Source: Spirochaetales bacterium
Lineage (GTDB): Bacteria > Spirochaetota > Spirochaetia > SZUA-6 > RPPD01
Length of the DNA: 64,000 nt
Assembly (NCBI GenBank): GCA_016929065.1
Contig: JAFGJO010000043.1
Span: 124,001-188,000 of the forward strand
Reading direction: 5' to 3'
In this document: one piece after another, positions 1 to 64,000 of the stretch
Layout of the letters: each line of letters starts with the position of its first letter
Numbering within the stretch: the first letter of the stretch is position 1
Notes under the pieces: model-generated
Told to the model about the DNA's origin: nothing
Seen by the model: the letters and a program-made list of their open reading frames with translations, nothing else
The model's database searches: none
Translations under genes and position numbers: made by a program

Positions 1-1
1 C

Positions 2-190
2 CAGGCCGAAGGCCTGGGCAGCTGCCTGATTGGGTTTGCTCATGAAATGCTTTCAAGAAACAGGAAAATGCGGGCAACCCTGCAAATCCCGAAATCTCAT
101 ACAGTACAGGGTGTGATGGTTGTCGGCTATCCCGCTGTGTTTTACACCAAAGCCCCGCCGCGCAAACCGCTTTCCGCAACGTTTCATTAA
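2..190 (+). CDS. C-terminal end of a nitroreductase-like protein (cut by window edge)
   Basis: Only the last 62 codons are inside the window; the reading frame is open to the left edge and stops with TAA. The visible tail has the spacing of the nitroreductase family C-terminus: a Gly-rich stretch, then an IP, then a VGYP motif followed by a basic PRKP segment. In this family these parts lie next to the FMN site. Such proteins reduce nitro or quinone compounds with NAD(P)H, but the substrate cannot be judged from a tail, and the protein could be a ferredoxin-fused form. It converges on the minus-strand gene that ends 21 nt downstream. No hairpin terminator is obvious between them. Confidence 0.6.
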   Translation, partial: QAEGLGSCLIGFAHEMLSRNRKMRATLQIPKSHTVQGVMVVGYPAVFYTKAPPRKPLSATFH

Positions 191-211
191 TGCAACAGGC
201 ATAAAAAACTT

Positions 212-2275
212 CTATCCGGCAGGCTTTCCGTCAGCACCCTTTTTTTGGCGTTCATTTTCATATTTGAGCATTCCCTCAACAAGCACCTTGTGATTCATGG
301 AAGCATTCCAGAAAATATAATCAGTATTGCCGCTGTCAAATATTCCGTCAAGCTCCCAACCGATGTAATCAACGCCGAATTTATCCCAGTCATCCTTGTA
401 ATAAAAAGCCTGGATATACGGCCGAAGAATGGTCTCTCCGATCAACTCTTTTGTGCGTTTGCAGCTGAGCAGGATAATGTAATACACCTGTCTGTCTCCA
501 AAACCATGGCCATATGACCGTGAATAATGTGAAGGATAAAACATCGGGCTGACAACATCGACATACTGTGCCATTTCGGCGATGTCCTGGCCGATAGAAT
601 TCCCGTATTTGTACACTGCCATGTACCCAAAAATATCTATGGAGATCGGCACATCCAGTTTTTCCTGCGCTTTTTTCAAAAAAGATGCAAGCGCCTCGCG
701 CATAATCTGTCCTTCGCGGCGGTGATCATACCGCGTGGTGGTAATGCTCACCCTGTCCGGGAACCGGATATAATCGAACTGTATCTCATCGACGCCCACA
801 TCAACCATTGCCTGTGCGGCCCGAATATTATAATCCCAGACAAACTCCGAGTATGCATCAACCCATTTTTCCGGCCCCTTGGGAAGAGGATTGCCCGCCT
901 GTGTTTTTACCGCATATTTGAAGTTGTCAAGTTTAAAGACAACACTGTCCTTGAACACCACATGCCGCCCGACTACATAAATCCCGTCTTTTTTCAGCTT
1001 GGCAATGGTCGCCTTGATGTTTTTGTATGGATATTTTATTCCGCCTGCCTGTACCAGCACCGGATCATCCGAGGGAACCCGGATATATCCTTCATCATCC
1101 TTTAAATCAATCACCACTGTATTCATATTGAGCAGTTTGAGTTTTTCGATCAGCCGGGGATAGTTATCACCCTGGGTCAACGCATGACTGATGTATAATC
1201 CACGTTTGTTCATCGCACGGGAATCGGGTTCAAATGCCCGTTTCGGCATGTAATTTTTTATCAGCGGGAATACGGTATGGTCGGTGTACATTGATACCGC
1301 ATCTGTCTGCTGCAGAAACGCGGTCAGGAAAGATTCATCCGGCTGATCCGCCGATGTATCAATTTTAAATATTTTTTTTGTTCCGCGGTTTGTCCCGGCC
1401 AGCAGACAGCCGCGGTAATAGTGAAGATATTCAATATAGTAAAAATCTCCGTCCGGATAGGTGACCAGTTCTTTTTCCTTGAACCGTGTTGTCTTTTTAT
1501 CGCGGATATTCCCTTCAAGAATTCCCTGTCCGTTTCCCATACCGGCATAAAACGTATTCGTATCTCCCCCGAAACACAGTGACCGTACTTCGTCAAGCTC
1601 GGCTGGATGATACACCGGCTCCCCGGGGATCCCGTTATCGATATCATCCCATGTTTTTCCCTCATCGCGGGAAAAATAAATTCCTGAAAACGATGTTCCG
1701 ACAAGAAACAGATTTTTATCATCGGGATGCCATGCCACTGAAAGCGGCTCGGCATATGAGGACATCCCCTCTATTTTTTGCTGCTTGAAGGTAATTCCTC
1801 CGTCATAGGAGAGGAACAGACCGTGTGCAAAAAGAATGGCAATGCGATGAAAATCCCTGGAGACCGAAAGGCTGACCACCGGCTTGGTGATCCCGTTATT
1901 TTTAAAGGGATAGACCATTTCCCTTGGCAGGTCGGTGTCGATCCGTGTCCACAATCCTTTTAATTCACTGACACTGAAAATGCCATGCCGGCGTGTGATA
2001 ATGGTCACCGCCTTCGGTGCCCGGGGAATGATTCCGATTATTTCGACACTTTCCGGTTCAGGCAGTGACGGAATATTTGAAAAAAAAGTTTTCGGTTCTG
2101 AAACAACTTTTTCTCCCGCATTCAGGATCACCGCCTTCACACTCTTTCCGGGGGAGAATGAAAAAAAAGCAGTTTCGTCCAGATCAAGCTCCGGCTCAAA
2201 TGAACAGGACAATATGAGAAATCCGATGGTTATTATTATTGGTGCTATATACTTTGACAGTGAACAACTCAGCAT
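212..2275 (-). CDS. Lipoprotein with BNR/Asp-box propeller and DUF4015 glycosidase-like domain
   Basis: The N-terminus is a signal peptide ending in LILSCS, so this is a probable lipoprotein. Residues of about 80-330 form a beta-propeller with at least two Asp-box motifs (SYDGG.TF and SRDEGKTW). From about residue 360 to 670 the sequence matches DUF4015, a TIM-barrel domain related to glycoside hydrolases; it begins RGLYISHAL and contains VVIDLKDDEG, DEIQFDYIRFP and SIDIFGY. The acidic residues in these strands are the likely active-site candidates. I place the start at the ATG at 2275, because AAGGA lies 10 nt before it; the longer TTG form would sit almost on that sequence. Role: probable surface carbohydrate-binding or -cleaving protein. 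The substrate is unknown. Confidence 0.8.
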   Translation of the reverse strand: MLSCSLSKYIAPIIITIGFLILSCSFEPELDLDETAFFSFSPGKSVKAVILNAGEKVVSEPKTFFSNIPSLPEPESVEIIGIIPRAPKAVTIITRRHGIFSVSELKGLWTRIDTDLPREMVYPFKNNGITKPVVSLSVSRDFHRIAILFAHGLFLSYDGGITFKQQKIEGMSSYAEPLSVAWHPDDKNLFLVGTSFSGIYFSRDEGKTWDDIDNGIPGEPVYHPAELDEVRSLCFGGDTNTFYAGMGNGQGILEGNIRDKKTTRFKEKELVTYPDGDFYYIEYLHYYRGCLLAGTNRGTKKIFKIDTSADQPDESFLTAFLQQTDAVSMYTDHTVFPLIKNYMPKRAFEPDSRAMNKRGLYISHALTQGDNYPRLIEKLKLLNMNTVVIDLKDDEGYIRVPSDDPVLVQAGGIKYPYKNIKATIAKLKKDGIYVVGRHVVFKDSVVFKLDNFKYAVKTQAGNPLPKGPEKWVDAYSEFVWDYNIRAAQAMVDVGVDEIQFDYIRFPDRVSITTTRYDHRREGQIMREALASFLKKAQEKLDVPISIDIFGYMAVYKYGNSIGQDIAEMAQYVDVVSPMFYPSHYSRSYGHGFGDRQVYYIILLSCKRTKELIGETILRPYIQAFYYKDDWDKFGVDYIGWELDGIFDSGNTDYIFWNASMNHKVLVEGMLKYENERQKKGADGKPAG

Positions 2276-2507
2276 TTGCGGCAATTCCTTTTCATTAGTG
2301 TGTTTATCTTTCAGATTTTTTTAATTTTTTGTATGGATATTCTGATCACCACTATCCATAAGAAACGCTGTTATGTCAAGAATTGATGTTATAGCAGTAA
2401 CTGTCTTGCCGGAACACTCCAGCCGGGATGCAGACTCACCCTGCCCCTCATGCGTGATAACGGCATACGGCATCTGCAACCTGCATTTCAACCGGGAACA
2501 GGATTGC

Positions 2508-2969
2508 TCAGGGAGCGGGTTTTGTTTTTTTTGGGGAGGGAATTTCCAGCATTGTCCCGCGGCAGTTGCTGCTCCCGCATCTGCATTCATATTTTTTCAT
2601 GTCAGCCTTTGTCGGTTTATGCGCGAGCTGCAGCGAATAATCATAAAACAACTCTTCACCCGGTTTGATCGGCCGGACCGATTCAATGTACACCCTGCCG
2701 TCATCCAGGATCGCCTCGCAGTTGGGTGCGCACGAATGATTGACAAACCGTGCAGGATTCCCGGTTCGTGCCGGATCAATGACGATGTCATCGCTCACAC
2801 TAAAAAGACACACATAATTATCGTCATCCTCGGTAAAACCGGCCCATTCGCGTCGTTCGCCCTTGTACTCCAGGAGACGGATGCCTTTTTTGATGTGCTC
2901 TGTCGCAAAAACTCCTTTGCCGGCAATGGGTGATTTTTTTACGATCACGGGTATATTTTTTATTTTCAT
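2508..2969 (-). CDS. SET-domain protein-lysine methyltransferase
   Basis: A 153-residue protein consisting of a SET domain plus post-SET zinc motif. Visible landmarks are GKGVFA near residue 18, NHSC at 77-80 (AdoMet/pseudoknot motif), YDY at 109-111 (catalytic Tyr) and a CxC-x4-C post-SET cluster at 129-136. It should transfer a methyl group from S-adenosylmethionine to a protein lysine; the target is unknown. The upstream frame is open further, but I choose the ATG at 2969, where family similarity begins. No Shine-Dalgarno precedes it; instead a good promoter ends 8 nt before the ATG. The gene is divergent from the racemase-like gene and shares its short promoter region. Confidence 0.85.
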   Translation of the reverse strand: MKIKNIPVIVKKSPIAGKGVFATEHIKKGIRLLEYKGERREWAGFTEDDDNYVCLFSVSDDIVIDPARTGNPARFVNHSCAPNCEAILDDGRVYIESVRPIKPGEELFYDYSLQLAHKPTKADMKKYECRCGSSNCRGTMLEIPSPKKTKPAP

Positions 2970-2977
2970 AGAAGAAA

Positions 2978-3006
2978 AACATAATAATTTTTTTGACGTT
3001 GTGCAA
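2978..3006 (-). promoter_or_regulatory. Candidate sigma70 promoter of the SET gene
   Basis: On the minus strand TTGCAC is followed by a 17-nt spacer and TATGTT. Only 8 nt separate the -10 from the ATG, so the transcript may start at or within 1-2 nt of the start codon. Confidence 0.5.
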
Positions 3007-3057
3007 CAGGCCTTTTCATGTCTTTCCTGTTTTCCCTGTTTCATATACAACTATGAT

Positions 3058-3714
3058 ATGACTATATTTTTTATTCATACTGTCAGCGGTCTGAAAGAAT
3101 ATTTTGATACACTGACAGCCGAAATTCTACCGGATGCTGATACCTGTCACCTCATCGATGAAAGTATCATAAGACAGGTTGAAACGGCCGGGGGGCTCAC
3201 GAGTATGGTCACCGAGCGGCTTTGTGACCATGCGGTGTATGCACAGAAGGCCGGTGCCGCGGCGGTGCAGTTCACCTGCTCGTCCATTTCTCCGGCAGCG
3301 GACATTGCCGCCGGGAAAGTAAATATCCCGGTACTCAAGGTCGATTTGCCGATGGTGATGTATGCGGTCAATCATTTTACCTGCATTGGCGTGGCTGCAA
3401 CTGTTGAAACGACTCTCGGCCCCACTACAGAGCTTTTAAAATCAACTGCAGCAAAAGCCGGAAAAAACATTGTCCTCGAAACCAGACTCTGCGCCGGTGC
3501 CTTTGCCGCATTCAAGGCAGGTGACTATGCCGGCTATACTGCCCGAATCAAGGAGACGGTAAATGAACTGACTGTTGAAAATGAAGTCATCATCCTGGCG
3601 CAGGCTTCCATGGCCCGGGCCCTTGCAGAGATAGACAACAACACAGCAATCCCGGTGCTTTCCAGTCCGCGTATGGCTGTCGAACACCTGCGGCAGCTGT
3701 TCAAACAGGGGTAA
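3058..3714 (+). CDS. Aspartate/glutamate racemase family protein
   Basis: A 218-residue protein of the Asp/Glu/hydantoin racemase superfamily. The first catalytic cysteine is visible in QFTCSSISPAAD near residue 73. The second expected cysteine is replaced: the matching strand reads ILAQASMA, a form found in uncharacterised members. A true two-base racemase mechanism is therefore uncertain. I start at the ATG at 3058, where homology begins (FFIHTV), rather than further upstream where the frame runs over the divergent promoter. The radical SAM gene begins 3 nt after the stop, so the two form an operon. The partner suggests a shared metabolic or repair task that I cannot name. Confidence 0.75.
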   Translation: MTIFFIHTVSGLKEYFDTLTAEILPDADTCHLIDESIIRQVETAGGLTSMVTERLCDHAVYAQKAGAAAVQFTCSSISPAADIAAGKVNIPVLKVDLPMVMYAVNHFTCIGVAATVETTLGPTTELLKSTAAKAGKNIVLETRLCAGAFAAFKAGDYAGYTARIKETVNELTVENEVIILAQASMARALAEIDNNTAIPVLSSPRMAVEHLRQLFKQG

Positions 3715-3717
3715 TAC

Positions 3718-4884
3718 ATGGCTGCCGCAGAAATAATGGCAAAATCAATAATCCGCAAATTCAGCAGGACAGAAAGCTGGTTTCTGGGCCAATACAGCAT
3801 GAACCTGTACCGCGGCTGCGCCCATAATTGCATCTACTGCGACGGCCGGGCGGAAAAATATTATGTTGAAGGTGATTTTGGCAAAGATATTTCGGTCAAG
3901 GTCAATGCGGCCGAAATTCTTGACCGCGAACTTGATCCGTCCCGCCGGCGCAAACCCCTCCCAAAAGGATTCGTGGTACTTGGCGGCGGCGTATCGGATT
4001 CATATCAACCGTTGGAATTACAATATGAAATAACAAAAAAGGTACTCCAGGTTATCAGAAAATATAACTATCCCGTACACATTCTCACAAAATCAACCCT
4101 GGTTGAACGGGATATCGGACTGATAACACAAATCAACACAAACACACAGGCGATAGTCAGCATGAGTTTTTCATCGGTTGATCCTGCGCTTTCAGCGTTC
4201 CTTGAGCCCGGCGTTCCCCCGCCGGAACAGCGTCTTCGGGTATTGCGGCAAATAAAACAGGCGGGAATACCTGTCGGCATGTTTTTAATGCCGGTTGTCC
4301 CGGGGCTTTCCGACACCGCAAAAAAGATTGAAGAAAGTGTTTCCGCTGCAAGAGATGCAGGAATCGATTTTATCATCTTCGGCGGAATGACGCTCAAAGA
4401 AGGGCGCCAGAAAGAATATTTCCTGGAACGGCTTATAAAAAACCATCCGGAAATCGCAGATAACTATCCGGTAATTTACCGGGGCGACAAATACGGTGCG
4501 GCAATCGGCGGATATTATAAAAAAATAAATGACCGTTTTTTTACCGCTGCCAGAAAATACAACATGCCGGTGCGTATTCCGCTTGAGTTCTGGAAAGACC
4601 AGATTACCATGCATGACCGGATCATCGTTCTGCTTGAGCATATTGATTCGATTCTTTCACTCAGAAAAGACAAATCTCCTTATGGATATGCTGCATATGC
4701 GCTTTCAAAAAGAGAAGATCTTTCTGAGCTCATATCATCTGATAAGCTCAAGGACATTCAGGGTTTTTCAAAAGAGGTCAAAGACATCATTCTGGAGATT
4801 GCAGAAACCGGAACCTCTTCATTATATAAGAAGTTACTGTCAGGATCAGACACAAAGCAAACGGATGAAGAAGAGTTGTTTTAA
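3718..4884 (+). CDS. SPL-family radical SAM protein
   Basis: A 388-residue protein with the radical SAM cluster motif CAHNCIYC (Cys34, Cys38, Cys41) preceded by NLYRGC, as in the spore photoproduct lyase-like/COG1533 family. Other family landmarks are VVLGGGVSDSYQPLE, HILTKS and the MPVVPGLSD segment. It should bind a [4Fe-4S] cluster and cleave S-adenosylmethionine to a radical. Many non-sporulating bacteria carry such proteins with no known substrate. Start: ATG at 3718 after AGGGG, 3 nt behind the racemase-like stop; the two genes are cotranscribed. The C-terminal 100 residues are less conserved and helical. Confidence 0.85.
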   Translation: MAAAEIMAKSIIRKFSRTESWFLGQYSMNLYRGCAHNCIYCDGRAEKYYVEGDFGKDISVKVNAAEILDRELDPSRRRKPLPKGFVVLGGGVSDSYQPLELQYEITKKVLQVIRKYNYPVHILTKSTLVERDIGLITQINTNTQAIVSMSFSSVDPALSAFLEPGVPPPEQRLRVLRQIKQAGIPVGMFLMPVVPGLSDTAKKIEESVSAARDAGIDFIIFGGMTLKEGRQKEYFLERLIKNHPEIADNYPVIYRGDKYGAAIGGYYKKINDRFFTAARKYNMPVRIPLEFWKDQITMHDRIIVLLEHIDSILSLRKDKSPYGYAAYALSKREDLSELISSDKLKDIQGFSKEVKDIILEIAETGTSSLYKKLLSGSDTKQTDEEELF

Positions 4885-4938
4885 AAAATAAATCATTTAT
4901 TCAGAATAGCTGATGCTGCATAAAGCTACTATTATTAA

Positions 4939-5118
4939 TCCATTATCTCCGAGAATGCCCGTGCCTCGGAACATATTATATCCTATGTGCTCCAGAATAA
5001 CGAATGGCTCCGGGAACATGCAAAACAGTATCATCCGGACATGAACAGGGACGCCCAAAAGGATACATTTATTAAAATCGAACAGGCCTACAAGAGGGTT
5101 CTTTCTGTGGTTCAATAA
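4939..5118 (+). pseudogene. Remnant of a DnaJ-type J-domain
   Basis: The frame ending at the TAA at 5116-5118 reads as the second half of a J-domain: a helix with LREHAKQY, the HPD motif at 5032-5040 and then DTFIKIEQAYKRVL. Helix I and the YEVLG start are missing, and an in-frame TAA at 4936 closes the frame upstream. No ATG precedes the HPD; a GTG at 4987 is the only plausible initiator. It lies in the gap between the radical SAM gene and speA. A tiny expressed co-chaperone cannot be excluded, but a truncated gene is more likely. Confidence 0.65.
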
Positions 5119-5152
5119 AAAAACAGCTATACAGAGAAGCAGACGCCCGCTG

Positions 5153-7081
5153 TTACATTTCGAAATAGGTATAGCCGTTCATCCCTTCTTCATATGCCTT
5201 GATGATATCCCGGCGTTCGTTCGGGGAAATCAGCTTGCGTCTGACCGCTTTCTCCACCATTCCCTTGAAGTCTTCAACAAGTTCTTTCGGTGCGTATTCG
5301 ACATAACTGAGTACATCCGAAACCGAATCACCGTCAATTTCCTTCGAGTAAATTACCTCGTCATCTTCATCAAGGCGGATACTGATGACATGGGTATCAC
5401 CGAACAGATTATGCAGATCCCCCAGAGTCTCCTGGTATGCGCCGATTAAAAACACGCCGAGATAATATTCCTCGTCTTCAATAAAAGGATGGAGCGGCAG
5501 AAAAGATTTTACATCATACAGGTCCACGAATTTGTCGATCTTCCCGTCACAGTCACAGGTTGTATCAGCAATAATCGCCGAAACCGAGGGCTTTTCCTTG
5601 AGCCTGTGCAGCGGCATGATGGGAAACAGCTGGTCAATCGCCCAGCTGTCGGGAATCGACTGGAACACACTGAAATTTCCATAATAGATGCTTACCATTT
5701 TTTTCTCGAGGTCCTGCAGCTCCTCGGGAACGAATCTGAGTTCTTTCGCGCACTGGGATATCCTCAACAGAATCTGCCAGAACAACTGATCGGCAAGGCC
5801 ACGGGTTTTCAAGTCTATTTCCCCGGTTAAAAACATATCACGCGCATCGTCACGGTAATACAGTGCATCATGGTACATCTCCTGCAGGTTTTTGACCATA
5901 ATCGATTTATGAACTTCCCTGAGGTTCACCAAAAGTTCATGCGCATCCTCCGGCAGTGATATGTCCAGGTCCGGTGAATAAAAATTATTGACATCCAGAA
6001 TATTGAAAATAAGAACCGACGAGTATGCCACCAGGGATCTTCCCGATTCCGAAACAATCACCGGATGCGCAATGTTCGCTTCGTCCATTGCACCCATAAC
6101 CACATCGACCACATCCGAACAGTACTCGCTGAGACTGTAGTTTTTGCTGTGGGCAAAATTGGTCTTTGACCCGTCATAGTCAACGGCAAGTCCGCCGCCG
6201 ATATCCAGGTATCCCATGGGTGCGCCCTCGGCGGCGATTGAGGTATAGTATCTGCAGGCCTCGGTCACCGCCGAACGGATGCTTTTTATGTCCGGGATCT
6301 GCGACCCAAGGTGGTAATGCAGCAATTTGAGACAGTCGATCATCCCGTCTTTTTTCAGGACCTCTATTGCCTCAAGGATCTGGCTGGCCGTGAGCCCGAA
6401 TACCGACAAGTCTCCTGCAGATTCCGCCCATTTGCCGCCGACTGTCGAGGAAAGCTTGACCCTCAACCCGATATTCGGCTGAATACCCAGTTTTTTTGAA
6501 CGTGCGATGATCGTTTTGAGTTCTCCGGGCCGTTCAATGACAATAAACACATTCAGCCCTATTTTTTTTCCGTATAACGCGAGATCAATAAATTCTTCAT
6601 CTTTATATCCATTGCAGACAATCAGGGCATCCTTTGACCGAACATAGGCAAGGGCCACCATGAGCTCGGCCTTGCTGCCTGCTTCGAACCCGTGTGAATA
6701 CCGTTCTCCAAACGAAGAAATATCCTCGATGACCTGTTCCTGCTGGTTCACCTTGATGGGGTACACCCCGCGAAAAGACCCCTTGTAGTTGTATTCCCGC
6801 ATCTTTTTCATGAAGTTCGTATTGATATAGGATATCCGTTTATGGAGGATGTCTTCAAAGCGCAGCAGAACCGGCATCCCGATCCCGCGGTCCCGTATTC
6901 CCTGGACAATTTCAAAAAGGGACACTTCCACCTCTTCTTCTTTTCCCTGAAGCAAAGCAGCCAGTTCTCCGTTTTTTTTCACCTTAAAATACCCGCGGCC
7001 CCAGTTATCGACTCCATAGAGATCTTTGGAATCCTGAAGGGTCCAGGATTTTATTTCACGGCTTTTACTCAATGCATTCAT
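5153..7081 (-). CDS. speA: Biosynthetic arginine decarboxylase
   Basis: A 642-residue enzyme, the normal length for the SpeA family (alanine-racemase fold, PLP-dependent). It converts arginine to agmatine, the first step of the agmatine route to putrescine and spermidine. The PLP lysine lies in VYPIKVNQQ (Lys110). Also visible are FEAGSKAEL, HYHLGSQI, the phosphate-binding DIGGGLAVDYDG and the C-terminal active-site cysteine in TTCDCDGKID. The start ATG is followed at once by family sequence (SWTLQDSKDLYG). AT-rich sequence with overlapping TATAAT-like boxes lies 20-50 nt upstream. No agmatinase or other polyamine gene is adjacent. Confidence 0.95.
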   Translation of the reverse strand: MNALSKSREIKSWTLQDSKDLYGVDNWGRGYFKVKKNGELAALLQGKEEEVEVSLFEIVQGIRDRGIGMPVLLRFEDILHKRISYINTNFMKKMREYNYKGSFRGVYPIKVNQQEQVIEDISSFGERYSHGFEAGSKAELMVALAYVRSKDALIVCNGYKDEEFIDLALYGKKIGLNVFIVIERPGELKTIIARSKKLGIQPNIGLRVKLSSTVGGKWAESAGDLSVFGLTASQILEAIEVLKKDGMIDCLKLLHYHLGSQIPDIKSIRSAVTEACRYYTSIAAEGAPMGYLDIGGGLAVDYDGSKTNFAHSKNYSLSEYCSDVVDVVMGAMDEANIAHPVIVSESGRSLVAYSSVLIFNILDVNNFYSPDLDISLPEDAHELLVNLREVHKSIMVKNLQEMYHDALYYRDDARDMFLTGEIDLKTRGLADQLFWQILLRISQCAKELRFVPEELQDLEKKMVSIYYGNFSVFQSIPDSWAIDQLFPIMPLHRLKEKPSVSAIIADTTCDCDGKIDKFVDLYDVKSFLPLHPFIEDEEYYLGVFLIGAYQETLGDLHNLFGDTHVISIRLDEDDEVIYSKEIDGDSVSDVLSYVEYAPKELVEDFKGMVEKAVRRKLISPNERRDIIKAYEEGMNGYTYFEM

Positions 7082-7164
7082 CCTCGCTTTTATCTGTATA
7101 TTATAATGTTATTATACTCTATCAGGTATTTTATACATACCATTTTTTTTATCGTAAAAATAAA

Positions 7165-7638
7165 TCAGGACCCTTTACAGACCTGCTCGTAATAAAAAAT
7201 ACAGTTTTCCTGATTCTGCCCCTGAATTGATCCCGGCCGATGCTTCCGCACGGTCTGAATGGCTTGAAGAGCTGAAGAACCGCGTGCGACCAGAAAGCAG
7301 GCGATAATTGTTCCTGTCCGGCCGATTCCTGCATAACAATGCACCGCCGTGGCAATATGTTTCGAGGCCATGTCTTCCAGAAACGCAACAGCCTGCCCTG
7401 TCTGGGACATCGAGAGTGCAGTAAAGTCCCTGACCGGAATATGGCAATATGCCATAGTGAACTCATTGAGCGCCAGGGCAGGCAGCCGGTCTTCTGTAAG
7501 CGTGAGAATGGCCCCGATTCCTGCTATTTTTACAAATTCAAGGTCTTCTGAAATACTGTGATATTTTCCGGGCAAAGCCATGCCTGCGATAACCCCCGGA
7601 ATTACATAACTGAAATTCATGGAATCATTGGTTGTCAT
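7165..7638 (-). CDS. Dual-specificity / tyrosine protein phosphatase
   Basis: A 157-residue single-domain phosphatase of the DSP class. The P-loop is HCYAGIGRTG with catalytic Cys101 and Arg107, and the general acid is Asp71 in the loop HIPVRDFTA. It hydrolyses phosphate from protein tyrosine, and possibly serine/threonine or another phosphorylated molecule; the substrate is unknown. It is divergent from xseA. No Shine-Dalgarno is seen; a TATAGT box lies 11 nt before the ATG. The protein has no signal peptide and is probably cytoplasmic. Confidence 0.85.
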   Translation of the reverse strand: MTTNDSMNFSYVIPGVIAGMALPGKYHSISEDLEFVKIAGIGAILTLTEDRLPALALNEFTMAYCHIPVRDFTALSMSQTGQAVAFLEDMASKHIATAVHCYAGIGRTGTIIACFLVARGSSALQAIQTVRKHRPGSIQGQNQENCIFYYEQVCKGS

Positions 7639-7704
7639 AATGAAAAAAGACTATACAGGAAATGGTCACATTGGGGAAGAGTTTATCGATCCCCCTCTTT
7701 CTTC

Positions 7705-7733
7705 TTGCAACTGATCCGGGAAACGTGTAATCT
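7705..7733 (+). promoter_or_regulatory. Candidate promoter of xseA
   Basis: TTGCAA, 17-nt spacer, TAATCT. The -10 ends 11 nt before the xseA ATG, leaving a predicted leader of about 4-5 nt and no ribosome-binding site. Confidence 0.4.
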
Positions 7734-7744
7734 GCTCCTATACT

Positions 7745-8971
7745 ATGAAACTGAACATCCCGACAGAAAAGTGTTTTTCAGTAACAGAAATCACTTCAAT
7801 CATACAGTCCATGCTCGAGGACAGCTTTCCGGTGATTACGGTAGAAGGTGAAATTTCCAATTTCCGGCCGTCGAGTACCGGGCACCTCTATTTCAGCCTG
7901 AAGGACAAGGATGCCCTGCTCTCTGCGGTCATGTTCAAAAACAGATCTCTCTCCCTTCGGCTCACACCAAAGGACGGGATGCTCGTAAAAGTCCGCGGCA
8001 GCATATCGGTATACGCAAAACGTGGAAGCTATCAGATTATCTGTGAAGAAATGACGCTCGCCGGTGAGGGCGATATCCTTGCCATGCTTGAAGAGCGCAA
8101 GCGCAGACTCGCCGCCGAGGGCCTGTTTGACAGTGACCGCAAAAAAAAGCTGCCGCTCCTGCCGGGCAGGATTGCGGTGATCACCTCTCCCACTGGTGCA
8201 GCCCTGCGGGATATCCTGAATGTTCTGGGACGCCGGCATGCCGGCCTTCATGTTGTCATTCTCCCCGCCGCGGTCCAGGGCGAGGAAGCCGCCGCACAGA
8301 TTGTACGGCAGATACGCACAGCGAACGAGTTTGACATGGGTGATGTGATTATTATTGGCCGGGGCGGCGGCTCTTTGGAAGACCTGCTCGCCTTTTCCGA
8401 TGAAGAAGTGGTCCGGGCAATCGCCGAATCCCGTATTCCGGTAATCTCTGCAGTGGGACATGAGACAGACACATCGCTCTCTGACCTCGCTGCCGACCTC
8501 CGGGCGCCCACCCCGTCTGCCGCAGCCGAAATGGTCACCGCGTCCCGGGAAGATCTGTCACGGCGCGTTGCTGAACTTGCCGAGACCCTTTCCTGGAGCC
8601 TGTCGCAAAAACTATCAAATCTGCGGCAGCGGCTCGAATACCGAACATGCCAGCATTTTGAACGGGAATACCGCGGTTTTCTGCAGCCGCTGCTGCTGCG
8701 GGTCGACGATGCAAAAGAGCTCATGCTCTACAGCATGAAAGACGCATTGCTGAAAACACGTCACCGTTTCGCACTATTGGTGAACACGATCGAGGCAAGC
8801 TCTCCAAAGCAGATTCTGAAACGCGGATTTGCAGTCGTCACCGACACCGATTGCGGAAAAATCCTTACTGGGACAAAACAGACAAAACCAGGACACAGCC
8901 TGTCCATTTCATTATATGAAGGAACCATCATTGCAGAGGTAAAGGAGACCGATGACCATGCCGGCATTTGA
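7745..8971 (+). CDS. xseA: Exodeoxyribonuclease VII large subunit
   Basis: A 408-residue XseA. With XseB it degrades single-stranded DNA to acid-soluble oligonucleotides. An N-terminal OB-fold (about residues 8-105, VEGEISNFRPSSTGHLYFSLKD) is followed by the catalytic domain with IGRGGGSLEDLLAF, SAVGHETD and LRAPTPSAAAE, and then a coiled-coil C-terminal part that binds the small subunits. The last 20 nt overlap xseB. The start codon has no Shine-Dalgarno, and a promoter ends just upstream. Length is slightly short of the E. coli protein but normal for the family. Confidence 0.95.
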   Translation: MKLNIPTEKCFSVTEITSIIQSMLEDSFPVITVEGEISNFRPSSTGHLYFSLKDKDALLSAVMFKNRSLSLRLTPKDGMLVKVRGSISVYAKRGSYQIICEEMTLAGEGDILAMLEERKRRLAAEGLFDSDRKKKLPLLPGRIAVITSPTGAALRDILNVLGRRHAGLHVVILPAAVQGEEAAAQIVRQIRTANEFDMGDVIIIGRGGGSLEDLLAFSDEEVVRAIAESRIPVISAVGHETDTSLSDLAADLRAPTPSAAAEMVTASREDLSRRVAELAETLSWSLSQKLSNLRQRLEYRTCQHFEREYRGFLQPLLLRVDDAKELMLYSMKDALLKTRHRFALLVNTIEASSPKQILKRGFAVVTDTDCGKILTGTKQTKPGHSLSISLYEGTIIAEVKETDDHAGI

Positions 8972-9191
8972 AGACAAACTTGAACGGCTCGAGGAAGTGA
9001 GCGAACAGATCCGCGAGGGCGAAATCTCACTTGAAGAGAGCATAAAACTCTTCGAAGAAGGAATTAAACTGGCGAAGATGCTTGAAAAGGAGCTTTCAAA
9101 AATAGAACGAAAAGTTGAAATATTATTAAATCAGCCGTCCCCGGACGCTCCACCCCAGATGGATCTGTTCCCTGAGAATGAAGAAGAATAA
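8952..9191 (+). CDS. xseB: Exodeoxyribonuclease VII small subunit
   Basis: A 79-residue XseB, the usual size. The family core FEDKLERLEEVSEQIREGE...SLEES is followed by the second helix IKLFEEGIKLAKMLEKEL. It binds in several copies to the coiled coil of XseA. Its start lies inside the 3' end of xseA, where AGGAGACCG precedes two nearby ATGs (8952 and 8958); either may be used. The arrangement implies translational coupling with xseA. Confidence 0.95.
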   Translation: MTMPAFEDKLERLEEVSEQIREGEISLEESIKLFEEGIKLAKMLEKELSKIERKVEILLNQPSPDAPPQMDLFPENEEE

Positions 9192-9394
9192 ACCGTTGGG
9201 GGAAAAAAGAATATACACTTCAAATTCCCGTTTGGTCATCCGGGCGTACACCGATGGATCCTGTCTAATTAATTTTATTGCACGGCAAGACAAATATTAA
9301 AAATAATATTTAAAACAATTTACACACCGAATTACAATAGAATGGTATAAAGGGCAGAGTCCCCCTTTTCACTTCTTCTGTGTGTTGCCGGGTG

Positions 9395-9447
9395 ACTTTC
9401 GTGGTTGATAAATTCTTCATCCTGTTCATCCGCGTCTGATTAATCAA
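9395..9447 (-). repeat. Degenerate dispersed intergenic repeat (copy 1)
   Basis: In the 265-nt gap after xseB I see no gene. On the minus strand its end reads GGATTGATTAATCAGACGCG followed by GATGAACAGGATGAAGAA. This resembles the segment at 43913-43975 (GGATTGCGCTGATTAACGCT, then GATGG...). The shared pattern suggests a decayed non-coding repeat. Confidence 0.35.
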
Positions 9448-9456
9448 TCCAGATAA

Positions 9457-10569
9457 TTACAGGATTTTTAAAATATATTCCGCAATCGCAAGGCTGGAGG
9501 TGAGGCCGGGTGATTCAATTCCAATGCAGTTCACCAGCCCGGGCATTCCTCTTTCAGATTCCTCCTGAATATAGAAATCATGAAATGACTCATCCGGCCG
9601 CTGCAGTTTGGGCCGCATTCCCGCCATGTCCGGTGAAAGATTTTCTTTTTCGATAAATGGAAGATAGCGTTTCGCCGCTGTATAAAACTCGTCAATATGT
9701 GCAGGATCAACCGTATAGTCGATTCCATTGACATAGGCCTGATTCGGCCCCAGCTTTATCCCCCCGCCAAGGTCAAGGACAATATGAATTCCCAAACTTG
9801 CAAGCCCCGGCACAGGATAGACGAGATGCGACAGCAGATTGCGGGGAACACCCGAAACAGTGAAATACTCGCCTTTCGAGAAAAACATCCGCAAACCTGC
9901 ATTATCAATATCAATACCGGCCATTTCAGCGATCCGGTCGCTTGAAAGCCCGGCAGTATTGATGATGACCGCAGCTTCGATTTCAACCGGAATGCCGTCA
10001 GCATCAGTGACCAGTAGTGTATATCCTTCAGTGTTTTTTTCAATGCCCGTAACCCGGCAATTATAGGCAAACATGACATCTCTGCTTTTGGCAAGTGTCT
10101 CAAGCTGCTTCATATACCTGTGCGTGTCAAAAATACCGGTTTCGGGTGAAAAAAGCCCTGCAACTGCATTAATATGCGGTTCAGCGGAAGCGATTTCTTT
10201 TTGCGTCATCGGCTGTACTGGCACACCATTCAAGAACGCTTTTTCCATGAGAGCGTCAATCATTGCCGCTTCCCTGGTGTCCGTGGCAACAATCAGTTTT
10301 CCCAGCTTTGAGTAAGAGACTTCATACTGCTGTAAAAATTCATACAGAAGGTGTCTGCCGCGGACACACAACGTTGCTTTTAAGGTGTTTTGTGGATAAT
10401 AAATGCCGGCGTGGATGACCTCGCTGTTCCGGGACGATGTTTCCCTGCCAAAGGAATCATGCTGCTCGACAAGCAGAAGAGAGGCCGAAGAAAAACGTTT
10501 TGACAGCACCGATGCCGCAGCGAGCCCAACCGCACCGCCGCCGATGACGGCAATATCGAAGCGTTCCAT
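9457..10569 (-). CDS. LhgO-like FAD-dependent oxidoreductase
   Basis: A 370-residue flavoprotein. The N-terminal dinucleotide-binding motif is IAVIGGGAVGLAAA, followed by SRNSEVIHAGIYYP, which is typical of L-2-hydroxyglutarate dehydrogenase/glycerol-3-phosphate dehydrogenase-like (DAO family) proteins. NTAGLSSDRIAEMAG and the C-terminal GIESPGLTSSLAIAEYI complete the FAD domain. It likely oxidises a 2-hydroxy acid; the substrate is not certain. It starts 9 nt after the aldolase-like gene without its own Shine-Dalgarno, so translation probably depends on that gene. The two form one operon. Confidence 0.85.
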   Translation of the reverse strand: MERFDIAVIGGGAVGLAAASVLSKRFSSASLLLVEQHDSFGRETSSRNSEVIHAGIYYPQNTLKATLCVRGRHLLYEFLQQYEVSYSKLGKLIVATDTREAAMIDALMEKAFLNGVPVQPMTQKEIASAEPHINAVAGLFSPETGIFDTHRYMKQLETLAKSRDVMFAYNCRVTGIEKNTEGYTLLVTDADGIPVEIEAAVIINTAGLSSDRIAEMAGIDIDNAGLRMFFSKGEYFTVSGVPRNLLSHLVYPVPGLASLGIHIVLDLGGGIKLGPNQAYVNGIDYTVDPAHIDEFYTAAKRYLPFIEKENLSPDMAGMRPKLQRPDESFHDFYIQEESERGMPGLVNCIGIESPGLTSSLAIAEYILKIL

Positions 10570-10578
10570 GGCTGGGTT

Positions 10579-11568
10579 CTACGAATCTTCCTGAATGACA
10601 CTGTCATAAAATTTGACAATGTCTGAACTGTCTTCCTGCTTTAAAAATGAGATTGCAGTTCGCGGATGCTGGTTAAGCTGTCCGGTAATCATATACGGGA
10701 CTTTATACCCCCAGTTCAGCTGTTCTTTTATCGGATAAATGTGGTCTTTCAGGCATTCCAGAATCGGCCGTATATGATACTTCGGATTATGCAGAAATCC
10801 CACCAGCAATTCCAGCGGACAGTTGCCCGCACCCCGACCCATTCCATCCAGTGTTGCATCAAGAAAATTTGCACCTTCGACTATGGCAGTAATGGTATTG
10901 GAATACGCAAGCTGCTGGTTATTATGGGCATGGATGCCGATCTGCTTCCCTGCAGGATCTGCATACTTTCTGTATTTCCGGACGAGATTCTGAATTTGCT
11001 CGCAATACATCGAACCGAAACTGTCGACAACATAGATTGTCTCTACCGGAGTCTCGGCAAAAACTTCCATTGCCGCATCGATTTCATCTTCACGGACTGT
11101 TGAAACAGCCATCAAATTTACACTTGTTTCATAGCCCTTTGCAGTGAAGTCCTTGATCATCTCTACCGCAGTAGGAATTTGATGTATATAGGTCGCAACA
11201 CGGTAGATATCAATTGCACTTTCAGACTTGTTCGGGATTGCCTTGTAGTCTGTTCTTTCGGCATCAGCCATGACCGATATTTTTATTCCGGCCTCATTTT
11301 CACCAATCATCTTTTTTATATCGTCTTCTTCGCTGAATTTCCATTTTCCGAACTTGTCTGAAGAAAATATCTTTTTATCGGCCTTGTAGCCCACTTCCAT
11401 GTAGTCAATACCACTTTCAACGAGTGTTTTGAATACTTGATGGACAAGGCCGGTTTCAAAATTGTGGTCATTCATCAACCCGCCGTCACGGATGGTGCAG
11501 TCGATCACCTTTATTTCCGGGCGGTATCCCACCCAGCCCTTCGTGTTCTTGTCTTCATTATGTGCCAT
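10579..11568 (-). CDS. HMG-CoA lyase/DRE-TIM-type aldolase
   Basis: A 329-residue protein with the DRE-TIM metallolyase barrel: DCTIRDGGLMND near residue 21 (metal-binding Asp and catalytic Arg), YMEVGYK, VVDSFGSM, HAHNNQQLAYSN (metal His pair) and the Gly-rich loop LDGMGRGAGNCP. This places it near 4-hydroxy-2-oxovalerate aldolases and related 2-oxo-acid lyases. Start: ATG preceded by TGGAGAG. It is the first gene of an operon with the LhgO-like oxidoreductase, suggesting that a hydroxy- or oxo-acid is processed by both. No acyl-aldehyde dehydrogenase is nearby, so a classical meta-cleavage pathway is not supported. Confidence 0.8.
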   Translation of the reverse strand: MAHNEDKNTKGWVGYRPEIKVIDCTIRDGGLMNDHNFETGLVHQVFKTLVESGIDYMEVGYKADKKIFSSDKFGKWKFSEEDDIKKMIGENEAGIKISVMADAERTDYKAIPNKSESAIDIYRVATYIHQIPTAVEMIKDFTAKGYETSVNLMAVSTVREDEIDAAMEVFAETPVETIYVVDSFGSMYCEQIQNLVRKYRKYADPAGKQIGIHAHNNQQLAYSNTITAIVEGANFLDATLDGMGRGAGNCPLELLVGFLHNPKYHIRPILECLKDHIYPIKEQLNWGYKVPYMITGQLNQHPRTAISFLKQEDSSDIVKFYDSVIQEDS

Positions 11569-11653
11569 TCATCTCTCCATAGATTTCGTGCAAGCAAATG
11601 CCCGCTGTTTAGTGAGTAAAACACAGTGATTTGTTTTTGTCAATTCAAGCGTG

Positions 11654-11950
11654 TTACTGTCTTCTCTTCCTGAATGCGCGCGATGAACCGCTGCCGCCGC
11701 CGAGAATTATTGCCACACCCAGTAAATATCCTATATTATAGGCAATACCATCATTATACACTTCATAGACATTCACGCTGCTGTTGAAGATCGACACAAT
11801 GGTCGTTACAGGAAGAATAATCCCGTGCCATAAACCCATAAAAAAACCTGCTGTTTTTCCTTCTTCATTCACCCCCTGCGCAGATGGGTTCGGCCCCGCA
11901 GCACAGGAAAAACAAAAAACAAACAATAAAACAAGTATTCCAATACGCAT
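11654..11950 (-). CDS. Small lipoprotein, function unknown
   Basis: A 98-residue protein with a signal peptide and lipobox (FCFSC, Cys16). A hydrophobic segment follows (GLWHGIILPVTTIVSIFN) and a second near the C-terminus (IGYLLGVAIILGGG). The tail is very basic (SRAFRKRRQ). This layout, two helices with a basic end, is common in small spirochaete inner-membrane lipoproteins, but I know no function. I choose the ATG at 11950 because AGGAGGT lies 9 nt upstream; the longer upstream frame has no support. Confidence 0.65.
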   Translation of the reverse strand: MRIGILVLLFVFCFSCAAGPNPSAQGVNEEGKTAGFFMGLWHGIILPVTTIVSIFNSSVNVYEVYNDGIAYNIGYLLGVAIILGGGSGSSRAFRKRRQ

Positions 11951-12020
11951 TCCACAGCACCTCCTGATAACAGGGTAAATAGTATCGATTTTTTTGTAAA
12001 CACTGTTTTGATAAAAAATG

Positions 12021-12048
12021 TTGCTTTCAAACTTTTTTTTCATACAAT
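12021..12048 (+). promoter_or_regulatory. Candidate promoter of the 12059 gene
   Basis: TTGCTT, 16-nt spacer, TACAAT, ending 10 nt before the ATG. The predicted leader is about 4 nt. Confidence 0.35.
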
Positions 12049-12058
12049 TAATACTGAG

Positions 12059-12394
12059 ATGGAAATGAAAAGCACAAAACCGCTCATGGTCTACACAAAC
12101 AGCAGGTTGTCTACCGGAGATCTGGTGATTCATCCGAATGACGGGTTTGACCTTGGACTGATGCATAACCGCTATCCGGTTGATGTTCACCTGAAAGTTC
12201 ATTCTCTGATGCCGGAAACCGATACCCTGCCGGTCCCCGGCGAGATTCATTTAAGTAATGCATGCCGGTCGGGAACTCTTGAGGTTTCACAGCGTCAATG
12301 GGAGATGATGCACAAACAGGAACAAGTGATCCTCGCGATAAAAGACAAGGACATTTTTATTGTCAGCAACAAAACCATATCCAAAGTAATGTAA
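12059..12394 (+). CDS. Small conserved-type cytoplasmic protein, function unknown
   Basis: A 111-residue protein with no signal peptide or membrane segment. It is rich in short strands (DLVIHPNDGFDLGLMHNRYPVDVHLKV) and ends in VILAIKDKDIFIVSNKTI, so a small beta domain is likely. I recognise no family. The start is either ATG 12059 or ATG 12065; neither has a Shine-Dalgarno, and a promoter lies immediately upstream. Codon use looks like the neighbours, which supports a real gene. Confidence 0.55.
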   Translation: MEMKSTKPLMVYTNSRLSTGDLVIHPNDGFDLGLMHNRYPVDVHLKVHSLMPETDTLPVPGEIHLSNACRSGTLEVSQRQWEMMHKQEQVILAIKDKDIFIVSNKTISKVM

Positions 12395-12419
12395 TTAATT
12401 GAATTTTTCTTTCCGCGAG

Positions 12420-12448
12420 TTGACTTACTCATCTGCATTTATTATTAT
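12420..12448 (+). promoter_or_regulatory. Candidate promoter of asd
   Basis: TTGACT, 17-nt spacer, TATTAT. It would give a leader of about 105 nt before the asd start, which has its own TGGAGGA site. Confidence 0.45.
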
Positions 12449-12560
12449 GCTCTTGCTTTAAAAATCATTATCTTGTAGGTAAAATCAGGGAAAAAAACTG
12501 CTGTGATTTACAGACAGTGATTATAATTTCCAGGCAATTTTCTAATATTATGGAGGATTC

Positions 12561-13643
12561 ATGAGCAAATTGAAAGCCGGCATAATCGGCGGGACCGGAA
12601 TGGTAGGACAGCGCTTTGTTTCACTTCTTGAAAACCATCCCTTTTTTGAAGTCACCTGTATTGCCGCGAGTGTAAATTCAGCAAACAAGACATACGAAGA
12701 AGCGGTAAAAGGCCGGTGGGCAATGCCTGCACCCATCCCGAATTCTGTAAAAACACTCATGGTCAAGGACGCGTCGCAGACAGCAGAAATCAGCAATGAA
12801 GTGGATTTTGTATTCTGTGCCGTGGATATGCCGAAATCAGAGGTTCTCAAACTGGAAGAAGCATTCGCAAAACATGAAACTCCGGTCGTCTCGAATAACT
12901 CAGCTGCACGGCCTTTGCCTGATGTGCCGATGATGATTCCCGAAATCAATGCCCATCATATCGGGGTAATTGCAGCACAGAAAAAGCGTCTTGGCACCTC
13001 ACGTGGGTTTATTGTCGTCAAGCCGAACTGCTCCTTGCAGAGCTATGTTCCTGCAATCCACCCGCTCCTTGAATACGCTCCTACACATATTGTTGCCTGT
13101 ACATATCAGGCAATTTCCGGAGCCGGAAAGACATTTGAAACCTGGCCCGAAATGATAGATAATGTCATTCCATTCATCGGCGGAGAAGAAGAAAAAAGCG
13201 AAAAGGAACCCATGAAAATCTGGGGGACAGTTGCAGACGGCAATATAGTGAATGCCCTGGAGCCGGTTATTACCTCGCAATGTATCCGCGTGCCGATATC
13301 CGACGGGCATATGGCTGCGGTGTTTATATCTTTTAAAAACAAACCTTCCAAAAACGAGATTCTTGCGAAATGGAAGGCATTCGAGGGGAAACCCCAGCGG
13401 CTGAACCTGCCGAGCGCTCCAAAACCGTTTCTCACCTATTTCGAGGAGGATTCCCGTCCGCAGACAAAACTCGACCGCGATATCGGTAATGGAATGGGCG
13501 TTGCGATTGGCCGGCTCAGGGAAGATTCTCTGTATGATTACAAGTTTGTTTGTCTTTCCCACAATACAATCAGGGGGGCGGCCGGAGGTGCAGTCCTTAT
13601 CGCGGAACTGCTGAAGGCTGAAGATTATCTTGTTAAAAAATAA
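12561..13643 (+). CDS. asd: Aspartate-semialdehyde dehydrogenase (archaeal/fungal type)
   Basis: A 360-residue enzyme that reduces aspartyl phosphate to aspartate semialdehyde with NADPH, feeding lysine/diaminopimelate, threonine and methionine synthesis. The NADP motif is IIGGTGMVGQRFVSLL, the catalytic cysteine lies in VVKPNCSLQ, and the active-site histidine is in PISDGHMAAVF. Length and the KPNCS sequence fit the archaeal/fungal subgroup rather than the E. coli one. Start: ATG after TGGAGGATTC. A clear intrinsic terminator follows. Monocistronic. Confidence 0.95.
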   Translation: MSKLKAGIIGGTGMVGQRFVSLLENHPFFEVTCIAASVNSANKTYEEAVKGRWAMPAPIPNSVKTLMVKDASQTAEISNEVDFVFCAVDMPKSEVLKLEEAFAKHETPVVSNNSAARPLPDVPMMIPEINAHHIGVIAAQKKRLGTSRGFIVVKPNCSLQSYVPAIHPLLEYAPTHIVACTYQAISGAGKTFETWPEMIDNVIPFIGGEEEKSEKEPMKIWGTVADGNIVNALEPVITSQCIRVPISDGHMAAVFISFKNKPSKNEILAKWKAFEGKPQRLNLPSAPKPFLTYFEEDSRPQTKLDRDIGNGMGVAIGRLREDSLYDYKFVCLSHNTIRGAAGGAVLIAELLKAEDYLVKK

Positions 13644-13666
13644 TTAACAAAGACGTTCAATTTTAA

Positions 13667-13696
13667 AGCTGTCCGGGAACCCGGACAGCTTTTTTT
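13667..13696 (+). terminator. Intrinsic terminator of asd
   Basis: A perfect 10-bp stem (AGCTGTCCGG / CCGGACAGCT) with a 4-nt GAAC loop, followed by a run of T. It lies 23 nt after the asd stop. Confidence 0.9.
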
Positions 13697-13706
13697 CAGG
13701 TGTTTC

Positions 13707-13734
13707 AAAAAAGAGGCCGTCATAAGACGGCCTC
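13707..13734 (-). terminator. Intrinsic terminator of the sugar ABC operon
   Basis: On the minus strand, a 9-bp stem GAGGCCGTC / GACGGCCTC with a 4-nt loop is followed by six T. It lies 23 nt after the solute-binding protein stop and faces the asd terminator. Confidence 0.9.
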
Positions 13735-13757
13735 AAAATAATCAAGTAACTGATTTT

Positions 13758-15194
13758 TTACTGATTGAGTTCTTTCAGAACTTCAGCAATTTTCAATTCA
13801 GCAGCTTTTGCCTTGTATGAATTGATACCGTCTGCTACAGACATTTCACCCATAACAACTTTGGCAAACGCCTGCTGTTTTGCCGCATGGATATCTGCCG
13901 ACATCTTTGCGTACATATCGCCACCCGGAACAAACGGGATAGCAATAGAGTCTTTTACATGAATATCGCGTGATAATTTGGCAAGTGCATCCAAAGGTAT
14001 CTTGAGCTCATAATCGTTTACAATAAGAGCTGGTTCAATATACGCTTTGTCAAACATGCTTTTTACGTTTGAAACACGCGGTAAAAATGACATTTTTCCG
14101 GCTTCTGACTTGTAATGAACACCGTCAACACCATAAACAAACAGTGTTTGGCCAGCGCCCTTGTCAACAGAAGTTTCCATCCATGCCTTGAAAGCAAGTT
14201 CAGGATTCTTTGATTTTGCAGAGATTGCAAAAGCAGGTGCCGGTCGGGAAATATAATACGAATCTTTGATCGCATTAAGAGGAATGATCTCTCCCTTTGG
14301 ATTGGCTGCTTTTACGCCTGCATCTGTTCTAAGAGCCCAGATACCTGACCAGTATTCATATGCACCAACGCGGCCTTCGAAAACTTTTGTTCTCATGGCA
14401 GCTGTTTTATTGGTGGAGAATTCTGTGTCAATAACGCCTTCTTTGTATGCTTTCTGGAATCTTTCAAGCGCTTTTACCATTTCGGGTTCGGTGAAACCGT
14501 CTACCCATTTGCCGCCCTTTGCCACAAAGTCAAAACGTGCATCGAGCATGAAGAAACGGTTGTAGTAGTCGAATTCAGAAACTGGAACCTGAAGCGGCAT
14601 TGTATAGCCGTATGTGTCTTTCTGGCCGTTTCCATCAGGATCGTTGTTTGCGAACGCCTTCATGATGTTGTAGAACTCATCAAAGGTCTTTGGCGCCTTA
14701 AAACCGAGTTTGTCCATCCAGTCTTTCCGGATGAATACCACACAGCCGCCGCCTGCATTCAGCGGGAAGCCGTATGATTTTCCGTCTTTCATTTTATAGT
14801 AAGAAAGAAATTTCGGATTGACGCTCTTTGCCTTGGCTGATTTTGCAATAAGGTCGTCAAGAGGATACAATACACCCTGGTTTGCAAGAGTAATATAATC
14901 TCCAGTCAGAACCTCCATGATGTCAGGGGCATTTCCAGTTGCGATCTGTTTCTTGAGAAGAGCAGAATATTCACCATGCGGGGGAGTCTGAAAATCAAGT
15001 TCAACTCCTGTGATCTTTGTGAATTCCGCAACCCACTCATTGAAGCCGTCGGGATCACGCTGAATCGTGGTTCCAACCGCGGATATTTTCCCGCTTAATT
15101 TTACAGCAGGACCTTCTGTTTGACCTTCTGCATAAAGCATGCCGGCCAAAAGAGCGAAGATAACAACAGAAACGAACAATATTTTGCGTCTCAT
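13758..15194 (-). CDS. Extracellular sugar-binding protein of an ABC transporter
   Basis: A 478-residue periplasmic family 1 binding protein. The signal peptide (FALLAGMLYA) is cleaved before EGQTEG. It has the family layout: an N-terminal lobe with FTKITGVELDFQ and ALLKKQIATGNAPDIMEV, a hinge near NAGGGCVVFIRKDWMDKLG, then PKTFDEFYNIMKAF and SDGNGQ-like DPDGNGQKDTYGYT. This form accompanies LplB/LplC-type permeases, which often take up oligosaccharides. Start: ATG after GGAGGAAGGTA. Unusually it is the last gene of its operon. A small hairpin sits 31 nt before its start. Confidence 0.9.
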   Translation of the reverse strand: MRRKILFVSVVIFALLAGMLYAEGQTEGPAVKLSGKISAVGTTIQRDPDGFNEWVAEFTKITGVELDFQTPPHGEYSALLKKQIATGNAPDIMEVLTGDYITLANQGVLYPLDDLIAKSAKAKSVNPKFLSYYKMKDGKSYGFPLNAGGGCVVFIRKDWMDKLGFKAPKTFDEFYNIMKAFANNDPDGNGQKDTYGYTMPLQVPVSEFDYYNRFFMLDARFDFVAKGGKWVDGFTEPEMVKALERFQKAYKEGVIDTEFSTNKTAAMRTKVFEGRVGAYEYWSGIWALRTDAGVKAANPKGEIIPLNAIKDSYYISRPAPAFAISAKSKNPELAFKAWMETSVDKGAGQTLFVYGVDGVHYKSEAGKMSFLPRVSNVKSMFDKAYIEPALIVNDYELKIPLDALAKLSRDIHVKDSIAIPFVPGGDMYAKMSADIHAAKQQAFAKVVMGEMSVADGINSYKAKAAELKIAEVLKELNQ

Positions 15195-15224
15195 TACCTT
15201 CCTCCTAATTTGGATTTTTGTATT

Positions 15225-15241
15225 CAGACCATACCGGTCTG
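15225..15241. promoter_or_regulatory. Intercistronic hairpin before the binding-protein gene
   Basis: CAGACC, a 5-nt loop and GGTCTG lie between the second permease and the binding protein. Such stems can protect the downstream mRNA and raise binding-protein levels over permease levels. That role is inferred. Confidence 0.4.
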
Positions 15242-15255
15242 ATTTTTGAAATTTA

Positions 15256-16125
15256 CTATTCTTTTACAGCACCCAGATTGACCCCGGTGACAAAATACTT
15301 TTGCACGATCGGATAAAGAATGAGGACCGGAACAATCGTAAGGACGACTACTGAATTCCTGAGCGTCTGGGTTGAAAATTCCGTCTGTTCCATTCCGGCA
15401 GTATCCGCATTGAGTACCAGTTCACGGACCTTGACCTGAAAGTTATACAGCTTTGTATCATTGATAAACATGAGATATTCAAAGAACATATTCCAGTAAT
15501 TGACAACGATAAACAGGCCGATCGCGGCAAGTCCTGCCTTTGAGAGCGGCAAAATGATCTGCATGAATACACGCAGCGGAGAACAGCCGTCGATTTCCGC
15601 GGCGTCGATGATATCAACGGGAATCGTCGAGAAAAAGTTTTTCATCAATATCAGATAATACGCGTCGACCAGAATGATAACGACCACGGAAATGAGCGTA
15701 TCCACCAGGCCGAGTTTTGAAACTGCGGTATAAATCGGAATAATCCCCGCGCGGAACACCATCGTCACCAGGACATAGGTAAGAAATATTTTCTTCCCGA
15801 GCAGTTCTTTCTGGGACAATCCATACGCAAACAGCGTAGTCACCGTCAAACTGCACAGGGTGCCGATCACTGTGGTCGCAACACTGATTAAAAAAGGGCG
15901 GTATAGCCTGTCCTGTTCCAGGATCATTTTATACGCATCAAGGGTAAAATCCGCGGGAAGCATCCTGAACTGGATCAAAGAAGCTTTTTCGTCAAAAGAA
16001 TCAGCAATAACTTTCCAGAGCGGAACAAGTACAATAATTCCAATCAAAATAAAAAACATGATATTCGCGATTATAAATAATGCGCGGAGCCGCTGCCCCT
16101 TGCTAAAACTAAGTTTTTCTACCAT
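15256..16125 (-). CDS. Sugar ABC transporter permease, LplC/YtcP type
   Basis: A 289-residue inner-membrane protein with six predicted helices; the first is FIIANIMFFILIGIIVLVPLW. The cytoplasmic EAA loop that contacts the ATPase reads AAEIDGCSPLRVFMQIILPLSKAGLAA near residues 180-205. It ends with VQKYFVTGVNLGAVKE, the typical C-terminus of this family. It pairs with the permease encoded 11 nt upstream. No ATPase gene is in the operon, so a shared MsmK-like ATPase elsewhere is probably used. Start: ATG after AAGGGATG. Confidence 0.9.
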   Translation of the reverse strand: MVEKLSFSKGQRLRALFIIANIMFFILIGIIVLVPLWKVIADSFDEKASLIQFRMLPADFTLDAYKMILEQDRLYRPFLISVATTVIGTLCSLTVTTLFAYGLSQKELLGKKIFLTYVLVTMVFRAGIIPIYTAVSKLGLVDTLISVVVIILVDAYYLILMKNFFSTIPVDIIDAAEIDGCSPLRVFMQIILPLSKAGLAAIGLFIVVNYWNMFFEYLMFINDTKLYNFQVKVRELVLNADTAGMEQTEFSTQTLRNSVVVLTIVPVLILYPIVQKYFVTGVNLGAVKE

Positions 16126-16136
16126 TTCACATCCCT

Positions 16137-17048
16137 TTATATAATCGCTTCACCGCGGAGTTTCTTGACTATCTTGTTGGCGGATATCACCAGAATAAAG
16201 GCAATGATCGCCTTGAAGATACCGACTGCCGTGGCGTACCCGTAACTCCCATCCTGTATACCCTTTCGGAACACATACGTTTCGATAACATCGGAAACAT
16301 CATATACCGCAGGACTGTAGAGCACAAGAACCGAATGAAATAAATTGAGCACTTTTGACAGGTTCCATATCAGGACCGCAACCATTGTCGGAATAAGGTG
16401 CGGAATCGTAATGACCCTCATCTGGGTAAACCGGTTTGCCCCGTCGATATTGGCTGCTTCATACAATTGGGGATCAATCCCGGACAAGGCCGCCAGATAA
16501 ATAACCGTACCCCATCCAATTTCCCTCCATAGAAGGATGAAAAGATACACCGGCCGCCACCATTCCTCTTTTCCAAGAAAGTAAATGGGTTTTCCGCCGA
16601 ATATCTGAATGAGAACATTTACAATACCCGTCTGAGGGGAGAGAATAAGGTGAAACACACTCGCCACAACAACCCACGACAGGAAGTGCGGGAGATAAAT
16701 GATGGTCTGTATTGTCCGCTTGAACAGACGGAACCTGATTTCATTCAGGAGCAGGGAGATGACTATGACAACAGACATCTGCAGTAAGATATTGAATCCG
16801 CTTAAAATGAGCGTGTTTCCCACCACCTGATAAAACTTTGATGAAGAAAACATTTCAACAAAATTGGCAATGCCTATCCAGTCGCCTTCCCCGGCAAGAT
16901 TGAATTCCTTGAATGCTATATACATGTTAAAAATTGGAAAATAATGAAAGAGTGCAAAATAAATAATACCGGGAAGCATGAAGAAGTAAAATGCAAATGA
17001 TTTTTTAAATCGCTTCCCCAAGGGACTTAACGCCTGAGCCTTATTCAT
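16137..17048 (-). CDS. Sugar ABC transporter permease, LplB type
   Basis: A 303-residue inner-membrane protein with six helices, starting with FAFYFFMLPGIIYFALFHYFPI and followed by the family segment MYIAFKEFNL. The EAA loop is YEAANIDGANRFTQMRVITIPHLIP. It is the first gene of the sugar transporter operon. Start: ATG after GGAGGTTAT. A near-consensus promoter lies about 55-80 nt upstream. Together with the LplC-type partner it forms the membrane channel. Confidence 0.9.
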   Translation of the reverse strand: MNKAQALSPLGKRFKKSFAFYFFMLPGIIYFALFHYFPIFNMYIAFKEFNLAGEGDWIGIANFVEMFSSSKFYQVVGNTLILSGFNILLQMSVVIVISLLLNEIRFRLFKRTIQTIIYLPHFLSWVVVASVFHLILSPQTGIVNVLIQIFGGKPIYFLGKEEWWRPVYLFILLWREIGWGTVIYLAALSGIDPQLYEAANIDGANRFTQMRVITIPHLIPTMVAVLIWNLSKVLNLFHSVLVLYSPAVYDVSDVIETYVFRKGIQDGSYGYATAVGIFKAIIAFILVISANKIVKKLRGEAII

Positions 17049-17101
17049 ATAACCTCCATGAAAGGCTAAAATACAGATGATGTTTTTTATATCTCTCTAT
17101 C

Positions 17102-17130
17102 GCTATACACGTATGCATGATCTCTGTCAA
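17102..17130 (-). promoter_or_regulatory. Promoter of the sugar ABC operon
   Basis: On the minus strand a consensus -35 TTGACA, a 17-nt spacer and TATAGC. It gives a leader of about 47 nt with a GGAGGT site. Confidence 0.65.
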
Positions 17131-17185
17131 TATCTCTTTCTGAAATACAGGCAAATTCACCGACTGATTGTTCTTCAGCTTCCGC

Positions 17186-17215
17186 TTGACCAGCGTCCAG
17201 CCTTTCACGCATACT
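17186..17215 (+). promoter_or_regulatory. Candidate promoter of mtnA
   Basis: TTGACC, 18-nt spacer, CATACT, ending 12 nt before the ATG. The predicted leader is about 5 nt. Confidence 0.4.
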
Positions 17216-17227
17216 GAGTGACAGCAA

Positions 17228-18361
17228 ATGAACATCAATGGCACACATTATACCACAATATGGATGACTCATGCAAACGAAAAAGTATTAAAAATTATCG
17301 ACCAGCGGGACCTGCCTTTCAGGCTTACAATCGAAGAAATTTCTACTCTTGACGGAATGTGTACGGCTATCCGGGACATGCACCTGCGCGGGGCGCCGCT
17401 CATTGGGGTTGCCGGCGCATTCGGAATGTATCTGGCGCTGCTCGAATCATCAGAGATGGCCCCGGACACAGCGGCAGAAAACGCAAAAAAAAAGATCATT
17501 GCCACGCGGCCGACAGCGGTAAATCTTGTCTGGGCCGTCCAAAGGGTTTTTTCGGTTATCCAGCTGGCGAAATCTCCGGCAGAAAAAATCCAGGCGGCGT
17601 TGTCCGAGGCGAATGCAATTCGGGAGTTTGAAATCGAAAACTGCCGGAAAATCGGCGAATTCGGACTTCCTCTTATTGAAAAAATCGCCGGTAAAAAAAA
17701 GGGGGCGCCGGTACATATTCTCACTCACTGTAATGCCGGATGGCTCGCCTGCATCGATTACGGTACCGCCACTGCACCCATCTACGCTGCGCATGATGCC
17801 GGCATCCCGGTGCATGTATGGGTTGATGAAACACGGCCCCGCAACCAGGGCGCACGGATTACCGCCTTCGAGCTTGGTGAACACGGCGTCCCGCATACGG
17901 TGATTGCCGACAATACAGGCGGTCATTTAATGCAGCACGGCATGGTGGACATGGTGATTGTCGGCAGCGACCGAACCACACGACGCGGAGATGTTTGTAA
18001 TAAAATCGGTACTTATTTAAAAGCGCTCGCTGCGGCCGACAGCAATGTACCGTTCTATGCGGCCCTGCCCTCTTCGACGATTGATTTTTCGATGTCAGAC
18101 GGAATAAAAGAAATCCCGATTGAAATGCGGGATGAAAATGAAGTGCATTATGTGACAGGAATGTCCGTGGAAACAATAACTGATGTACGCATCACCCCGA
18201 AAACCAGCAAAGCAGTGAACTACGCTTTTGATGTAACCCCCGCACGGCTGGTGACCGGCCTTATTACCGAACGGGGCGTATGCAGGGCGGATGAAACAGA
18301 GATTAATACGCTCTTCGGGAAGAAGTGCCCCCCTGCATCGGGAATGTCTGGAGTTCCCTGA
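17228..18361 (+). CDS. mtnA: S-methyl-5-thioribose-1-phosphate isomerase
   Basis: A 377-residue protein of the MtnA/eIF2B-alpha-like family, the normal length plus a short tail. It converts methylthioribose 1-phosphate to methylthioribulose 1-phosphate in methionine salvage. Visible landmarks are RDMHLRGAPLIGVAGAFG near the N-terminus, the catalytic cysteine in THCNAGWLA, and the catalytic aspartate in VGSDRTTRRGDVCNKIGTY. No Shine-Dalgarno precedes the ATG. The rest of the salvage pathway is not in the window, although speA (polyamines, which generate methylthioadenosine) lies 10 kb away. Divergent from the sugar transporter. Confidence 0.93.
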   Translation: MNINGTHYTTIWMTHANEKVLKIIDQRDLPFRLTIEEISTLDGMCTAIRDMHLRGAPLIGVAGAFGMYLALLESSEMAPDTAAENAKKKIIATRPTAVNLVWAVQRVFSVIQLAKSPAEKIQAALSEANAIREFEIENCRKIGEFGLPLIEKIAGKKKGAPVHILTHCNAGWLACIDYGTATAPIYAAHDAGIPVHVWVDETRPRNQGARITAFELGEHGVPHTVIADNTGGHLMQHGMVDMVIVGSDRTTRRGDVCNKIGTYLKALAAADSNVPFYAALPSSTIDFSMSDGIKEIPIEMRDENEVHYVTGMSVETITDVRITPKTSKAVNYAFDVTPARLVTGLITERGVCRADETEINTLFGKKCPPASGMSGVP

Positions 18362-18385
18362 ACCAAATCTGCCGCAATTTCACGG

Positions 18386-19324
18386 CTATTTTACAGGAAG
18401 AACTACTCTAAATCCGATATTTTCGGTTATACTGCTGGTTACTTTGGAGTTTCTTCTGGCTACCCTGGAACTCCAGGAGTCTGCCTGCCATGACCCGCCC
18501 CTTGTTACTTTTGCGGTTCCGGAATCCGGCCCTGCAGGATTTGTTTGGGAAGCCGCGGAGTAATCACCATACCAATCATTGCACCATTCATTGACATTTC
18601 CAATCATGTCGTATAATCCATATCCGTTCGGAAGGAACTTTTTGACTTCACAGACAGAAAGATATTTGTCATTTTTATAACCGATATTTGCATAGCGGCT
18701 GTCCCACTCGTCTCCCCAGGGGTAAATTGTCCGCGAACCGCCTCTTGCCGCGTACTCCCATTGTGCTTCTGTGGGAAGCCTGTATCCGGTTGCCGAATGG
18801 TTGCATTCCCCTGTTTTCATATCATAAGCAGGTTCACGCCCTTCCATCATGGAAAGATAGTTGCAGAACGCCGCTGCTCCGTCCCAAGATACAAAAATTA
18901 CCGGCATAAAACCATAGTAGTTGGTACTTGACACAAGCTTGCCTTTTGAAACAAAAATACGGCACTTTTCATAATTTGAGTGTTCATAAAGATACATATT
19001 TAAAAGCATGCGGGCGTCTCCCCCCGTGCTCCACAGGGTATAATCGCGATCACCGTTAATCTTCGCGTACCCGTTTTCTATTGCCCAGTTAAATACTTTG
19101 GCTGCCTGGATATTCGTAATCTCCGTTGAGGCTATGAAAAAGTCTTTTGTAATAGCAACATTATGAACAGGCTCGTAATTTTTCTTTTCTCCCATCTGGA
19201 AAGAACCCGCCGGGATTTTGACCATTTCAAGGAGGGGACTTTCTGCCGCATCCTGAGAAAAGATCATAACCGAAGCGAGCAGAAAAAAAACAACAACAGA
19301 AACGTTCCTTTTAGTATTTGACAT
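18386..19324 (-). CDS. Secreted SUMF1/formylglycine-generating-enzyme-like protein
   Basis: A signal peptide (VVVFFLLASVMIFSQ) is followed by an FGE-sulfatase (SUMF1) domain: MVKIPAGSFQMG, PVIFVSWDGAAAFCNYLS, YRLPTEAQWEYAARGG, YPWGDEWD, GLYDMIGNVNEWCNDWYG and RVTRGGSWQ, ending GFRVVLPVK. Most bacterial members are not sulfatase activators but carbohydrate- or protein-linked C-type-lectin-like folds. The paired catalytic cysteines of true FGE are not evident. I set the start at ATG 19324, six nt after AGGAGG. It converges on mtnA. No sulfatase gene is nearby. Confidence 0.85.
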   Translation of the reverse strand: MSNTKRNVSVVVFFLLASVMIFSQDAAESPLLEMVKIPAGSFQMGEKKNYEPVHNVAITKDFFIASTEITNIQAAKVFNWAIENGYAKINGDRDYTLWSTGGDARMLLNMYLYEHSNYEKCRIFVSKGKLVSSTNYYGFMPVIFVSWDGAAAFCNYLSMMEGREPAYDMKTGECNHSATGYRLPTEAQWEYAARGGSRTIYPWGDEWDSRYANIGYKNDKYLSVCEVKKFLPNGYGLYDMIGNVNEWCNDWYGDYSAASQTNPAGPDSGTAKVTRGGSWQADSWSSRVARRNSKVTSSITENIGFRVVLPVK

Positions 19325-19483
19325 CAGCATCCTCCTGAAAAAAATGTTGTTTCCAAAACCCACTATAAAAAAGAATAGAAGTTTTAATACAATGCGTCAA
19401 GGAATTGTATACATGGGTTTTTTGCATTGTCAGCCAAAGGCTTTGATGTTCCACCCATACCGTGCATACGGGTAATAATATCT

Positions 19484-19864
19484 CTATTTTTTTTGCTGAA
19501 GGCCAATAACATATTCCTTCTGTTCAAGATGTTCTATCCTGTATACAACGATATGCGCACAATCACTTTTGGAATATTCATTTCCAATGCGGATTGAGTA
19601 ATAAGCGGTAAGTATGTTGTCTTTTATTTCATATGATCCGGTAATCTGCGCGCCGGCACAGTGGGTGATAATATAGGCGCGTAGTACCAGAGTACTGCTG
19701 TTTTCCCATACTGTTTCCAGAATACCTTCGCGGGGCGAACGGTATGGATCAATCGTGTCATCTTTATAAAGTGTTTTAAAATCAAGCTTCAATGACTGAC
19801 AGGCATGGGACATCAACACGAAAACGCATAACGCCAGTGTAATGACAATTTTTTTTCTGCTCAA
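19484..19864 (-). CDS. Small lipoprotein, function unknown
   Basis: A 126-residue protein with a signal peptide (IVITLALCVFVLMSHAC) and lipobox cysteine. The mature part is strand-rich (GILETVWENSSTLVLRAYII, TGSYEIKDNILTAYYS), suggesting a small lipocalin-like or sandwich domain. No family is recognised. Start: I choose TTG at 19864 because AAGGAG lies 8 nt before it; the longer frame has no ribosome-binding site. Confidence 0.6.
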   Translation of the reverse strand: MSRKKIVITLALCVFVLMSHACQSLKLDFKTLYKDDTIDPYRSPREGILETVWENSSTLVLRAYIITHCAGAQITGSYEIKDNILTAYYSIRIGNEYSKSDCAHIVVYRIEHLEQKEYVIGLQQKK

Positions 19865-19927
19865 AGTTTTAACTCCTTGAATGAATGACACTGTTCCCTG
19901 CTGTTTTTTTCTGTTTTTGCCTTCTCC

Positions 19928-21100
19928 TTATATCGATACCTTGTATAAAAACATCATGCGCCAGATATATCCGGCATCAGCATCAAATGGATAAAAGTCG
20001 TACGACAGTTCAATCACCATAATCGTGATACGCATTCCCGCAGCTATCCGAATGCCGGTTATGCTTTCCGGCAGCCGGTCCAACAAGATGCCGCCGGAAA
20101 ATCGAATGTCGGCAAAGGACATAAAAGACGCCGGCATTCTTCCGCCCGGAAACCAGGTATACAGCACGGGGATTTTAAAGCAGTTTCCGAACGGATTTGC
20201 CTCGATTCCCGCAGAAAGCTGATGCCCCATAAAATAAATATCCAGAAGGGCCTGGGTCAGAAATTGGGTATCCGGCCCGAAGTTGGTATGAAGGCCAATC
20301 CCGAATGTCGCGCCGATAAAATTATATTCCACTTTTTTGGTGACAAATGCGTTTATTGTTGGAACCGGAATTCCGCTAAAAACTCCGGAATAAACAATTT
20401 CCTCGTTTTCCCAGCCGGTTTGCTGCAGGGGAATATTGATATCAAGGATCATGTCATCCGGGATTTTTACCGTAATTTCAAGCAACGCGATACCGCCGGC
20501 AAAGGTCGTGGCCGCGGAAAGATTGTATTGATACCATTTTACACTCCCTCCCTCCTTGAACCAGTTAAGAAAGTGCGCGGCAACCGCAGAGTCGATCATT
20601 GCATTCTCTCCGGTATTGTCATATCCGGCAGGCAGAAAAAACTCTATATCTATCTGTGTCACGGCATCGGGAGAGAAGGCCGCGTAAAAGCTGTATACGT
20701 CTACGTCGCTTTTTGGGGAACCCGGATAAGAAGAAACCTGAAAATCAAGCTGATCAGGGCTGACCGTCTCTTTTTGTGCCGCTGCGGGTTTTCCATTGAC
20801 AGTGACTGTCACCCTGTCCATATACGGGGTGACAAACCAGAGTTTTGATTCAAGCGGTGCTGTTCCGGTATTGCGGATAAAATATATTGCCCTTGAATAT
20901 GAGCCGGGAGTCGCGCCAAGATTCAGCTCCAGGATTTCCTTTTCGATCCGCAGATTTTGAAAACCATTGCCGTCAATATGCACATCTCCTGATGCGGCGG
21001 GTATCATTTGGGGCATGGCGACATTCGCATAAAGGCTGTGGGCAATTGCCAGGAAACCAAGGGCAAAAAAAAGAATACGAAAGTGTACGGGTTTTTTCAT
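19928..21100 (-). CDS. Secreted envelope protein, function unknown
   Basis: A 390-residue protein with a clear signal peptide (ILFFALGFLAIAHSLYA). The first half has a sandwich-like domain (ILELNLGATPGSYSRAIYFIRNTGTAPLESKLWFVTPY), and the last 150 residues are amphipathic strands ending in aromatic MMFLYKVSI, as in outer-membrane barrels. The function is unknown. Start: ATG after GGAGAGAATCC. It follows the 21160 gene by 59 nt on the same strand, and the two may be cotranscribed. Confidence 0.65.
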   Translation of the reverse strand: MKKPVHFRILFFALGFLAIAHSLYANVAMPQMIPAASGDVHIDGNGFQNLRIEKEILELNLGATPGSYSRAIYFIRNTGTAPLESKLWFVTPYMDRVTVTVNGKPAAAQKETVSPDQLDFQVSSYPGSPKSDVDVYSFYAAFSPDAVTQIDIEFFLPAGYDNTGENAMIDSAVAAHFLNWFKEGGSVKWYQYNLSAATTFAGGIALLEITVKIPDDMILDINIPLQQTGWENEEIVYSGVFSGIPVPTINAFVTKKVEYNFIGATFGIGLHTNFGPDTQFLTQALLDIYFMGHQLSAGIEANPFGNCFKIPVLYTWFPGGRMPASFMSFADIRFSGGILLDRLPESITGIRIAAGMRITIMVIELSYDFYPFDADAGYIWRMMFLYKVSI

Positions 21101-21159
21101 GGATTCTCTCCAATCACTTTGGAAAAATTACAGTCATATTGATTAATTCGCTGCATACT

Positions 21160-21816
21160 CTACAGAAAAATCGGAATAGTAAATCCTATTCCAAACTGCC
21201 AATAGGTCAGGTTTTCATCCTGCAATACCGTAATATCAACCAGATTTATATCCAGAAAAGCGTACATACCAATGCCGATTAATTCAGGCTTTTTTTCTTT
21301 TTGATTGTAATCGAAAGCAAAAGAAAAATAGTATTCCAGGCGCAGGCCGATATCGCCGGACAACACATCCGCGGAAGGTACCGCGTTCTCTTCGGTGACG
21401 TTATGCCCGTCATAGTTGCCCCAAAAATGATGTGAATAGTAGACTCCCGCATTCACCGCCATAATACCGCCGCCCTTGATTAAAGGCCAGCTTGCCATGG
21501 CAGTCACCCTGATCTGGTCGCTGCTGTATTCTCTACCCAGGGTATTGTAATATCCCAATTCCTGCCACATATAGACAGCACTCACGATGACTCCAAGGGG
21601 AAAGCCGTCTTCCTGGAAATCATAAAGAGAAAACCGCAACCCCGACTCCCATGCGTATATTGTACTGAAAGTTCCTTCAGCGGTGAGAGTCTGGTAAGAA
21701 TAATTCTGGGCGCCAAGGCCAAAACCGAAGGCCGGTTCAACAACAAACACCGTCTGTGCCGGCGCGAGCATCACAAATCCCGTAACGAGCATAAAAATAA
21801 ACAACAAACGTTTCAT
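21160..21816 (-). CDS. Probable outer-membrane beta-barrel protein
   Basis: A 218-residue protein with a signal peptide cleaved after MLAPAQ. The mature part alternates hydrophobic and polar residues (VVEPAFGFGLGAQNYSYQTL, YAWESGLRFSLYDF, VNAGVYYSHHFWGNYDG) and ends GFTIPIFL, an aromatic-rich barrel end. It resembles small OmpW/opacity-like barrels in architecture only. Start: ATG after GGAGGAAAC. It probably shares an operon with the following secreted protein. Confidence 0.65.
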   Translation of the reverse strand: MKRLLFIFMLVTGFVMLAPAQTVFVVEPAFGFGLGAQNYSYQTLTAEGTFSTIYAWESGLRFSLYDFQEDGFPLGVIVSAVYMWQELGYYNTLGREYSSDQIRVTAMASWPLIKGGGIMAVNAGVYYSHHFWGNYDGHNVTEENAVPSADVLSGDIGLRLEYYFSFAFDYNQKEKKPELIGIGMYAFLDINLVDITVLQDENLTYWQFGIGFTIPIFL

Positions 21817-22100
21817 GTTTCCTCCACATAGAGCAATGATAATTCACAAAGCAGCTTTTTTTATAAAATGAAAAACACCAATGGTATTAACGTCTGTTTA
21901 TTGATTAAAAGACTAATATGCCGGCATATAAAAATCAAGCATATTATTGCATATGCGTTTTTGGTTCTTGAAAGCAATGTCCGGCGTAAAGGGCCCGCAA
22001 AGCAGCAGCGCATGCCCGACACCGGCAATGTATCTTTGTGATAACCATACCAAGAGCCCGTCTGTGACACGCCCGGGAAAAAATATCTTTCTATCCTGAA

Positions 22101-22739
22101 TTACTTGTCCACACCGCCTGCAAAATCCTGAACACAATTTGTCCCATACTCTTTATGCGTTCGAATACCAATCCCAACATAGCGAAACTCTTTGTTCAAA
22201 ATATTTTTTCTGTGTCCCCTGCCGGGAACTTTCTCATCGATGAGCAGTGATACCACGATATCCTTTACATCGAAGCTTCCATAGGAACAATTTTCTCCTG
22301 CCGTATAAAGCCATTTTCCGTGCCGGCCAATACGCGTCTGCATACTTGAACCGTCAGTACCGGTATGGCCGACTTTTCCCTTCAATCCCATATCCGTTGC
22401 ATGGTCTTGTGCGGCAAGGGCGAGTGTTTTTGATGGTTTCAGGGGAGGAAGGGGGGTCGTCTTTTGCATGACATTATAGCATTCCTCCCCGTCCTTTGTC
22501 CTGCGATAGGGAGAAATATATTTTTCTGCGAAACCCTTTGGATCTTGTCTGGCAAGGTTAAGGAAATATACGACATCCTGTTCTTTTTTTGACATATAAG
22601 AGACATTTTTTGCAGTGTCCGGGTCTGCATTCAGGTCATTTTCTGTAACTGGCGGCTGTCCGGTTCCCACACCCGGAATGATAACAATGCAGGAAAGGAG
22701 AAAGAATGAGAATGTGATGATAATCAATTTTCTTTTCAT
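22101..22739 (-). CDS. CAP (SCP/PR-1-like) domain lipoprotein
   Basis: A 212-residue protein with a lipobox (FLLSC) and a bacterial CAP domain from about residue 60. Landmarks are VVYFLNLARQDPKGFAEKYI, LALAAQDHATDM, GHTGTDG, ENCSYG, the catalytic-like cleft motif GHRKNILN and the final YGTNCVQDFAG. Bacterial CAP proteins are secreted; some bind lipids or cleave proteins, but the role is unknown here. I start at ATG 22739 behind GGGGAG; the longer frame is unsupported. Confidence 0.85.
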   Translation of the reverse strand: MKRKLIIITFSFFLLSCIVIIPGVGTGQPPVTENDLNADPDTAKNVSYMSKKEQDVVYFLNLARQDPKGFAEKYISPYRRTKDGEECYNVMQKTTPLPPLKPSKTLALAAQDHATDMGLKGKVGHTGTDGSSMQTRIGRHGKWLYTAGENCSYGSFDVKDIVVSLLIDEKVPGRGHRKNILNKEFRYVGIGIRTHKEYGTNCVQDFAGGVDK

Positions 22740-22841
22740 AATAACTCCCCAATAGATTGTTTTCTGGTGAATGATAAAACTATAATCGCCACAAAAATAT
22801 TTTGCAAGTTTTAAACTGCCCAAAAAAAATATGCTGAATGC

Positions 22842-22869
22842 TTTTCATTTTGGATATTTGCATTATACT
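22842..22869 (+). promoter_or_regulatory. Candidate promoter of the 22897 lipoprotein
   Basis: TTTTCA, 16-nt spacer, TATACT; leader about 21 nt with GGAGG. Confidence 0.4.
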
Positions 22870-22896
22870 ATAAAGTAAAATAATGCGGAGGTTGTA

Positions 22897-23475
22897 ATGA
22901 AGAAACTTTTTCACCTTATGCTTGTCATGCTTTTTTTTGCCGGATGCAACACTTTTTATGCGGCAATTGATTCTGGAGGAGACAATGTTTTCGAAAACAA
23001 TATGGTCGTCGTTGAAAAAAAAATACAACCGCTCCAGGTAGATTTGAAAATTACAAATAAAAGCGATAAAGACATCGAAATAGTATGGGATAAATGTGTC
23101 TATGTGGATTTATCCGGAGAATCCTATAAAATTGTTCACAGTCATGTACAATTCACGGAAGACAAACAGATAATCAATCCCCAAACGATAATCAAACCAA
23201 AAGAAACGCATTCCGATTTTTTACTGCCAATTGCAGCAATAAAAAATCTGGAAAAAAGCCATGAACGAAAAATAATGATGTGGGCAACGCATCACGAGAC
23301 CGTCAATCAAATATACAAAATCGGGGATGACATAGATTATAGAAATGAAAGCGCACTCAAAGATCTGATTGGCAGGGAATATAAAATATATCTGGTCGTT
23401 TTAAGCGGTTCTGACGAAAAGACTCTGGAATTAAAAGGAAAACTGACAGAGATAATCGATTTATTAAACAATTAA
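22897..23475 (+). CDS. Lipoprotein, function unknown
   Basis: A 192-residue protein with a lipobox (LFFAGC). The mature part has sandwich-like strands: VDLKITNKSDKDIEIVWDKCVYVDLSGE resembles an immunoglobulin-like or FxLYD-type repeat that recognises 'additional' surface partners. The C-terminus contains YKIYLVVLSGSDEKTLELKGKL. No enzymatic motif is seen. Start: ATG after GGAGG. It diverges from the CAP protein; the region between holds both promoters. Confidence 0.65.
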   Translation: MKKLFHLMLVMLFFAGCNTFYAAIDSGGDNVFENNMVVVEKKIQPLQVDLKITNKSDKDIEIVWDKCVYVDLSGESYKIVHSHVQFTEDKQIINPQTIIKPKETHSDFLLPIAAIKNLEKSHERKIMMWATHHETVNQIYKIGDDIDYRNESALKDLIGREYKIYLVVLSGSDEKTLELKGKLTEIIDLLNN

Positions 23476-23564
23476 GGCAGTACTCTGATTATTCAGCCCG
23501 GGTAATTTGAAATGAGGCGGCTTCAGCACCCCAAATACATTCCGGCCCCGTTTTCCCGATGACA

Positions 23565-23593
23565 TTGCGCGGATTTTTTTATTTGACTATAAT
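23565..23593 (+). promoter_or_regulatory. Candidate promoter of the 23647 gene
   Basis: TTGCGC, 17-nt spacer, TATAAT; leader about 47 nt. Confidence 0.4.
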
Positions 23594-23646
23594 TTGTTAC
23601 AAGCAGGAAACTGCAATCCCCAAGACATGGACGGGAGGTGCTGACA

Positions 23647-24114
23647 ATGATGAGGTTTGAAACATGGATGCTTTTTGTGATATTCGTTCCATTTATCGCC
23701 CTTGGCCTGTTCTTCATCTTCATGGGTTTGACGGCGCCGCAGGGGGCACTGGATGACGGCGGGCATCCCATGTCGTATTCCCTTCTTGCCGGCGGTGCTT
23801 TCATTTCCATTTCGGTTTTTCTCGGAGGCGGGCTGTTCTTCTATAATAAAGGGATCAGGGACCGGGAGAAGCGCATAAGGGAGAAGGGCATTCATGGTTC
23901 GGCGGAGGTGCTTTCGATGGAGCAGACAGGGTCTTTCATCAATCATCAACCAGTGGTCATATTCAGGCTTCTGGTTACTGTACAGAACCGGAAACCGTAC
24001 GAGGTTCGGTTTAAGGAAATATTGAACCTGCTGGACATTGGCAGAGTCACCGAGGGCTCTGTGATCCAGGTACTGGTGCATCCTGAAAAACCTGAATATA
24101 TCCTCTTCGGTTGA
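23647..24114 (+). CDS. DUF3592-like membrane protein
   Basis: A 155-residue protein with two N-terminal membrane helices (MLFVIFVPFIALGLFFIFMG and LAGGAFISISVFLGGGLFFY) and a cytoplasmic or periplasmic C-terminal domain. The end of the C-terminal domain (GSAEVLSMEQTGSFIN, VIFRLLVTVQNRKPYEVRFKEIL, VLVHPEKPEYILF) has the form of DUF3592-type proteins, in which VxYdP ends the domain. Start: ATG 23647 after GGGAGGTGCTGACA; the ATG 9 nt earlier overlaps the ribosome-binding site. Confidence 0.65.
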   Translation: MMRFETWMLFVIFVPFIALGLFFIFMGLTAPQGALDDGGHPMSYSLLAGGAFISISVFLGGGLFFYNKGIRDREKRIREKGIHGSAEVLSMEQTGSFINHQPVVIFRLLVTVQNRKPYEVRFKEILNLLDIGRVTEGSVIQVLVHPEKPEYILFG

Positions 24115-24404
24115 CGTACAATGCGCAGCCTGGGCCCAAAATGCGACCAGCTTTTCGAAGCCGGCAGGACAATTGCCGCGAAGCTCAAGGCGAGCCTTTC
24201 GGGAGCCGGTATTGCCCGTACTCAGAAACATACTGCTCCTTATACACTTCTATAAAACAGGCGAACCGGTTTCGAAACAACTTTTGAATTACATTCTGAT
24301 AGACGCAATCCTGGTTTGAGGCAGACTCCCAAAACAGCCTGCAAAAGAACTCCCTCTTTCTGATGTATGGCAAGCCTTCTGCTGTCAGCTTGTCAAACTT
24401 CCGG
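24115..24404. other. 290-nt gap with a weak minus-strand frame
   Basis: A 78-codon minus-strand frame (24185-24421) starts with a TTG inside the preceding gene and has no ribosome-binding site. It encodes a basic, aromatic-rich peptide with no recognised family. I treat it as unproven. Nothing else is seen. Confidence 0.3.
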
Positions 24405-25487
24405 TTAATCCTGCCTGGCAAACACGAGCCGGTAAACCAGTATAAGGCAAGTTGAGGTTATGACGCACAAAAAACCCGCTGCCAGGGGCAAAACAGGATC
24501 AACAAGGGTAAAGAATGCCTGGTAAAACAGCCATGATCCCAGGATCGCCGAGAGAAATGCGGCCGGAAAGAAACAAAGAGCCGGCAAAGCCGCGGGTTTG
24601 CAGCCAGCTGCTGCCAGGGGCGGAATGATTAAACCGCCTGCTGCCAGTGTCACAGAAAATATGGAGATAATTTCAGGCAAACTGTTTTCATTATGGAAAA
24701 CGCCAACCATGATTGCGGAAAATATCCAGAATAAGGCCAGGGCCAGAAAACCCATGATCACCTGCAGAGGCCGGAGGAAATCAGGCCTCTCTGGCAGGAG
24801 CAGTAGGGCAAATACAGAAAAACATCCGGTGCCCGTGATTATACACAGGACAAAAAGAAAGAAGAAGGCTACAGGCTGGTCCTGGAATTCCGCAATTATG
24901 CTCTCGGGCGTACCAAGACCTATAAAAAGCCCGCGGTTTGCGGAGACGATGCGCAGGTTTTCCAGCTTTCCCAACACCCAGACTTTGTTTTCCATTGGGA
25001 TGATAAACTCACGATAATTGAAGTCTATCTTGTCGTTGGATTTTTCAAAGTCGGCTGCAGGTTCAAGACTGTGAAAATGCACTCCGTCAGTGGAAAGAGG
25101 GATCTCATGCCGGCCTGTCTGGAGCAGACAGTTTACAGTCCTTGACTCGCTTTCTATGACCGTCCAGACCCTGTACCTGTCGCCGTCGCTGTCTGTCTCC
25201 CAGCTTCCCTGCCGCTTGTCATAGTAATAGTGCAGACACTCTGTCATGGACAGGGGGCTTTTCAGGGGTGAGAGATTCCTGTCCGGCACAAGCTTTCCAT
25301 ACGCCCATATCAATTCGTTTTCAAGACCGGTAATTTGGGCTTCATCATTTAAAAAAGGGGCTGAAATATACGGAGCATTTTCAGAAAAAAGCGGAATCGC
25401 CAGGTTCATAATAAAAAAGGACAGAAATAATAGTCCGGCCGAGCAGCCAAGCAGGATTACAAGCGGAATAATTTTTCTTATTTTGAT
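24405..25487 (-). CDS. Membrane protein with unusual start, function unknown
   Basis: The frame from the first ATG (25409) encodes 334 residues. A large extracytoplasmic part of about 170 residues is followed by five hydrophobic helices (FFFLFVLCIITGTGCFSVFA and later ones). Upstream of that ATG the same frame runs 26 codons further and encodes a perfect signal-anchor (KIIPLVILLGCSAGLLFLSFF). That helix is needed to export the extracytoplasmic part, but its frame contains no ATG, GTG or TTG. The ATC at 25487, preceded by GAGGGTGA, is the best start. Either a rare initiator or a sequence error is involved. Confidence 0.6.
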   Translation of the reverse strand: MKIRKIIPLVILLGCSAGLLFLSFFIMNLAIPLFSENAPYISAPFLNDEAQITGLENELIWAYGKLVPDRNLSPLKSPLSMTECLHYYYDKRQGSWETDSDGDRYRVWTVIESESRTVNCLLQTGRHEIPLSTDGVHFHSLEPAADFEKSNDKIDFNYREFIIPMENKVWVLGKLENLRIVSANRGLFIGLGTPESIIAEFQDQPVAFFFLFVLCIITGTGCFSVFALLLLPERPDFLRPLQVIMGFLALALFWIFSAIMVGVFHNENSLPEIISIFSVTLAAGGLIIPPLAAAGCKPAALPALCFFPAAFLSAILGSWLFYQAFFTLVDPVLPLAAGFLCVITSTCLILVYRLVFARQD

Positions 25488-26033
25488 GCAGTCACCCTCT
25501 TCAAGCCATATCCTGACTCACTCTGAACTTTGCAGAATGGTCAATTCCAGTATGCCCCGATGGTCACTCTGTTTTCACCCCGGCCGCGCAAAGACTAATT
25601 GATGACAGGAAAAATTAAAATCCTTCCGCTCAGAAAAGCGTCATTTACAAATCAATTTTCGTCGTCTTTGGCGATTAATCTATGGATGATTTGCGAAGCA
25701 AAACTCCAAGAACGGCACGCTTCGGCCTGTTGTACACTTCTCCCATAATCCTTTCAAGATACATTATAACAGCACAAAACTGCCTTTTCAACCTATTAAT
25801 GCAGTTTTTCTCCGGCAAAGAACAAAACTGGTCCCTTTCCGCTCATGAATGCATCTGTTTGGAGATTTATGTCGTTTCCGGATTTACGGCTATCCCGGCG
25901 GTTCCCCCGCTGCATGTTGGCCCTTCGAGGCATCATTTCACTCCTTGTTCAGGATGTGAAAATGTCAATCTCGTATACTTTGGAAGGTAATCCTGCACTA
26001 TAATCATCCTCACCTATACGGACCAAGCAAATA
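25488..26033. other. 545-nt intergenic region
   Basis: A 102-codon plus-strand frame (25682-25990) has no ribosome-binding site and no family resemblance; I do not accept it as a gene. No repeat or RNA gene is evident. Confidence 0.4.
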
Positions 26034-27104
26034 TTACAGCGGTATCCCCCTGAGCCTGCTCAAGATGATACCGCTGTCTCCTATACAATCGCTTGCATCA
26101 CACACCACAATGATCAATTTATTGCCGTAGCTGCCAGCCGCAATAAACCCTTGTGCAACCCAGCGGGGGGTGGAACCGTCATACTCAAGGCCGTTTTCGG
26201 GGGGAAGCATCACCGCGTCACCATGAAAAAAAGGCCCATTAATATTTATATGATTCCCTTCAGGATCAAGCGCAACGTTATGCTCGAGTGTTGTTCCATT
26301 TAAAAAAATACCGCACGCGTCATTAATACTGTCTATGGATTCAGGATATTCCTCGGATCCAAAAACATATTCAAGGCATATTCCATTGTAGCCGGAGGCC
26401 AGGTCAAAGGTGATTTCAAACCAGCAGGAGTCGTTCGATCCATAGGGAGCAGTTAATAAACTACATAAAGAATTTCCCGGCTCATTAAGCATGGAACTTT
26501 CGCATGTGGAATCATTTGGCGGCAATGCATTCACCGCCAAACCGTTTGTCAGGATTACGCCGTTTGACAGGCCCTTTCCGCCGGCCACGATGCCGCATTG
26601 ACCTGTGGATGCATAAAGGCTGACGTCTGTTATGGTTATTCCGCTATACGGCACAACCAAAGCCTGTAATAGATACTCAGCTTGGTCTTCTGGAGTAATG
26701 GTAATGCCTTCGCACACAATGGTGACGACATATTCCTGTTCAGTTCCGTCTTCGGCTCTGATTGTATAGGTGACGGGATTTGTAAAATCAGCGGCAGTCG
26801 TTCTGCTTGTTTGTTCCACCCCGTCTATATATGCGGCAACTCCTGTGGAAACAAAATGTGCAACAAGCGAACTTTGATAAATGCCTCCGACGGGGACATA
26901 TACTGTAATATTCTGTCCTTCTATTTCTCCGGTAAGATTTTGCAATAAAAATCCACCATTATCTTCAGCTAAGAAAGAAAAATATGTCATCTCTTTTTCA
27001 GTAGAAGCCACCGGCCCTCCGGTATTTCCGTTGATGGTGCAGGCGTGAAAAATCAAAACAACAAAGGGCAGTAAACACCCGACATTTCTTGTCATTTTTT
27101 TCAT
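26034..27104 (-). CDS. Lipoprotein with DUF5018-like and choice-of-anchor L domains
   Basis: A 356-residue protein with a lipobox (LIFHAC). Residues of about 35-125 are a DUF5018-like sandwich (MTYFSFLAEDNGGF, VTYTIRAEDGTEQEYVVTI). From about 140 on it matches the choice-of-anchor L domain: LLQALVVPYSGITITDVSLYA, SNGVILTNG, NSLCSLLTAP, CLEYVFGSEEYPESI, NDACGIFLNG and the end GDSGIILSRL. Such domains are found on secreted adhesin-like proteins. Start: ATG 27104 after AGGAGG. A strong promoter lies about 70 nt upstream. Confidence 0.8.
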   Translation of the reverse strand: MKKMTRNVGCLLPFVVLIFHACTINGNTGGPVASTEKEMTYFSFLAEDNGGFLLQNLTGEIEGQNITVYVPVGGIYQSSLVAHFVSTGVAAYIDGVEQTSRTTAADFTNPVTYTIRAEDGTEQEYVVTIVCEGITITPEDQAEYLLQALVVPYSGITITDVSLYASTGQCGIVAGGKGLSNGVILTNGLAVNALPPNDSTCESSMLNEPGNSLCSLLTAPYGSNDSCWFEITFDLASGYNGICLEYVFGSEEYPESIDSINDACGIFLNGTTLEHNVALDPEGNHININGPFFHGDAVMLPPENGLEYDGSTPRWVAQGFIAAGSYGNKLIIVVCDASDCIGDSGIILSRLRGIPL

Positions 27105-27176
27105 GCTATTGTACCTCCTGTTTTGAAATAAATGTTCGAAACAGCATCTTTCAACATCATCCACCTCTTGTGTTCC

Positions 27177-27205
27177 ACTATAGCACCTTCGAAATCAGTT
27201 TTCAA
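27177..27205 (-). promoter_or_regulatory. Promoter of the choice-of-anchor L lipoprotein
   Basis: Minus strand: TTGAAA, 17-nt spacer, TATAGT with an extended -10 (TGC before it). Confidence 0.6.
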
Positions 27206-27612
27206 GCGGGATTCCGCTTTGGTGGATATTACTTTTCCCCCACCCAAAGAAGAGAGAAAAGACGTGGCGAAGGTTCTGAAAGATTTGTCCCGGGAAAAGG
27301 AGGACAACGAACAGGAACTTGGCAATACATAGAGAAAGACAGCCGTGGAAGAAGAAGATGGCTGTTTTGTGTAAGGAAGAAGCAGGTTTTTGCTCGGATA
27401 ATCACCAAACAGTAAAACTCTATCAGAAATGGTAAACAGAGAACTGTCGGTAATTGACCCGTTAAGGTGGAGAAACCCATTGTTATCAACGCCAAAGCTC
27501 CAGAGATAGACCGCAGGCATCAGATTGGACCACCCGTTCTGGAATCCGTGAAGTTCCCGTGATCGCACCATTCCGGTATTCCTTCCTCTCAATGAGGTTT
27601 TAATTGGGGTGA
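27206..27612. other. 407-nt region without a convincing gene
   Basis: A minus-strand frame (27101-27592) and a plus-strand frame (27132-27332, charged tail PPPKEERKDVAKVLKDLSRE) overlap in antisense. Both run into the promoter of the neighbouring gene, and neither has a ribosome-binding site or a known family. It may be a decayed gene. Confidence 0.4.
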
Positions 27613-27984
27613 TCAGAAACTGATATCCAGCACCGATATCACATTAGATGGATCATGATACACCACAGCCGTCAGAGTACCGGTATTTCCTCCATCCCGG
27701 TATTCACACTCCATGGTAATCTTGTATCCAGCGACCACCTGCTCCTTCGCGGAAAGAACCGAAACAAGAAATATTCCCTGATGGGTTTTCGCCATTTCCT
27801 GTTTCAGAAACTCAAATGACACTTTAACCATATCCGCTTCAGAAGTAATTGGTTTACTGCCGCCGTCAGCATCCAAAGCAATATCCGCACCGTCTGAAGG
27901 ACCGGAGTCCGGCCCTCCGGATGTCGCGCATCCGAAGGACAGAACAGCAACAAGCAATATAAATATAAAAAATATCTTTTTCAT
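27613..27984 (-). CDS. Cystatin-like lipoprotein (probable cysteine-protease inhibitor)
   Basis: A 123-residue lipoprotein: lipobox LSFGC with Cys19, a Gly/Asp-rich linker, then one cystatin domain. The domain shows all three cystatin contact regions in order. These are a Gly-Gly pair at 41-42, the helix MVKVSFEFLKQEMAK, the first hairpin AKEQVVAG (82-86 is the QxVxG signature) and a later strand LTAVVYHDPSN in the place of the PW loop. It is closest in form to plant-type cystatins, which inhibit papain-like C1 proteases. The start ATG (27984) has AGGAG 8 nt upstream; a second ATG at 28002 overlaps the stop of the upstream C1 protease gene (TGATG). Translational coupling is likely. Confidence 0.75.
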   Translation of the reverse strand: MKKIFFIFILLVAVLSFGCATSGGPDSGPSDGADIALDADGGSKPITSEADMVKVSFEFLKQEMAKTHQGIFLVSVLSAKEQVVAGYKITMECEYRDGGNTGTLTAVVYHDPSNVISVLDISF

Positions 27985-28001
27985 TCCGGTCACTCCTGAC
28001 A

Positions 28002-30218
28002 TCAGTTGTCTGGATCGGCGGGATTCCAGTCTGTCCCTTCCTTGTACCCGACTACGGTCTGGGCATGATTCGTGTCCATTATTGCTGCGGTATTGTCATC
28101 AATTACATCATTGGAATCCAGGAGGGCATACAGGGAAACACCGTCACCTGTTGTTGACGCATCAACAGAGGTGCTGACACAATAGCCCGCAGCAAGCAGT
28201 GATTTCAGGAGATAGATATCGCCGTAATCATAAATGATAAAATAGCCGACCGGACGATATGCCCAGTAATGATTTCCTACCTCCCGGCCTCTGTACCGTC
28301 CGGCTTCCCGCCACGCTGCCTTGGAAGGCCATGTTGTGTGATCAGAAGTATTGTACGGCATTGCTGCCCAGGTTGCTCCGCCGACCTTTATAATCAAGGC
28401 GGACGCAGCCTGGCCGTTTGACCCGTCATCAGTTCCGGAATTAATCTGGTGGTAAATGAAGTCAGGGCTGAAAATCCTGTTCAGATTACTGTCAGGTCTT
28501 CCTCCGCTGCTTAATCCTGACGGATCTGTATATAACCAGGAGGTGCCGCTCATATCCCAGTTTCTTTCACGTGCTTCCGTATAGGTTTGAATATAATACG
28601 CAAAAGAGAACGCGGTACAGGATCCTTCAGATCCCTGACTGCCTATGGGCGGGAACCAGATTGTATCGGAATTATCCACACTGGCGGGCAGTAGGCCACG
28701 GTCATTGGAACTGGATACACTTCTTAATTTGACCATATTGTTCCACTGTTCTTCTGTCGGGGGAGCATCTCCGGTGCCCATTCCGTTTACAATAATATTG
28801 TAATTGCGGCCGGGAACATATACGCCGGCGCTGGCCATGTCACGGGCCAGTTCTGCTGATGTCGGTTTCTCTTCGGTGAATGATACGCCGAACATATCCG
28901 CTCTGTCATTGGGCTGAATGACCGCCAGTTCTTCCGAGTTAAGTCTTCCTGCTGTGGAAGCAGTCAGAACAAGGGTGCTGCTTGAAGGGATTGTTCCGGT
29001 TGTTCCGTTTATTGTTTTAAAAGGACTCTCGTCATAATCATAGTAAAATTCCAGAGAAAATGAGCTGACAGAACCGGTGGTGGTTCCGACATTTTCTACG
29101 GTCATAAAAATATTATAATCATTGATATACTGTGCAAATTCGGAAATATCCAGCACAATATCGTTGTTGGGGAATGGAAAATGTCCGGAAACACTGCTGG
29201 AGAAGAATTTATTGAACTGTTTTATCATCAGGGGAGCAGAAGGGTTTCCCAGTCCAATGGTGACCAGGCATTCATCCCGGTAATCATGGTTGATATCAAA
29301 AACTGCAACTATTGTCGGTTCATATTCAGAGGAAAAATCATTATAGTAGTACCGTATCGGCATTTGCTGCTGAATCATGGTTTCATAGGTAACCCAATAA
29401 TGGCCGTCATGAACATTCTCCCAGCTGCCGCCTACACCCCAGGAATTAATAAATTTAAACGCTCCTGAATCCGGCACAGAGGTGTCAACGATGGTAAATT
29501 CGGCGACATCCGCGGGACGCGTCGCGTTATTGGTTTCCAGCAGTTCAGTAACAGCACTGTTGGAATCCACGATACAGCCGACATAGTAAACGCCGGGAGT
29601 CAAAGACGGGACAACGAAATCATCATCTGCACTGTATGGACGGACATATTCCTGTCCGGCTGTTGCGGTATACGGCCAGTTATAATCCAGAATTATGGTA
29701 TCTGCAGAGGTGATAATTTTGTCATTGGAAATGTAAAAGGCAATATTATAGGAAGTGCTGTAGCTGTTGGTATCTCCAATATTGGAAAATTCAGTCCGCA
29801 CACCCAATGTTTCGCCCGCTTCTCCGCACAGGAGATCAGTCCAGTTATCGGTTCCCACATAGCATTTACCGGGAATCAGGTCCGGCCCGGTCAGAAGACT
29901 TACCGTTCCCAGGAATGCGGAATCGGGAATATCATTAATCTGGCGGACATAGACAACATCACCATTGGAAAAGAATACATCCACCACAGATGATCCGCAA
30001 TCCGTCCAAACTGCCCCGTTGTTCAGACTGTATTCCATGGTATTGGAGACATTGAGGATCTGGCCGGCCGCAACATCCATGTACGCCGATGAGACATCAC
30101 CCACAACAGCAGGGCCGGTCACCCCGTCGGGGATTCCGCCGCCGGAAGGGGAGCCGCACCCGGTGAATACCAGGATTGCAATACTTAAAAAGTATGATGC
30201 TGTTTTCTTAAAACTCAT
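28002..30218 (-). CDS. Lipoprotein with CARDB and papain-like (C1) peptidase domains
   Basis: A 738-residue protein: lipobox (LVFTGC), a CARDB-type adhesion domain at about 110-250 (TEFSNIGDT...YISNDKIIT...NNATRPADVAEFTI), a second sandwich domain to about 420, and a C1 peptidase domain from about 500. The oxyanion Gln and catalytic Cys534 are in IGSQGSEGSCTAFSFAYYI; the catalytic His718 is in NHAQTVVGYKEG. The protein then ends 20 residues later, without the conserved NSWG segment holding the third catalytic residue. The start ATG follows CGGAGG. Its stop overlaps the first ATG of the cystatin-like gene. The pair looks like a surface protease with its own inhibitor. Activity is uncertain because of the short end. 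Confidence 0.85.
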   Translation of the reverse strand: MSFKKTASYFLSIAILVFTGCGSPSGGGIPDGVTGPAVVGDVSSAYMDVAAGQILNVSNTMEYSLNNGAVWTDCGSSVVDVFFSNGDVVYVRQINDIPDSAFLGTVSLLTGPDLIPGKCYVGTDNWTDLLCGEAGETLGVRTEFSNIGDTNSYSTSYNIAFYISNDKIITSADTIILDYNWPYTATAGQEYVRPYSADDDFVVPSLTPGVYYVGCIVDSNSAVTELLETNNATRPADVAEFTIVDTSVPDSGAFKFINSWGVGGSWENVHDGHYWVTYETMIQQQMPIRYYYNDFSSEYEPTIVAVFDINHDYRDECLVTIGLGNPSAPLMIKQFNKFFSSSVSGHFPFPNNDIVLDISEFAQYINDYNIFMTVENVGTTTGSVSSFSLEFYYDYDESPFKTINGTTGTIPSSSTLVLTASTAGRLNSEELAVIQPNDRADMFGVSFTEEKPTSAELARDMASAGVYVPGRNYNIIVNGMGTGDAPPTEEQWNNMVKLRSVSSSNDRGLLPASVDNSDTIWFPPIGSQGSEGSCTAFSFAYYIQTYTEARERNWDMSGTSWLYTDPSGLSSGGRPDSNLNRIFSPDFIYHQINSGTDDGSNGQAASALIIKVGGATWAAMPYNTSDHTTWPSKAAWREAGRYRGREVGNHYWAYRPVGYFIIYDYGDIYLLKSLLAAGYCVSTSVDASTTGDGVSLYALLDSNDVIDDNTAAIMDTNHAQTVVGYKEGTDWNPADPDN

Positions 30219-30258
30219 GATAGCCTCCGTTATTTTTTATTTTCTCTTAATATTTCAC

Positions 30259-30277
30259 CTATAGTTACTAACTATAG
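30259..30277. promoter_or_regulatory. 19-nt palindrome over the extended -10 of the protease-inhibitor operon
   Basis: CTATAGTTA, one base and TAACTATAG form a perfect palindrome. On the minus strand it contains TATAGT preceded by TGC, an extended -10 box, about 40 nt before the protease start. This is a good operator candidate for a dimeric repressor. The -35 is poor, consistent with an extended -10 promoter. Confidence 0.55.
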
Positions 30278-30568
30278 CATAAAACAATAGAAAAAAAAGG
30301 AGTATCATTTTATATTTTGATACGCCAAATTTAACCGATCAGGCTGATGTCTTCGCTGTACGCAAGAAATATCCAGGCACTAAAGCAATCATCTTGAGCG
30401 CCTGGCAAGCGCACGGGAATCAAACGTGTAATCTTCTTGTTTTTTATTGTATTGATTCTTGCTGCTGCAATAACGTTTGCACTATGTCGGATCGGCATGG
30501 TGAGGTTGAAATGCAATGGATAGATTTTTCCGGTTACAATGCCGACTATTTTTCCGTCTGCCCTGAAA

Positions 30569-30607
30569 CAAGGGGATTGTCTGAGTACTTATCAGACAAT
30601 CCCCTTG
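30569..30607. terminator. 16-bp perfect hairpin between convergent-strand units
   Basis: A perfect 16-bp stem (from CAAGGGGATTGTCTGA) with a 7-nt loop, 40 nt after the stop of the 30647 lipoprotein gene. It has only a short T stretch on the minus strand (TTGTTTC). It may be a terminator or a mobile palindromic repeat. The remaining gap 30278-30646 holds no accepted gene. Confidence 0.55.
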
Positions 30608-30646
30608 CGATAATAGATTTAAAATTCCAGTTTCATCTTGAATACA

Positions 30647-31507
30647 CTATTTTTTCTTTTTCATGGCATCAACAACTGCGAGCTGGGCCTCGATTGAACC
30701 AAATCCTTCGAATTGTTTCAATGCCTCTATTTTATTTCTCGCAGCCTGTGTCCATTCGGTTGTCTTGATCCCTTTTGCTTCCTTTCGTTTGAAACCTGCA
30801 TAAAAATAGAAAATTGCATGGAGTTCATCAACGGTGTACCCGGACCAAAGATCCTTGATATCTTCTTCACCCTCATAAAATTTCAATGCTTTTCCGGTGG
30901 TAACAAGCTCCTCAAGTTTTTTCTGGGTATTTATCAGTCTTTCTTTGTCTTCCGGAGAACCCAGTTTGTATATTTGAGGGGTTCCGGGTTCGGGGATGAC
31001 AAATTCCCCCAGATAAATCACGTCGCCTGGTTTGTCAACACTAAACATCACCGGATTCCCGCTAAAAGGTTTTTTTTCTTCATTACTGTTTTCATGCCAG
31101 AGCAATTCTTTGAATACATAGGATCCTGTTGGCAGGTTCTTTGAAATCCTGAATTGTGACAGAGGGTATTGCCCGCTTACATCAGACGGCTCAAAAATGA
31201 GAAAGCTTTCTTTTGTTTCGGTGTTTTCAACAAATACTTCAAAGCTTGTTCCTGTGTAGGTATCGTTTCGGGTGTTTAGTGCACCGGATTGGGTGATAAA
31301 ACAGTTTTCAAACCCTTCGCGTCGGGCATAACTTGTGGTTGATCCAATGTACATGATCACTATTGATGTGTTTGGTTCAATTTTATCCGGTACGGAACGC
31401 GCACTGTTATAGGCAACAAGATTTGCAACAGCCATTATTCCGCTGCAGCCCATTACGAAAAGCATCAAACAGATAAAGAGTATGATAATTATCAAATTTT
31501 TTTTCAT
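30647..31507 (-). CDS. Lipoprotein, function unknown
   Basis: A 286-residue protein with a lipobox (MLFVMGC). The N-terminal half is strand-rich (TSIVIMYIGSTTSYARREG, FEVFVENTETKESFLIFEP, FRISKNLPTGSYVFKELLW) and resembles proteins that bind or display extracellular ligands. The C-terminal part is helical and lysine-rich. The family is not recognised. Start: ATG after AGAGGTATTTTT. Confidence 0.6.
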   Translation of the reverse strand: MKKNLIIIILFICLMLFVMGCSGIMAVANLVAYNSARSVPDKIEPNTSIVIMYIGSTTSYARREGFENCFITQSGALNTRNDTYTGTSFEVFVENTETKESFLIFEPSDVSGQYPLSQFRISKNLPTGSYVFKELLWHENSNEEKKPFSGNPVMFSVDKPGDVIYLGEFVIPEPGTPQIYKLGSPEDKERLINTQKKLEELVTTGKALKFYEGEEDIKDLWSGYTVDELHAIFYFYAGFKRKEAKGIKTTEWTQAARNKIEALKQFEGFGSIEAQLAVVDAMKKKK

Positions 31508-31584
31508 AAAAATACCTCTTCCATGGAATTATGTCTTTATATCGTAAGCTGAGTCCTTTTGTCAAGACATTTTTTTCACGCATT

Positions 31585-32193
31585 TTACCGGTGAAAACTA
31601 TTTTTTTTCTTCCGTTCCGCCAGTTTCCTGTAAACCTTTAATACCACTGCCGTAATTTCCGGGTGATACGCTTCAAAATCTTTGGGATTCAAGGTATTCA
31701 GGTTATTCTCAATCAACATCACCGCATCAGCCATATCTTTGGCTGCCAGTTCCGGCCCATCATCCTCAAGCTTCGACAGGTACATCGCGATTTTTAGTTC
31801 GATCAGTTTCTTTAAAGTAATGAAATTGGCTCCCAATACCTCATCATACTCCCACACCGAGTCGGGTTCAGGAAGGGGAATCAACATCTCCCATGCCTCA
31901 CCAGGGAACAGCACGTCAACAGGAATTCCAAGTTTCTTGTCTTCAGCGGATTCTGTGCCTGTTATAAATTCCCCTTCAAGGATTTTCCGAACTTCTGTCC
32001 AGCCCGCCTGTGTTGTAAGGATATCGATATCATGAGTAGTCCGAAACCCCCCGTTGCGGATTACCGCCATTCCCCCGATCACCGCATAGGGAACATTTTT
32101 TTCCGAAAAAGCTTTATGCAGTTTCTTTATCACCTCAAGCAGAGGAGATTTTTTAAAATTACCATTAATATATAAAACTTCTTCAGGAGACAT
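31585..32193 (-). CDS. Nucleotidyltransferase-fold protein (DUF6036/AbiEii-like)
   Basis: A 202-residue protein. The fold signature is YAVIGGMAVIRNGGFRTTHDIDIL: the GG loop followed by DxD metal ligands of polymerase-beta-like nucleotidyltransferases. The third acidic residue may be the Asp of PVDVLFPG. Such proteins often form the toxin or antitoxin part of abortive-infection or toxin-antitoxin modules, but no partner gene is next to it. It has no Shine-Dalgarno; a promoter ends 5 nt before the ATG. Convergent or divergent neighbours are all envelope genes, so it stands alone. Confidence 0.7.
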   Translation of the reverse strand: MSPEEVLYINGNFKKSPLLEVIKKLHKAFSEKNVPYAVIGGMAVIRNGGFRTTHDIDILTTQAGWTEVRKILEGEFITGTESAEDKKLGIPVDVLFPGEAWEMLIPLPEPDSVWEYDEVLGANFITLKKLIELKIAMYLSKLEDDGPELAAKDMADAVMLIENNLNTLNPKDFEAYHPEITAVVLKVYRKLAERKKKNSFHR

Positions 32194-32198
32194 ATTCT

Positions 32199-32227
32199 TT
32201 TATAAACTATTTTTACCTGAAAATCAA
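32199..32227 (-). promoter_or_regulatory. Promoter of the nucleotidyltransferase-like gene
   Basis: Minus strand: TTGATT, 17-nt spacer, TATAAA. Only 5 nt separate it from the ATG, so transcription may start on the start codon itself. Confidence 0.5.
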
Positions 32228-32321
32228 TTCACCAGCGCAGGGGAATATTGGCCCCCAAATGGCGCTTGCCGGGGCGATTGTATTTTCGTCCAGTAATTGG
32301 GAAACTGATTTGTTCCACAGC

Positions 32322-32349
32322 TTGACGGAGCAAAAATAAATGCTATACT
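32322..32349 (+). promoter_or_regulatory. Promoter of the 32388-34636 operon
   Basis: TTGACG, 16-nt spacer, TATACT. Confidence 0.5.
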
Positions 32350-32387
32350 GATGGTATACGAATAAAACAGCCATCAAAAGGATGGAT

Positions 32388-32699
32388 ATGACGCTGTTCG
32401 GCCCTCTTGATTTTATCAAACTCCAACAGAAAAAAAATATTCAAAAAATTGGAAAACTGCTCTTTGGCCGCCACGAATACTGCTACTGGGAAAAAATCCG
32501 GAATCCCTTTTTTACCATTTCACAACGGGACAGGGAAAATTTCAACAAAGCAGGCGAAGCACTGGTTTATCTCGGAGAGATAGGCAATCCAAAGGCCATG
32601 GCCGTGCTCGAAGATGCCTTCCAGAACGGAATGAAGGAAACAGCTGAGTCTCTTGAAAAAATCAAAAGGGAAACATCAGAAAAGGAGATATCTGAATGA
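32388..32699 (+). CDS. Small cytoplasmic protein, HEAT-like C-terminus
   Basis: A 103-residue protein with no signal peptide. Its second half (FNKAGEALVYLGEIGNPKAMAVLEDAFQNGM) has the pattern of one HEAT-like helical repeat. Start: I choose ATG 32388 because AAAAGG lies 6 nt before it (an in-frame ATG at 32382 is too close). The gene overlaps the ankyrin gene by 4 nt (ATGA), so the two are translationally coupled. Function unknown; it may act with the ankyrin protein. Confidence 0.65.
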   Translation: MTLFGPLDFIKLQQKKNIQKIGKLLFGRHEYCYWEKIRNPFFTISQRDRENFNKAGEALVYLGEIGNPKAMAVLEDAFQNGMKETAESLEKIKRETSEKEISE

Positions 32700-34636
32700 A
32701 AAGAATGCTGATTTTTTTTATCTTGTTATTCCTCCTGGTAAAAGTCTTCCCTGATGAAAAAAAAGAGTTAACAGCAAATCTCAACCAGGGCATCAGCAAG
32801 AAAAATCTGGAATTAGTAAAGGAAACATTTCAAAGACTGTCCGATCTGAACGAAAAACCGGACCTTACCAGCCTCCTCCATCAGGCTGTTCTTCATTCCA
32901 ACAACGAAATTATTAACTTCCTGATAGAAAATGGAGCAGATCCAAACACGCCTTACGGCTATCACCAGGAGCGACCGCTCTATGCCGCTCTCAAGCAATG
33001 GAGAGAAGGGAGTATTATCAGGAATCTCCTGCAAAAAGGAGCGATCATTGATCAGAAAGCATTAAATGAAGCAGCAGGCGGCGGAGGCAAGGCCCTGAAT
33101 CTGGAAATCCTGTTGGAATATTTAACAGAAACCCGTCTTCTCAATGAAGCGCTTGCTTTTGCCGTGAAATATCCGTCCAATGAAACCAGAATCAAAATGC
33201 TGCTTGACAGTGGCGCAGATGTCCAGTCACGTCATACTGTTTCTTTCTATGAAAAAAACAGGACTGTATCATGGACTCCCATCATGCTTGCATCCCGGGA
33301 GATTGGCAGCGAAGAGGTGATCGGGCTTCTTTTAAAGTATGGAGCCCTTGTCGAGGATGATGATGAAGAGGGAACGACACCTTTATTGATTGCCGTGAAG
33401 AACAATGCCAAAAAAAATATATCCGTTCTTTTAAAACATGGAGCCGATATACACCACCGCGACAAGAATGGCCGGAATGTGCTGGATCTTGTTCCTAAAA
33501 TCCAAAAACCAACTCTCATTAATGGAAAATACACCACCATGGAATTGGAAAACGAGGAGATATTCTTTCTGCTGATAAATGAAGGAGCAGATTTCAAGGG
33601 GCAGGATATCAGCTCAAAAACACTCATCGCGGCGCTTTCCATGGTTTATAAAACCGACATCCTTCTAAAACTTATAGAAAGCGGGATAAATACACGCGCA
33701 ACCGACAAATACGGTATCACCCCTCTGGTAAAAATGATCAAAGATGAAAAAGAGCCGGTGTTATTGGAAGCAGCCATCAGGGCAGGTTCGGAGGTGAATG
33801 CCAAAGACAGTTCCGGTACCCCTGTTTTGATGCTTCTGCTTCAAAAAGCAAAAAACAATAACCGGTATATTGGAGCCATAAACCTTGTACTGGAGCATGG
33901 AGCAGATGTCAACTGCACGGATAGCGATGGATTATCTCCTCTTCTTCTCTCCATAAGGGAAAACCTTCCGGAGATAGCTTTTCAATTACTGAAAAAGAAC
34001 GCCGATACCCGGATTGTTGACAAAAGCGGAAAGACGCTCCTCATGTTTGCCATTCAATCCGGAAATTCGGAGCTGGCAATCCATCTTCTGAAAAAAACAT
34101 CCGATGTGCGCGCGGTCGATCCTTTCGGGAACACCCCACTTTTGTATGCAGCTTTCTTTACTGATAATAATGCCCTCATGGATGCTCTCATGAGCTCGGG
34201 ATCAGATATTCACCATCGGAATCATTTTGGGGCAACACCACTTTTATTGGCGCGTTTGGCCGGTCATACCGGTACAGAGAAATACTTGTCAGAAAAATCA
34301 GCAGACAGTGGAGCATTAAGAAAAGAACTTCTTCGGGATTTTGTCACCTCTTTGGAAAAAAAAGAGTGGAATAATCTGGGCAAATTTTTTTCAACCGGGG
34401 TTCTTTATGAAGAAGTGGTATTTCATACCGTGCGGCAAAAAGGATTCACAAGTGCGGAAACCATGAGTGTATTGCAAAGCATCAGCCGTGCCAAATACCA
34501 GCTATCTGTGGAGATCGGCTTTTTGGCCTCGATTCGTATCAGCGAAGAGAACGGCATGAACGATTATCAGTTCCTTTTCATCATCCAAAACGAAAAACCG
34601 GTTCTTTATAAAATAATTCACCATGTTGGAATATAA
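32696..34636 (+). CDS. Secreted ankyrin-repeat protein
   Basis: A 646-residue protein with a signal peptide (LIFFILLFLLVKVFPDE). Residues of about 55-540 are ankyrin repeats; many copies show the consensus fragments LLKHGADIHHRDKNGRNVLDL, LVLEHGADVNCTDSDGLSPLLLSI and LMSSGSDIHHRNHFGATPLLLA. The last 100 residues form another domain (RDFVTSLEKKEWNNLGKFFS, with a sandwich-like end) that looks like an NTF2-like or lumazine-type fold but is not identified. Ankyrins bind proteins; an exported one suggests a periplasmic or surface partner. It is the second gene of the operon and overlaps the first. Confidence 0.85.
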   Translation: MKRMLIFFILLFLLVKVFPDEKKELTANLNQGISKKNLELVKETFQRLSDLNEKPDLTSLLHQAVLHSNNEIINFLIENGADPNTPYGYHQERPLYAALKQWREGSIIRNLLQKGAIIDQKALNEAAGGGGKALNLEILLEYLTETRLLNEALAFAVKYPSNETRIKMLLDSGADVQSRHTVSFYEKNRTVSWTPIMLASREIGSEEVIGLLLKYGALVEDDDEEGTTPLLIAVKNNAKKNISVLLKHGADIHHRDKNGRNVLDLVPKIQKPTLINGKYTTMELENEEIFFLLINEGADFKGQDISSKTLIAALSMVYKTDILLKLIESGINTRATDKYGITPLVKMIKDEKEPVLLEAAIRAGSEVNAKDSSGTPVLMLLLQKAKNNNRYIGAINLVLEHGADVNCTDSDGLSPLLLSIRENLPEIAFQLLKKNADTRIVDKSGKTLLMFAIQSGNSELAIHLLKKTSDVRAVDPFGNTPLLYAAFFTDNNALMDALMSSGSDIHHRNHFGATPLLLARLAGHTGTEKYLSEKSADSGALRKELLRDFVTSLEKKEWNNLGKFFSTGVLYEEVVFHTVRQKGFTSAETMSVLQSISRAKYQLSVEIGFLASIRISEENGMNDYQFLFIIQNEKPVLYKIIHHVGI

Positions 34637-34667
34637 AAATGACAGGAATTGTTATCTCACCGGAATC

Positions 34668-34726
34668 GTTCGCCGCCCATTGTGCAGTCAGGTGAAATGG
34701 CGCAGCGACGAAAAAGGCGATTATCG
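34668..34726. repeat. Intergenic repeat family, copy A
   Basis: Aligns, allowing one or two gaps, with copy B at 54574-54630. Shared core bases: TGGCG...GCG, then GAAAA(A)GGCGA, preceded by CCA..TGT.C.GTCA. One frame of both copies reads Q-x-KWR-x-x-EK. I see no gene in the 312-nt gap holding it. Confidence 0.45.
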
Positions 34727-34910
34727 TGTATGCCGGAAGAGGGTTTTCTTTGACTGGAGGCAAGACGCGAAACTTCGTAGCTGCCATCGATGCCTTAACA
34801 GGGTATTTGAAATGTGCTATTCATACAATCGGTGGCACCGCAGGCTCCTGTCCTGCAGCGATCGATGCCACAACTGGATACGCCCGATAATCCACAGTTC
34901 AGAACAAGTA

Positions 34911-34939
34911 TTGAGGCATCCGGCCAACTCTGCTATACT
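34911..34939 (+). promoter_or_regulatory. Promoter of the 34949 membrane protein
   Basis: TTGAGG, 17-nt spacer, TATACT with extended -10 (TGC). It ends 9 nt before the ATG, giving a leader of about 2-3 nt. Confidence 0.55.
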
Positions 34940-34948
34940 CCCGACAGC

Positions 34949-35347
34949 ATGTATCTCTTCAAATCTGTATGGGCCAGGATGCTTCTCTCTCTCTACTTTT
35001 CCGGCACAATTAGTTTGTCAGCCGTGATCGCGAAGGGCATTTCCGCAGAATCATATCCTGCATATTTATATGAGCTGCTTTTCCCGGCAGGGATTATGAC
35101 CGCTGTCCATTTTATCATCTACCTGGTTATTCTGAAAACAGAAAAACCAACGCATTTCATCACCGTGTTCTCGCTGGGCAGTGCCCTGATTATCCTGAGC
35201 ATTATCGCCATGAACATACTTCTGTTCCACGACTGTATCCGCTGCGGTTTTCATTCAGCCGCCGCCCGTGATAATAACTCCCCACAGATTTCTATTGTCA
35301 TCGGGGATATCAGGCCCGTAAACCGCCAACACATATATCCGCGATGA
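34949..35347 (+). CDS. Small membrane protein with three helices
   Basis: A 132-residue protein with three hydrophobic segments (LLSLYFSGTISLSAVIA, LLFPAGIMTAVHFIIYLVIL, FITVFSLGSALIILSIIAM) and a hydrophilic tail. The tail (from FHSAAARDNN) overlaps the opposite-strand lipoprotein gene by 93 nt and may be the result of a lost stop codon. The promoter just upstream and the membrane pattern support a real gene; there is no Shine-Dalgarno. No family is recognised. Confidence 0.55.
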   Translation: MYLFKSVWARMLLSLYFSGTISLSAVIAKGISAESYPAYLYELLFPAGIMTAVHFIIYLVILKTEKPTHFITVFSLGSALIILSIIAMNILLFHDCIRCGFHSAAARDNNSPQISIVIGDIRPVNRQHIYPR

Positions 35348-35737
35348 ATTTCCGCTTTGCGAACAGGTCTTTATGACAATAATATTCAAACCGCTATCAA
35401 GAGAGATGGGGGCAGATGTTTCCCCTGATGCAACAGGACTATCATTAATAGTGATGCTCGTTCCTTCAAAAACCGATGCAGGTGTGATGGTTATGGAAGA
35501 AAGGGGCTCCTCCGATTCAAGTGAATAGTACACTGTCTCCTGGTCGAAAACCGGCGAAAGGGAGCCTTCCGACACCTCGAGCGCCGAAAGATTCACATTT
35601 TCAACCGGGATGATGCTCTCATCATTACCGGAATCCAAAATGTCACATGCAAGAAAACTTGTTGGAATGAAGATACAAAATAACAGTATATGTTTTAGAT
35701 AAAAAAATATTCTCATTATAAAGAGGAAGTGTTTCAT
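35255..35737 (-). CDS. Lipoprotein with cadherin-like beta-sandwich domain
   Basis: A 160-residue protein with a lipobox (TSFLAC). One cadherin-like beta-sandwich (PF12733-type) domain covers the rest: LSALEVSEGSLSPVFDQETVYYSL, ITITPASVFEGTSITINDSPV, LDSGLNIIVIKTCSQSGNSSRIYVLAVYG. In other bacteria this domain is repeated in surface proteins; here there is one copy, ending in a Gly tail. Start: ATG 35737 after GGAGAACACC. Its last 93 nt overlap the 3' end of the convergent membrane-protein gene. Confidence 0.75.
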   Translation of the reverse strand: MKHFLFIMRIFFYLKHILLFCIFIPTSFLACDILDSGNDESIIPVENVNLSALEVSEGSLSPVFDQETVYYSLESEEPLSSITITPASVFEGTSITINDSPVASGETSAPISLDSGLNIIVIKTCSQSGNSSRIYVLAVYGPDIPDDNRNLWGVIITGGG

Positions 35738-35865
35738 GGTGTTCTCCCCGGGCTGAATTTCTGGCCTGCAATAAAAATTATAAAATACAATCTACACACA
35801 TATAATTATTTTTCAATATTAATGAGCCCATATGGAGTTTTTCTTTCTCATTCACAGCTCGGCCC

Positions 35866-36030
35866 TGCCGGACCGGGAAACTCACGGAAGATTCAACCCG
35901 GAACAAATTGTACCGGGTGGAATCTGACAACTACAATAATGTCCTTTGTTCCAACCCGGCCGGAAGCAGTGTCACAACCGTTTCTTTTCCAGGCAGCCCG
36001 CATTCGGAGCTGTTTTGGAGATTCTTCCCC
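35866..36030 (+). pseudogene. Decayed fragment of a YWTD-like lipoprotein gene
   Basis: A plus-strand frame reads KLTEDSTRNKLYR followed by DNYNNVLCSNPAG. This matches ELTVDSTGNKLYW...DNYNKILCSNLDG of the intact lipoprotein at 53554-54429, and the DNA is also closely similar (for example CTCACGG, GATTCAACC, GGAACAAATT). The similarity fades at both ends, there is no start, and a C8 tract lies at 36044-36051. It is a partial, decayed copy. The rest of the 538-nt gap has no accepted gene. Confidence 0.8.
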
Positions 36031-36275
36031 GGAGATATACATACCCCCCCCTTTTGTCTGCAGCCTTACAGCGGCCGAGCCATTTGGGTTCGGTATGACC
36101 GCAGTCACTGCAGACAAATATTTTTTTCTGCCATTTCGTTATATTATATAGAAGATTTTGATTCCAGGCAGCAAGATGTCATTGGCAATAGTATCCTTGC
36201 TTTTCGGGTATTGTGCATAACGCGGAGTGAGGAAAAAGCTGCGTTGAAAAATATGTCTGTTATATCAGATCATGC

Positions 36276-37361
36276 TTATTGGTTTTCAGTGTTTTCCGGG
36301 GATTTTTGTTCCAGCCTGAAATAAATGTCAACTCTCCGTTGTCCGGGCCAGAATTCCTTTTCACGCAGTTCGCGTTTGCCAATCATATCCGTGCTGGATG
36401 AAATAATATCTTCCGGTATTCCGGCTTCCCCCAGAACGCGCTTTGCCGCAGCAATCCGCATGTGGACAAGAAGGTCATATCCGGTCTCCTCGCCTATCGG
36501 CACGGCAAATCCTTCCAGCGTGATTACGATTTTTTGTGCGGGGTATTTTTCCTGAAGCGCGGAAATGGTTTCTTTTATGGTGTCGGCGCCTGAGAGAATG
36601 GCGTCCGTATCCTTGTGGAAATAAAGGGTTCCGATCAGGACCGGGCGAAGAGTGGAGAGTTCAATATTTGTGCGGTATGAAGGTGTGTCTGGCGTGACCG
36701 GCGTATTCACCACAGGCAGGTCCGTCGGTTGATTTGTGGGTTCTGTCGGCGTGCGGGTTTTTTCACCGAATGAAAAAATCAGGCCCATGTTGACGGAAAT
36801 CACCGGGATGACGATATCCTGCGCAAAGAAGGCGGTACCCTGAAGCAAAACCTGTATTCCCAGTAAATCCATGAGCGGCCAGACTATCCGCAGATTAACC
36901 GACACGTGCGGGGAGATAAAGGGAAAGTCTGATCCCTCTCCGGTTGCCAGGGCAAAGATGTTGTTCTGCACATTGGTGAGAAACACCTGTGAGCTGCCTG
37001 CCTGAATTCCGGGTTCTATTGTAAGCCATGTCAGATCAAATGCCCAGAACGAGTACAGGGAGAGCTGGTAATAATCATACGTGTCCGCGCCGGTGTCCGG
37101 AAACAGGATTTTGCCGTACCTTATGTCGGCGCCAAAACCCAGTCCTTGCCATACTGAATAATCCGCTGAGAGTCCGAAGACATATCCGGGATTTGCCCGA
37201 AATACCCCGGTTCCCAGGCCGATTTGTTCCCCTATGTCGGCGACAGTGGGGATGGCCACACCGCCGTCAGCCCCGATACGCATCTGGGCCGACAACGCAT
37301 GCATGCAGATAAAAAAAAGAATGCAGGCAACAACGCGCAGGAGAACGGCTGTCTTTCCCAT
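36276..37361 (-). CDS. OmpA-like outer-membrane protein
   Basis: A 361-residue protein: a signal peptide (ILFFICMHALSAQ), an N-terminal beta-barrel-like region (GADGGVAIPTVADIG, FGADIRYGKILFP, VNLRIVWPLMDLLGIQVLLQG), a Thr/Pro-rich linker (TRTPTEPTNQPTD) and a C-terminal OmpA-type domain (IGTLYFHKDTDAI, YPAQKIVITLEGFA, RIAAAKRVLGEAGI, PGQRRVDIYF). The OmpA domain should bind peptidoglycan. It starts 6 nt after the large beta-helix lipoprotein gene and probably is cotranscribed with it, giving a surface protein and its wall anchor. Confidence 0.85.
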   Translation of the reverse strand: MGKTAVLLRVVACILFFICMHALSAQMRIGADGGVAIPTVADIGEQIGLGTGVFRANPGYVFGLSADYSVWQGLGFGADIRYGKILFPDTGADTYDYYQLSLYSFWAFDLTWLTIEPGIQAGSSQVFLTNVQNNIFALATGEGSDFPFISPHVSVNLRIVWPLMDLLGIQVLLQGTAFFAQDIVIPVISVNMGLIFSFGEKTRTPTEPTNQPTDLPVVNTPVTPDTPSYRTNIELSTLRPVLIGTLYFHKDTDAILSGADTIKETISALQEKYPAQKIVITLEGFAVPIGEETGYDLLVHMRIAAAKRVLGEAGIPEDIISSSTDMIGKRELREKEFWPGQRRVDIYFRLEQKSPENTENQ

Positions 37362-37367
37362 AATAGC

Positions 37368-40040
37368 CTACCGGATCGTGTTCCACGTTAAAACCCACCA
37401 ATAACCGACGTCATCCCCTGCAGAACTCCTGGAAAACGAGCATGATGAAATATCAGGCAAGGTTAACTGCCAGAAGTCCATCACCAGATGGTGGCCGTAA
37501 TAGTAGCTTGTAGACGGGTCTGCGACCCCGCACTGGTTGCCCATAAAATCCAATCTCTGGAGGGTAATGTGCGTGCTTTGAAGCAGTGTCAACCCGCCGC
37601 CGCTTTCCGGGCAGAGCCAGCCTGAGGAGTAGTTGTCCCTCTCAACACGGTTTGCGTCAAATGTGGAATCAAAGAAGTTGACCCAATCCGCACCATAACA
37701 GACAACCGCCCCGCCGCGTCCCGCGGCAATGTTTTCACGGAAAAGGCAGCGGGAAATGGTGATACGGAATGATCCATAATCAAGGTCAATCGCCCCGCCC
37801 CCGAATGTCCATGCCCTGTTCCTGAAAAACTGACAGTTGCTTATCAACATGTATTGTGCGTTGATCGCGGCAATAGCCCCCCCGCCGAGAAAGCTTGAGT
37901 TTTCAACAAAGATGCATTCATCAACCAGAATCTGCTGGCAGTTTATGACAACGATTCCGCCGCCCCGCACGGTGATGTTGTCGTTGAATTGAAACCTGGT
38001 GTGTGTCACCGTGAGATTTTGACAATGGTCAAAGTGGAGCGCTCCGCCACGGATTGAATCGTAGATTCCAGTGGTGTGAGAAAACAGGCATTGGTCAACA
38101 ACGATGTCTTCAGCATTTTCCGCCTTCAGACCTCCGTTAAAGTTGTACTCAAACCCGCAGTTGGTGATGCGGATATGCGCGGCCGTGATGAGCACCGCGG
38201 TCTGCCGTGCGTGGAAAAAGGAAACTCCGTCAAGCATGACATTGTCACCGGTAATGGCAAACAGATGATTGTTATTTTCTTCATAGGTGGCGGGTTCGAT
38301 CGGATCCGTCACATCGTCTTTGGCTATGTCGCCGTTGATGACTGTTGGATATTGCGTGGAGTCACGCATATCCGGATCTCCCGGGTCTCCGCAAAAACCG
38401 CCCAGAATGGTGGTGTAAGACGGCACCGTGAATGTGTCTGTTACTGCAGGGCCCGGCGAATACACCCCTTGCTTCATGCGGATTTCAACCGGATTGATTG
38501 ACTGCGATGCCCAGGAAAGTGCATCCCCAAGTGCTGCGGGGTCAGCCCAGTCCTGTCCGCTTCCGCCTGCCCCGGGGGCGACATGCACCGGATTGGGGAT
38601 CGCTACCCCCTGTGTGTTCACCACGACAAGCGTGTATTCCGTGACATGGACAGCGTCAGCCGCACGCACGGTCAAGACACAGGATTCCTGTGTGATCTGT
38701 CCCGTGGAAGCAGAAAGGGCGTTTTCCAGGATTGCGCCGGGGGAGACCGCATAGGTAAAGGAGAGCGTATCCCATGGTTCCTGTACATACACCACGATCC
38801 TGAAAGCGGCACGGTTGAAAGAAACAAGCGGTTCAGTCTGCAATCCGGGATTTGACCCTGCGGGAAAGCTGATGTCCAGAAGTTCGCACGCCCAGCGGTT
38901 TTCAGAAAGATGCACCGTGTAATCACGGCTTGAGGTCCCGTCGCTTGAGGTCACGGTCAGGACAAGGTCTGTGGTCATGTCAACCGGTGTCACTCCGCTT
39001 TCAAAAGGTGCTGCTCCAACAAAAATCGAGGCGTTCTCGCTGATATTTACACGCGCCGTAAGCGCCGATACGTCTGTGCCAAAGGGGTACTCCGCGGTCA
39101 GGGTCTGTCCGTCTGAGGCAAAAATCGGGTGTATAGCATGCAAAAGACCGGGATTGTCCTCTGTGTAAAAACCAATCTCGTAAAGCGAGCATCCTGAAGG
39201 CCCCTGCACGAGCCGCATGATATAGTCCTGGGAGAAGTAGCCGTTTCTGGAGGTTACCCTGACCGGCACATCCGCGGAAAAATCCACCAGGCCTCCGTTT
39301 TCAGGCTGAAAGGGCGCGCCCGCCACCTGCATGGCAGCGCCTTCCGGAATGATAAAATACGGATAGAGAAGCGGATTGCTTTCGGCCGGCAGAACCCCGG
39401 AGATGACATGGGATGCCATGTCAATCTGCGGATAGATGGTTGTGCTGATCCGGCCGATATTCCGGTATTCCGGGATGGTCACGGCAATGATGTCGGTGGA
39501 GGATTCATCCATGCTGGACAGGACAATCCGGTATTGGTTTACTGTCTGGCCTGAACCTGAAAGCACGAGATAATTGAAGGAATTGGATCCGCCTGCGGCA
39601 ATTGTCACCGCGGGGAATGGGGGAAACACGACCTTTTGCCCGGCATCAACCGCTTCATACAGCTCCTGGACGAAGAGGTTCCCCCGGTCATTGGAGAAGA
39701 TAAAGCTCTGGGTGTTGATGGCCAGATGGGGGTTTTGCTGAAGAAATGAAAGCGCATACTCAGCTGTCAGGGGAAAGATCCTGGCTCCGCTTGACAGGCT
39801 GAATGAGGGAATCACGGTATGGTACATGGGCAGATTGCCCTCTGCCACCAGTACAATCAGATTCTGATTATCGTCCCGGTATTCACGGGCAACATCCAGG
39901 CCGAAGTCCGCGGAGTAAAGCAGCGCTTCATTGCCGGGTGCAAGCATTTCTGCTACGTCCGGCAGAAACGGCCCCTGGCAGGCTGACAGGAGGATCAGTC
40001 CGCATGCGATGAAGGGTATTTGTGCCAGCTGTCTTTTCAT
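37368..40040 (-). CDS. Large lipoprotein with DUF5018-like domains and a parallel beta-helix
   Basis: An 890-residue lipoprotein (LILLSAC). About 150-500 holds at least two DUF5018-like sandwiches (LYEIGFYTEDNPGLL...SSDGTSSRDYTVHL; LLDISFPAGSNPGL...). A linker with DWADPAALGDALSWA leads into a right-handed beta-helix from about residue 530 on. Its coils show polymorphic-outer-membrane-protein-like motifs (GGALHF, NDNITVRGGGI, LGGGAIAA, FGGGAIDL, GRGGAVVC). Such helices bind or cleave polysaccharides, but no catalytic residues are identified. I use ATG 40040. It lacks a ribosome-binding site, and its promoter ends 7 nt upstream. Confidence 0.8.
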   Translation of the reverse strand: MKRQLAQIPFIACGLILLSACQGPFLPDVAEMLAPGNEALLYSADFGLDVAREYRDDNQNLIVLVAEGNLPMYHTVIPSFSLSSGARIFPLTAEYALSFLQQNPHLAINTQSFIFSNDRGNLFVQELYEAVDAGQKVVFPPFPAVTIAAGGSNSFNYLVLSGSGQTVNQYRIVLSSMDESSTDIIAVTIPEYRNIGRISTTIYPQIDMASHVISGVLPAESNPLLYPYFIIPEGAAMQVAGAPFQPENGGLVDFSADVPVRVTSRNGYFSQDYIMRLVQGPSGCSLYEIGFYTEDNPGLLHAIHPIFASDGQTLTAEYPFGTDVSALTARVNISENASIFVGAAPFESGVTPVDMTTDLVLTVTSSDGTSSRDYTVHLSENRWACELLDISFPAGSNPGLQTEPLVSFNRAAFRIVVYVQEPWDTLSFTYAVSPGAILENALSASTGQITQESCVLTVRAADAVHVTEYTLVVVNTQGVAIPNPVHVAPGAGGSGQDWADPAALGDALSWASQSINPVEIRMKQGVYSPGPAVTDTFTVPSYTTILGGFCGDPGDPDMRDSTQYPTVINGDIAKDDVTDPIEPATYEENNNHLFAITGDNVMLDGVSFFHARQTAVLITAAHIRITNCGFEYNFNGGLKAENAEDIVVDQCLFSHTTGIYDSIRGGALHFDHCQNLTVTHTRFQFNDNITVRGGGIVVINCQQILVDECIFVENSSFLGGGAIAAINAQYMLISNCQFFRNRAWTFGGGAIDLDYGSFRITISRCLFRENIAAGRGGAVVCYGADWVNFFDSTFDANRVERDNYSSGWLCPESGGGLTLLQSTHITLQRLDFMGNQCGVADPSTSYYYGHHLVMDFWQLTLPDISSCSFSRSSAGDDVGYWWVLTWNTIR

Positions 40041-40047
40041 AAATACC

Positions 40048-40097
40048 ATTTTATCACACATCCGGGATGGTTTCCAGAATAAACCAACCTTTTTTTT
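40048..40097 (-). promoter_or_regulatory. Promoter with upstream element, beta-helix lipoprotein
   Basis: Minus strand: a run of eight A, then GGTTGGTTTATTC, -35 TGGAAA, 17-nt spacer, TAAAAT (extended, TGA before it). Its upstream part matches that of the 54429 lipoprotein promoter. The -10 ends 7 nt before the ATG. The rest of the gap 40098-40540 holds no accepted gene. Confidence 0.6.
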
Positions 40098-40540
40098 CTG
40101 ATTATTGGCGATGACCCGTGGAGGGACAAGACCCCCGGTTACAATACAGGATATGATTCTGAGGATATGCTGTTCGCAATCACGATTGACAGGCATAATT
40201 GTTCCGGAAAAGGAGAGAGGGTGTCAATAACGGAAGATAGTTTCACCAGTATGCGCGACCGGTCATGGCATAAATTGCCGATATTGACTTTTTCCAGTCA
40301 GACCGTTTTTGTTTCTGCATGTACCGCAGCACAACCTCGCTGGGATTTTGCTGCATGCTTCCTTTTTATGTCGTACGTCAGAGTGTCCGGCCGGTTGGAA
40401 ACTGTTTCGGTGCATCTTCCTCTCTCCGGAGGCGGTCCACAACAAGCCTGACAACGCGTCCAGAGTCACTGCCCTGTCCGGTTGCACAGACTAATCGCCT
40501 TTGTCGCCGTACACTCGATACTGGGCCTCCCCGTATGCTA

Positions 40541-42001
40541 TCAAGCCTTTTTGTCTTTCCTTTTGATTTTTCGGATCAGATTCCTTGCGTGCGCCATGCA
40601 CATCGGCACTCCACCGCCGGGGAAAATCCATTGGCCGGTCATCCAAAAGTTGCGTAAACCCGGAAGCGACGTCGGCAGGTTTTTCCCAAAAAGTTTCACT
40701 GTGGGAATCCAGCCTTCGTAGGAAGCCCTCCAGTTTCCGGTGTATCGTTCCCAGGTGACAGGGGTTGCAATATCCGTCACCTCAATCTGTTTTTTTATCC
40801 CGGGAAACTTGCTTTCCAGAATGTCAATCCATTGCAAAAGGATTTGTTTCTTCATTGTGCTGTACTCGGCTGGCTTTTTGTAAAGCCTGGCCCAGTAATC
40901 ATAGTCGGTTTCTATCTGCATGGAAACCACGCTTTTTCCCTTCGGCGCAAAGGACGGATCCATGGCGTAATGGGCAAAATGAAACCATGAGACTTCCCTG
41001 TTGCATACGTTCACCGGTTTTTCAAGTTTGATATTATTGAGTTCAACCTCTCTGGAAAAATCACGGCGAACACCCAGGCTTATGCAGATGAGGGGCGGCC
41101 ACAGGCTTGGATTTTCATACATGAATCTGATTCGCCTTGTGAGATAACCTCCTCCCAGCATGGTGAAAAGAGTGAAGTGCCCGTCACATGCAGAAACAAT
41201 AATGTCTGCGGAAACGAATGAATTGTCTTCCAGAACAATTCCCTTTGTACTGTTGTTTTCTATTGCTATTTTCACGACCTTTTTTTTGTAATGTATTGTC
41301 CCGCCGAGATCCAGGTATTTTTTCTCAATTTGCTTTGCAAAATTGAGTGAACCTCCAAGAGGATACCCTCCCTCCTGTTTCTGGAAAAATGCAAGCGGCA
41401 TGATGACAAAAAGGGCAGGCAATCCCCTTACCGGGAACATCTGATGGAGGGTTTCTACAAGTTCAGGATTCCTGAACATTTTTCTGAAATACTCCTGTGA
41501 TGTCATGCCTTTCAATTTCATGAATGATGGAATGAACGGCAGCAGTTTGATGAATGACAAAGGAGAAAAATTTCCAAAGTCGGTGTTCATTGGCGGATCA
41601 AACTTTGCGTAGAAACGAACAAGACGAAACATTTTGTGCAACGCCCTTTTTTCTTCCGGGAAATGCCGGACAAGTTCTGCTTCCAGTTTGTCGATATCCG
41701 TGTATACAATAATCGTCTTATTTCCAAAAGAAATCTTTCGAAAACGTTTCGTGTAATGGAATACTGTCTTGTCTGCTATTCCCAGCTCCCTGAAAATCGG
41801 GTACAGACTTGTGGATTTATTAGAACCTAACACCCAGTGAAGGCAATGATCGAACAGGTAATTGCCGCGCTTCCAGGAAGTGCAGACCCCTCCCGGCTGG
41901 GAATGCATTTCATATACCGCAGATGAATAGCCGTTCAACTGCGCATAACAGCCCGTGGACAATCCCGAGATACCCGCACCAACAATCACCATTTTTTTCA
42001 T
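40541..42001 (-). CDS. Phytoene-desaturase-like NAD(P)/FAD-dependent oxidoreductase
   Basis: A 486-residue flavoprotein of the CrtI/NAD(P)-binding amine-oxidase-like class. N-terminal FAD motif: KKMVIVGAGISGLSTGCYAQ followed by YEMHSQPGGVCTSW. The C-terminal FAD motif is MTGQWIFPGGGVPMCMAHARN, as in CrtI and retinol saturase-like proteins. Known substrates include carotenoids and polyunsaturated lipids; without neighbours from a carotenoid pathway the substrate is open. Start: ATG 42001. The nearest GGA is 15 nt away, so the ribosome-binding site is weak. A second start cannot be excluded. Confidence 0.85.
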   Translation of the reverse strand: MKKMVIVGAGISGLSTGCYAQLNGYSSAVYEMHSQPGGVCTSWKRGNYLFDHCLHWVLGSNKSTSLYPIFRELGIADKTVFHYTKRFRKISFGNKTIIVYTDIDKLEAELVRHFPEEKRALHKMFRLVRFYAKFDPPMNTDFGNFSPLSFIKLLPFIPSFMKLKGMTSQEYFRKMFRNPELVETLHQMFPVRGLPALFVIMPLAFFQKQEGGYPLGGSLNFAKQIEKKYLDLGGTIHYKKKVVKIAIENNSTKGIVLEDNSFVSADIIVSACDGHFTLFTMLGGGYLTRRIRFMYENPSLWPPLICISLGVRRDFSREVELNNIKLEKPVNVCNREVSWFHFAHYAMDPSFAPKGKSVVSMQIETDYDYWARLYKKPAEYSTMKKQILLQWIDILESKFPGIKKQIEVTDIATPVTWERYTGNWRASYEGWIPTVKLFGKNLPTSLPGLRNFWMTGQWIFPGGGVPMCMAHARNLIRKIKRKDKKA

Positions 42002-42437
42002 ATGAACACGATATCCTTTCCTGGAACCCGTACCTGCGGTTGACAGACGGTCGGCCCTTCTTTCTGTACTATATCAAAAGAAAAATGGACGGGCAACAGC
42101 AGCTCACCGGGGATAAAATTATTCCCGCAGGAAAGAGCAGCCGCACACATGCAAGGATGTACACGAGTGTGTGAAGATAAAGGATACAAGGCAGCAGAAA
42201 TATGCAAAATTAATCCCTGATCACCGAGACAAGATTTTTCACCAATTGAATGACTTGATATTCAGCATGCCATATGCTAAAGTAGAAGTCAATTATTTCA
42301 TCGTGTTGAAATATGTCCAGAATCAGCGGTAGCCTGCGGAAAAAGATCCAAAATCAGCGATTCTTGCCGCACACCTGGTTTTGGTATTTGATATGATCTG
42401 TATCATTACTCATACAATCTTGTGAAGGAGAAGAAGG
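42002..42437. other. 436-nt intergenic region with a short direct repeat
   Basis: Between the oxidoreductase and the kelch lipoprotein I see no gene. CCAGAATCAGCGG and CCAAAATCAGCGA form an imperfect direct repeat about 33 nt apart near 42310-42360, which could be a binding site. Confidence 0.35.
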
Positions 42438-43718
42438 ATGAATCATTTTTCCGCACTGATTTTGATATTTTCAATATCTGTTTTTTATGCATGTGATCAA
42501 AGTATCAATGTGCAAACAGAAATTGTGGACCCACCCTCATTCGATCACACAACCGGTAAATATGCAGACCCATTCGACCTTGTCATTTCACATACCGACC
42601 CTTCGGTTCAGATATGGTACACGATAGACGGTACCAATCCGGTTGCCGGAGAAGACTATCTTTTTGATGCCGGGACCCCTATCGCGATAAGTGATACAAC
42701 CGAGGTGAGGGCTGTAGCGACAAAAACAGGATTACAGCCTTCGCAGACAGTACAGCGGAATTTTACCTTTCCCTGGAAAAAACTGGCAAATCTTCCCCAG
42801 GCAAGAACTTCAGCGGTTGTAGCGCTGATTTCCGGGATGGTGTATGTCGCAGGTGGGCTTGGTGATGATGGTTCATCAGGTTACGAAGCAAAGGACACCC
42901 TGTATCGTTATAACACTGCATTGGATTCATGGGAACAACTCGAGAGCATGCCCGGCGCAAGGTATGACGCGGCAGGTGGATTACTTGGCGGAAAATTGTA
43001 TGTCATTGGCGGGTCGTACATAGATTCCACGCCGACAACTGTCATGACCAGTACTGTCTATGTGTATGATCCATCCACAACTCACTGGAGTACCGATTCT
43101 GCCCACCCGCTCTCTTCGAGTATCCATGCACCTTCTGCTGCCACAAGTGCATCCGCGATCTGGGTCTCAGGCGGTTACGCAACCGGTTGGGTAACCCAAA
43201 GCACAATCACACTGTGGGATCCGACAAACGGCGCGGTTGCAGCTGCTACATCTCTTCCAGCCGCCCTTGCTGGCAGCTCCACTCTTGTCTATGGCGATTT
43301 CCTTTATGTATTTGGTGGTGAGGATACCTCCATGTTATCCAGAACAGTAAGAAAATTCGATATGGTTGGTGCCGGCGGATGGACAACTTGTTCCAACATC
43401 AACACTGTTTTATACAGCGGGACCAATGTAGATCTGGGGTCCCGGTTCGCATGGGCAGAAACAGGGGATTCGGTGTACCTGTTTGGCGGATATCACAACA
43501 TGACTCCGGCTACCAACATCGTGAGAAAATACAATATTTCCGGAGATACCTGGACGACAGCGACACGACTGCCCTCAGATCAATTCAGGGCATCAGCCGG
43601 TGCGGTCTCACTCTCTGACGGGACGATTATCGTCGTTGGCGGACAGGGCGGGTTCCAATATGATTCTTCACTTTACCGCAATACCGTATATCGTTATTAC
43701 CCGTTGTTGGACAACTAG
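42438..43718 (+). CDS. Kelch-repeat lipoprotein with chitobiase C-terminal-like domain
   Basis: A 426-residue lipoprotein (ISVFYAC). Residues of about 30-110 form a chitobiase/beta-hexosaminidase C-terminal-type sandwich (DPFDLVISHTDPSVQIWYTIDGTNPV, VRAVATKTGLQPS). The remaining part is a kelch propeller with repeated GG motifs: VYVAGGLG, LYVIGGSY, IWVSGGYA, LYVFGGED, VYLFGGYH and IIVVGGQG, about six blades. It probably binds a glycan or protein at the surface. Start: ATG after AAGGAGAAGAAGG. Confidence 0.85.
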   Translation: MNHFSALILIFSISVFYACDQSINVQTEIVDPPSFDHTTGKYADPFDLVISHTDPSVQIWYTIDGTNPVAGEDYLFDAGTPIAISDTTEVRAVATKTGLQPSQTVQRNFTFPWKKLANLPQARTSAVVALISGMVYVAGGLGDDGSSGYEAKDTLYRYNTALDSWEQLESMPGARYDAAGGLLGGKLYVIGGSYIDSTPTTVMTSTVYVYDPSTTHWSTDSAHPLSSSIHAPSAATSASAIWVSGGYATGWVTQSTITLWDPTNGAVAAATSLPAALAGSSTLVYGDFLYVFGGEDTSMLSRTVRKFDMVGAGGWTTCSNINTVLYSGTNVDLGSRFAWAETGDSVYLFGGYHNMTPATNIVRKYNISGDTWTTATRLPSDQFRASAGAVSLSDGTIIVVGGQGGFQYDSSLYRNTVYRYYPLLDN

Positions 43719-43912
43719 GAAACCGGTTTCCTGAATGATTAAAAATCACAAATAACACCCCAGGCTTTGCGCCCGGTGGGTGGTCTACTCTGCCATGGCC
43801 ATTCATTTATTTCCGAACAGGCGGATGATCACCGGATCTTTCGACCGCAGAAAGGGCCGGTATGGAGCGGTATCGCGGGCAGGGTTGGAGAAAAAATAGA
43901 ACACTATACACC

Positions 43913-43975
43913 ACGGATTGCGCTGATTAACGCTGATGGAAGAAGATGGACAGGGCTAAGCACGAATTGGCGCGA
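43913..43975 (+). repeat. Degenerate dispersed intergenic repeat (copy 2)
   Basis: A GGATTGCGCTGATTAACGCT core, followed by GATGG and GAATTGGCGCGAATGG, in the 309-nt gap before hsdR. It resembles the minus-strand segment at 9395-9447. No gene is accepted in the gap. Confidence 0.35.
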
Positions 43976-44027
43976 ATGGGGAAAGGGAGTCCCGGAAAAG
44001 CCAAAGTTCCATACAAAAATATACTTC

Positions 44028-47000
44028 TCACGCCACCGTGTCAGTATAAATGCTCTTCCCGGCACCATAGTATGCTTCATACACATGCTGATATACCGCT
44101 ACATATTTTTCTTCATAAAGCACCTTAGAATAAACGGCCTCAGGCAAGTCCTTGTCCAGGATTTTCCCAATGGTCACCTGAACTTCAGCACGGGATTGCT
44201 GGCGTTTGCGCCAGTCCAGTACCAGCTTACCCTCTTTTAGTGTAGCGAGCAGTTCCCTGGCCGCGGCCTTTACCTTGCTGCGGTCTTTGCTGCTCATTTC
44301 TATATGAGGTTTGGTGAGTATGTCAAAAAGCGCGAGCTCTTCATCATTCAGGTGTTCCTTCACCCCGCGCTGTTCCTCTTCGTCAAGCGAAGACGCGAAT
44401 TCTTTAAGCCGCTCAAAGAACTCTTCTGCATTCAGAGTCCCTGCATTATATTCTTCGATCATCTTCTGGAACTTTTCCATAAAATCCATACGCGAGCGAT
44501 TCAATTTCACCATCGCCGAAAGCTTATTGGAAACGGTATATTTCAATCTTTCATTGATGGTATGCCTGCGGTTCTGCTTGAACTTTTCCGAAAGTTTGTC
44601 AAAGTCGATGGCGCTCAAATCAAGCCAGGGTTCGTCATCCGGATCATTCGCCCTGCGGATGATATAACCCTCTGTGGCGATTGACCTGTCCAGGAGCTTT
44701 TCAACATCTCCCATAACCTGCGATATGTCGGGCACCGGGGATAGAGAGCGTATCTCATGCGCAATTGCCTGTATGGGAGCGAGTTCTTTTGAAAACTCGT
44801 GTGCTGACTGGTCAGGCAATACCGCCTTGTAGAAGCGAATGCAGGCATTGGCAAGGTCTAAGAAACGGCGCTTGCTGTCATCGCTTGATACGAGCATTTC
44901 CGTCGCGTCTTTCATCAGGGCGACACGCTCAAAGCCGGACGCAGCGTCAATCGCCGCAAGGTCAACTTTGTTTTCAGCACACAGTTCCTTTGTTTCTTCC
45001 AGCGTTTCCCGCAATGCGGCGAGAAGCGCCGACTTGTCCTCCACTGGTTTGTCGCCCCCAATGCCCTCGCCGTAGATGGCGAGCGCCTTTTCCAGGTTGC
45101 GGAACACGCCGACGTAATCGACGATAAGGCCGCTCACCTTGCCCGGGAACACCCTGTTGGCGCGGGCGATTGTCTGCATCAGGGTGTGGTTGCGCATGGG
45201 CTTGTCCAGGTAGAGCGTTGAACAGACAGGCACGTCAAAACCGGTCATCCACATGGCGCAGACAAATACCAGCCTGAACGGGTCTTGCGGGTCCTTAAAC
45301 TTCTTCTCAAGGTCCTCTTCCACCATGCGCTTGCGGTGGACTTTGATGTCAATGCCCTTTTCTTTCAGATCGGCGATTTCGTTCTGGCTCTGCGAGACCA
45401 CCACAGCCATATCCGTTTCACGCATGTAATCGATAACTTTCCTGATATAGTCTTTGTCATCGGCATTTGCCGTTTCCAATTCCTTTTCCAAGACAGATAT
45501 TTTATCAATCCAGTGTTTTTTCACTTTTTCGTACATGCGGACTGCGGTGGCCTTGTCGATGCAGATCATCATAGCCTTGCCCTGATATCCACGGCCGGTG
45601 AAATGCGTGACCAGGTCTTTTGCTATCGCCTCAAGCCGGTCATCCCGCGTGATGAGATGATATTCTCTGGCGAACTCGCGCTCCAACCGCTTTTCCTGAT
45701 CCTCGTCCAGCTCAACCTCTTCAAGCAGACGCTCCATGTCCTCGTTTAAGTCCTTGTTTACAAGCTGAAGTTCGGGCGTGCGGTTCTCGTAATACAAAGG
45801 CACGGTCGCCTTGTCCAGAACGGACTGTTTGTAGTTATAAATGCTGATGTACTCTCCAAAAACCTGGCGGGTTTTTTCCTCTTCGCCGGATATCAGCGGG
45901 GTGCCGGTGAAGGCGAGGAACGCCGCTTTGGGAAGGGCCGTGCGCATATTGAGGGCGAGGGTGTCATACTGGCTGCGGTGCGCCTCGTCGGTGATGACGA
46001 TGATGTCGCTGCGGGACGAAAGCACAGGGTGTTTTTCACCGGGCGCAGTGCGGAACTTGTGGATCAGGGTGAATATATAGCGGTGGTCTTCGGCAAGAAG
46101 CTGCCGCAAATGCGCGGTGCTCTTGGCCTGGGCGCGGTTTTCAGTTACCACGCCCGCGGCAAGGAAATTGGTATAGATCTGGCGGTCGAGCTCCTGCCTG
46201 TCGGTGACCACGACAAAGGTCCAGTTGCCCGGGACCTTGCGGAGCACCTTCTGGGCGAAAAAGATCATGGATATACTTTTGCCGCTGCCTTGTGTGTGCC
46301 AGAAGACGCCGAGCTTGCCCGCGCGTTCACGGATGTCAGACAAAGCTTCCAGTGCGCTGTTCACGCCCAGATACTGGTGATTCTTGGAGACGAGCTTGAT
46401 CAATCCGCCGGTGACCTCCTGGTAAATGGTGAAGTTTTCAACAATATCAAGAAACCTCGCGGGCTGGCATGTGCCGCGGAGCATTGTCTCCAAAGAAACG
46501 CGTCCGTGTTCCTTCTCGCTACCGATCTTTTTCCATTCAAAGAAATGCTCCCAGCCCGAAGACATGCTCCCCATCCGGCTCTCGCGGCCGTTGGAGAGGA
46601 TGATGATCGCGTTGGGCCAAAAGACATGAGGAACCGTGTCCCGATAATCGCGCAGGTTGTCGTTGTACGCGGCCTCAAGTCTCTTGTGCGCGGCTTTGAG
46701 TTCCACGAACAACAGCGGAAGCCCGTTGACAAAACCGATAAGGTCTGCGCGGCGCGTGTACATCTCGCCGGTCACCCAGAACTGGGAGCAGACCAGAAAA
46801 TCATTGTTTAAGGCTTCATCCCAGTCAATGACCCGAACGGTAATAACGGTCTCACCGTCCCTTTCCCTGTCCGGCACGCGAACGCGAAAACCGTTCTTGA
46901 TGATATTGTAGACTTCCCGGTTCGCGGCGACCGCGCTCATGCGTGATCGGTCGCGAGTCAATTCATCGATGACCTGTGTGATCGCTTCTGCTGGTACATC

Positions 47001-47192
47001 CGGATTGAGCTTCTGCAGGGCCGTGCGCAAACGCCCGGTCAGTATTACGTCTGACTTTGTATCACGACCAAGGGGGCTTTTGCCATGATCAAACTCGGCA
47101 TAAGCGTCAATTATTTCCCAGCCCAATTGTGCAAGCAGTTCCTTTGCGGGCTGTTCAACCAGTTCGTCCTCGGTATAGCCTGCCGGGCTCAT
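44028..47192 (-). CDS. hsdR: Type I restriction enzyme, HsdR subunit
   Basis: A 1,054-residue motor and nuclease subunit. The nuclease site is D150...E164-x-K166 (ADLIGF...FVELKAA). The helicase has GSGKS (Walker A, TQGSGKSISMIF), TDEAHRSQYD (motif II), AFTGTPL (III) and QTIARANRVFPG (VI). It cuts unmodified DNA after ATP-driven translocation, with HsdM and HsdS. The ATG overlaps the stop of the preceding DUF262 gene by 4 nt, so the two are coupled. A complete protein; no frameshift seen. Confidence 0.95.
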   Translation of the reverse strand: MSPAGYTEDELVEQPAKELLAQLGWEIIDAYAEFDHGKSPLGRDTKSDVILTGRLRTALQKLNPDVPAEAITQVIDELTRDRSRMSAVAANREVYNIIKNGFRVRVPDRERDGETVITVRVIDWDEALNNDFLVCSQFWVTGEMYTRRADLIGFVNGLPLLFVELKAAHKRLEAAYNDNLRDYRDTVPHVFWPNAIIILSNGRESRMGSMSSGWEHFFEWKKIGSEKEHGRVSLETMLRGTCQPARFLDIVENFTIYQEVTGGLIKLVSKNHQYLGVNSALEALSDIRERAGKLGVFWHTQGSGKSISMIFFAQKVLRKVPGNWTFVVVTDRQELDRQIYTNFLAAGVVTENRAQAKSTAHLRQLLAEDHRYIFTLIHKFRTAPGEKHPVLSSRSDIIVITDEAHRSQYDTLALNMRTALPKAAFLAFTGTPLISGEEEKTRQVFGEYISIYNYKQSVLDKATVPLYYENRTPELQLVNKDLNEDMERLLEEVELDEDQEKRLEREFAREYHLITRDDRLEAIAKDLVTHFTGRGYQGKAMMICIDKATAVRMYEKVKKHWIDKISVLEKELETANADDKDYIRKVIDYMRETDMAVVVSQSQNEIADLKEKGIDIKVHRKRMVEEDLEKKFKDPQDPFRLVFVCAMWMTGFDVPVCSTLYLDKPMRNHTLMQTIARANRVFPGKVSGLIVDYVGVFRNLEKALAIYGEGIGGDKPVEDKSALLAALRETLEETKELCAENKVDLAAIDAASGFERVALMKDATEMLVSSDDSKRRFLDLANACIRFYKAVLPDQSAHEFSKELAPIQAIAHEIRSLSPVPDISQVMGDVEKLLDRSIATEGYIIRRANDPDDEPWLDLSAIDFDKLSEKFKQNRRHTINERLKYTVSNKLSAMVKLNRSRMDFMEKFQKMIEEYNAGTLNAEEFFERLKEFASSLDEEEQRGVKEHLNDEELALFDILTKPHIEMSSKDRSKVKAAARELLATLKEGKLVLDWRKRQQSRAEVQVTIGKILDKDLPEAVYSKVLYEEKYVAVYQHVYEAYYGAGKSIYTDTVA

Positions 47193-49009
47193 GAGTTTTC
47201 TCCATTCCCAGTTTTACCATCTTTGAAAATTGTAGCTGCGCTGATCTGTTTGCCTTCCACCAATGATTTTACAGCAGTCATGATCAACTCTGCACGTCTC
47301 TTCAAGAATAGTTCAAAATCTTTTTTTATTTTTTCCTTCTTTTCCCTGTCGGAAAGCCCTTCATAGCCTCCATTCGCAAGCTCAGGAATTGGAACAAGGT
47401 GCGATTCAAGACGATCCTTTACAATGTCCTGTGTTGTCCACTCATAACGGTCTTTAAGGTACTGCAGTGGATCCTTTCGGCCAATTGCCATGTTTGTTCT
47501 GTCGGATATCAATGCGCAGTTAAGGGCTGTATAGCTGTCAACTCCCGCTTCTTTCAGAAGAGCATCCGGGTAAATATGGTGATAATGACGGCTGCTGATA
47601 TTTGATTTACTCAAATGCTCGCCTGTGGAAAAATCAAACGCACCCAGCCTGCACACGACGGCAAGTATTGCCCTTCCACGTATAGTCCATCTTTTGGGCC
47701 ATTCAGCATCTAATAATTCTTCCTTTTCAACCAATTTGTGATCAGCGAAAACAGGAACATCAGACACGGAATACAGGCTGCCATTTTCTTTTTTTTCACC
47801 GGTGATAATCCTTTTCATGGCGATAAAATCGGAAAAGGCGTGGGTTGCGGCTGAATTTTCATATCTATCCGTAAAAAACGAAAACCAAAGATACTTTTTT
47901 AATAACAATTCATCCTTGCCTCTTTTATCACCAGATTCCGGAATGTGCTCATATAAGGCGGCGATAACCGCCAATACAGCGTTTGTCGGCAAGCGTTCCC
48001 TGTCATAAATACCCTCCGAACAAAGAAATTCCGCCATCCGGAATAATCCAACTTCCATGACGGGCCACTTTCTAACCATTATCGTCTTGTCCATATCCCA
48101 TGCACCACGCTGGTTTGGCAGACTGCCCTGTAAAAGAGCGGATGTATTCAGCAGCATGTCCGAAAGATCCCCGTATTTTCCGATATCCGGATGCTTTTTA
48201 TCAAGGGAATCATGCAAATCATGCAATGAGCTGCCCATAACGCTTTCCACTTCCGCAACAATGACATCATATTGCGAAAGCGGCTTGCTGTTTGTGTTCA
48301 TCTTTATAAAGACATCAAGAGCAATGCTCTTGTCAGTCTCGGCAGGTAATGAAAGATACGGCAGGTTATAATTTGCAATTACAGAGCGAAGGTCCTTGAT
48401 GCTATCACTTATCCTCTTTTGAAAATCGTAATATTTCTTTAACTCGTCCTTGCTCTCTCCGAATTCGCGCGAGGTCGCTGCTTTTTGCACCCACTCATCG
48501 ATTTCCTTTTGCATTTCCTCAGGCTTTAACAAATCGGTGGGAATATAGCCACGCTGAAGGCATTGCGCAGGATCATCACACCATATAGGATATTTTTCCC
48601 CATTCTTTAAATATCTTCCGCGAAAATAGACGGTCAGATCTGTCTGCTCCCGGTCCTTGTCATAATTATCAAACTCCTGAAGATATATGAAATATTTCTC
48701 CCAATCGTAGTTATTATGAAATACCCGCCACAATGCCGTAAGTCTTTGTTGACCATCCAGAAGATGTTCAAGAACCCGCTGTCCTTCCCTTGGCGCGGTT
48801 GTTTCCAAATATCTCGAAATGAACTGTTCCTTATCTCCGACTTCCAGAGTAAGTGTAATTCCCAGCGGAAGATCATGGACAACTGTTTCCACAAGGCTCG
48901 CAATTCGCTGGCGGTCCCATGCTTCATACCGCTGAAAACGCGGCAATTTGATCTCGCCACGCTGAATCTTTCCATACCAATCTTTCAATGGCCGATTACG
49001 GGCTTCCAT
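47189..49009 (-). CDS. GmrSD-type DUF262/DUF1524 protein inside the type I operon
   Basis: A 606-residue protein with both GmrSD halves. The N-terminal DUF262 domain has the nucleotide-binding motif DGQQR at 85-89 (LLDGQQRLTAL). The C-terminal DUF1524 domain has a His-Me-finger-like nuclease site HHIYPDA at about 477, followed by the expected Asn (NCALISDRTN). In GmrSD enzymes this pair cleaves modified (glucosylated) phage DNA with NTP. I use ATG 49009, 7 nt after GGAGG, not the GTG at 49012. Its stop overlaps the hsdR start. It is thus an integral part of the restriction operon. Confidence 0.9.
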   Translation of the reverse strand: MEARNRPLKDWYGKIQRGEIKLPRFQRYEAWDRQRIASLVETVVHDLPLGITLTLEVGDKEQFISRYLETTAPREGQRVLEHLLDGQQRLTALWRVFHNNYDWEKYFIYLQEFDNYDKDREQTDLTVYFRGRYLKNGEKYPIWCDDPAQCLQRGYIPTDLLKPEEMQKEIDEWVQKAATSREFGESKDELKKYYDFQKRISDSIKDLRSVIANYNLPYLSLPAETDKSIALDVFIKMNTNSKPLSQYDVIVAEVESVMGSSLHDLHDSLDKKHPDIGKYGDLSDMLLNTSALLQGSLPNQRGAWDMDKTIMVRKWPVMEVGLFRMAEFLCSEGIYDRERLPTNAVLAVIAALYEHIPESGDKRGKDELLLKKYLWFSFFTDRYENSAATHAFSDFIAMKRIITGEKKENGSLYSVSDVPVFADHKLVEKEELLDAEWPKRWTIRGRAILAVVCRLGAFDFSTGEHLSKSNISSRHYHHIYPDALLKEAGVDSYTALNCALISDRTNMAIGRKDPLQYLKDRYEWTTQDIVKDRLESHLVPIPELANGGYEGLSDREKKEKIKKDFELFLKRRAELIMTAVKSLVEGKQISAATIFKDGKTGNGENS

Positions 49010-49043
49010 CACTAGTCCTCCGGTAATATTGATAGCTCATTCA

Positions 49044-49097
49044 TTAATCATGGGCCTCATCATGGGCCTCATCATAGGCCAATTTTGCTTCTTTCAT
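49044..49097 (-). CDS. 17-codon reading frame with repeated DEAH units
   Basis: The ATG overlaps the hsdS stop (ATGA), and the frame reads MKEAKLAY then DEAH, DEAH, D, stop. It lies in the 84-nt spacer before the DUF262 gene. It may be a coupling leader that keeps ribosomes on the mRNA, or chance. A 12-bp repeat produces its DEAH units. Confidence 0.4.
   Translation of the reverse strand: MKEAKLAYDEAHDEAHD
49047..49080. repeat. 12-bp tandem repeat, 2.8 copies
   Basis: ATCATGGGCCTC repeated, the third copy partial with one change. It lies between hsdS and the DUF262 gene. Confidence 0.8.
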
Positions 49098-50322
49098 GCA
49101 TCCGCCTCCTCGGGAACCTTGATATCCATCTCCGACACATCCACTTCACCCGAGATGAGCTTAGGGAGCAGAAGATCACGGGTGCGGCGAAGATTTTGAT
49201 TACGTTTTACGAGGCTAATTATCAAACATAAATATTGCTCAGCGATCTTGTCAAAGCATTCTGCAATTTCAATGGTTGGTGTAATTATTGACAAATCATT
49301 AACACCTGTCTGGTTAATACCAGGCTGTGCGGCGTTTGCATTTGTGGCACGAATTGCGTGAACTGTATCTGCTTCTTGGAGCCAAAGATATAAAGCATTT
49401 TGTTTGAGTTTGATCCCACTTGTTCGGAGTAAGAAAACATGCTCATTAACACAACATTCCGAATGTGGAAATCCATCACGAAAATATGATGATTTACCAA
49501 TATATGCACCATCTTTATAAATTGCTACATCACGGTCACGTACTACACCTTTATTTATCTTCTGGAAAAACTCACGCGGGACATATTTTTCATTATTGAA
49601 ATCATGGCGCCCGATACCGTCAATATTTTCCGCCCCAATACTTGGGACGCCATCTTTCACATCCCGTATTCCACCTTTTGGGCGCTTCCCTGATTCAAGT
49701 GCGACAAGCTGCTCACCAAGGTTTGTATATTCCCACCCCTCCGGTATCTTTCCCAGGGCAGAATCCACAAACTTCACATTCTCATACCCTGGGAAGCGGA
49801 ACTTGACGAACCACTCGCGGTACAGGTTCTGCGCCATCTCTTCCAGGATCTTGATCCTGCGCAGGTTGTTTTCAATAAGGTCGTCGTAGGCGGAGAGAAT
49901 GGCGGCAATTTTACGCTGGATGGGGAGAGGGGGGAGAGGAAATTCGATAGCATAAAAAGCATCACGACTTGTAGATGGAATTGCAGAACCGCTATCCATT
50001 TTGTTAATATCGAAATTTAATAACTGATAATATGCCCATTTTGTAGAATATGAACCTTCTACTATCGGCGATAGGTAAAATGCGGTATCAATAACAAAAA
50101 AGGGTATTTTCGAATAGTGTATTCCCCGGTAAGCTCCCTTTCTACCAACGATGACACCATCATTTGGACATAAATATTCACAATGCCATCCGATTTGACC
50201 ATTCGTTCCATAAACTGGGTATAGCACGTCAGATTCCTGGTAACTCCGCAGTGCTTTACCATAAACAAGCGTAGCGAGTGTGCCCCATGTTGTTGTTTTC
50301 CATCTAAAAGGCACTTTTGAAA

Positions 50323-50326
<4 letters not shown>
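49094..50326 (-). CDS. hsdS: Type I restriction enzyme, HsdS specificity subunit
   Basis: A 410-residue specificity subunit with two target-recognition domains. The first covers about 1-130 and the second about 195-350. The central spacer has [25 protein letters not shown] and [12 protein letters not shown], and the C-terminal repeat ends with [20 protein letters not shown]. It recognises the bipartite DNA site for HsdM and HsdR. The start is GTG, overlapping the hsdM stop (GTGA) behind GGAGGGA. Complete, with no inverted partial copy nearby, so no shuffling system is visible. Confidence 0.93.
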
Positions 50327-51876
<1,550 letters not shown>

Positions 51877-52003
51877 TGGTTCTCCGTTGAAAACTGGATC
51901 GTTTTTAAACGATGTACGCCAATTTTAAACCAACATTCATGGCCAGGCAATCACTTTTTATGTGAATTTCATATTAATTACAGGACATCGGTGTATACAC
52001 ACA

Positions 52004-52035
52004 GAGGGGCTTTCCAAAAATCAGGCAAGCCCCTC
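52004..52035. terminator. Hairpin after the S1 protease gene
   Basis: GAGGGGCTT, 14-nt loop and AAGCCCCTC, 18 nt after the stop of the minus-strand protease gene. It has no T run, so termination is only possible. Confidence 0.45.
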
Positions 52036-52053
52036 GTTAATAGTTGTGCTGAA

Positions 52054-53160
52054 TTACCAGAGTACCGGCAAACCAAAATCCGCTGCCTGCCAATTTACAA
52101 AATTGTTGAAACGCGCCTTGGTGATCCTGGCAAACCAGTTTAAATATTCTGTAGAGGTCCAAATGAATCCTGTTGTTCGTTTGTACCCGCTTGAAAAAAT
52201 ACCTACTGCGCAATTGGCATAGCTTCCCGATTTTATCAGTAATGGTGCGCCGCTCTGTCCCGGCATTGCATCAAGCTCGCTCAAGATGTAGTTGGAGTGC
52301 GTTTCGGCAAAAGCCCAGGTTCCCGAATCTTCAAACTGATAGGCGGAGCCGCCGCGATCACCGGGGTAGCCGGACACCCAGCCCTGTGCGGTAGGGGTAA
52401 GATAGCTGTCGCTTACATAGCAGTATCCCATCCAGCCTGCGACGCGGCCCAGGTTCCGGTCCAGCGTGATCATGCCATAGTCATATTCCCAATTTCTATC
52501 CGAGGTCCAGCCGGAGCATGACCAGTAGTGGATACCCCACGCTTCGCCAAAAGGCTGATAGGTCCCGTTCAACCCGGGAACAACCCTTATAGAGGCTGCC
52601 CATCCGCCGTGTTTGTTATCATAGACGCAATGCCCGGCGGTCATGACTGCCCGGTCGCCGCAGAGCGATCCTGATCCTGTGCACGTGTATCCATCGGGGA
52701 AGGTGATGAAAAGTTTGCATACGTTGGAGTACGGGAAACGGGTGGTGTCATAGACCTGGGTTCGATCGTCGCGCGACCCAATTATATACCGGCTCGGCGG
52801 GGCGTAATGCCGGCTGAATGTTTTGACATTCGGTGCGACATGGTCAACTTCCACCTTGACCAATCCCGCTGATTGCGCGGTCCAGTCATATCCCGGCAGG
52901 GCGTGATCAACGCTCCGGTGCGCTTCTGCCTGTTCGTTTGGACTGAGTTCCCGGCCAAAGGGTTCAGGCTGATACTCGACGCCAGAATAATCATCCGGAT
53001 TGACAGCCAGGATCGCTCTTGGGTCGTCCGGCAACAGGGGATATTCACTCTCCGGGCCTTCACCGGCTGAAGGTATGCTGCACCCGGCCAGGACGGTAAA
53101 AATCAGAATGAAGGCCGAACAGGAAAGAATGGTATCCAATTTATTTTTTCGGTTAATCAT
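52054..53160 (-). CDS. Secreted serine protease lipoprotein (S1/V8-like)
   Basis: A 368-residue lipoprotein (LAGC, Cys27) with a trypsin-like or glutamyl-endopeptidase-like domain from about residue 125. The catalytic triad is His177 (TAGHCVYD), Asp227 (YDYGMITLD) and Ser303 (PGQSGAPLL). Cysteines at 148, 160, 167 and 178 may form disulfides. It probably cleaves extracellular proteins. Start: ATG 53160 after AAAGGAGG; the longer frame is unsupported. An N-terminal stretch of about 95 residues between the lipobox and the domain could be a pro-region. Confidence 0.9.
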   Translation of the reverse strand: MINRKNKLDTILSCSAFILIFTVLAGCSIPSAGEGPESEYPLLPDDPRAILAVNPDDYSGVEYQPEPFGRELSPNEQAEAHRSVDHALPGYDWTAQSAGLVKVEVDHVAPNVKTFSRHYAPPSRYIIGSRDDRTQVYDTTRFPYSNVCKLFITFPDGYTCTGSGSLCGDRAVMTAGHCVYDNKHGGWAASIRVVPGLNGTYQPFGEAWGIHYWSCSGWTSDRNWEYDYGMITLDRNLGRVAGWMGYCYVSDSYLTPTAQGWVSGYPGDRGGSAYQFEDSGTWAFAETHSNYILSELDAMPGQSGAPLLIKSGSYANCAVGIFSSGYKRTTGFIWTSTEYLNWFARITKARFNNFVNWQAADFGLPVLW

Positions 53161-53553
53161 GTGAACCTCCTTTTGAATTGTAAAAGTAGAACACAAGTGC
53201 GGGTAAAGGACAATGAGGGAATTCCCCTATTTTGCTGTTTTTTCTGGTATGTTCAGCACGTAAGGGAATAATGGGAAAAAAATAAAATCCCGAAAAACCT
53301 GGCAGCTTGTTCCAAACCGGCAGGCTGCAAGCAACCGGTCTTCATACCATATGGCGTTAATCGTATTATTCGGTGGATTATCTTCTTCTCGTCATCGGTG
53401 TCTCCGGCGATAAATATCTTGCTCCATTGATGAACGGCCGGGATTATTTCATGGTGTATCGCACCGAAACAATGAATTGCTTCCACACCGCGGTGCATGC
53501 TGTTGTGTTAATGAGGCAGCCGACAGGTGTGCCTGAAAGCTTGCGGACAATCC
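53161..53553. other. 393-nt intergenic region
   Basis: Short frames occur on both strands (for example 53373-53618 plus). None has a ribosome-binding site or known family. No gene is accepted. Confidence 0.45.
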
Positions 53554-54429
53554 TCACTCAAACTCTATTGCAATACTGTGTATATCGTAACCATCTTCTT
53601 CAGTTATCACAGGGGTAATTCCGGTTCCGGCAAAAGTGCAACGCGAGATTGAGTCCGCGGGATCTCCGAACACGCCGTAATAAATAAAGCCGTTTGGATC
53701 AACGGTAAATCCCTTATTGGGATTCTCCCCGATATCGATCAATGTCTTGTTTTCTCCGTCAAGGTCAGCCTGCTCAAATCCCTGTCTGCTCAAATCCTGT
53801 ACCCAGAATATTATTTTGTTGAAAGCATCAATGTCCATTCCGCGTTGAATTGATGCAGTGCAGACCATCAAAGGGCCGGTACCGTCAGTGTTCACCCGCA
53901 TGATTGTGGTGCCGGGGTGAAAATAAATCCGCCCGCTTTGACTGTCCAGCGACAAATACAAGACATACGTCCCCAAATTCTCGTATACATCCTGCGCGCC
54001 AGACCCGTCCAGATTCCCCCTCCGGATCATCTTTCCCTCGTTCCAGTACAGGTGCCCGCGTTCTGAATCAACGGCGCAATCGTAGACCGGGTTGCCCGCG
54101 ACACTGACGACTGTCTGGACACCGGTTCCATCCAGGTTGGAACAAAGGATTTTGTTGTAGTTGTCATAGTCTGTCCAGTATAATTTGTTCCCGGTTGAAT
54201 CGACCGTGAGTTCTTCCGGCCGGTAGGTCAGGCCGGAGACAATGGTAATGGCAGTATTGGCCGGATCCGCAAGGTCGGCACGGCGGATGTCAAAACTGCC
54301 GGCCCCGTTGCTGCGGGCCCAAAAAATCCGCAAGGATACGGGCGGTTGGGTGTTCCCGGGGAGGGTACACGAAAGAAGACAAGATGCCACGATGAGCGTC
54401 AGCAAAGCTATTGAAGTTTTTCGTTTCAT
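53554..54429 (-). CDS. YWTD-like propeller lipoprotein
   Basis: A 291-residue lipoprotein (CLLSC) with six or so YWTD/LDL-receptor-B type propeller blades: NKLYWTDYDNYNKILCSNLDGT, RGHLYWNEGKMIRRGNLDGS, GRIYFHPGTTIMRVNTDGTG, NKIIFWVQD. Each has the YW-containing strand followed by NLDGTG. It probably binds protein ligands at the surface. Start: ATG 54429 after AAGGAG. A partial decayed copy lies at about 35.9 kb. The promoter shares an upstream element with that of the beta-helix lipoprotein. Confidence 0.85.
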   Translation of the reverse strand: MKRKTSIALLTLIVASCLLSCTLPGNTQPPVSLRIFWARSNGAGSFDIRRADLADPANTAITIVSGLTYRPEELTVDSTGNKLYWTDYDNYNKILCSNLDGTGVQTVVSVAGNPVYDCAVDSERGHLYWNEGKMIRRGNLDGSGAQDVYENLGTYVLYLSLDSQSGRIYFHPGTTIMRVNTDGTGPLMVCTASIQRGMDIDAFNKIIFWVQDLSRQGFEQADLDGENKTLIDIGENPNKGFTVDPNGFIYYGVFGDPADSISRCTFAGTGITPVITEEDGYDIHSIAIEFE

Positions 54430-54460
54430 CAGAGTACTCCTTTTTTTGTACGTTGATGTT

Positions 54461-54509
54461 ATTATACCACTCGTGTAAGTAAGTTTCCATAATAAACCAA
54501 CTTTTTTTT
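54461..54509 (-). promoter_or_regulatory. Promoter with upstream element, YWTD-like lipoprotein
   Basis: Minus strand: eight A, GTTGGTTTATTA, -35 TGGAAA, 17-nt spacer, TATAAT (extended, TGG before it). The leader is about 25 nt with AAGGAG. Confidence 0.65.
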
Positions 54510-54573
54510 GGCTGCGTGTTGAAGTGCGATGGAAGACCCGGAAAACAACAGACACGGCTGCCAGGGCGGCAGT

Positions 54574-54630
54574 GTCTGCGCCAATGTACCGTCAATTAAA
54601 GTGGCGAGGCGGTGAAAAGGCGAACTTTAC
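54574..54630. repeat. Intergenic repeat family, copy B
   Basis: Matches copy A at 34668-34726 over about 57 nt. It sits between the WG-repeat gene and the YWTD lipoprotein promoter, in a gap with no accepted gene. Confidence 0.45.
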
Positions 54631-54739
54631 AATCCAGATACCCCTCGGAGAATATTGTTATTCTCTGCCCATGCTTTTCGGGAGGGCTCTTGTTCCTGAT
54701 TTTCGCCTCATTTATGCTGTGCTCTGATGTTTTGCAGCA

Positions 54740-56038
54740 TCATTCTGCCCAGTATTCAGTGCCATTCCTGTCGATATATCCGTAAAAAGATTCGGCAGCA
54801 TTGCGGTCCAGTCTCACCTGCGCGAGGCCTTCATGAAATGATATGGCCCCGTCATATTTAAAAGGAATAATCTCGGTGCCGGCAATATCAATGGCGCCCC
54901 ATTTCCCATGCCGCTGAACCCATGCAATCCCTTCACTGAATGGCCACACCCGGTCGTATTTAAAAGGGACAACCACACGACCTTTGGTGTCAATGAATCC
55001 CCACAGGTTTTCCTGCTGCGCAGGGGCCAGCCCGTTGCAGAAGGGAAGAATATCCTGGTAGACCAGCGGTATCACTTCATTGCCGTCCCAATCGATATAT
55101 CCGCACCGGTTGCCCATCCTCACCATGGCCAATCCCCCATAATAATCTCCTGTCCCGTCGTATTGCAGCCGGATGGCCTCGCGGCCGGTGGTATCGATAT
55201 AACCGCTTTTTCCGTTTAGCACAGCGACGGTCCTGCCAGACACGAATGATCCTGCATACTCATACTTCAATGCAATGACCTCGCGGCCCGTTTTGTCAAT
55301 GAAGCCGTGTGTGTCGTTTACTGTGACTCGTGCAAACCCTTCTTTGAAACTAAAGACCGCATCGTACCGGAGGGGAATCGCCATGTTTCCTCCGGTATCA
55401 AGAAAACCGCATTTTCCATCCAGTTTTACTGCGGCAAGCCCTTCGCTGAAGCCATCTGCCCAATCATATTTCAGGGGGATAATTTCTTTTCCATTCCTGT
55501 CAATATATCCGTATCGTTTATCAAACACGACGCAGGCGTATCCTTCGCTGTAACGAAATATTTTTTCGTATTGGACCGGAACGACAACCCTGCCCTGCGT
55601 ATCGATGCATCCCCATTTCCGGCCCATCCTGACCATGGCGAGACCGCCGGTGAAATCCCCCGCCGCATCGTAGACACGCGGGATGACGAGCCTGCCGGTC
55701 ATATCGACAAATCCCTGTTTGCCGTCCAGGCCCACCCGTATGCGCCCTCCAAAAAATTCCCCGATCACATCGTGTGTTAACGGCAGAATTTCCCGTCCAT
55801 GAAAATCGACAAGGCCCTTTTTCCCGTCAATGTCAACGACTGCCAGGCCGTCCTTGAAGGGTTCGGCGCTGTTGTACTTTATCGGGATGACGATCTTTTT
55901 CCCGGAATCGGCGTACCCCCATTTCCCTTCTGAAAAAAACGGCACCGGCGCCGGGCGTTCTCCGGCAGAAGGATCGGTGATGCATGATATGAATATTGTC
56001 ATTCCTGTCATAATCATGGCGAACTGGAATTGGGCCAT
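54740..56038 (-). CDS. WG-repeat lipoprotein
   Basis: A 432-residue lipoprotein (MTIFISC) made of about nine WG repeats of about 43 residues. Typical copies show GLAVVDIDGKKGLVDFHGREI, GLAMVRMGRKWGCIDTQGRVVVPVQY and GIAWVQRHGKWGAIDIAGTEIIPFKY, with the sequence (F)(S/K)EGLA...GYID..G. WG repeats are beta-rich and bind proteins or glycans; their role is largely unknown. The last repeat ends the protein, so it consists of repeats only. Start: ATG after AGAGG. Confidence 0.9.
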   Translation of the reverse strand: MAQFQFAMIMTGMTIFISCITDPSAGERPAPVPFFSEGKWGYADSGKKIVIPIKYNSAEPFKDGLAVVDIDGKKGLVDFHGREILPLTHDVIGEFFGGRIRVGLDGKQGFVDMTGRLVIPRVYDAAGDFTGGLAMVRMGRKWGCIDTQGRVVVPVQYEKIFRYSEGYACVVFDKRYGYIDRNGKEIIPLKYDWADGFSEGLAAVKLDGKCGFLDTGGNMAIPLRYDAVFSFKEGFARVTVNDTHGFIDKTGREVIALKYEYAGSFVSGRTVAVLNGKSGYIDTTGREAIRLQYDGTGDYYGGLAMVRMGNRCGYIDWDGNEVIPLVYQDILPFCNGLAPAQQENLWGFIDTKGRVVVPFKYDRVWPFSEGIAWVQRHGKWGAIDIAGTEIIPFKYDGAISFHEGLAQVRLDRNAAESFYGYIDRNGTEYWAE

Positions 56039-56465
56039 CCTTACCTCTGCTCCCCGTTGTCACGGGATGAAACCTTCAATGCTGCAGTAATCAATGATGC
56101 ACACCCTTTCATTTTCTGTTTCTGTCGGAAAGATTTCATGGACATAACCGGAACCGTTATGTGGTTTGCATTTGCCGACAGGAACGTGGCCGCTGGTGAT
56201 TATATCAGCATTAAGGATGACTTTCAATTTAACCCGCAATTATTTTCTGACACACGCAGCCGTTGTTTCACATCTTCCTTGACCATTTTGTCGGATAAAA
56301 AAATATTGCAGGGATTCTTCTGTCAAAGGCCATCCTCTCCTCTGCTGGCACTTATTGTATTTCCCGCAAGACAGTGATAGAGTAATTACATGGGGGCGCC
56401 TTTGACCATTGGCCAGCCGGTTTTTATGAAACGGCAAAATGTATGCGGCCGCAGGAGAATTACAA
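56039..56465. other. 427-nt intergenic region
   Basis: No gene is accepted. A 115-codon plus-strand frame (56030-56377) begins inside the WG gene and has no ribosome-binding site. Confidence 0.4.
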
Positions 56466-57188
56466 GTGAAAGAAAAAATTGCATTGGTTACAGGATCAAG
56501 CTCGGGAATCGGGAAAAGCTGCTGTATGGAATTATTGAAAATGGGCAACAAGGTTGTCGGGATTGATGTTGCCGCAAGCAGCATAGAGAATGCTGATTAC
56601 ATGCATAAATCAATTGACATCACCAACGAAGGGCATGTACGTGATGCAATCTCGGACATTTGTCAGAAATACGGCAAAATTGATTTTCTGGTAAATGCAG
56701 CAGGGATATTTGCCAGCGGGAAGCCATTTTTTGAACTGGATCTGGAAAAATGGAATAATGTATTATCAGTAAATCTGAATGGGACGTTTATCGTGTCAAA
56801 ACATGCGGCACAGGTCATGATAAGACAGAAATACGGCAAAATTGTAAACATTGCCTGTGTCAGGGCAAAAGTATTCAGGCAGAATATGGCGGATTATGCT
56901 TCGTCAAAGGCGGCAATAGTGGCATTAACATCCGCAATGGCGCTTGATTTGGCGTCTTACAATATCCAGGTAAACGCTGTCGCACCAGGGTTTACCCATA
57001 CTGGCATGACGTCAAAAGCGTTTGACCAGCCGGAAATCAGAAAACAGTCTGAATCATTGATCCCCAATGGAAAAATTGCAGAACCGGATGATATTACACC
57101 AGCTGTAATTTTCCTTTTATCTGATGGATCAAACAATATTACGGGAACAACAATTTTTTCCGATGGCGGATATTCCATAAGCAAATAG
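56466..57188 (+). CDS. Short-chain dehydrogenase with Cys at the catalytic Ser position
   Basis: A 240-residue SDR. The NAD(P) motif TGSSSGIG is at residues 9-16, NAAG at 77-80, the Asn of the tetrad is Asn103, and the catalytic Tyr144 and Lys148 are in YASSK. The usual Ser, 13 residues before Tyr, is replaced by Cys131 (NIACVRA). The length and the end (GTTIFSDGGYSIS) are normal for classical SDRs such as FabG. The substrate is unknown. Start: I choose GTG 56466 because AGGAG lies 8 nt before it; an upstream ATG has no site. Confidence 0.85.
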   Translation: MKEKIALVTGSSSGIGKSCCMELLKMGNKVVGIDVAASSIENADYMHKSIDITNEGHVRDAISDICQKYGKIDFLVNAAGIFASGKPFFELDLEKWNNVLSVNLNGTFIVSKHAAQVMIRQKYGKIVNIACVRAKVFRQNMADYASSKAAIVALTSAMALDLASYNIQVNAVAPGFTHTGMTSKAFDQPEIRKQSESLIPNGKIAEPDDITPAVIFLLSDGSNNITGTTIFSDGGYSISK

Positions 57189-57508
57189 AACCGGAAACCG
57201 TCTTGCCCAATTATCTTGTGCCAAAAGGCCAATGGGAAACTTTTTTGCCACGATTCATACGTGCAAATCAGGCTCATCATTTCCCCAAACCATTCTTAAA
57301 GGAAAACTTTATCCACATCATACTGGAAACTTTACGTTATTATAACACCAAATACCGGTCTTTTCATTATTCTTGGAAAAAATAATTGCCATGTTGGACA
57401 AGGCCCGAGGGGATCATCGTGTTGGTTTTTTCCGGGACGGAAAAACATGCCAAACAGCATATTCTTACCGGCAGGTGGTATCATGATCTATAATAGAATA
57501 GACTTTAA

Positions 57509-57921
57509 AAAATTATACAGGAGAAGACAATCAGGCTCGTGATAAGCGACAATTTCGAAGCCTTCATCAACCCCGGCTCGGCCATGGACCAGCCCAATAC
57601 CAGTCTGCGGCTTATTGCCTATGAGGGGGGGGGCAACACCTTCTTCCGTTAAACGAGTCCGGCGACTGGCAAATGAATGCCGTAAAACTCGAACTCTTTC
57701 GCCAGGCACAGACAGATGCACGCATGTACACACTCTACAAGCAGTACCTCTCCCGGTGGCTGGAGGGAGGTGGAGAAATGTTCATGCTGTTCTCCTCTAC
57801 AGGCAACTGGGGTGAATGGGGCTACTGGGGACTTTTGTTTGACCTGACGAGTGCGCCTGCTGCCTCGCTCAAATATGCAGCAGTGATCGAGTGGATGGAT
57901 GAAAACCCGGTCTGGTGGTAA
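57509..57921 (+). pseudogene. C-terminal remnant of a secreted glycosidase-like protein, frameshifted at G9
   Basis: Two frames join at a run of nine G (57625-57633). Before it the frame reads NTSLRLIAYEGG and stops soon after; after it another frame reads QHLLP...DWQMNAVKLELFRQAQTDARMY...LYKQYLSRWLEGGGEMFMLFSS and then WGYWGLLFD, ending with TAA. The order LIAYEGGQH...DPRMY-LY...F-H-FS...WG-WG...KY is that of the C-terminal end of large secreted carbohydrate-active enzymes. Seven or ten G would restore the frame. The N-terminus is missing and no good start is seen, so a decayed gene is most likely. Confidence 0.65.
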
Positions 57922-58153
57922 ACGCTGACGGAAACGCAGGAACCACTCGCAGTTGGGACAGCCGGGCGGCTACCGTCATCAGCGGGAAGCACGGCAGTGT
58001 TTTGGTTCACCTGCAGGATAATGGCCATAAACAGGAGCATTACATGTTTTTCGCCGACGGGAAGCATTTTTCAAATCATGCCGAACGGCATATTGGGAAA
58101 TATCCTTCACTTTTATAATCTTAAGTGACATGATTACAGAAAGGAGCATAATA

Positions 58154-59620
58154 ATGAAAACAGTGACTGATACATTAAAATCTTTTGCGGCAGGCTGCCG
58201 GATTTTTTTTATTCTGGCCTTATGTTTACTGCCGGTTATTTTTTCCTGCACGCCCCCGGGTACAACTACCCAGGAGCCGGTTCCCACGCCCACGCCCACG
58301 CCGCAGCCGGATATCACCGGCTGGACGTGGATAACAGGCACCAATCTCACCGGACAAAACGGGGTCTATGGCGAAAAGGGAATCACATCCCCGGAGAATA
58401 TTCCCGGTGGCAGGTATGGTTCTGCCCTGTGGACAGATACCGAGGGCAATTACTGGGTGTTCGGCGGGTACGGAAAGACCCCTGAATCGGGCATGGACGG
58501 GTACTTGAATGATCTTTGGCGGTTTGACGGTGCGAACTGGACATGGATCACCGGAGTGAACAGTACAGACAGAAATGGAACATACGGAACAAAAGGCATT
58601 GCCGACAGCGCCAATACACCCGGCGCGCGCAGCGGGAGCGCCTATTGGACAGACGCGGAAGGGAATTTCTGGCTCTTTGGCGGTAATGGATACAGCAAGA
58701 TTTCCTCCGGTGCGGGGACCTTGCAGGACCTGTGGAAATATACAGTTGCCGACAACACCTGGACATGGGTATCCGGAGGGGACAATATTTATTTGAAAAG
58801 CGTGTTTGGAACCAGGGGAGTTGCCCACGCGGACAATGTCCCGGGCAGCAGGCGGGATTGCGCGTTCTTCAAAGACAGTACAGGAAATTTCTTGCTTTTC
58901 GGCGGCTGGGGATATGATGCGGTTGCCGGAAGCGGATATTTAAACGATATATGGAAGTGGGACGGAACCAACTGGACATGGATTGGCGGCAATACTGACC
59001 GGAATTTGAGCGGTGTATATGGGCCCAAGGGCACAGCAGGAACAAATTATTTTCCCGGAGGACGATACGGAAGTGCGGCATGGACAGATGAAAACGGGGA
59101 TCTCTTTATTTTCGGCGGTTTGGGTAAAAATGCGACTGCGGCCTGGGGCATGCTCAATGACCTCTGGAAGTATACGGTTGCCGGCCAAACATGGACATGG
59201 GTTGCAGGCAGCAGCGCATTAGACCAAGGCGGTGTCTACGGCACCCAGGGGGTCCCTGCCGCGGCCAACAACCCGGGAGGCCGCCAATCAAGCGTGTACT
59301 GGCAGGACTCATCAGGAGTTTTCTGGCTCTTTGGCGGTGATGGGTATGGAAACACCACCATTGATTACGCAGCGATCAATGACCTGTGGAAGTGGGACGG
59401 GAGCAGTTGGACATGGGTTTCCGGAGCACAAACCATTCGCGCTCTCGGCTCATACGGAACACAGGGCACACCTGCCCTGGAAAATATAGCAAGCGCCCGG
59501 TATAATCCCGCCTTTACCCATGGCCCGAACAGCCAGATCATGATTTTCGGCGGACGGGGGTATGCAAGCATAGCCGATACCTTCGGCTGGATGAACGACC
59601 TCTGGAGATATGTACCGTAA
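58154..59620 (+). CDS. Kelch-like propeller lipoprotein with W/G-rich repeats
   Basis: A 488-residue lipoprotein (VIFSC) with a Thr-Pro-rich linker and about seven repeats of about 65 residues. Each contains WTW(I/V)(S/T)G, (G/S)VYGTKG, N-PG-R-GSA-WTD, G-WLFGG and LNDLWK, a kelch/attractin-like blade. It may bind glycans or proteins at the surface. Start: ATG 58154 after AAGGAG. An intrinsic terminator follows the stop. Confidence 0.85.
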   Translation: MKTVTDTLKSFAAGCRIFFILALCLLPVIFSCTPPGTTTQEPVPTPTPTPQPDITGWTWITGTNLTGQNGVYGEKGITSPENIPGGRYGSALWTDTEGNYWVFGGYGKTPESGMDGYLNDLWRFDGANWTWITGVNSTDRNGTYGTKGIADSANTPGARSGSAYWTDAEGNFWLFGGNGYSKISSGAGTLQDLWKYTVADNTWTWVSGGDNIYLKSVFGTRGVAHADNVPGSRRDCAFFKDSTGNFLLFGGWGYDAVAGSGYLNDIWKWDGTNWTWIGGNTDRNLSGVYGPKGTAGTNYFPGGRYGSAAWTDENGDLFIFGGLGKNATAAWGMLNDLWKYTVAGQTWTWVAGSSALDQGGVYGTQGVPAAANNPGGRQSSVYWQDSSGVFWLFGGDGYGNTTIDYAAINDLWKWDGSSWTWVSGAQTIRALGSYGTQGTPALENIASARYNPAFTHGPNSQIMIFGGRGYASIADTFGWMNDLWRYVP

Positions 59621-59645
59621 TATTAACCGCACCAATATGTCGTTC

Positions 59646-59683
59646 CGGCCCGGAAAACTCTTTTAATTCCGGGCCGTTTTTTT
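59646..59683 (+). terminator. Intrinsic terminator of the kelch-like lipoprotein gene
   Basis: A 10-bp stem (CGGCCCGGAA / TTCCGGGCCG), 11-nt loop, then seven T. It lies 26 nt after the stop. Confidence 0.9.
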
Positions 59684-59798
59684 ATTCCTTTATTCCGGAT
59701 GTACTCTTCCCTGCTGCTTCAGGCATGTGCTCATTATTCCTGAAAAAAACCGGAAAACCCGTAAAGGTATTTGCGGTTTATATGCCTGAAAACAAAAT

Positions 59799-60203
59799 TC
59801 AATAGGTGATTGCCCTGGGCAGTTTTTTGGCCTGGCTAATCCAGCCGGCGACCTGTTTTTCAACGGGAAGTTTTCTTACCAGCTTCTTTGCCTTGTTTGT
59901 ATCGCACATCTTCTGATACAGGTTGTCTGCTTTCCGCTGTGCAAGCTCGGGGATTGTATCCACACCTGCCTCCTCGAGAAGATCCGCATATTCCGATCCG
60001 ACACCCTTGATTCTGAAAAGATCAACATGGTTTACCCATTCCAGAATGAGTTTGGGAGTGATTCCTGATTTTGCACTTATGGTTTTTCTGCCTTCGGGGG
60101 TGCTGCCTTTTTTCAGCAGGTCTCCTGTTCCGCGAACACCGGTTTTTGCAAGCATTGCGGCGTATTTTTTACCGATACCCTCGATTTCTTCGAGTTTGGC
60201 CAT
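59799..60203 (-). CDS. DUF4332 (helix-hairpin-helix) protein
   Basis: A 134-residue cytoplasmic protein with two helix-hairpin-helix units: IEGIGKKYAAMLAKTGVRGTGDLL (about 6-30) and IKGVGSEYADLLEEAGVDTIPELA (about 65-90). HhH pairs bind DNA or act as protein adaptors; the family function is unknown. Start: ATG after GGAGGTAGACAC. It follows the glycine-rich membrane gene by 14 nt and should be cotranscribed with it. Confidence 0.88.
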   Translation of the reverse strand: MAKLEEIEGIGKKYAAMLAKTGVRGTGDLLKKGSTPEGRKTISAKSGITPKLILEWVNHVDLFRIKGVGSEYADLLEEAGVDTIPELAQRKADNLYQKMCDTNKAKKLVRKLPVEKQVAGWISQAKKLPRAITY

Positions 60204-60217
60204 GTGTCTACCTCCAG

Positions 60218-60502
60218 TTATTTCTTGAATAATTTGATAATAAAACCAACAATCGCCATAAGAATACCGCCGCCGACTCCGCCAGCGCCGATGTTGCCCA
60301 GAATGCTTACGATATCAAAGGACCCGGACGGCATCGCTGCTATTCCCAGCACATTGAGAAGTTGTCCACCCAATCCGCCGCCTACAATTCCGGCGATCGA
60401 ATTAATAATCCAGCCCTGATCTATTTTGGGAACAAGTTTTCCGGCAACATTCCCGCCGACAGCACCGCCTACTGCCTGAATAATTAATGCAATGATATTC
60501 AT
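60218..60502 (-). CDS. Small glycine-rich membrane protein
   Basis: A 94-residue very hydrophobic protein with three Gly-zipper-like segments (IIQAVGGAVGGNVAGKLVP, IAGIVGGGLGGQLLNVLG, LGNIGAGGVGGGILMAIVGFIIKLF) and a Lys tail, suggesting three membrane-crossing or membrane-associating helices. Start: ATG after AAGGAGATCC. It is the first gene of an operon with the DUF4332 protein, with a promoter about 60 nt upstream. A pore- or scaffold-like role is only a guess. Confidence 0.75.
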   Translation of the reverse strand: MNIIALIIQAVGGAVGGNVAGKLVPKIDQGWIINSIAGIVGGGLGGQLLNVLGIAAMPSGSFDIVSILGNIGAGGVGGGILMAIVGFIIKLFKK

Positions 60503-60558
60503 TGGATCTCCTTTTTTAAAATTTTTTTTAAAATGATAGTGTTCCTCCTTGAAAATAA

Positions 60559-60587
60559 ATTATAAGCGAAATGACACTATTTTTCAA
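60559..60587 (-). promoter_or_regulatory. Promoter of the glycine-rich/DUF4332 operon
   Basis: Minus strand: TTGAAA, 17-nt spacer, TATAAT. Two AGGAG sites lie downstream. The gap 60588-60913 holds no accepted gene. Confidence 0.6.
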
Positions 60588-60913
60588 ATCAAGTCCAGAA
60601 AAAATTTGTTCTATTCGGTTTGTAAAATCCAATGCTTTTTGCCGGTTATTTTTCCGGTTGATACATCTGTCCGGAGATGCAATGGTTGAAACCAAAAGGC
60701 GTATGGCAAAATTTCTTTTTTGCAGATTTTTGCAGAATGGTACATTTCAATTTTGGCGTGAAGAACAGGCAATCTGCAACAGCGAGTGTTTTGATTCCGT
60801 GTTCGACCCCCCGCAACATGAAACAGAATCAATTTTTTACTTGCAGTCGCGGCAGGCAATCAATAGTATATAGCTGAGGGAATGCCATCATTCCCGGATC
60901 AAGGAGATTCCGT

Positions 60914-61942
60914 ATGCGTCAAAACATGTTATGGTCCGGATTGTCTGCTGCAGCACTGCTTTTGGCAGGAATACTCTGCTCCGCTCCCGTTCTGTATTCG
61001 CAGAACAGCGGCCCGCGGGAAAAAATACTTTCCATTCTGCAACAACATTCTCCTACCGGCTTCTTTGTACTGGATGCGTATGAAGAATTTTCTTTTGCCC
61101 TGGAACACAGGTATATGCCGTGGAAAACAAAAAAAGACGACTTTATGGAATTTGTACGGGGAGATTCCGTCGAGAGCCTCCTTGGTTCTGTGAACATTGT
61201 CGTACACGAGACATACCATACCTACTCCGCGCTCAGGGCGTTTCAGCTGTCGGAGGAACGTTTCGGGAGACCGCTTCCCGGTTACCATGCCTTCCTTGCC
61301 AAAGATAATGCGGCCATGCTGGTGAAACGAACGCCTGTTTTCAATACATCCGAGATCGCAGATTCAATACCGGAGCGCCTGCGAACCTTCAGGTTTGCCA
61401 CCTATATCGCACCTGATCCTGCCGGAAGTCTCTCTGCAACGGGTTCAAAGGCATGGGGCGTGTACGGCCTGTTGAACGAATACAGCGCCTATTATCATGG
61501 AAACAAGGCGGCCCTTGACCTGTACCCGTATTACCGAGATGTCATGCCGCCGGGCCCGGCAAAATGGCACGACTATTTTTCGGGAATCAACCGCTCTTTT
61601 TCCGCAAATGTGGAGTTCAGGTTTTTCATTCTTAAATACCTGCAGTACGCAAAAGAACACCATCCTTTGATATACAGTGGCATTATGGAAAACAGGGAAT
61701 TCGTCCTGGCTTACCATGCTGTCAGCAAACAACATGAGGATCTGAGTGATGAATATTTCCGTATAAAAAAAGAGGTGTTCACGAATCTGGAAAAAGAAGG
61801 GTACACGGTAACCGAGGACGCGGAAAACATGTATACCGGAAAAGGAGCTTCCCGGTATGGCTCCTCACATCACCTGGCTGCATATTATCTGCTCAGGGAT
61901 GAGCTTGAGAAACCGGAATACCGCACCATTATGAAACAATAA
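60914..61942 (+). CDS. Secreted protein with HEXXH metallopeptidase motif
   Basis: A 342-residue protein with a signal peptide (ALLLAGILCSAPVLYSQ). A zincin-like motif lies at 98-102 (HETYH, in IVVHETYHTYSA). Glu189 in LLNEYSAYYHG is a good candidate for the third metal ligand, as in gluzincins. The remaining sequence is helical (KYLQYAKEHHPLIYSGIM, AAYYLLRDELEK). I recognise no family by name. Start: ATG after AAGGAGATTCCGT. A secreted zinc peptidase is likely but unproven. Confidence 0.65.
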   Translation: MRQNMLWSGLSAAALLLAGILCSAPVLYSQNSGPREKILSILQQHSPTGFFVLDAYEEFSFALEHRYMPWKTKKDDFMEFVRGDSVESLLGSVNIVVHETYHTYSALRAFQLSEERFGRPLPGYHAFLAKDNAAMLVKRTPVFNTSEIADSIPERLRTFRFATYIAPDPAGSLSATGSKAWGVYGLLNEYSAYYHGNKAALDLYPYYRDVMPPGPAKWHDYFSGINRSFSANVEFRFFILKYLQYAKEHHPLIYSGIMENREFVLAYHAVSKQHEDLSDEYFRIKKEVFTNLEKEGYTVTEDAENMYTGKGASRYGSSHHLAAYYLLRDELEKPEYRTIMKQ

Positions 61943-62046
61943 CTGGCGCGCCGGTCAGCTGCGCCTTCGAGCGGGAATGGGAATCGCCGGCGAACATGTC
62001 ACCGGATTTTCCCGTTCGTACCGCATTCCGGTTTGAATGGGTGTTC

Positions 62047-64000
62047 TTATTTTATTACACCCCCCAGCCATCCGCTGAAATTATCCATGATCAGCTTTTC
62101 AAATCCCTTCTTTCCCGCATTGGTGATTGCATCAGTATAAGATTGCGGCGGCTTGCCGTTCAGGTTATTATAAAACTCCCAGGACATAAAAATCATGTAC
62201 TTGATAAAAGGCGCGAGCATTCCCAGCTTTTTCTCTCCAAGGTCGGCAAGATTCGCAAAGTTTTCAACAAGCATATTGCCGGAATTTATTCCCAATATCC
62301 TGATAACCGAATCCATCAGCTCTCCCTGTTTTCTGCCATATAATAGCGCCTGAAGGACCTCAACAAGCACCTTCTTGCAGATGGCCAGCGCATCCCCCTC
62401 TACGGTCATGTTCCATTTAAGGAAATACGCGAGCACAATTTTAACTGCGTAGTCTCCTGCCCAATCCGCCCATTCAAGGGTTTTGGTGATGCCGTCTGCC
62501 CATTTTTCATAGTTTTTATACCCGGAAAGCCCCTCTGCCAACCACAGGTCCTGCGCGATATGCCATATCCGTTTGCGTATTTCATATATTCCTTCAGGCC
62601 CGAGCGTGTCGGATCGTTTGTCCAGAAGCTCCCTGAACTTTGAATGATATTTTTCAGGGGTGTGTTCGGTGATGAACCGGCTGGTCAGGGCATACTCTTC
62701 TTCTCTTGTGCGGATTGTCTTGCCGAGTACTTCAGGTACAAGCGCCAGTTCAAGCTGTTGTTCGTGCGTTTCCTGATGGGTAATCGCGACAACCCTTACC
62801 GTGCCCCGGTACCGGATGTTTTTCCCGGGGACTGGTCTTTTTGGTTGTATCTCATACACTGCCGCAGAGCGTTGTTCGTCTATACCCCTGAAAACAACCG
62901 AACACTCTGCGGTTTCAAAGGCCTTTCGGTGCTCGTCATTTTCGGATTCTACCGGCAGGGATAACCGTAAGTCTTCCAAAACTTCCCGGTACACAACAAG
63001 GTCGTCATTACGGATGTCGCTGCATGAAAACAGCAGCTCTGTACTGGAATCCTTTTTGCTGCAGTCTATTGTGACCGGCAGGGTTCCTAGAAAACGGAAC
63101 CGTTGGATTCCGGTGGAGATACCAATGGTTTTTACAAACCGGGTGCCGGATGATTCCGCGATGACCGTCATTTCATGTTTTTCAATAGGATTGCGCTGGT
63201 CTTCCGAAACCGCGGCCCGCACCGCAATTGAAGCGCTCATACCCGTTTGCGTGAGCCGGCAATCGATTTTTGTCGCGCTCATGGATTTCAAACGGTATGA
63301 AAATTTCCATTTTTGTTGCTGCGCTGCCGAGCCGCCGCTGGTCTCTATCCGGCATTCAATGGTGTATTGATTCCTTTTTTCAGACAGACCAAGGTATCCG
63401 TAATCAGGTTTTGTCACCACAAGACGCGATGAACCATTTTCATCATCTTCTTCACGGGTGTCCGGCATTTTGTCAGGAGCATTTTGTAAAACACCCGCTG
63501 CTGTTGCTGCAAATTGCGGCAGGAACAGGAATATTCCAAGCAGCAGTGAAACAAGTATCGCGGCAATCGGCGTCATACCTGATCCAAAGAATCCCCACGT
63601 GCCACCGAAAAGCGCACCGCCCGGGCTTTGGCCGTCTCCGCAGGAGCAGTTGCCCTGTTGCGGCTTCGTCTGGACTTTTGTGTAGGCGATCATATTGTAT
63701 GCCGTAAGCCCCGCGGGAAAACTGTAGAACCCGAGAACAAAATCACTTTTTATCCACAGCTCGGGTGATTCACTTTCAGGTATTATGCAGGTGATGCAGA
63801 AATCGGCCTTGAAAAAGGTGTAGGTGTCGTCTCCGGAGGAGGCAGATGCAACTTTTTTCCCCTCTCCCAGAACAATATCTTCATGCCACATGAACTTGTT
63901 GTTTCGAAACAGGGCAAAATTGGGAACAAAATCAATGTCGGTTTTCCGGGGCGGATCAAAATCAATTCTGTTTGTCGTCGTATACACTCCAGGATAGACA
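62047..64000 (-). CDS. Large membrane-anchored protein, 5' end outside the window
   Basis: The frame is open to the right edge; at least 646 residues after the first possible GTG (63987) are inside. Near residue 135 is one clear membrane helix (GMTPIAAILVSLLLGIFLFLPQFA), preceded by a Gly/Cys-rich stretch (GNCSCGDGQSPGGALFGG). After it come about 500 residues of extracytoplasmic or cytoplasmic sandwich-like strands (QYTIECRIETSGGS, RLTQTGMSASIAVRAA) and a helical end (ADWAGDYAVKIVLAYFLKW). I recognise no family. The true start may lie beyond the edge. Confidence 0.7.
   Translation of the reverse strand, partial: VYPGVYTTTNRIDFDPPRKTDIDFVPNFALFRNNKFMWHEDIVLGEGKKVASASSGDDTYTFFKADFCITCIIPESESPELWIKSDFVLGFYSFPAGLTAYNMIAYTKVQTKPQQGNCSCGDGQSPGGALFGGTWGFFGSGMTPIAAILVSLLLGIFLFLPQFAATAAGVLQNAPDKMPDTREEDDENGSSRLVVTKPDYGYLGLSEKRNQYTIECRIETSGGSAAQQQKWKFSYRLKSMSATKIDCRLTQTGMSASIAVRAAVSEDQRNPIEKHEMTVIAESSGTRFVKTIGISTGIQRFRFLGTLPVTIDCSKKDSSTELLFSCSDIRNDDLVVYREVLEDLRLSLPVESENDEHRKAFETAECSVVFRGIDEQRSAAVYEIQPKRPVPGKNIRYRGTVRVVAITHQETHEQQLELALVPEVLGKTIRTREEEYALTSRFITEHTPEKYHSKFRELLDKRSDTLGPEGIYEIRKRIWHIAQDLWLAEGLSGYKNYEKWADGITKTLEWADWAGDYAVKIVLAYFLKWNMTVEGDALAICKKVLVEVLQALLYGRKQGELMDSVIRILGINSGNMLVENFANLADLGEKKLGMLAPFIKYMIFMSWEFYNNLNGKPPQSYTDAITNAGKKGFEKLIMDNFSGWLGGVIK

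Follow-up and report, generated by a model that had tools for sequence, protein, structure and literature searches.

Can a bacterium hold one of its own papain-family (C1) proteases in check with a cystatin? The question is raised by two neighbouring genes, P0001 and P0002, lying in a 64,000-nucleotide stretch of a Spirochaetales genome, hereafter called the window. The published view leans towards a negative answer: Kordis and Turk (2009; PMC2784779) described bacterial cystatins as rare and restricted to a few genera (Vibrio and others), with spirochaetes having stefins only, in Brachyspira, and judged it unlikely that bacterial cystatins control the bacterium's own C1 enzymes. Dedicated inhibitors encoded beside papain-fold proteases are nevertheless known: the staphostatins, Spi, and Bfi/Bti of Bacteroides (PMC3462683). 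Here we argue that the locus probably encodes a membrane-tethered papain-family protease with a circularly permuted chain, together with its own cystatin inhibitor.

The two reading frames of the original prediction exist, both on the minus strand (Table 1), and so does the TGATG string through which they were said to overlap, but this string is probably not the true start of P0002. The alternative frame that it opens (27613-28002, minus strand, 129 aa) has in the sequence no ribosome-binding site for its ATG at 28002, whereas the ATG at 27984 is preceded by AGGAG 8 nt upstream (27993-27997) and lies 17 nt beyond the P0001 stop codon. The genes are therefore most likely 17 nt apart and not overlapping, a spacing consistent with a single transcription unit. 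Both proteins start with lipoprotein-type signals (...VFTGC in P0001, with the lipobox ending at residue 21, and ...LSFGC in P0002); judged from these signals both are presumably lipidated, which would anchor the pair either at the bacterial surface or on the periplasmic side. More lipoprotein genes flank the pair, at 22101-23475, 26034-27164, 30647-31507 and 35255-35737 of the window; named by eye and not by profile, 22101-22823 looks SCP/CAP-like and 26034-27164 choice-of-anchor-like.

Table 1. Coordinates in the window of the two genes and of their recognizable parts.
Feature	Position	Strand	Evidence or remark
Protease gene P0001	28002-30218	minus	open frame, 738 aa, GGAGG ribosome site 5' of ATG
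CARDB domain, N-terminal stalk, residues 133-233	29520-29822	minus	Pfam PF07705, E 7.5e-6
NSWG, Asn258 (counterpart of papain Asn175), ahead of catalytic Cys	29436-29447	minus	invariant in 15 permuted proteins
Beta-sandwich domain, residues ~285-400	29019-29366	minus	alignments and model strands
Internal segment, residues ~446-520	28659-28883	minus	matches N-terminal pro-region of ordinary-order L086 and L087
QGSEGSC, Gln528 and catalytic Cys534 (papain Gln19, Cys25)	28617-28637	minus	invariant in 15 permuted proteins
Catalytic His718 (papain His159), motif NHAQTVVGY	28065-28067	minus	invariant in 15 permuted proteins
Spacer between P0001 and P0002	27985-28001	minus	17 nt, carries AGGAG ribosome site
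Cystatin-fold lipoprotein gene P0002	27613-27984	minus	123 aa; start at 27984 most likely
Gly41-Gly42, counterpart of cystatin N-terminal wedge glycine	27859-27864	minus	both Gly invariant in alignment A4
Lone long helix of cystatin fold, residues 51-67	27784-27834	minus	AlphaFold2 model
QVVAG, residues 82-86, first cystatin hairpin loop	27727-27741	minus	Gln82 and Gly86 invariant in 11 homologues

The assignment of P0001 to the C1 peptidases, already proposed in the original prediction, is borne out by the presence of QGSEGSC, NHAQTVVGY and NSWG in its sequence. The Gln, Cys, His and Asn of these motifs are those of the C1A family and are invariant across 15 aligned proteins having the same chain order. 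The Pfam profile Peptidase_C1 (PF00112) gives no match above cut-off with P0001 alone; it matches 6 of the 15 permuted proteins at E <= 0.01, and the match of L008 covers profile positions 1-175 of 220, the Asn end being absent from it. When the family profile was searched against the PDB, C1A-type peptidases only were returned. The Asn half with the beta-domain of P0001, searched alone by sequence, matched nothing in the PDB, so that the assignment of this part depends on alignment to full-length relatives. An AlphaFold2 model of P0001 (pTM 0.89, pLDDT 85) had xylellain, procathepsin L and papain as its top Foldseek matches; as Foldseek works in sequence order, each of its alignments can cover just one of the two sides of such a permuted fold. 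The active site Gln-Cys-His-Asn, the profile and the predicted fold are common to P0001 and to the known C1A enzymes (papain, cathepsins K/L, xylellain). P0001 is thus a C1A peptidase by homology, active-site residues and predicted papain fold, though not by chain order, which makes it a variant of C1A. Since standard family profiles miss P0001, similar enzymes have probably been left unannotated.

Described C1A members run Cys-His-Asn. In P0001 the motifs come as Asn258, then Gln528/Cys534, then His718, and the chain stops 20 residues beyond this histidine; the Asn-Cys-His order was seen in all 15 aligned permuted proteins and Cys-His-Asn in all other relatives examined. Writing each relative twice raised its local alignment score with P0001 in 7 of 7 ordinary-order relatives (in one example from 484 to 741, the 388 aligned residues including 184 identities); the doubling of permuted controls never shifted the score by more than 2. 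P0001 shares ~45% identity with ordinary-order archaeal relatives, in an alignment unbroken across their old N- and C-termini, and the ancestral N-terminal pro-region (SAELEALKNKIGVYEAGQNYSQLVDGYGTGMFPPTENEW in L086) aligns to residues ~450-490 of P0001, in the middle of the chain. The beta-sandwich domain comes after the Asn strand in permuted and ordinary-order relatives alike. These computations show that P0001 is a naturally occurring circular permutant of a C1A peptidase, in which the ancestral order pro-region, Cys...His, Asn strand, beta-domain has become Asn strand, beta-domain, pro-region, Cys...His. The cut falls between the His and Asn strands, all catalytic residues were kept, and the N-terminal stalk domains sit behind the lipobox. 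The original prediction had missed this rearrangement. The two other C1 lipoproteins encoded in the window genome have the ordinary order.

Permuted papain-like families are known elsewhere, but in the 2023 classification the papain/cathepsin cluster is canonical (PMC10318531). LRAT, YaeF/YiiX (C92), PPPDE (C97) and LupA also have permuted papain-like folds and belong to other families (PMC10318531, PMC3142127), and in the NlpC/P60-type permutants it is the Cys helix, sometimes together with the first strand, that is shifted to the C-terminus, a cut different from that of P0001. Our search of the open-access literature found no report of a C1A circular permutant.

Could the unusual order come from a misassembly, or P0001 be a pseudogene? 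Many of its relatives are from metagenome-assembled genomes, and the frames of L066 and L167 are broken. Yet the order and the new termini alike recur in at least 19 loci (counting the window, and leaving out repeats and a broken copy in G408), distributed over Spirochaetota, Riflebacteria, Thermotogota and Cloacimonadota; moreover, the active-site residues are invariant and the model is confident. Recurrence in four phyla rules out a chimeric or misassembled P0001, and we regard this explanation as a whole as extremely improbable. In the broken loci (L066:236-2471 and L167:922-2819, the latter from G408) the permuted C1 frame is split into two ORFs, for which sequencing error and decay are indistinguishable.

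The permuted order was collected from several surveys. A phylum-level survey gave three permuted relatives. Scanning 84,980 species genomes returned 14 permuted loci, L065-L077 and L101, from Spirochaetota, Riflebacteria, Kosmotogales and Cloacimonadota; L068 has two genes, and some of these loci had already come up in the phylum-level survey. A survey of chain order contributed G407, two loci in G409 and the broken copy in G408. In the tree, 15 of 16 permuted sequences form a single branch (84/97), L101 standing separately on a long branch; a single origin of the permutation was neither established nor rejected (AU p 0.21). Ordinary-order relatives with the same beta-domain (L078-L119) are common in Bathyarchaeota, Thermoplasmatota and Methanomassiliicoccales and scattered in bacteria, an occurrence which suggests transfer between domains.

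Turning to P0002, the cystatin signature first noted there is present, its elements following the cystatin order (Gly-Gly, helix, QVVAG, second hairpin). P0002 alone scores 13.9 bits against PF00031, below the cut-off of 22.2 (E 0.066), but 6 of 8 members of its family match this profile at E <= 1, the best relative at 2.9e-4. A profile of eight homologues gave 43 matches in the PDB, 41 of them cystatins or cystatin-derived proteins (best 7.2e-7). The AlphaFold2 model, built from four sequences, has a core pLDDT of ~95 and the order beta-alpha-beta-beta-beta-beta, that is, the cystatin helix-wrapped sheet, and Foldseek matched it to cystatin C, chicken cystatin and tarocystatin, each with a probability of 1.00. 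The profile and fold checks proposed with the original prediction have thus both turned out in its favour, the former at the level of the family. A chance match of QVVAG is ruled out by family conservation and fold, and the computations show P0002, by its family profile and predicted fold, to be a cystatin-superfamily lipoprotein; with the family I25 cystatins and stefins (cystatin C, tarocystatin, bacterial cystatins) it shares the fold, the N-terminal glycine and the QVVAG loop. For P0001 and P0002 alike, each below Pfam cut-offs when taken alone, the family assignment comes from family profiles and models; a search of the pair against NCBIfam gave no match.

In its second hairpin P0002 has YHDPSN, and the Pro-Trp pair of type-2 cystatins is absent. 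This pair is found in type-2 cystatins only, the stefins being devoid of it. A solo homologue in G166 (L161:8262-8714) has both QVVAG and a second-hairpin QPW, its loops being nearer to those of animal type-2 cystatins. The missing Pro-Trp bears on another possible role for P0002, that of a folding helper, a tether or a substrate-presenting partner of the protease instead of an inhibitor. Such a role would agree with the loss of inhibition in many vertebrate cystatins (Kordis and Turk 2009, PMC2784779) and with the QNVGG or QHVGG that two solo homologues carry at the loop. It is quite unlikely in our opinion, given that conservation is highest in the inhibitory elements (the Gln and Gly of QVVAG are invariant, and Gly42 is nearly so among 11 homologues).

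Whether the inhibitor would be directed at the neighbouring protease was approached through gene pairing. The genome survey proposed with the original prediction did find conserved C1-cystatin neighbours: in ten Spirochaetota loci a cystatin gene adjoins a C1 protease gene. Searches of this phylum starting from the cystatin gave 12 loci, 7 of which adjoin a C1 gene (the window, G096, G286, G164, G190, G077 and G407; the G164 protease is incomplete, ending at a contig edge), and a scan starting from the protease gave three further pairs (L065, L066 and L068). The protease is permuted in half of the ten pairs, and the cystatin gene lies downstream of the C1 gene in eight and upstream in two. In L068, tandem permuted C1 genes (5899-7530 and 7610-9319) precede a single cystatin gene, which shares 28 nt with the second of them. 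The tree, which covers the paired proteases except those of G164 (truncated) and G407, places them on three branches far apart. Outside the window, adjacency holds for 6 of 11 loci, far above chance (by a rough estimate ~0.2% per locus, if a genome of some 3,000 genes holds a few C1 genes). Of the three C1 genes in the window genome, the permuted one has the genome's only cystatin gene next to it. Five cystatin homologues have no adjoining C1 gene (G133, G075, G166, G409 and G411). Conversely, a cystatin gene is absent from the permuted-relative genomes G420 and G422-G427, which belong to Riflebacteria, Thermotogota, Cloacimonadota and, for G422 and G423, spirochaetes. These genomes rule out that every permuted relative is accompanied by a cystatin, and indicate that the permuted enzyme can do without one in some bacteria.

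The solo homologues agree with the proposal made for bacterial cystatins by Kordis and Turk (PMC2784779), according to which the cystatin guards against foreign cathepsin-like proteases of a host, a protist or a competitor; the neighbourhood would then merely co-regulate attack and defence, and lipoprotein signals could put P0002 within reach of outside enzymes. Such a guard is unlikely here, since 7 of the 12 loci that were found without recourse to the protease adjoin a C1 gene, in three lineages and in both orders, and the one cystatin of the window genome is located at a protease. Pairs that involve three lineages of protease and either gene order are best explained by a dedicated inhibitor of the cell's own protease.

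For this dedicated inhibitor we propose the following mechanism. Both proteins would be lipidated on the same membrane face, P0001 held by its N-terminal lipid through the stalk domains and P0002 anchored alongside. The Gly-Gly N-terminus, the QVVAG loop and the second hairpin of P0002 would enter the active-site cleft of P0001 and block it reversibly, sparing the cell from digestion before substrate contact or activation. The permuted layout, with stalk and anchor at the N-terminus and the pro-region internal, would let the enzyme remain attached. Ordinary-order archaeal relatives have an N-terminal pro-region and a C-terminal stalk, so that the enzyme stays on its stalk when the pro-region is removed. 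If the ordinary order were combined with an N-terminal anchor, the same removal would presumably free the enzyme; the permuted enzyme may thus keep its lipid anchor because an internal pro-region, once removed, no longer detaches it. More generally, though with less assurance than for the locus itself, we lean towards a C1A circular permutant existing in four phyla, with an internal pro-region and an N-terminal lipid tether, whose control in spirochaetes is exerted by a dedicated adjacent cystatin.

Staphopain/staphostatin, SpeB/Spi and Bacteroides C10/Bfi-Bti likewise combine a papain-fold protease with a small co-encoded dedicated inhibitor, and Bfi/Bti are sometimes lipoproteins, as P0002 appears to be. 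Their proteases belong to C47 and C10 and are unpermuted, whereas P0001 is a permuted C1A enzyme. Staphostatins have a lipocalin-like fold and Spi is unrelated in sequence, while P0002 has a predicted cystatin fold, by which it is not of the staphostatin/Spi kind (lipocalin-like fold or kinship with the protease pro-region). Our search for a description of a bacterial cystatin-C1 operon in the open-access literature gave none. If our interpretation is true, bacteria possess an endogenous cystatin-protease control pair; the pair runs counter to the published opinion that cystatins of bacteria leave the cell's own C1 proteases unregulated, and with two genes the question becomes directly testable. 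The protease is also of interest for fold topology as an experiment made by nature, in which a papain-family enzyme was opened between the His and the Asn strand and joined via its old termini; it is useful for understanding how chain order governs pro-region control and membrane anchoring.

Some further observations concern the surroundings of other C1 genes. In G096 and G286, a conserved neighbour lies upstream of the pair (L055:3038-3397 and L057:7055-7417), a rhodanese-like lipoprotein named by eye. In the window genome, the gene immediately preceding one for an ordinary-order C1 lipoprotein encodes a different lipoprotein of 143 aa (L001:835-1266, on G000:C62), and a relative of it (5.5e-21) is likewise upstream of an ordinary-order C1 gene in G412 (L181:6833-7366); this family could be a second kind of C1 partner or inhibitor. 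Finally, the ordinary-order spirochaete C1 proteases of L001, L055, L057, L181 and L185 end in several copies of an FFD(S) motif (e.g., KEEQEKFFDSKEEQEKFFDS), which may serve as a tail for sorting or binding.
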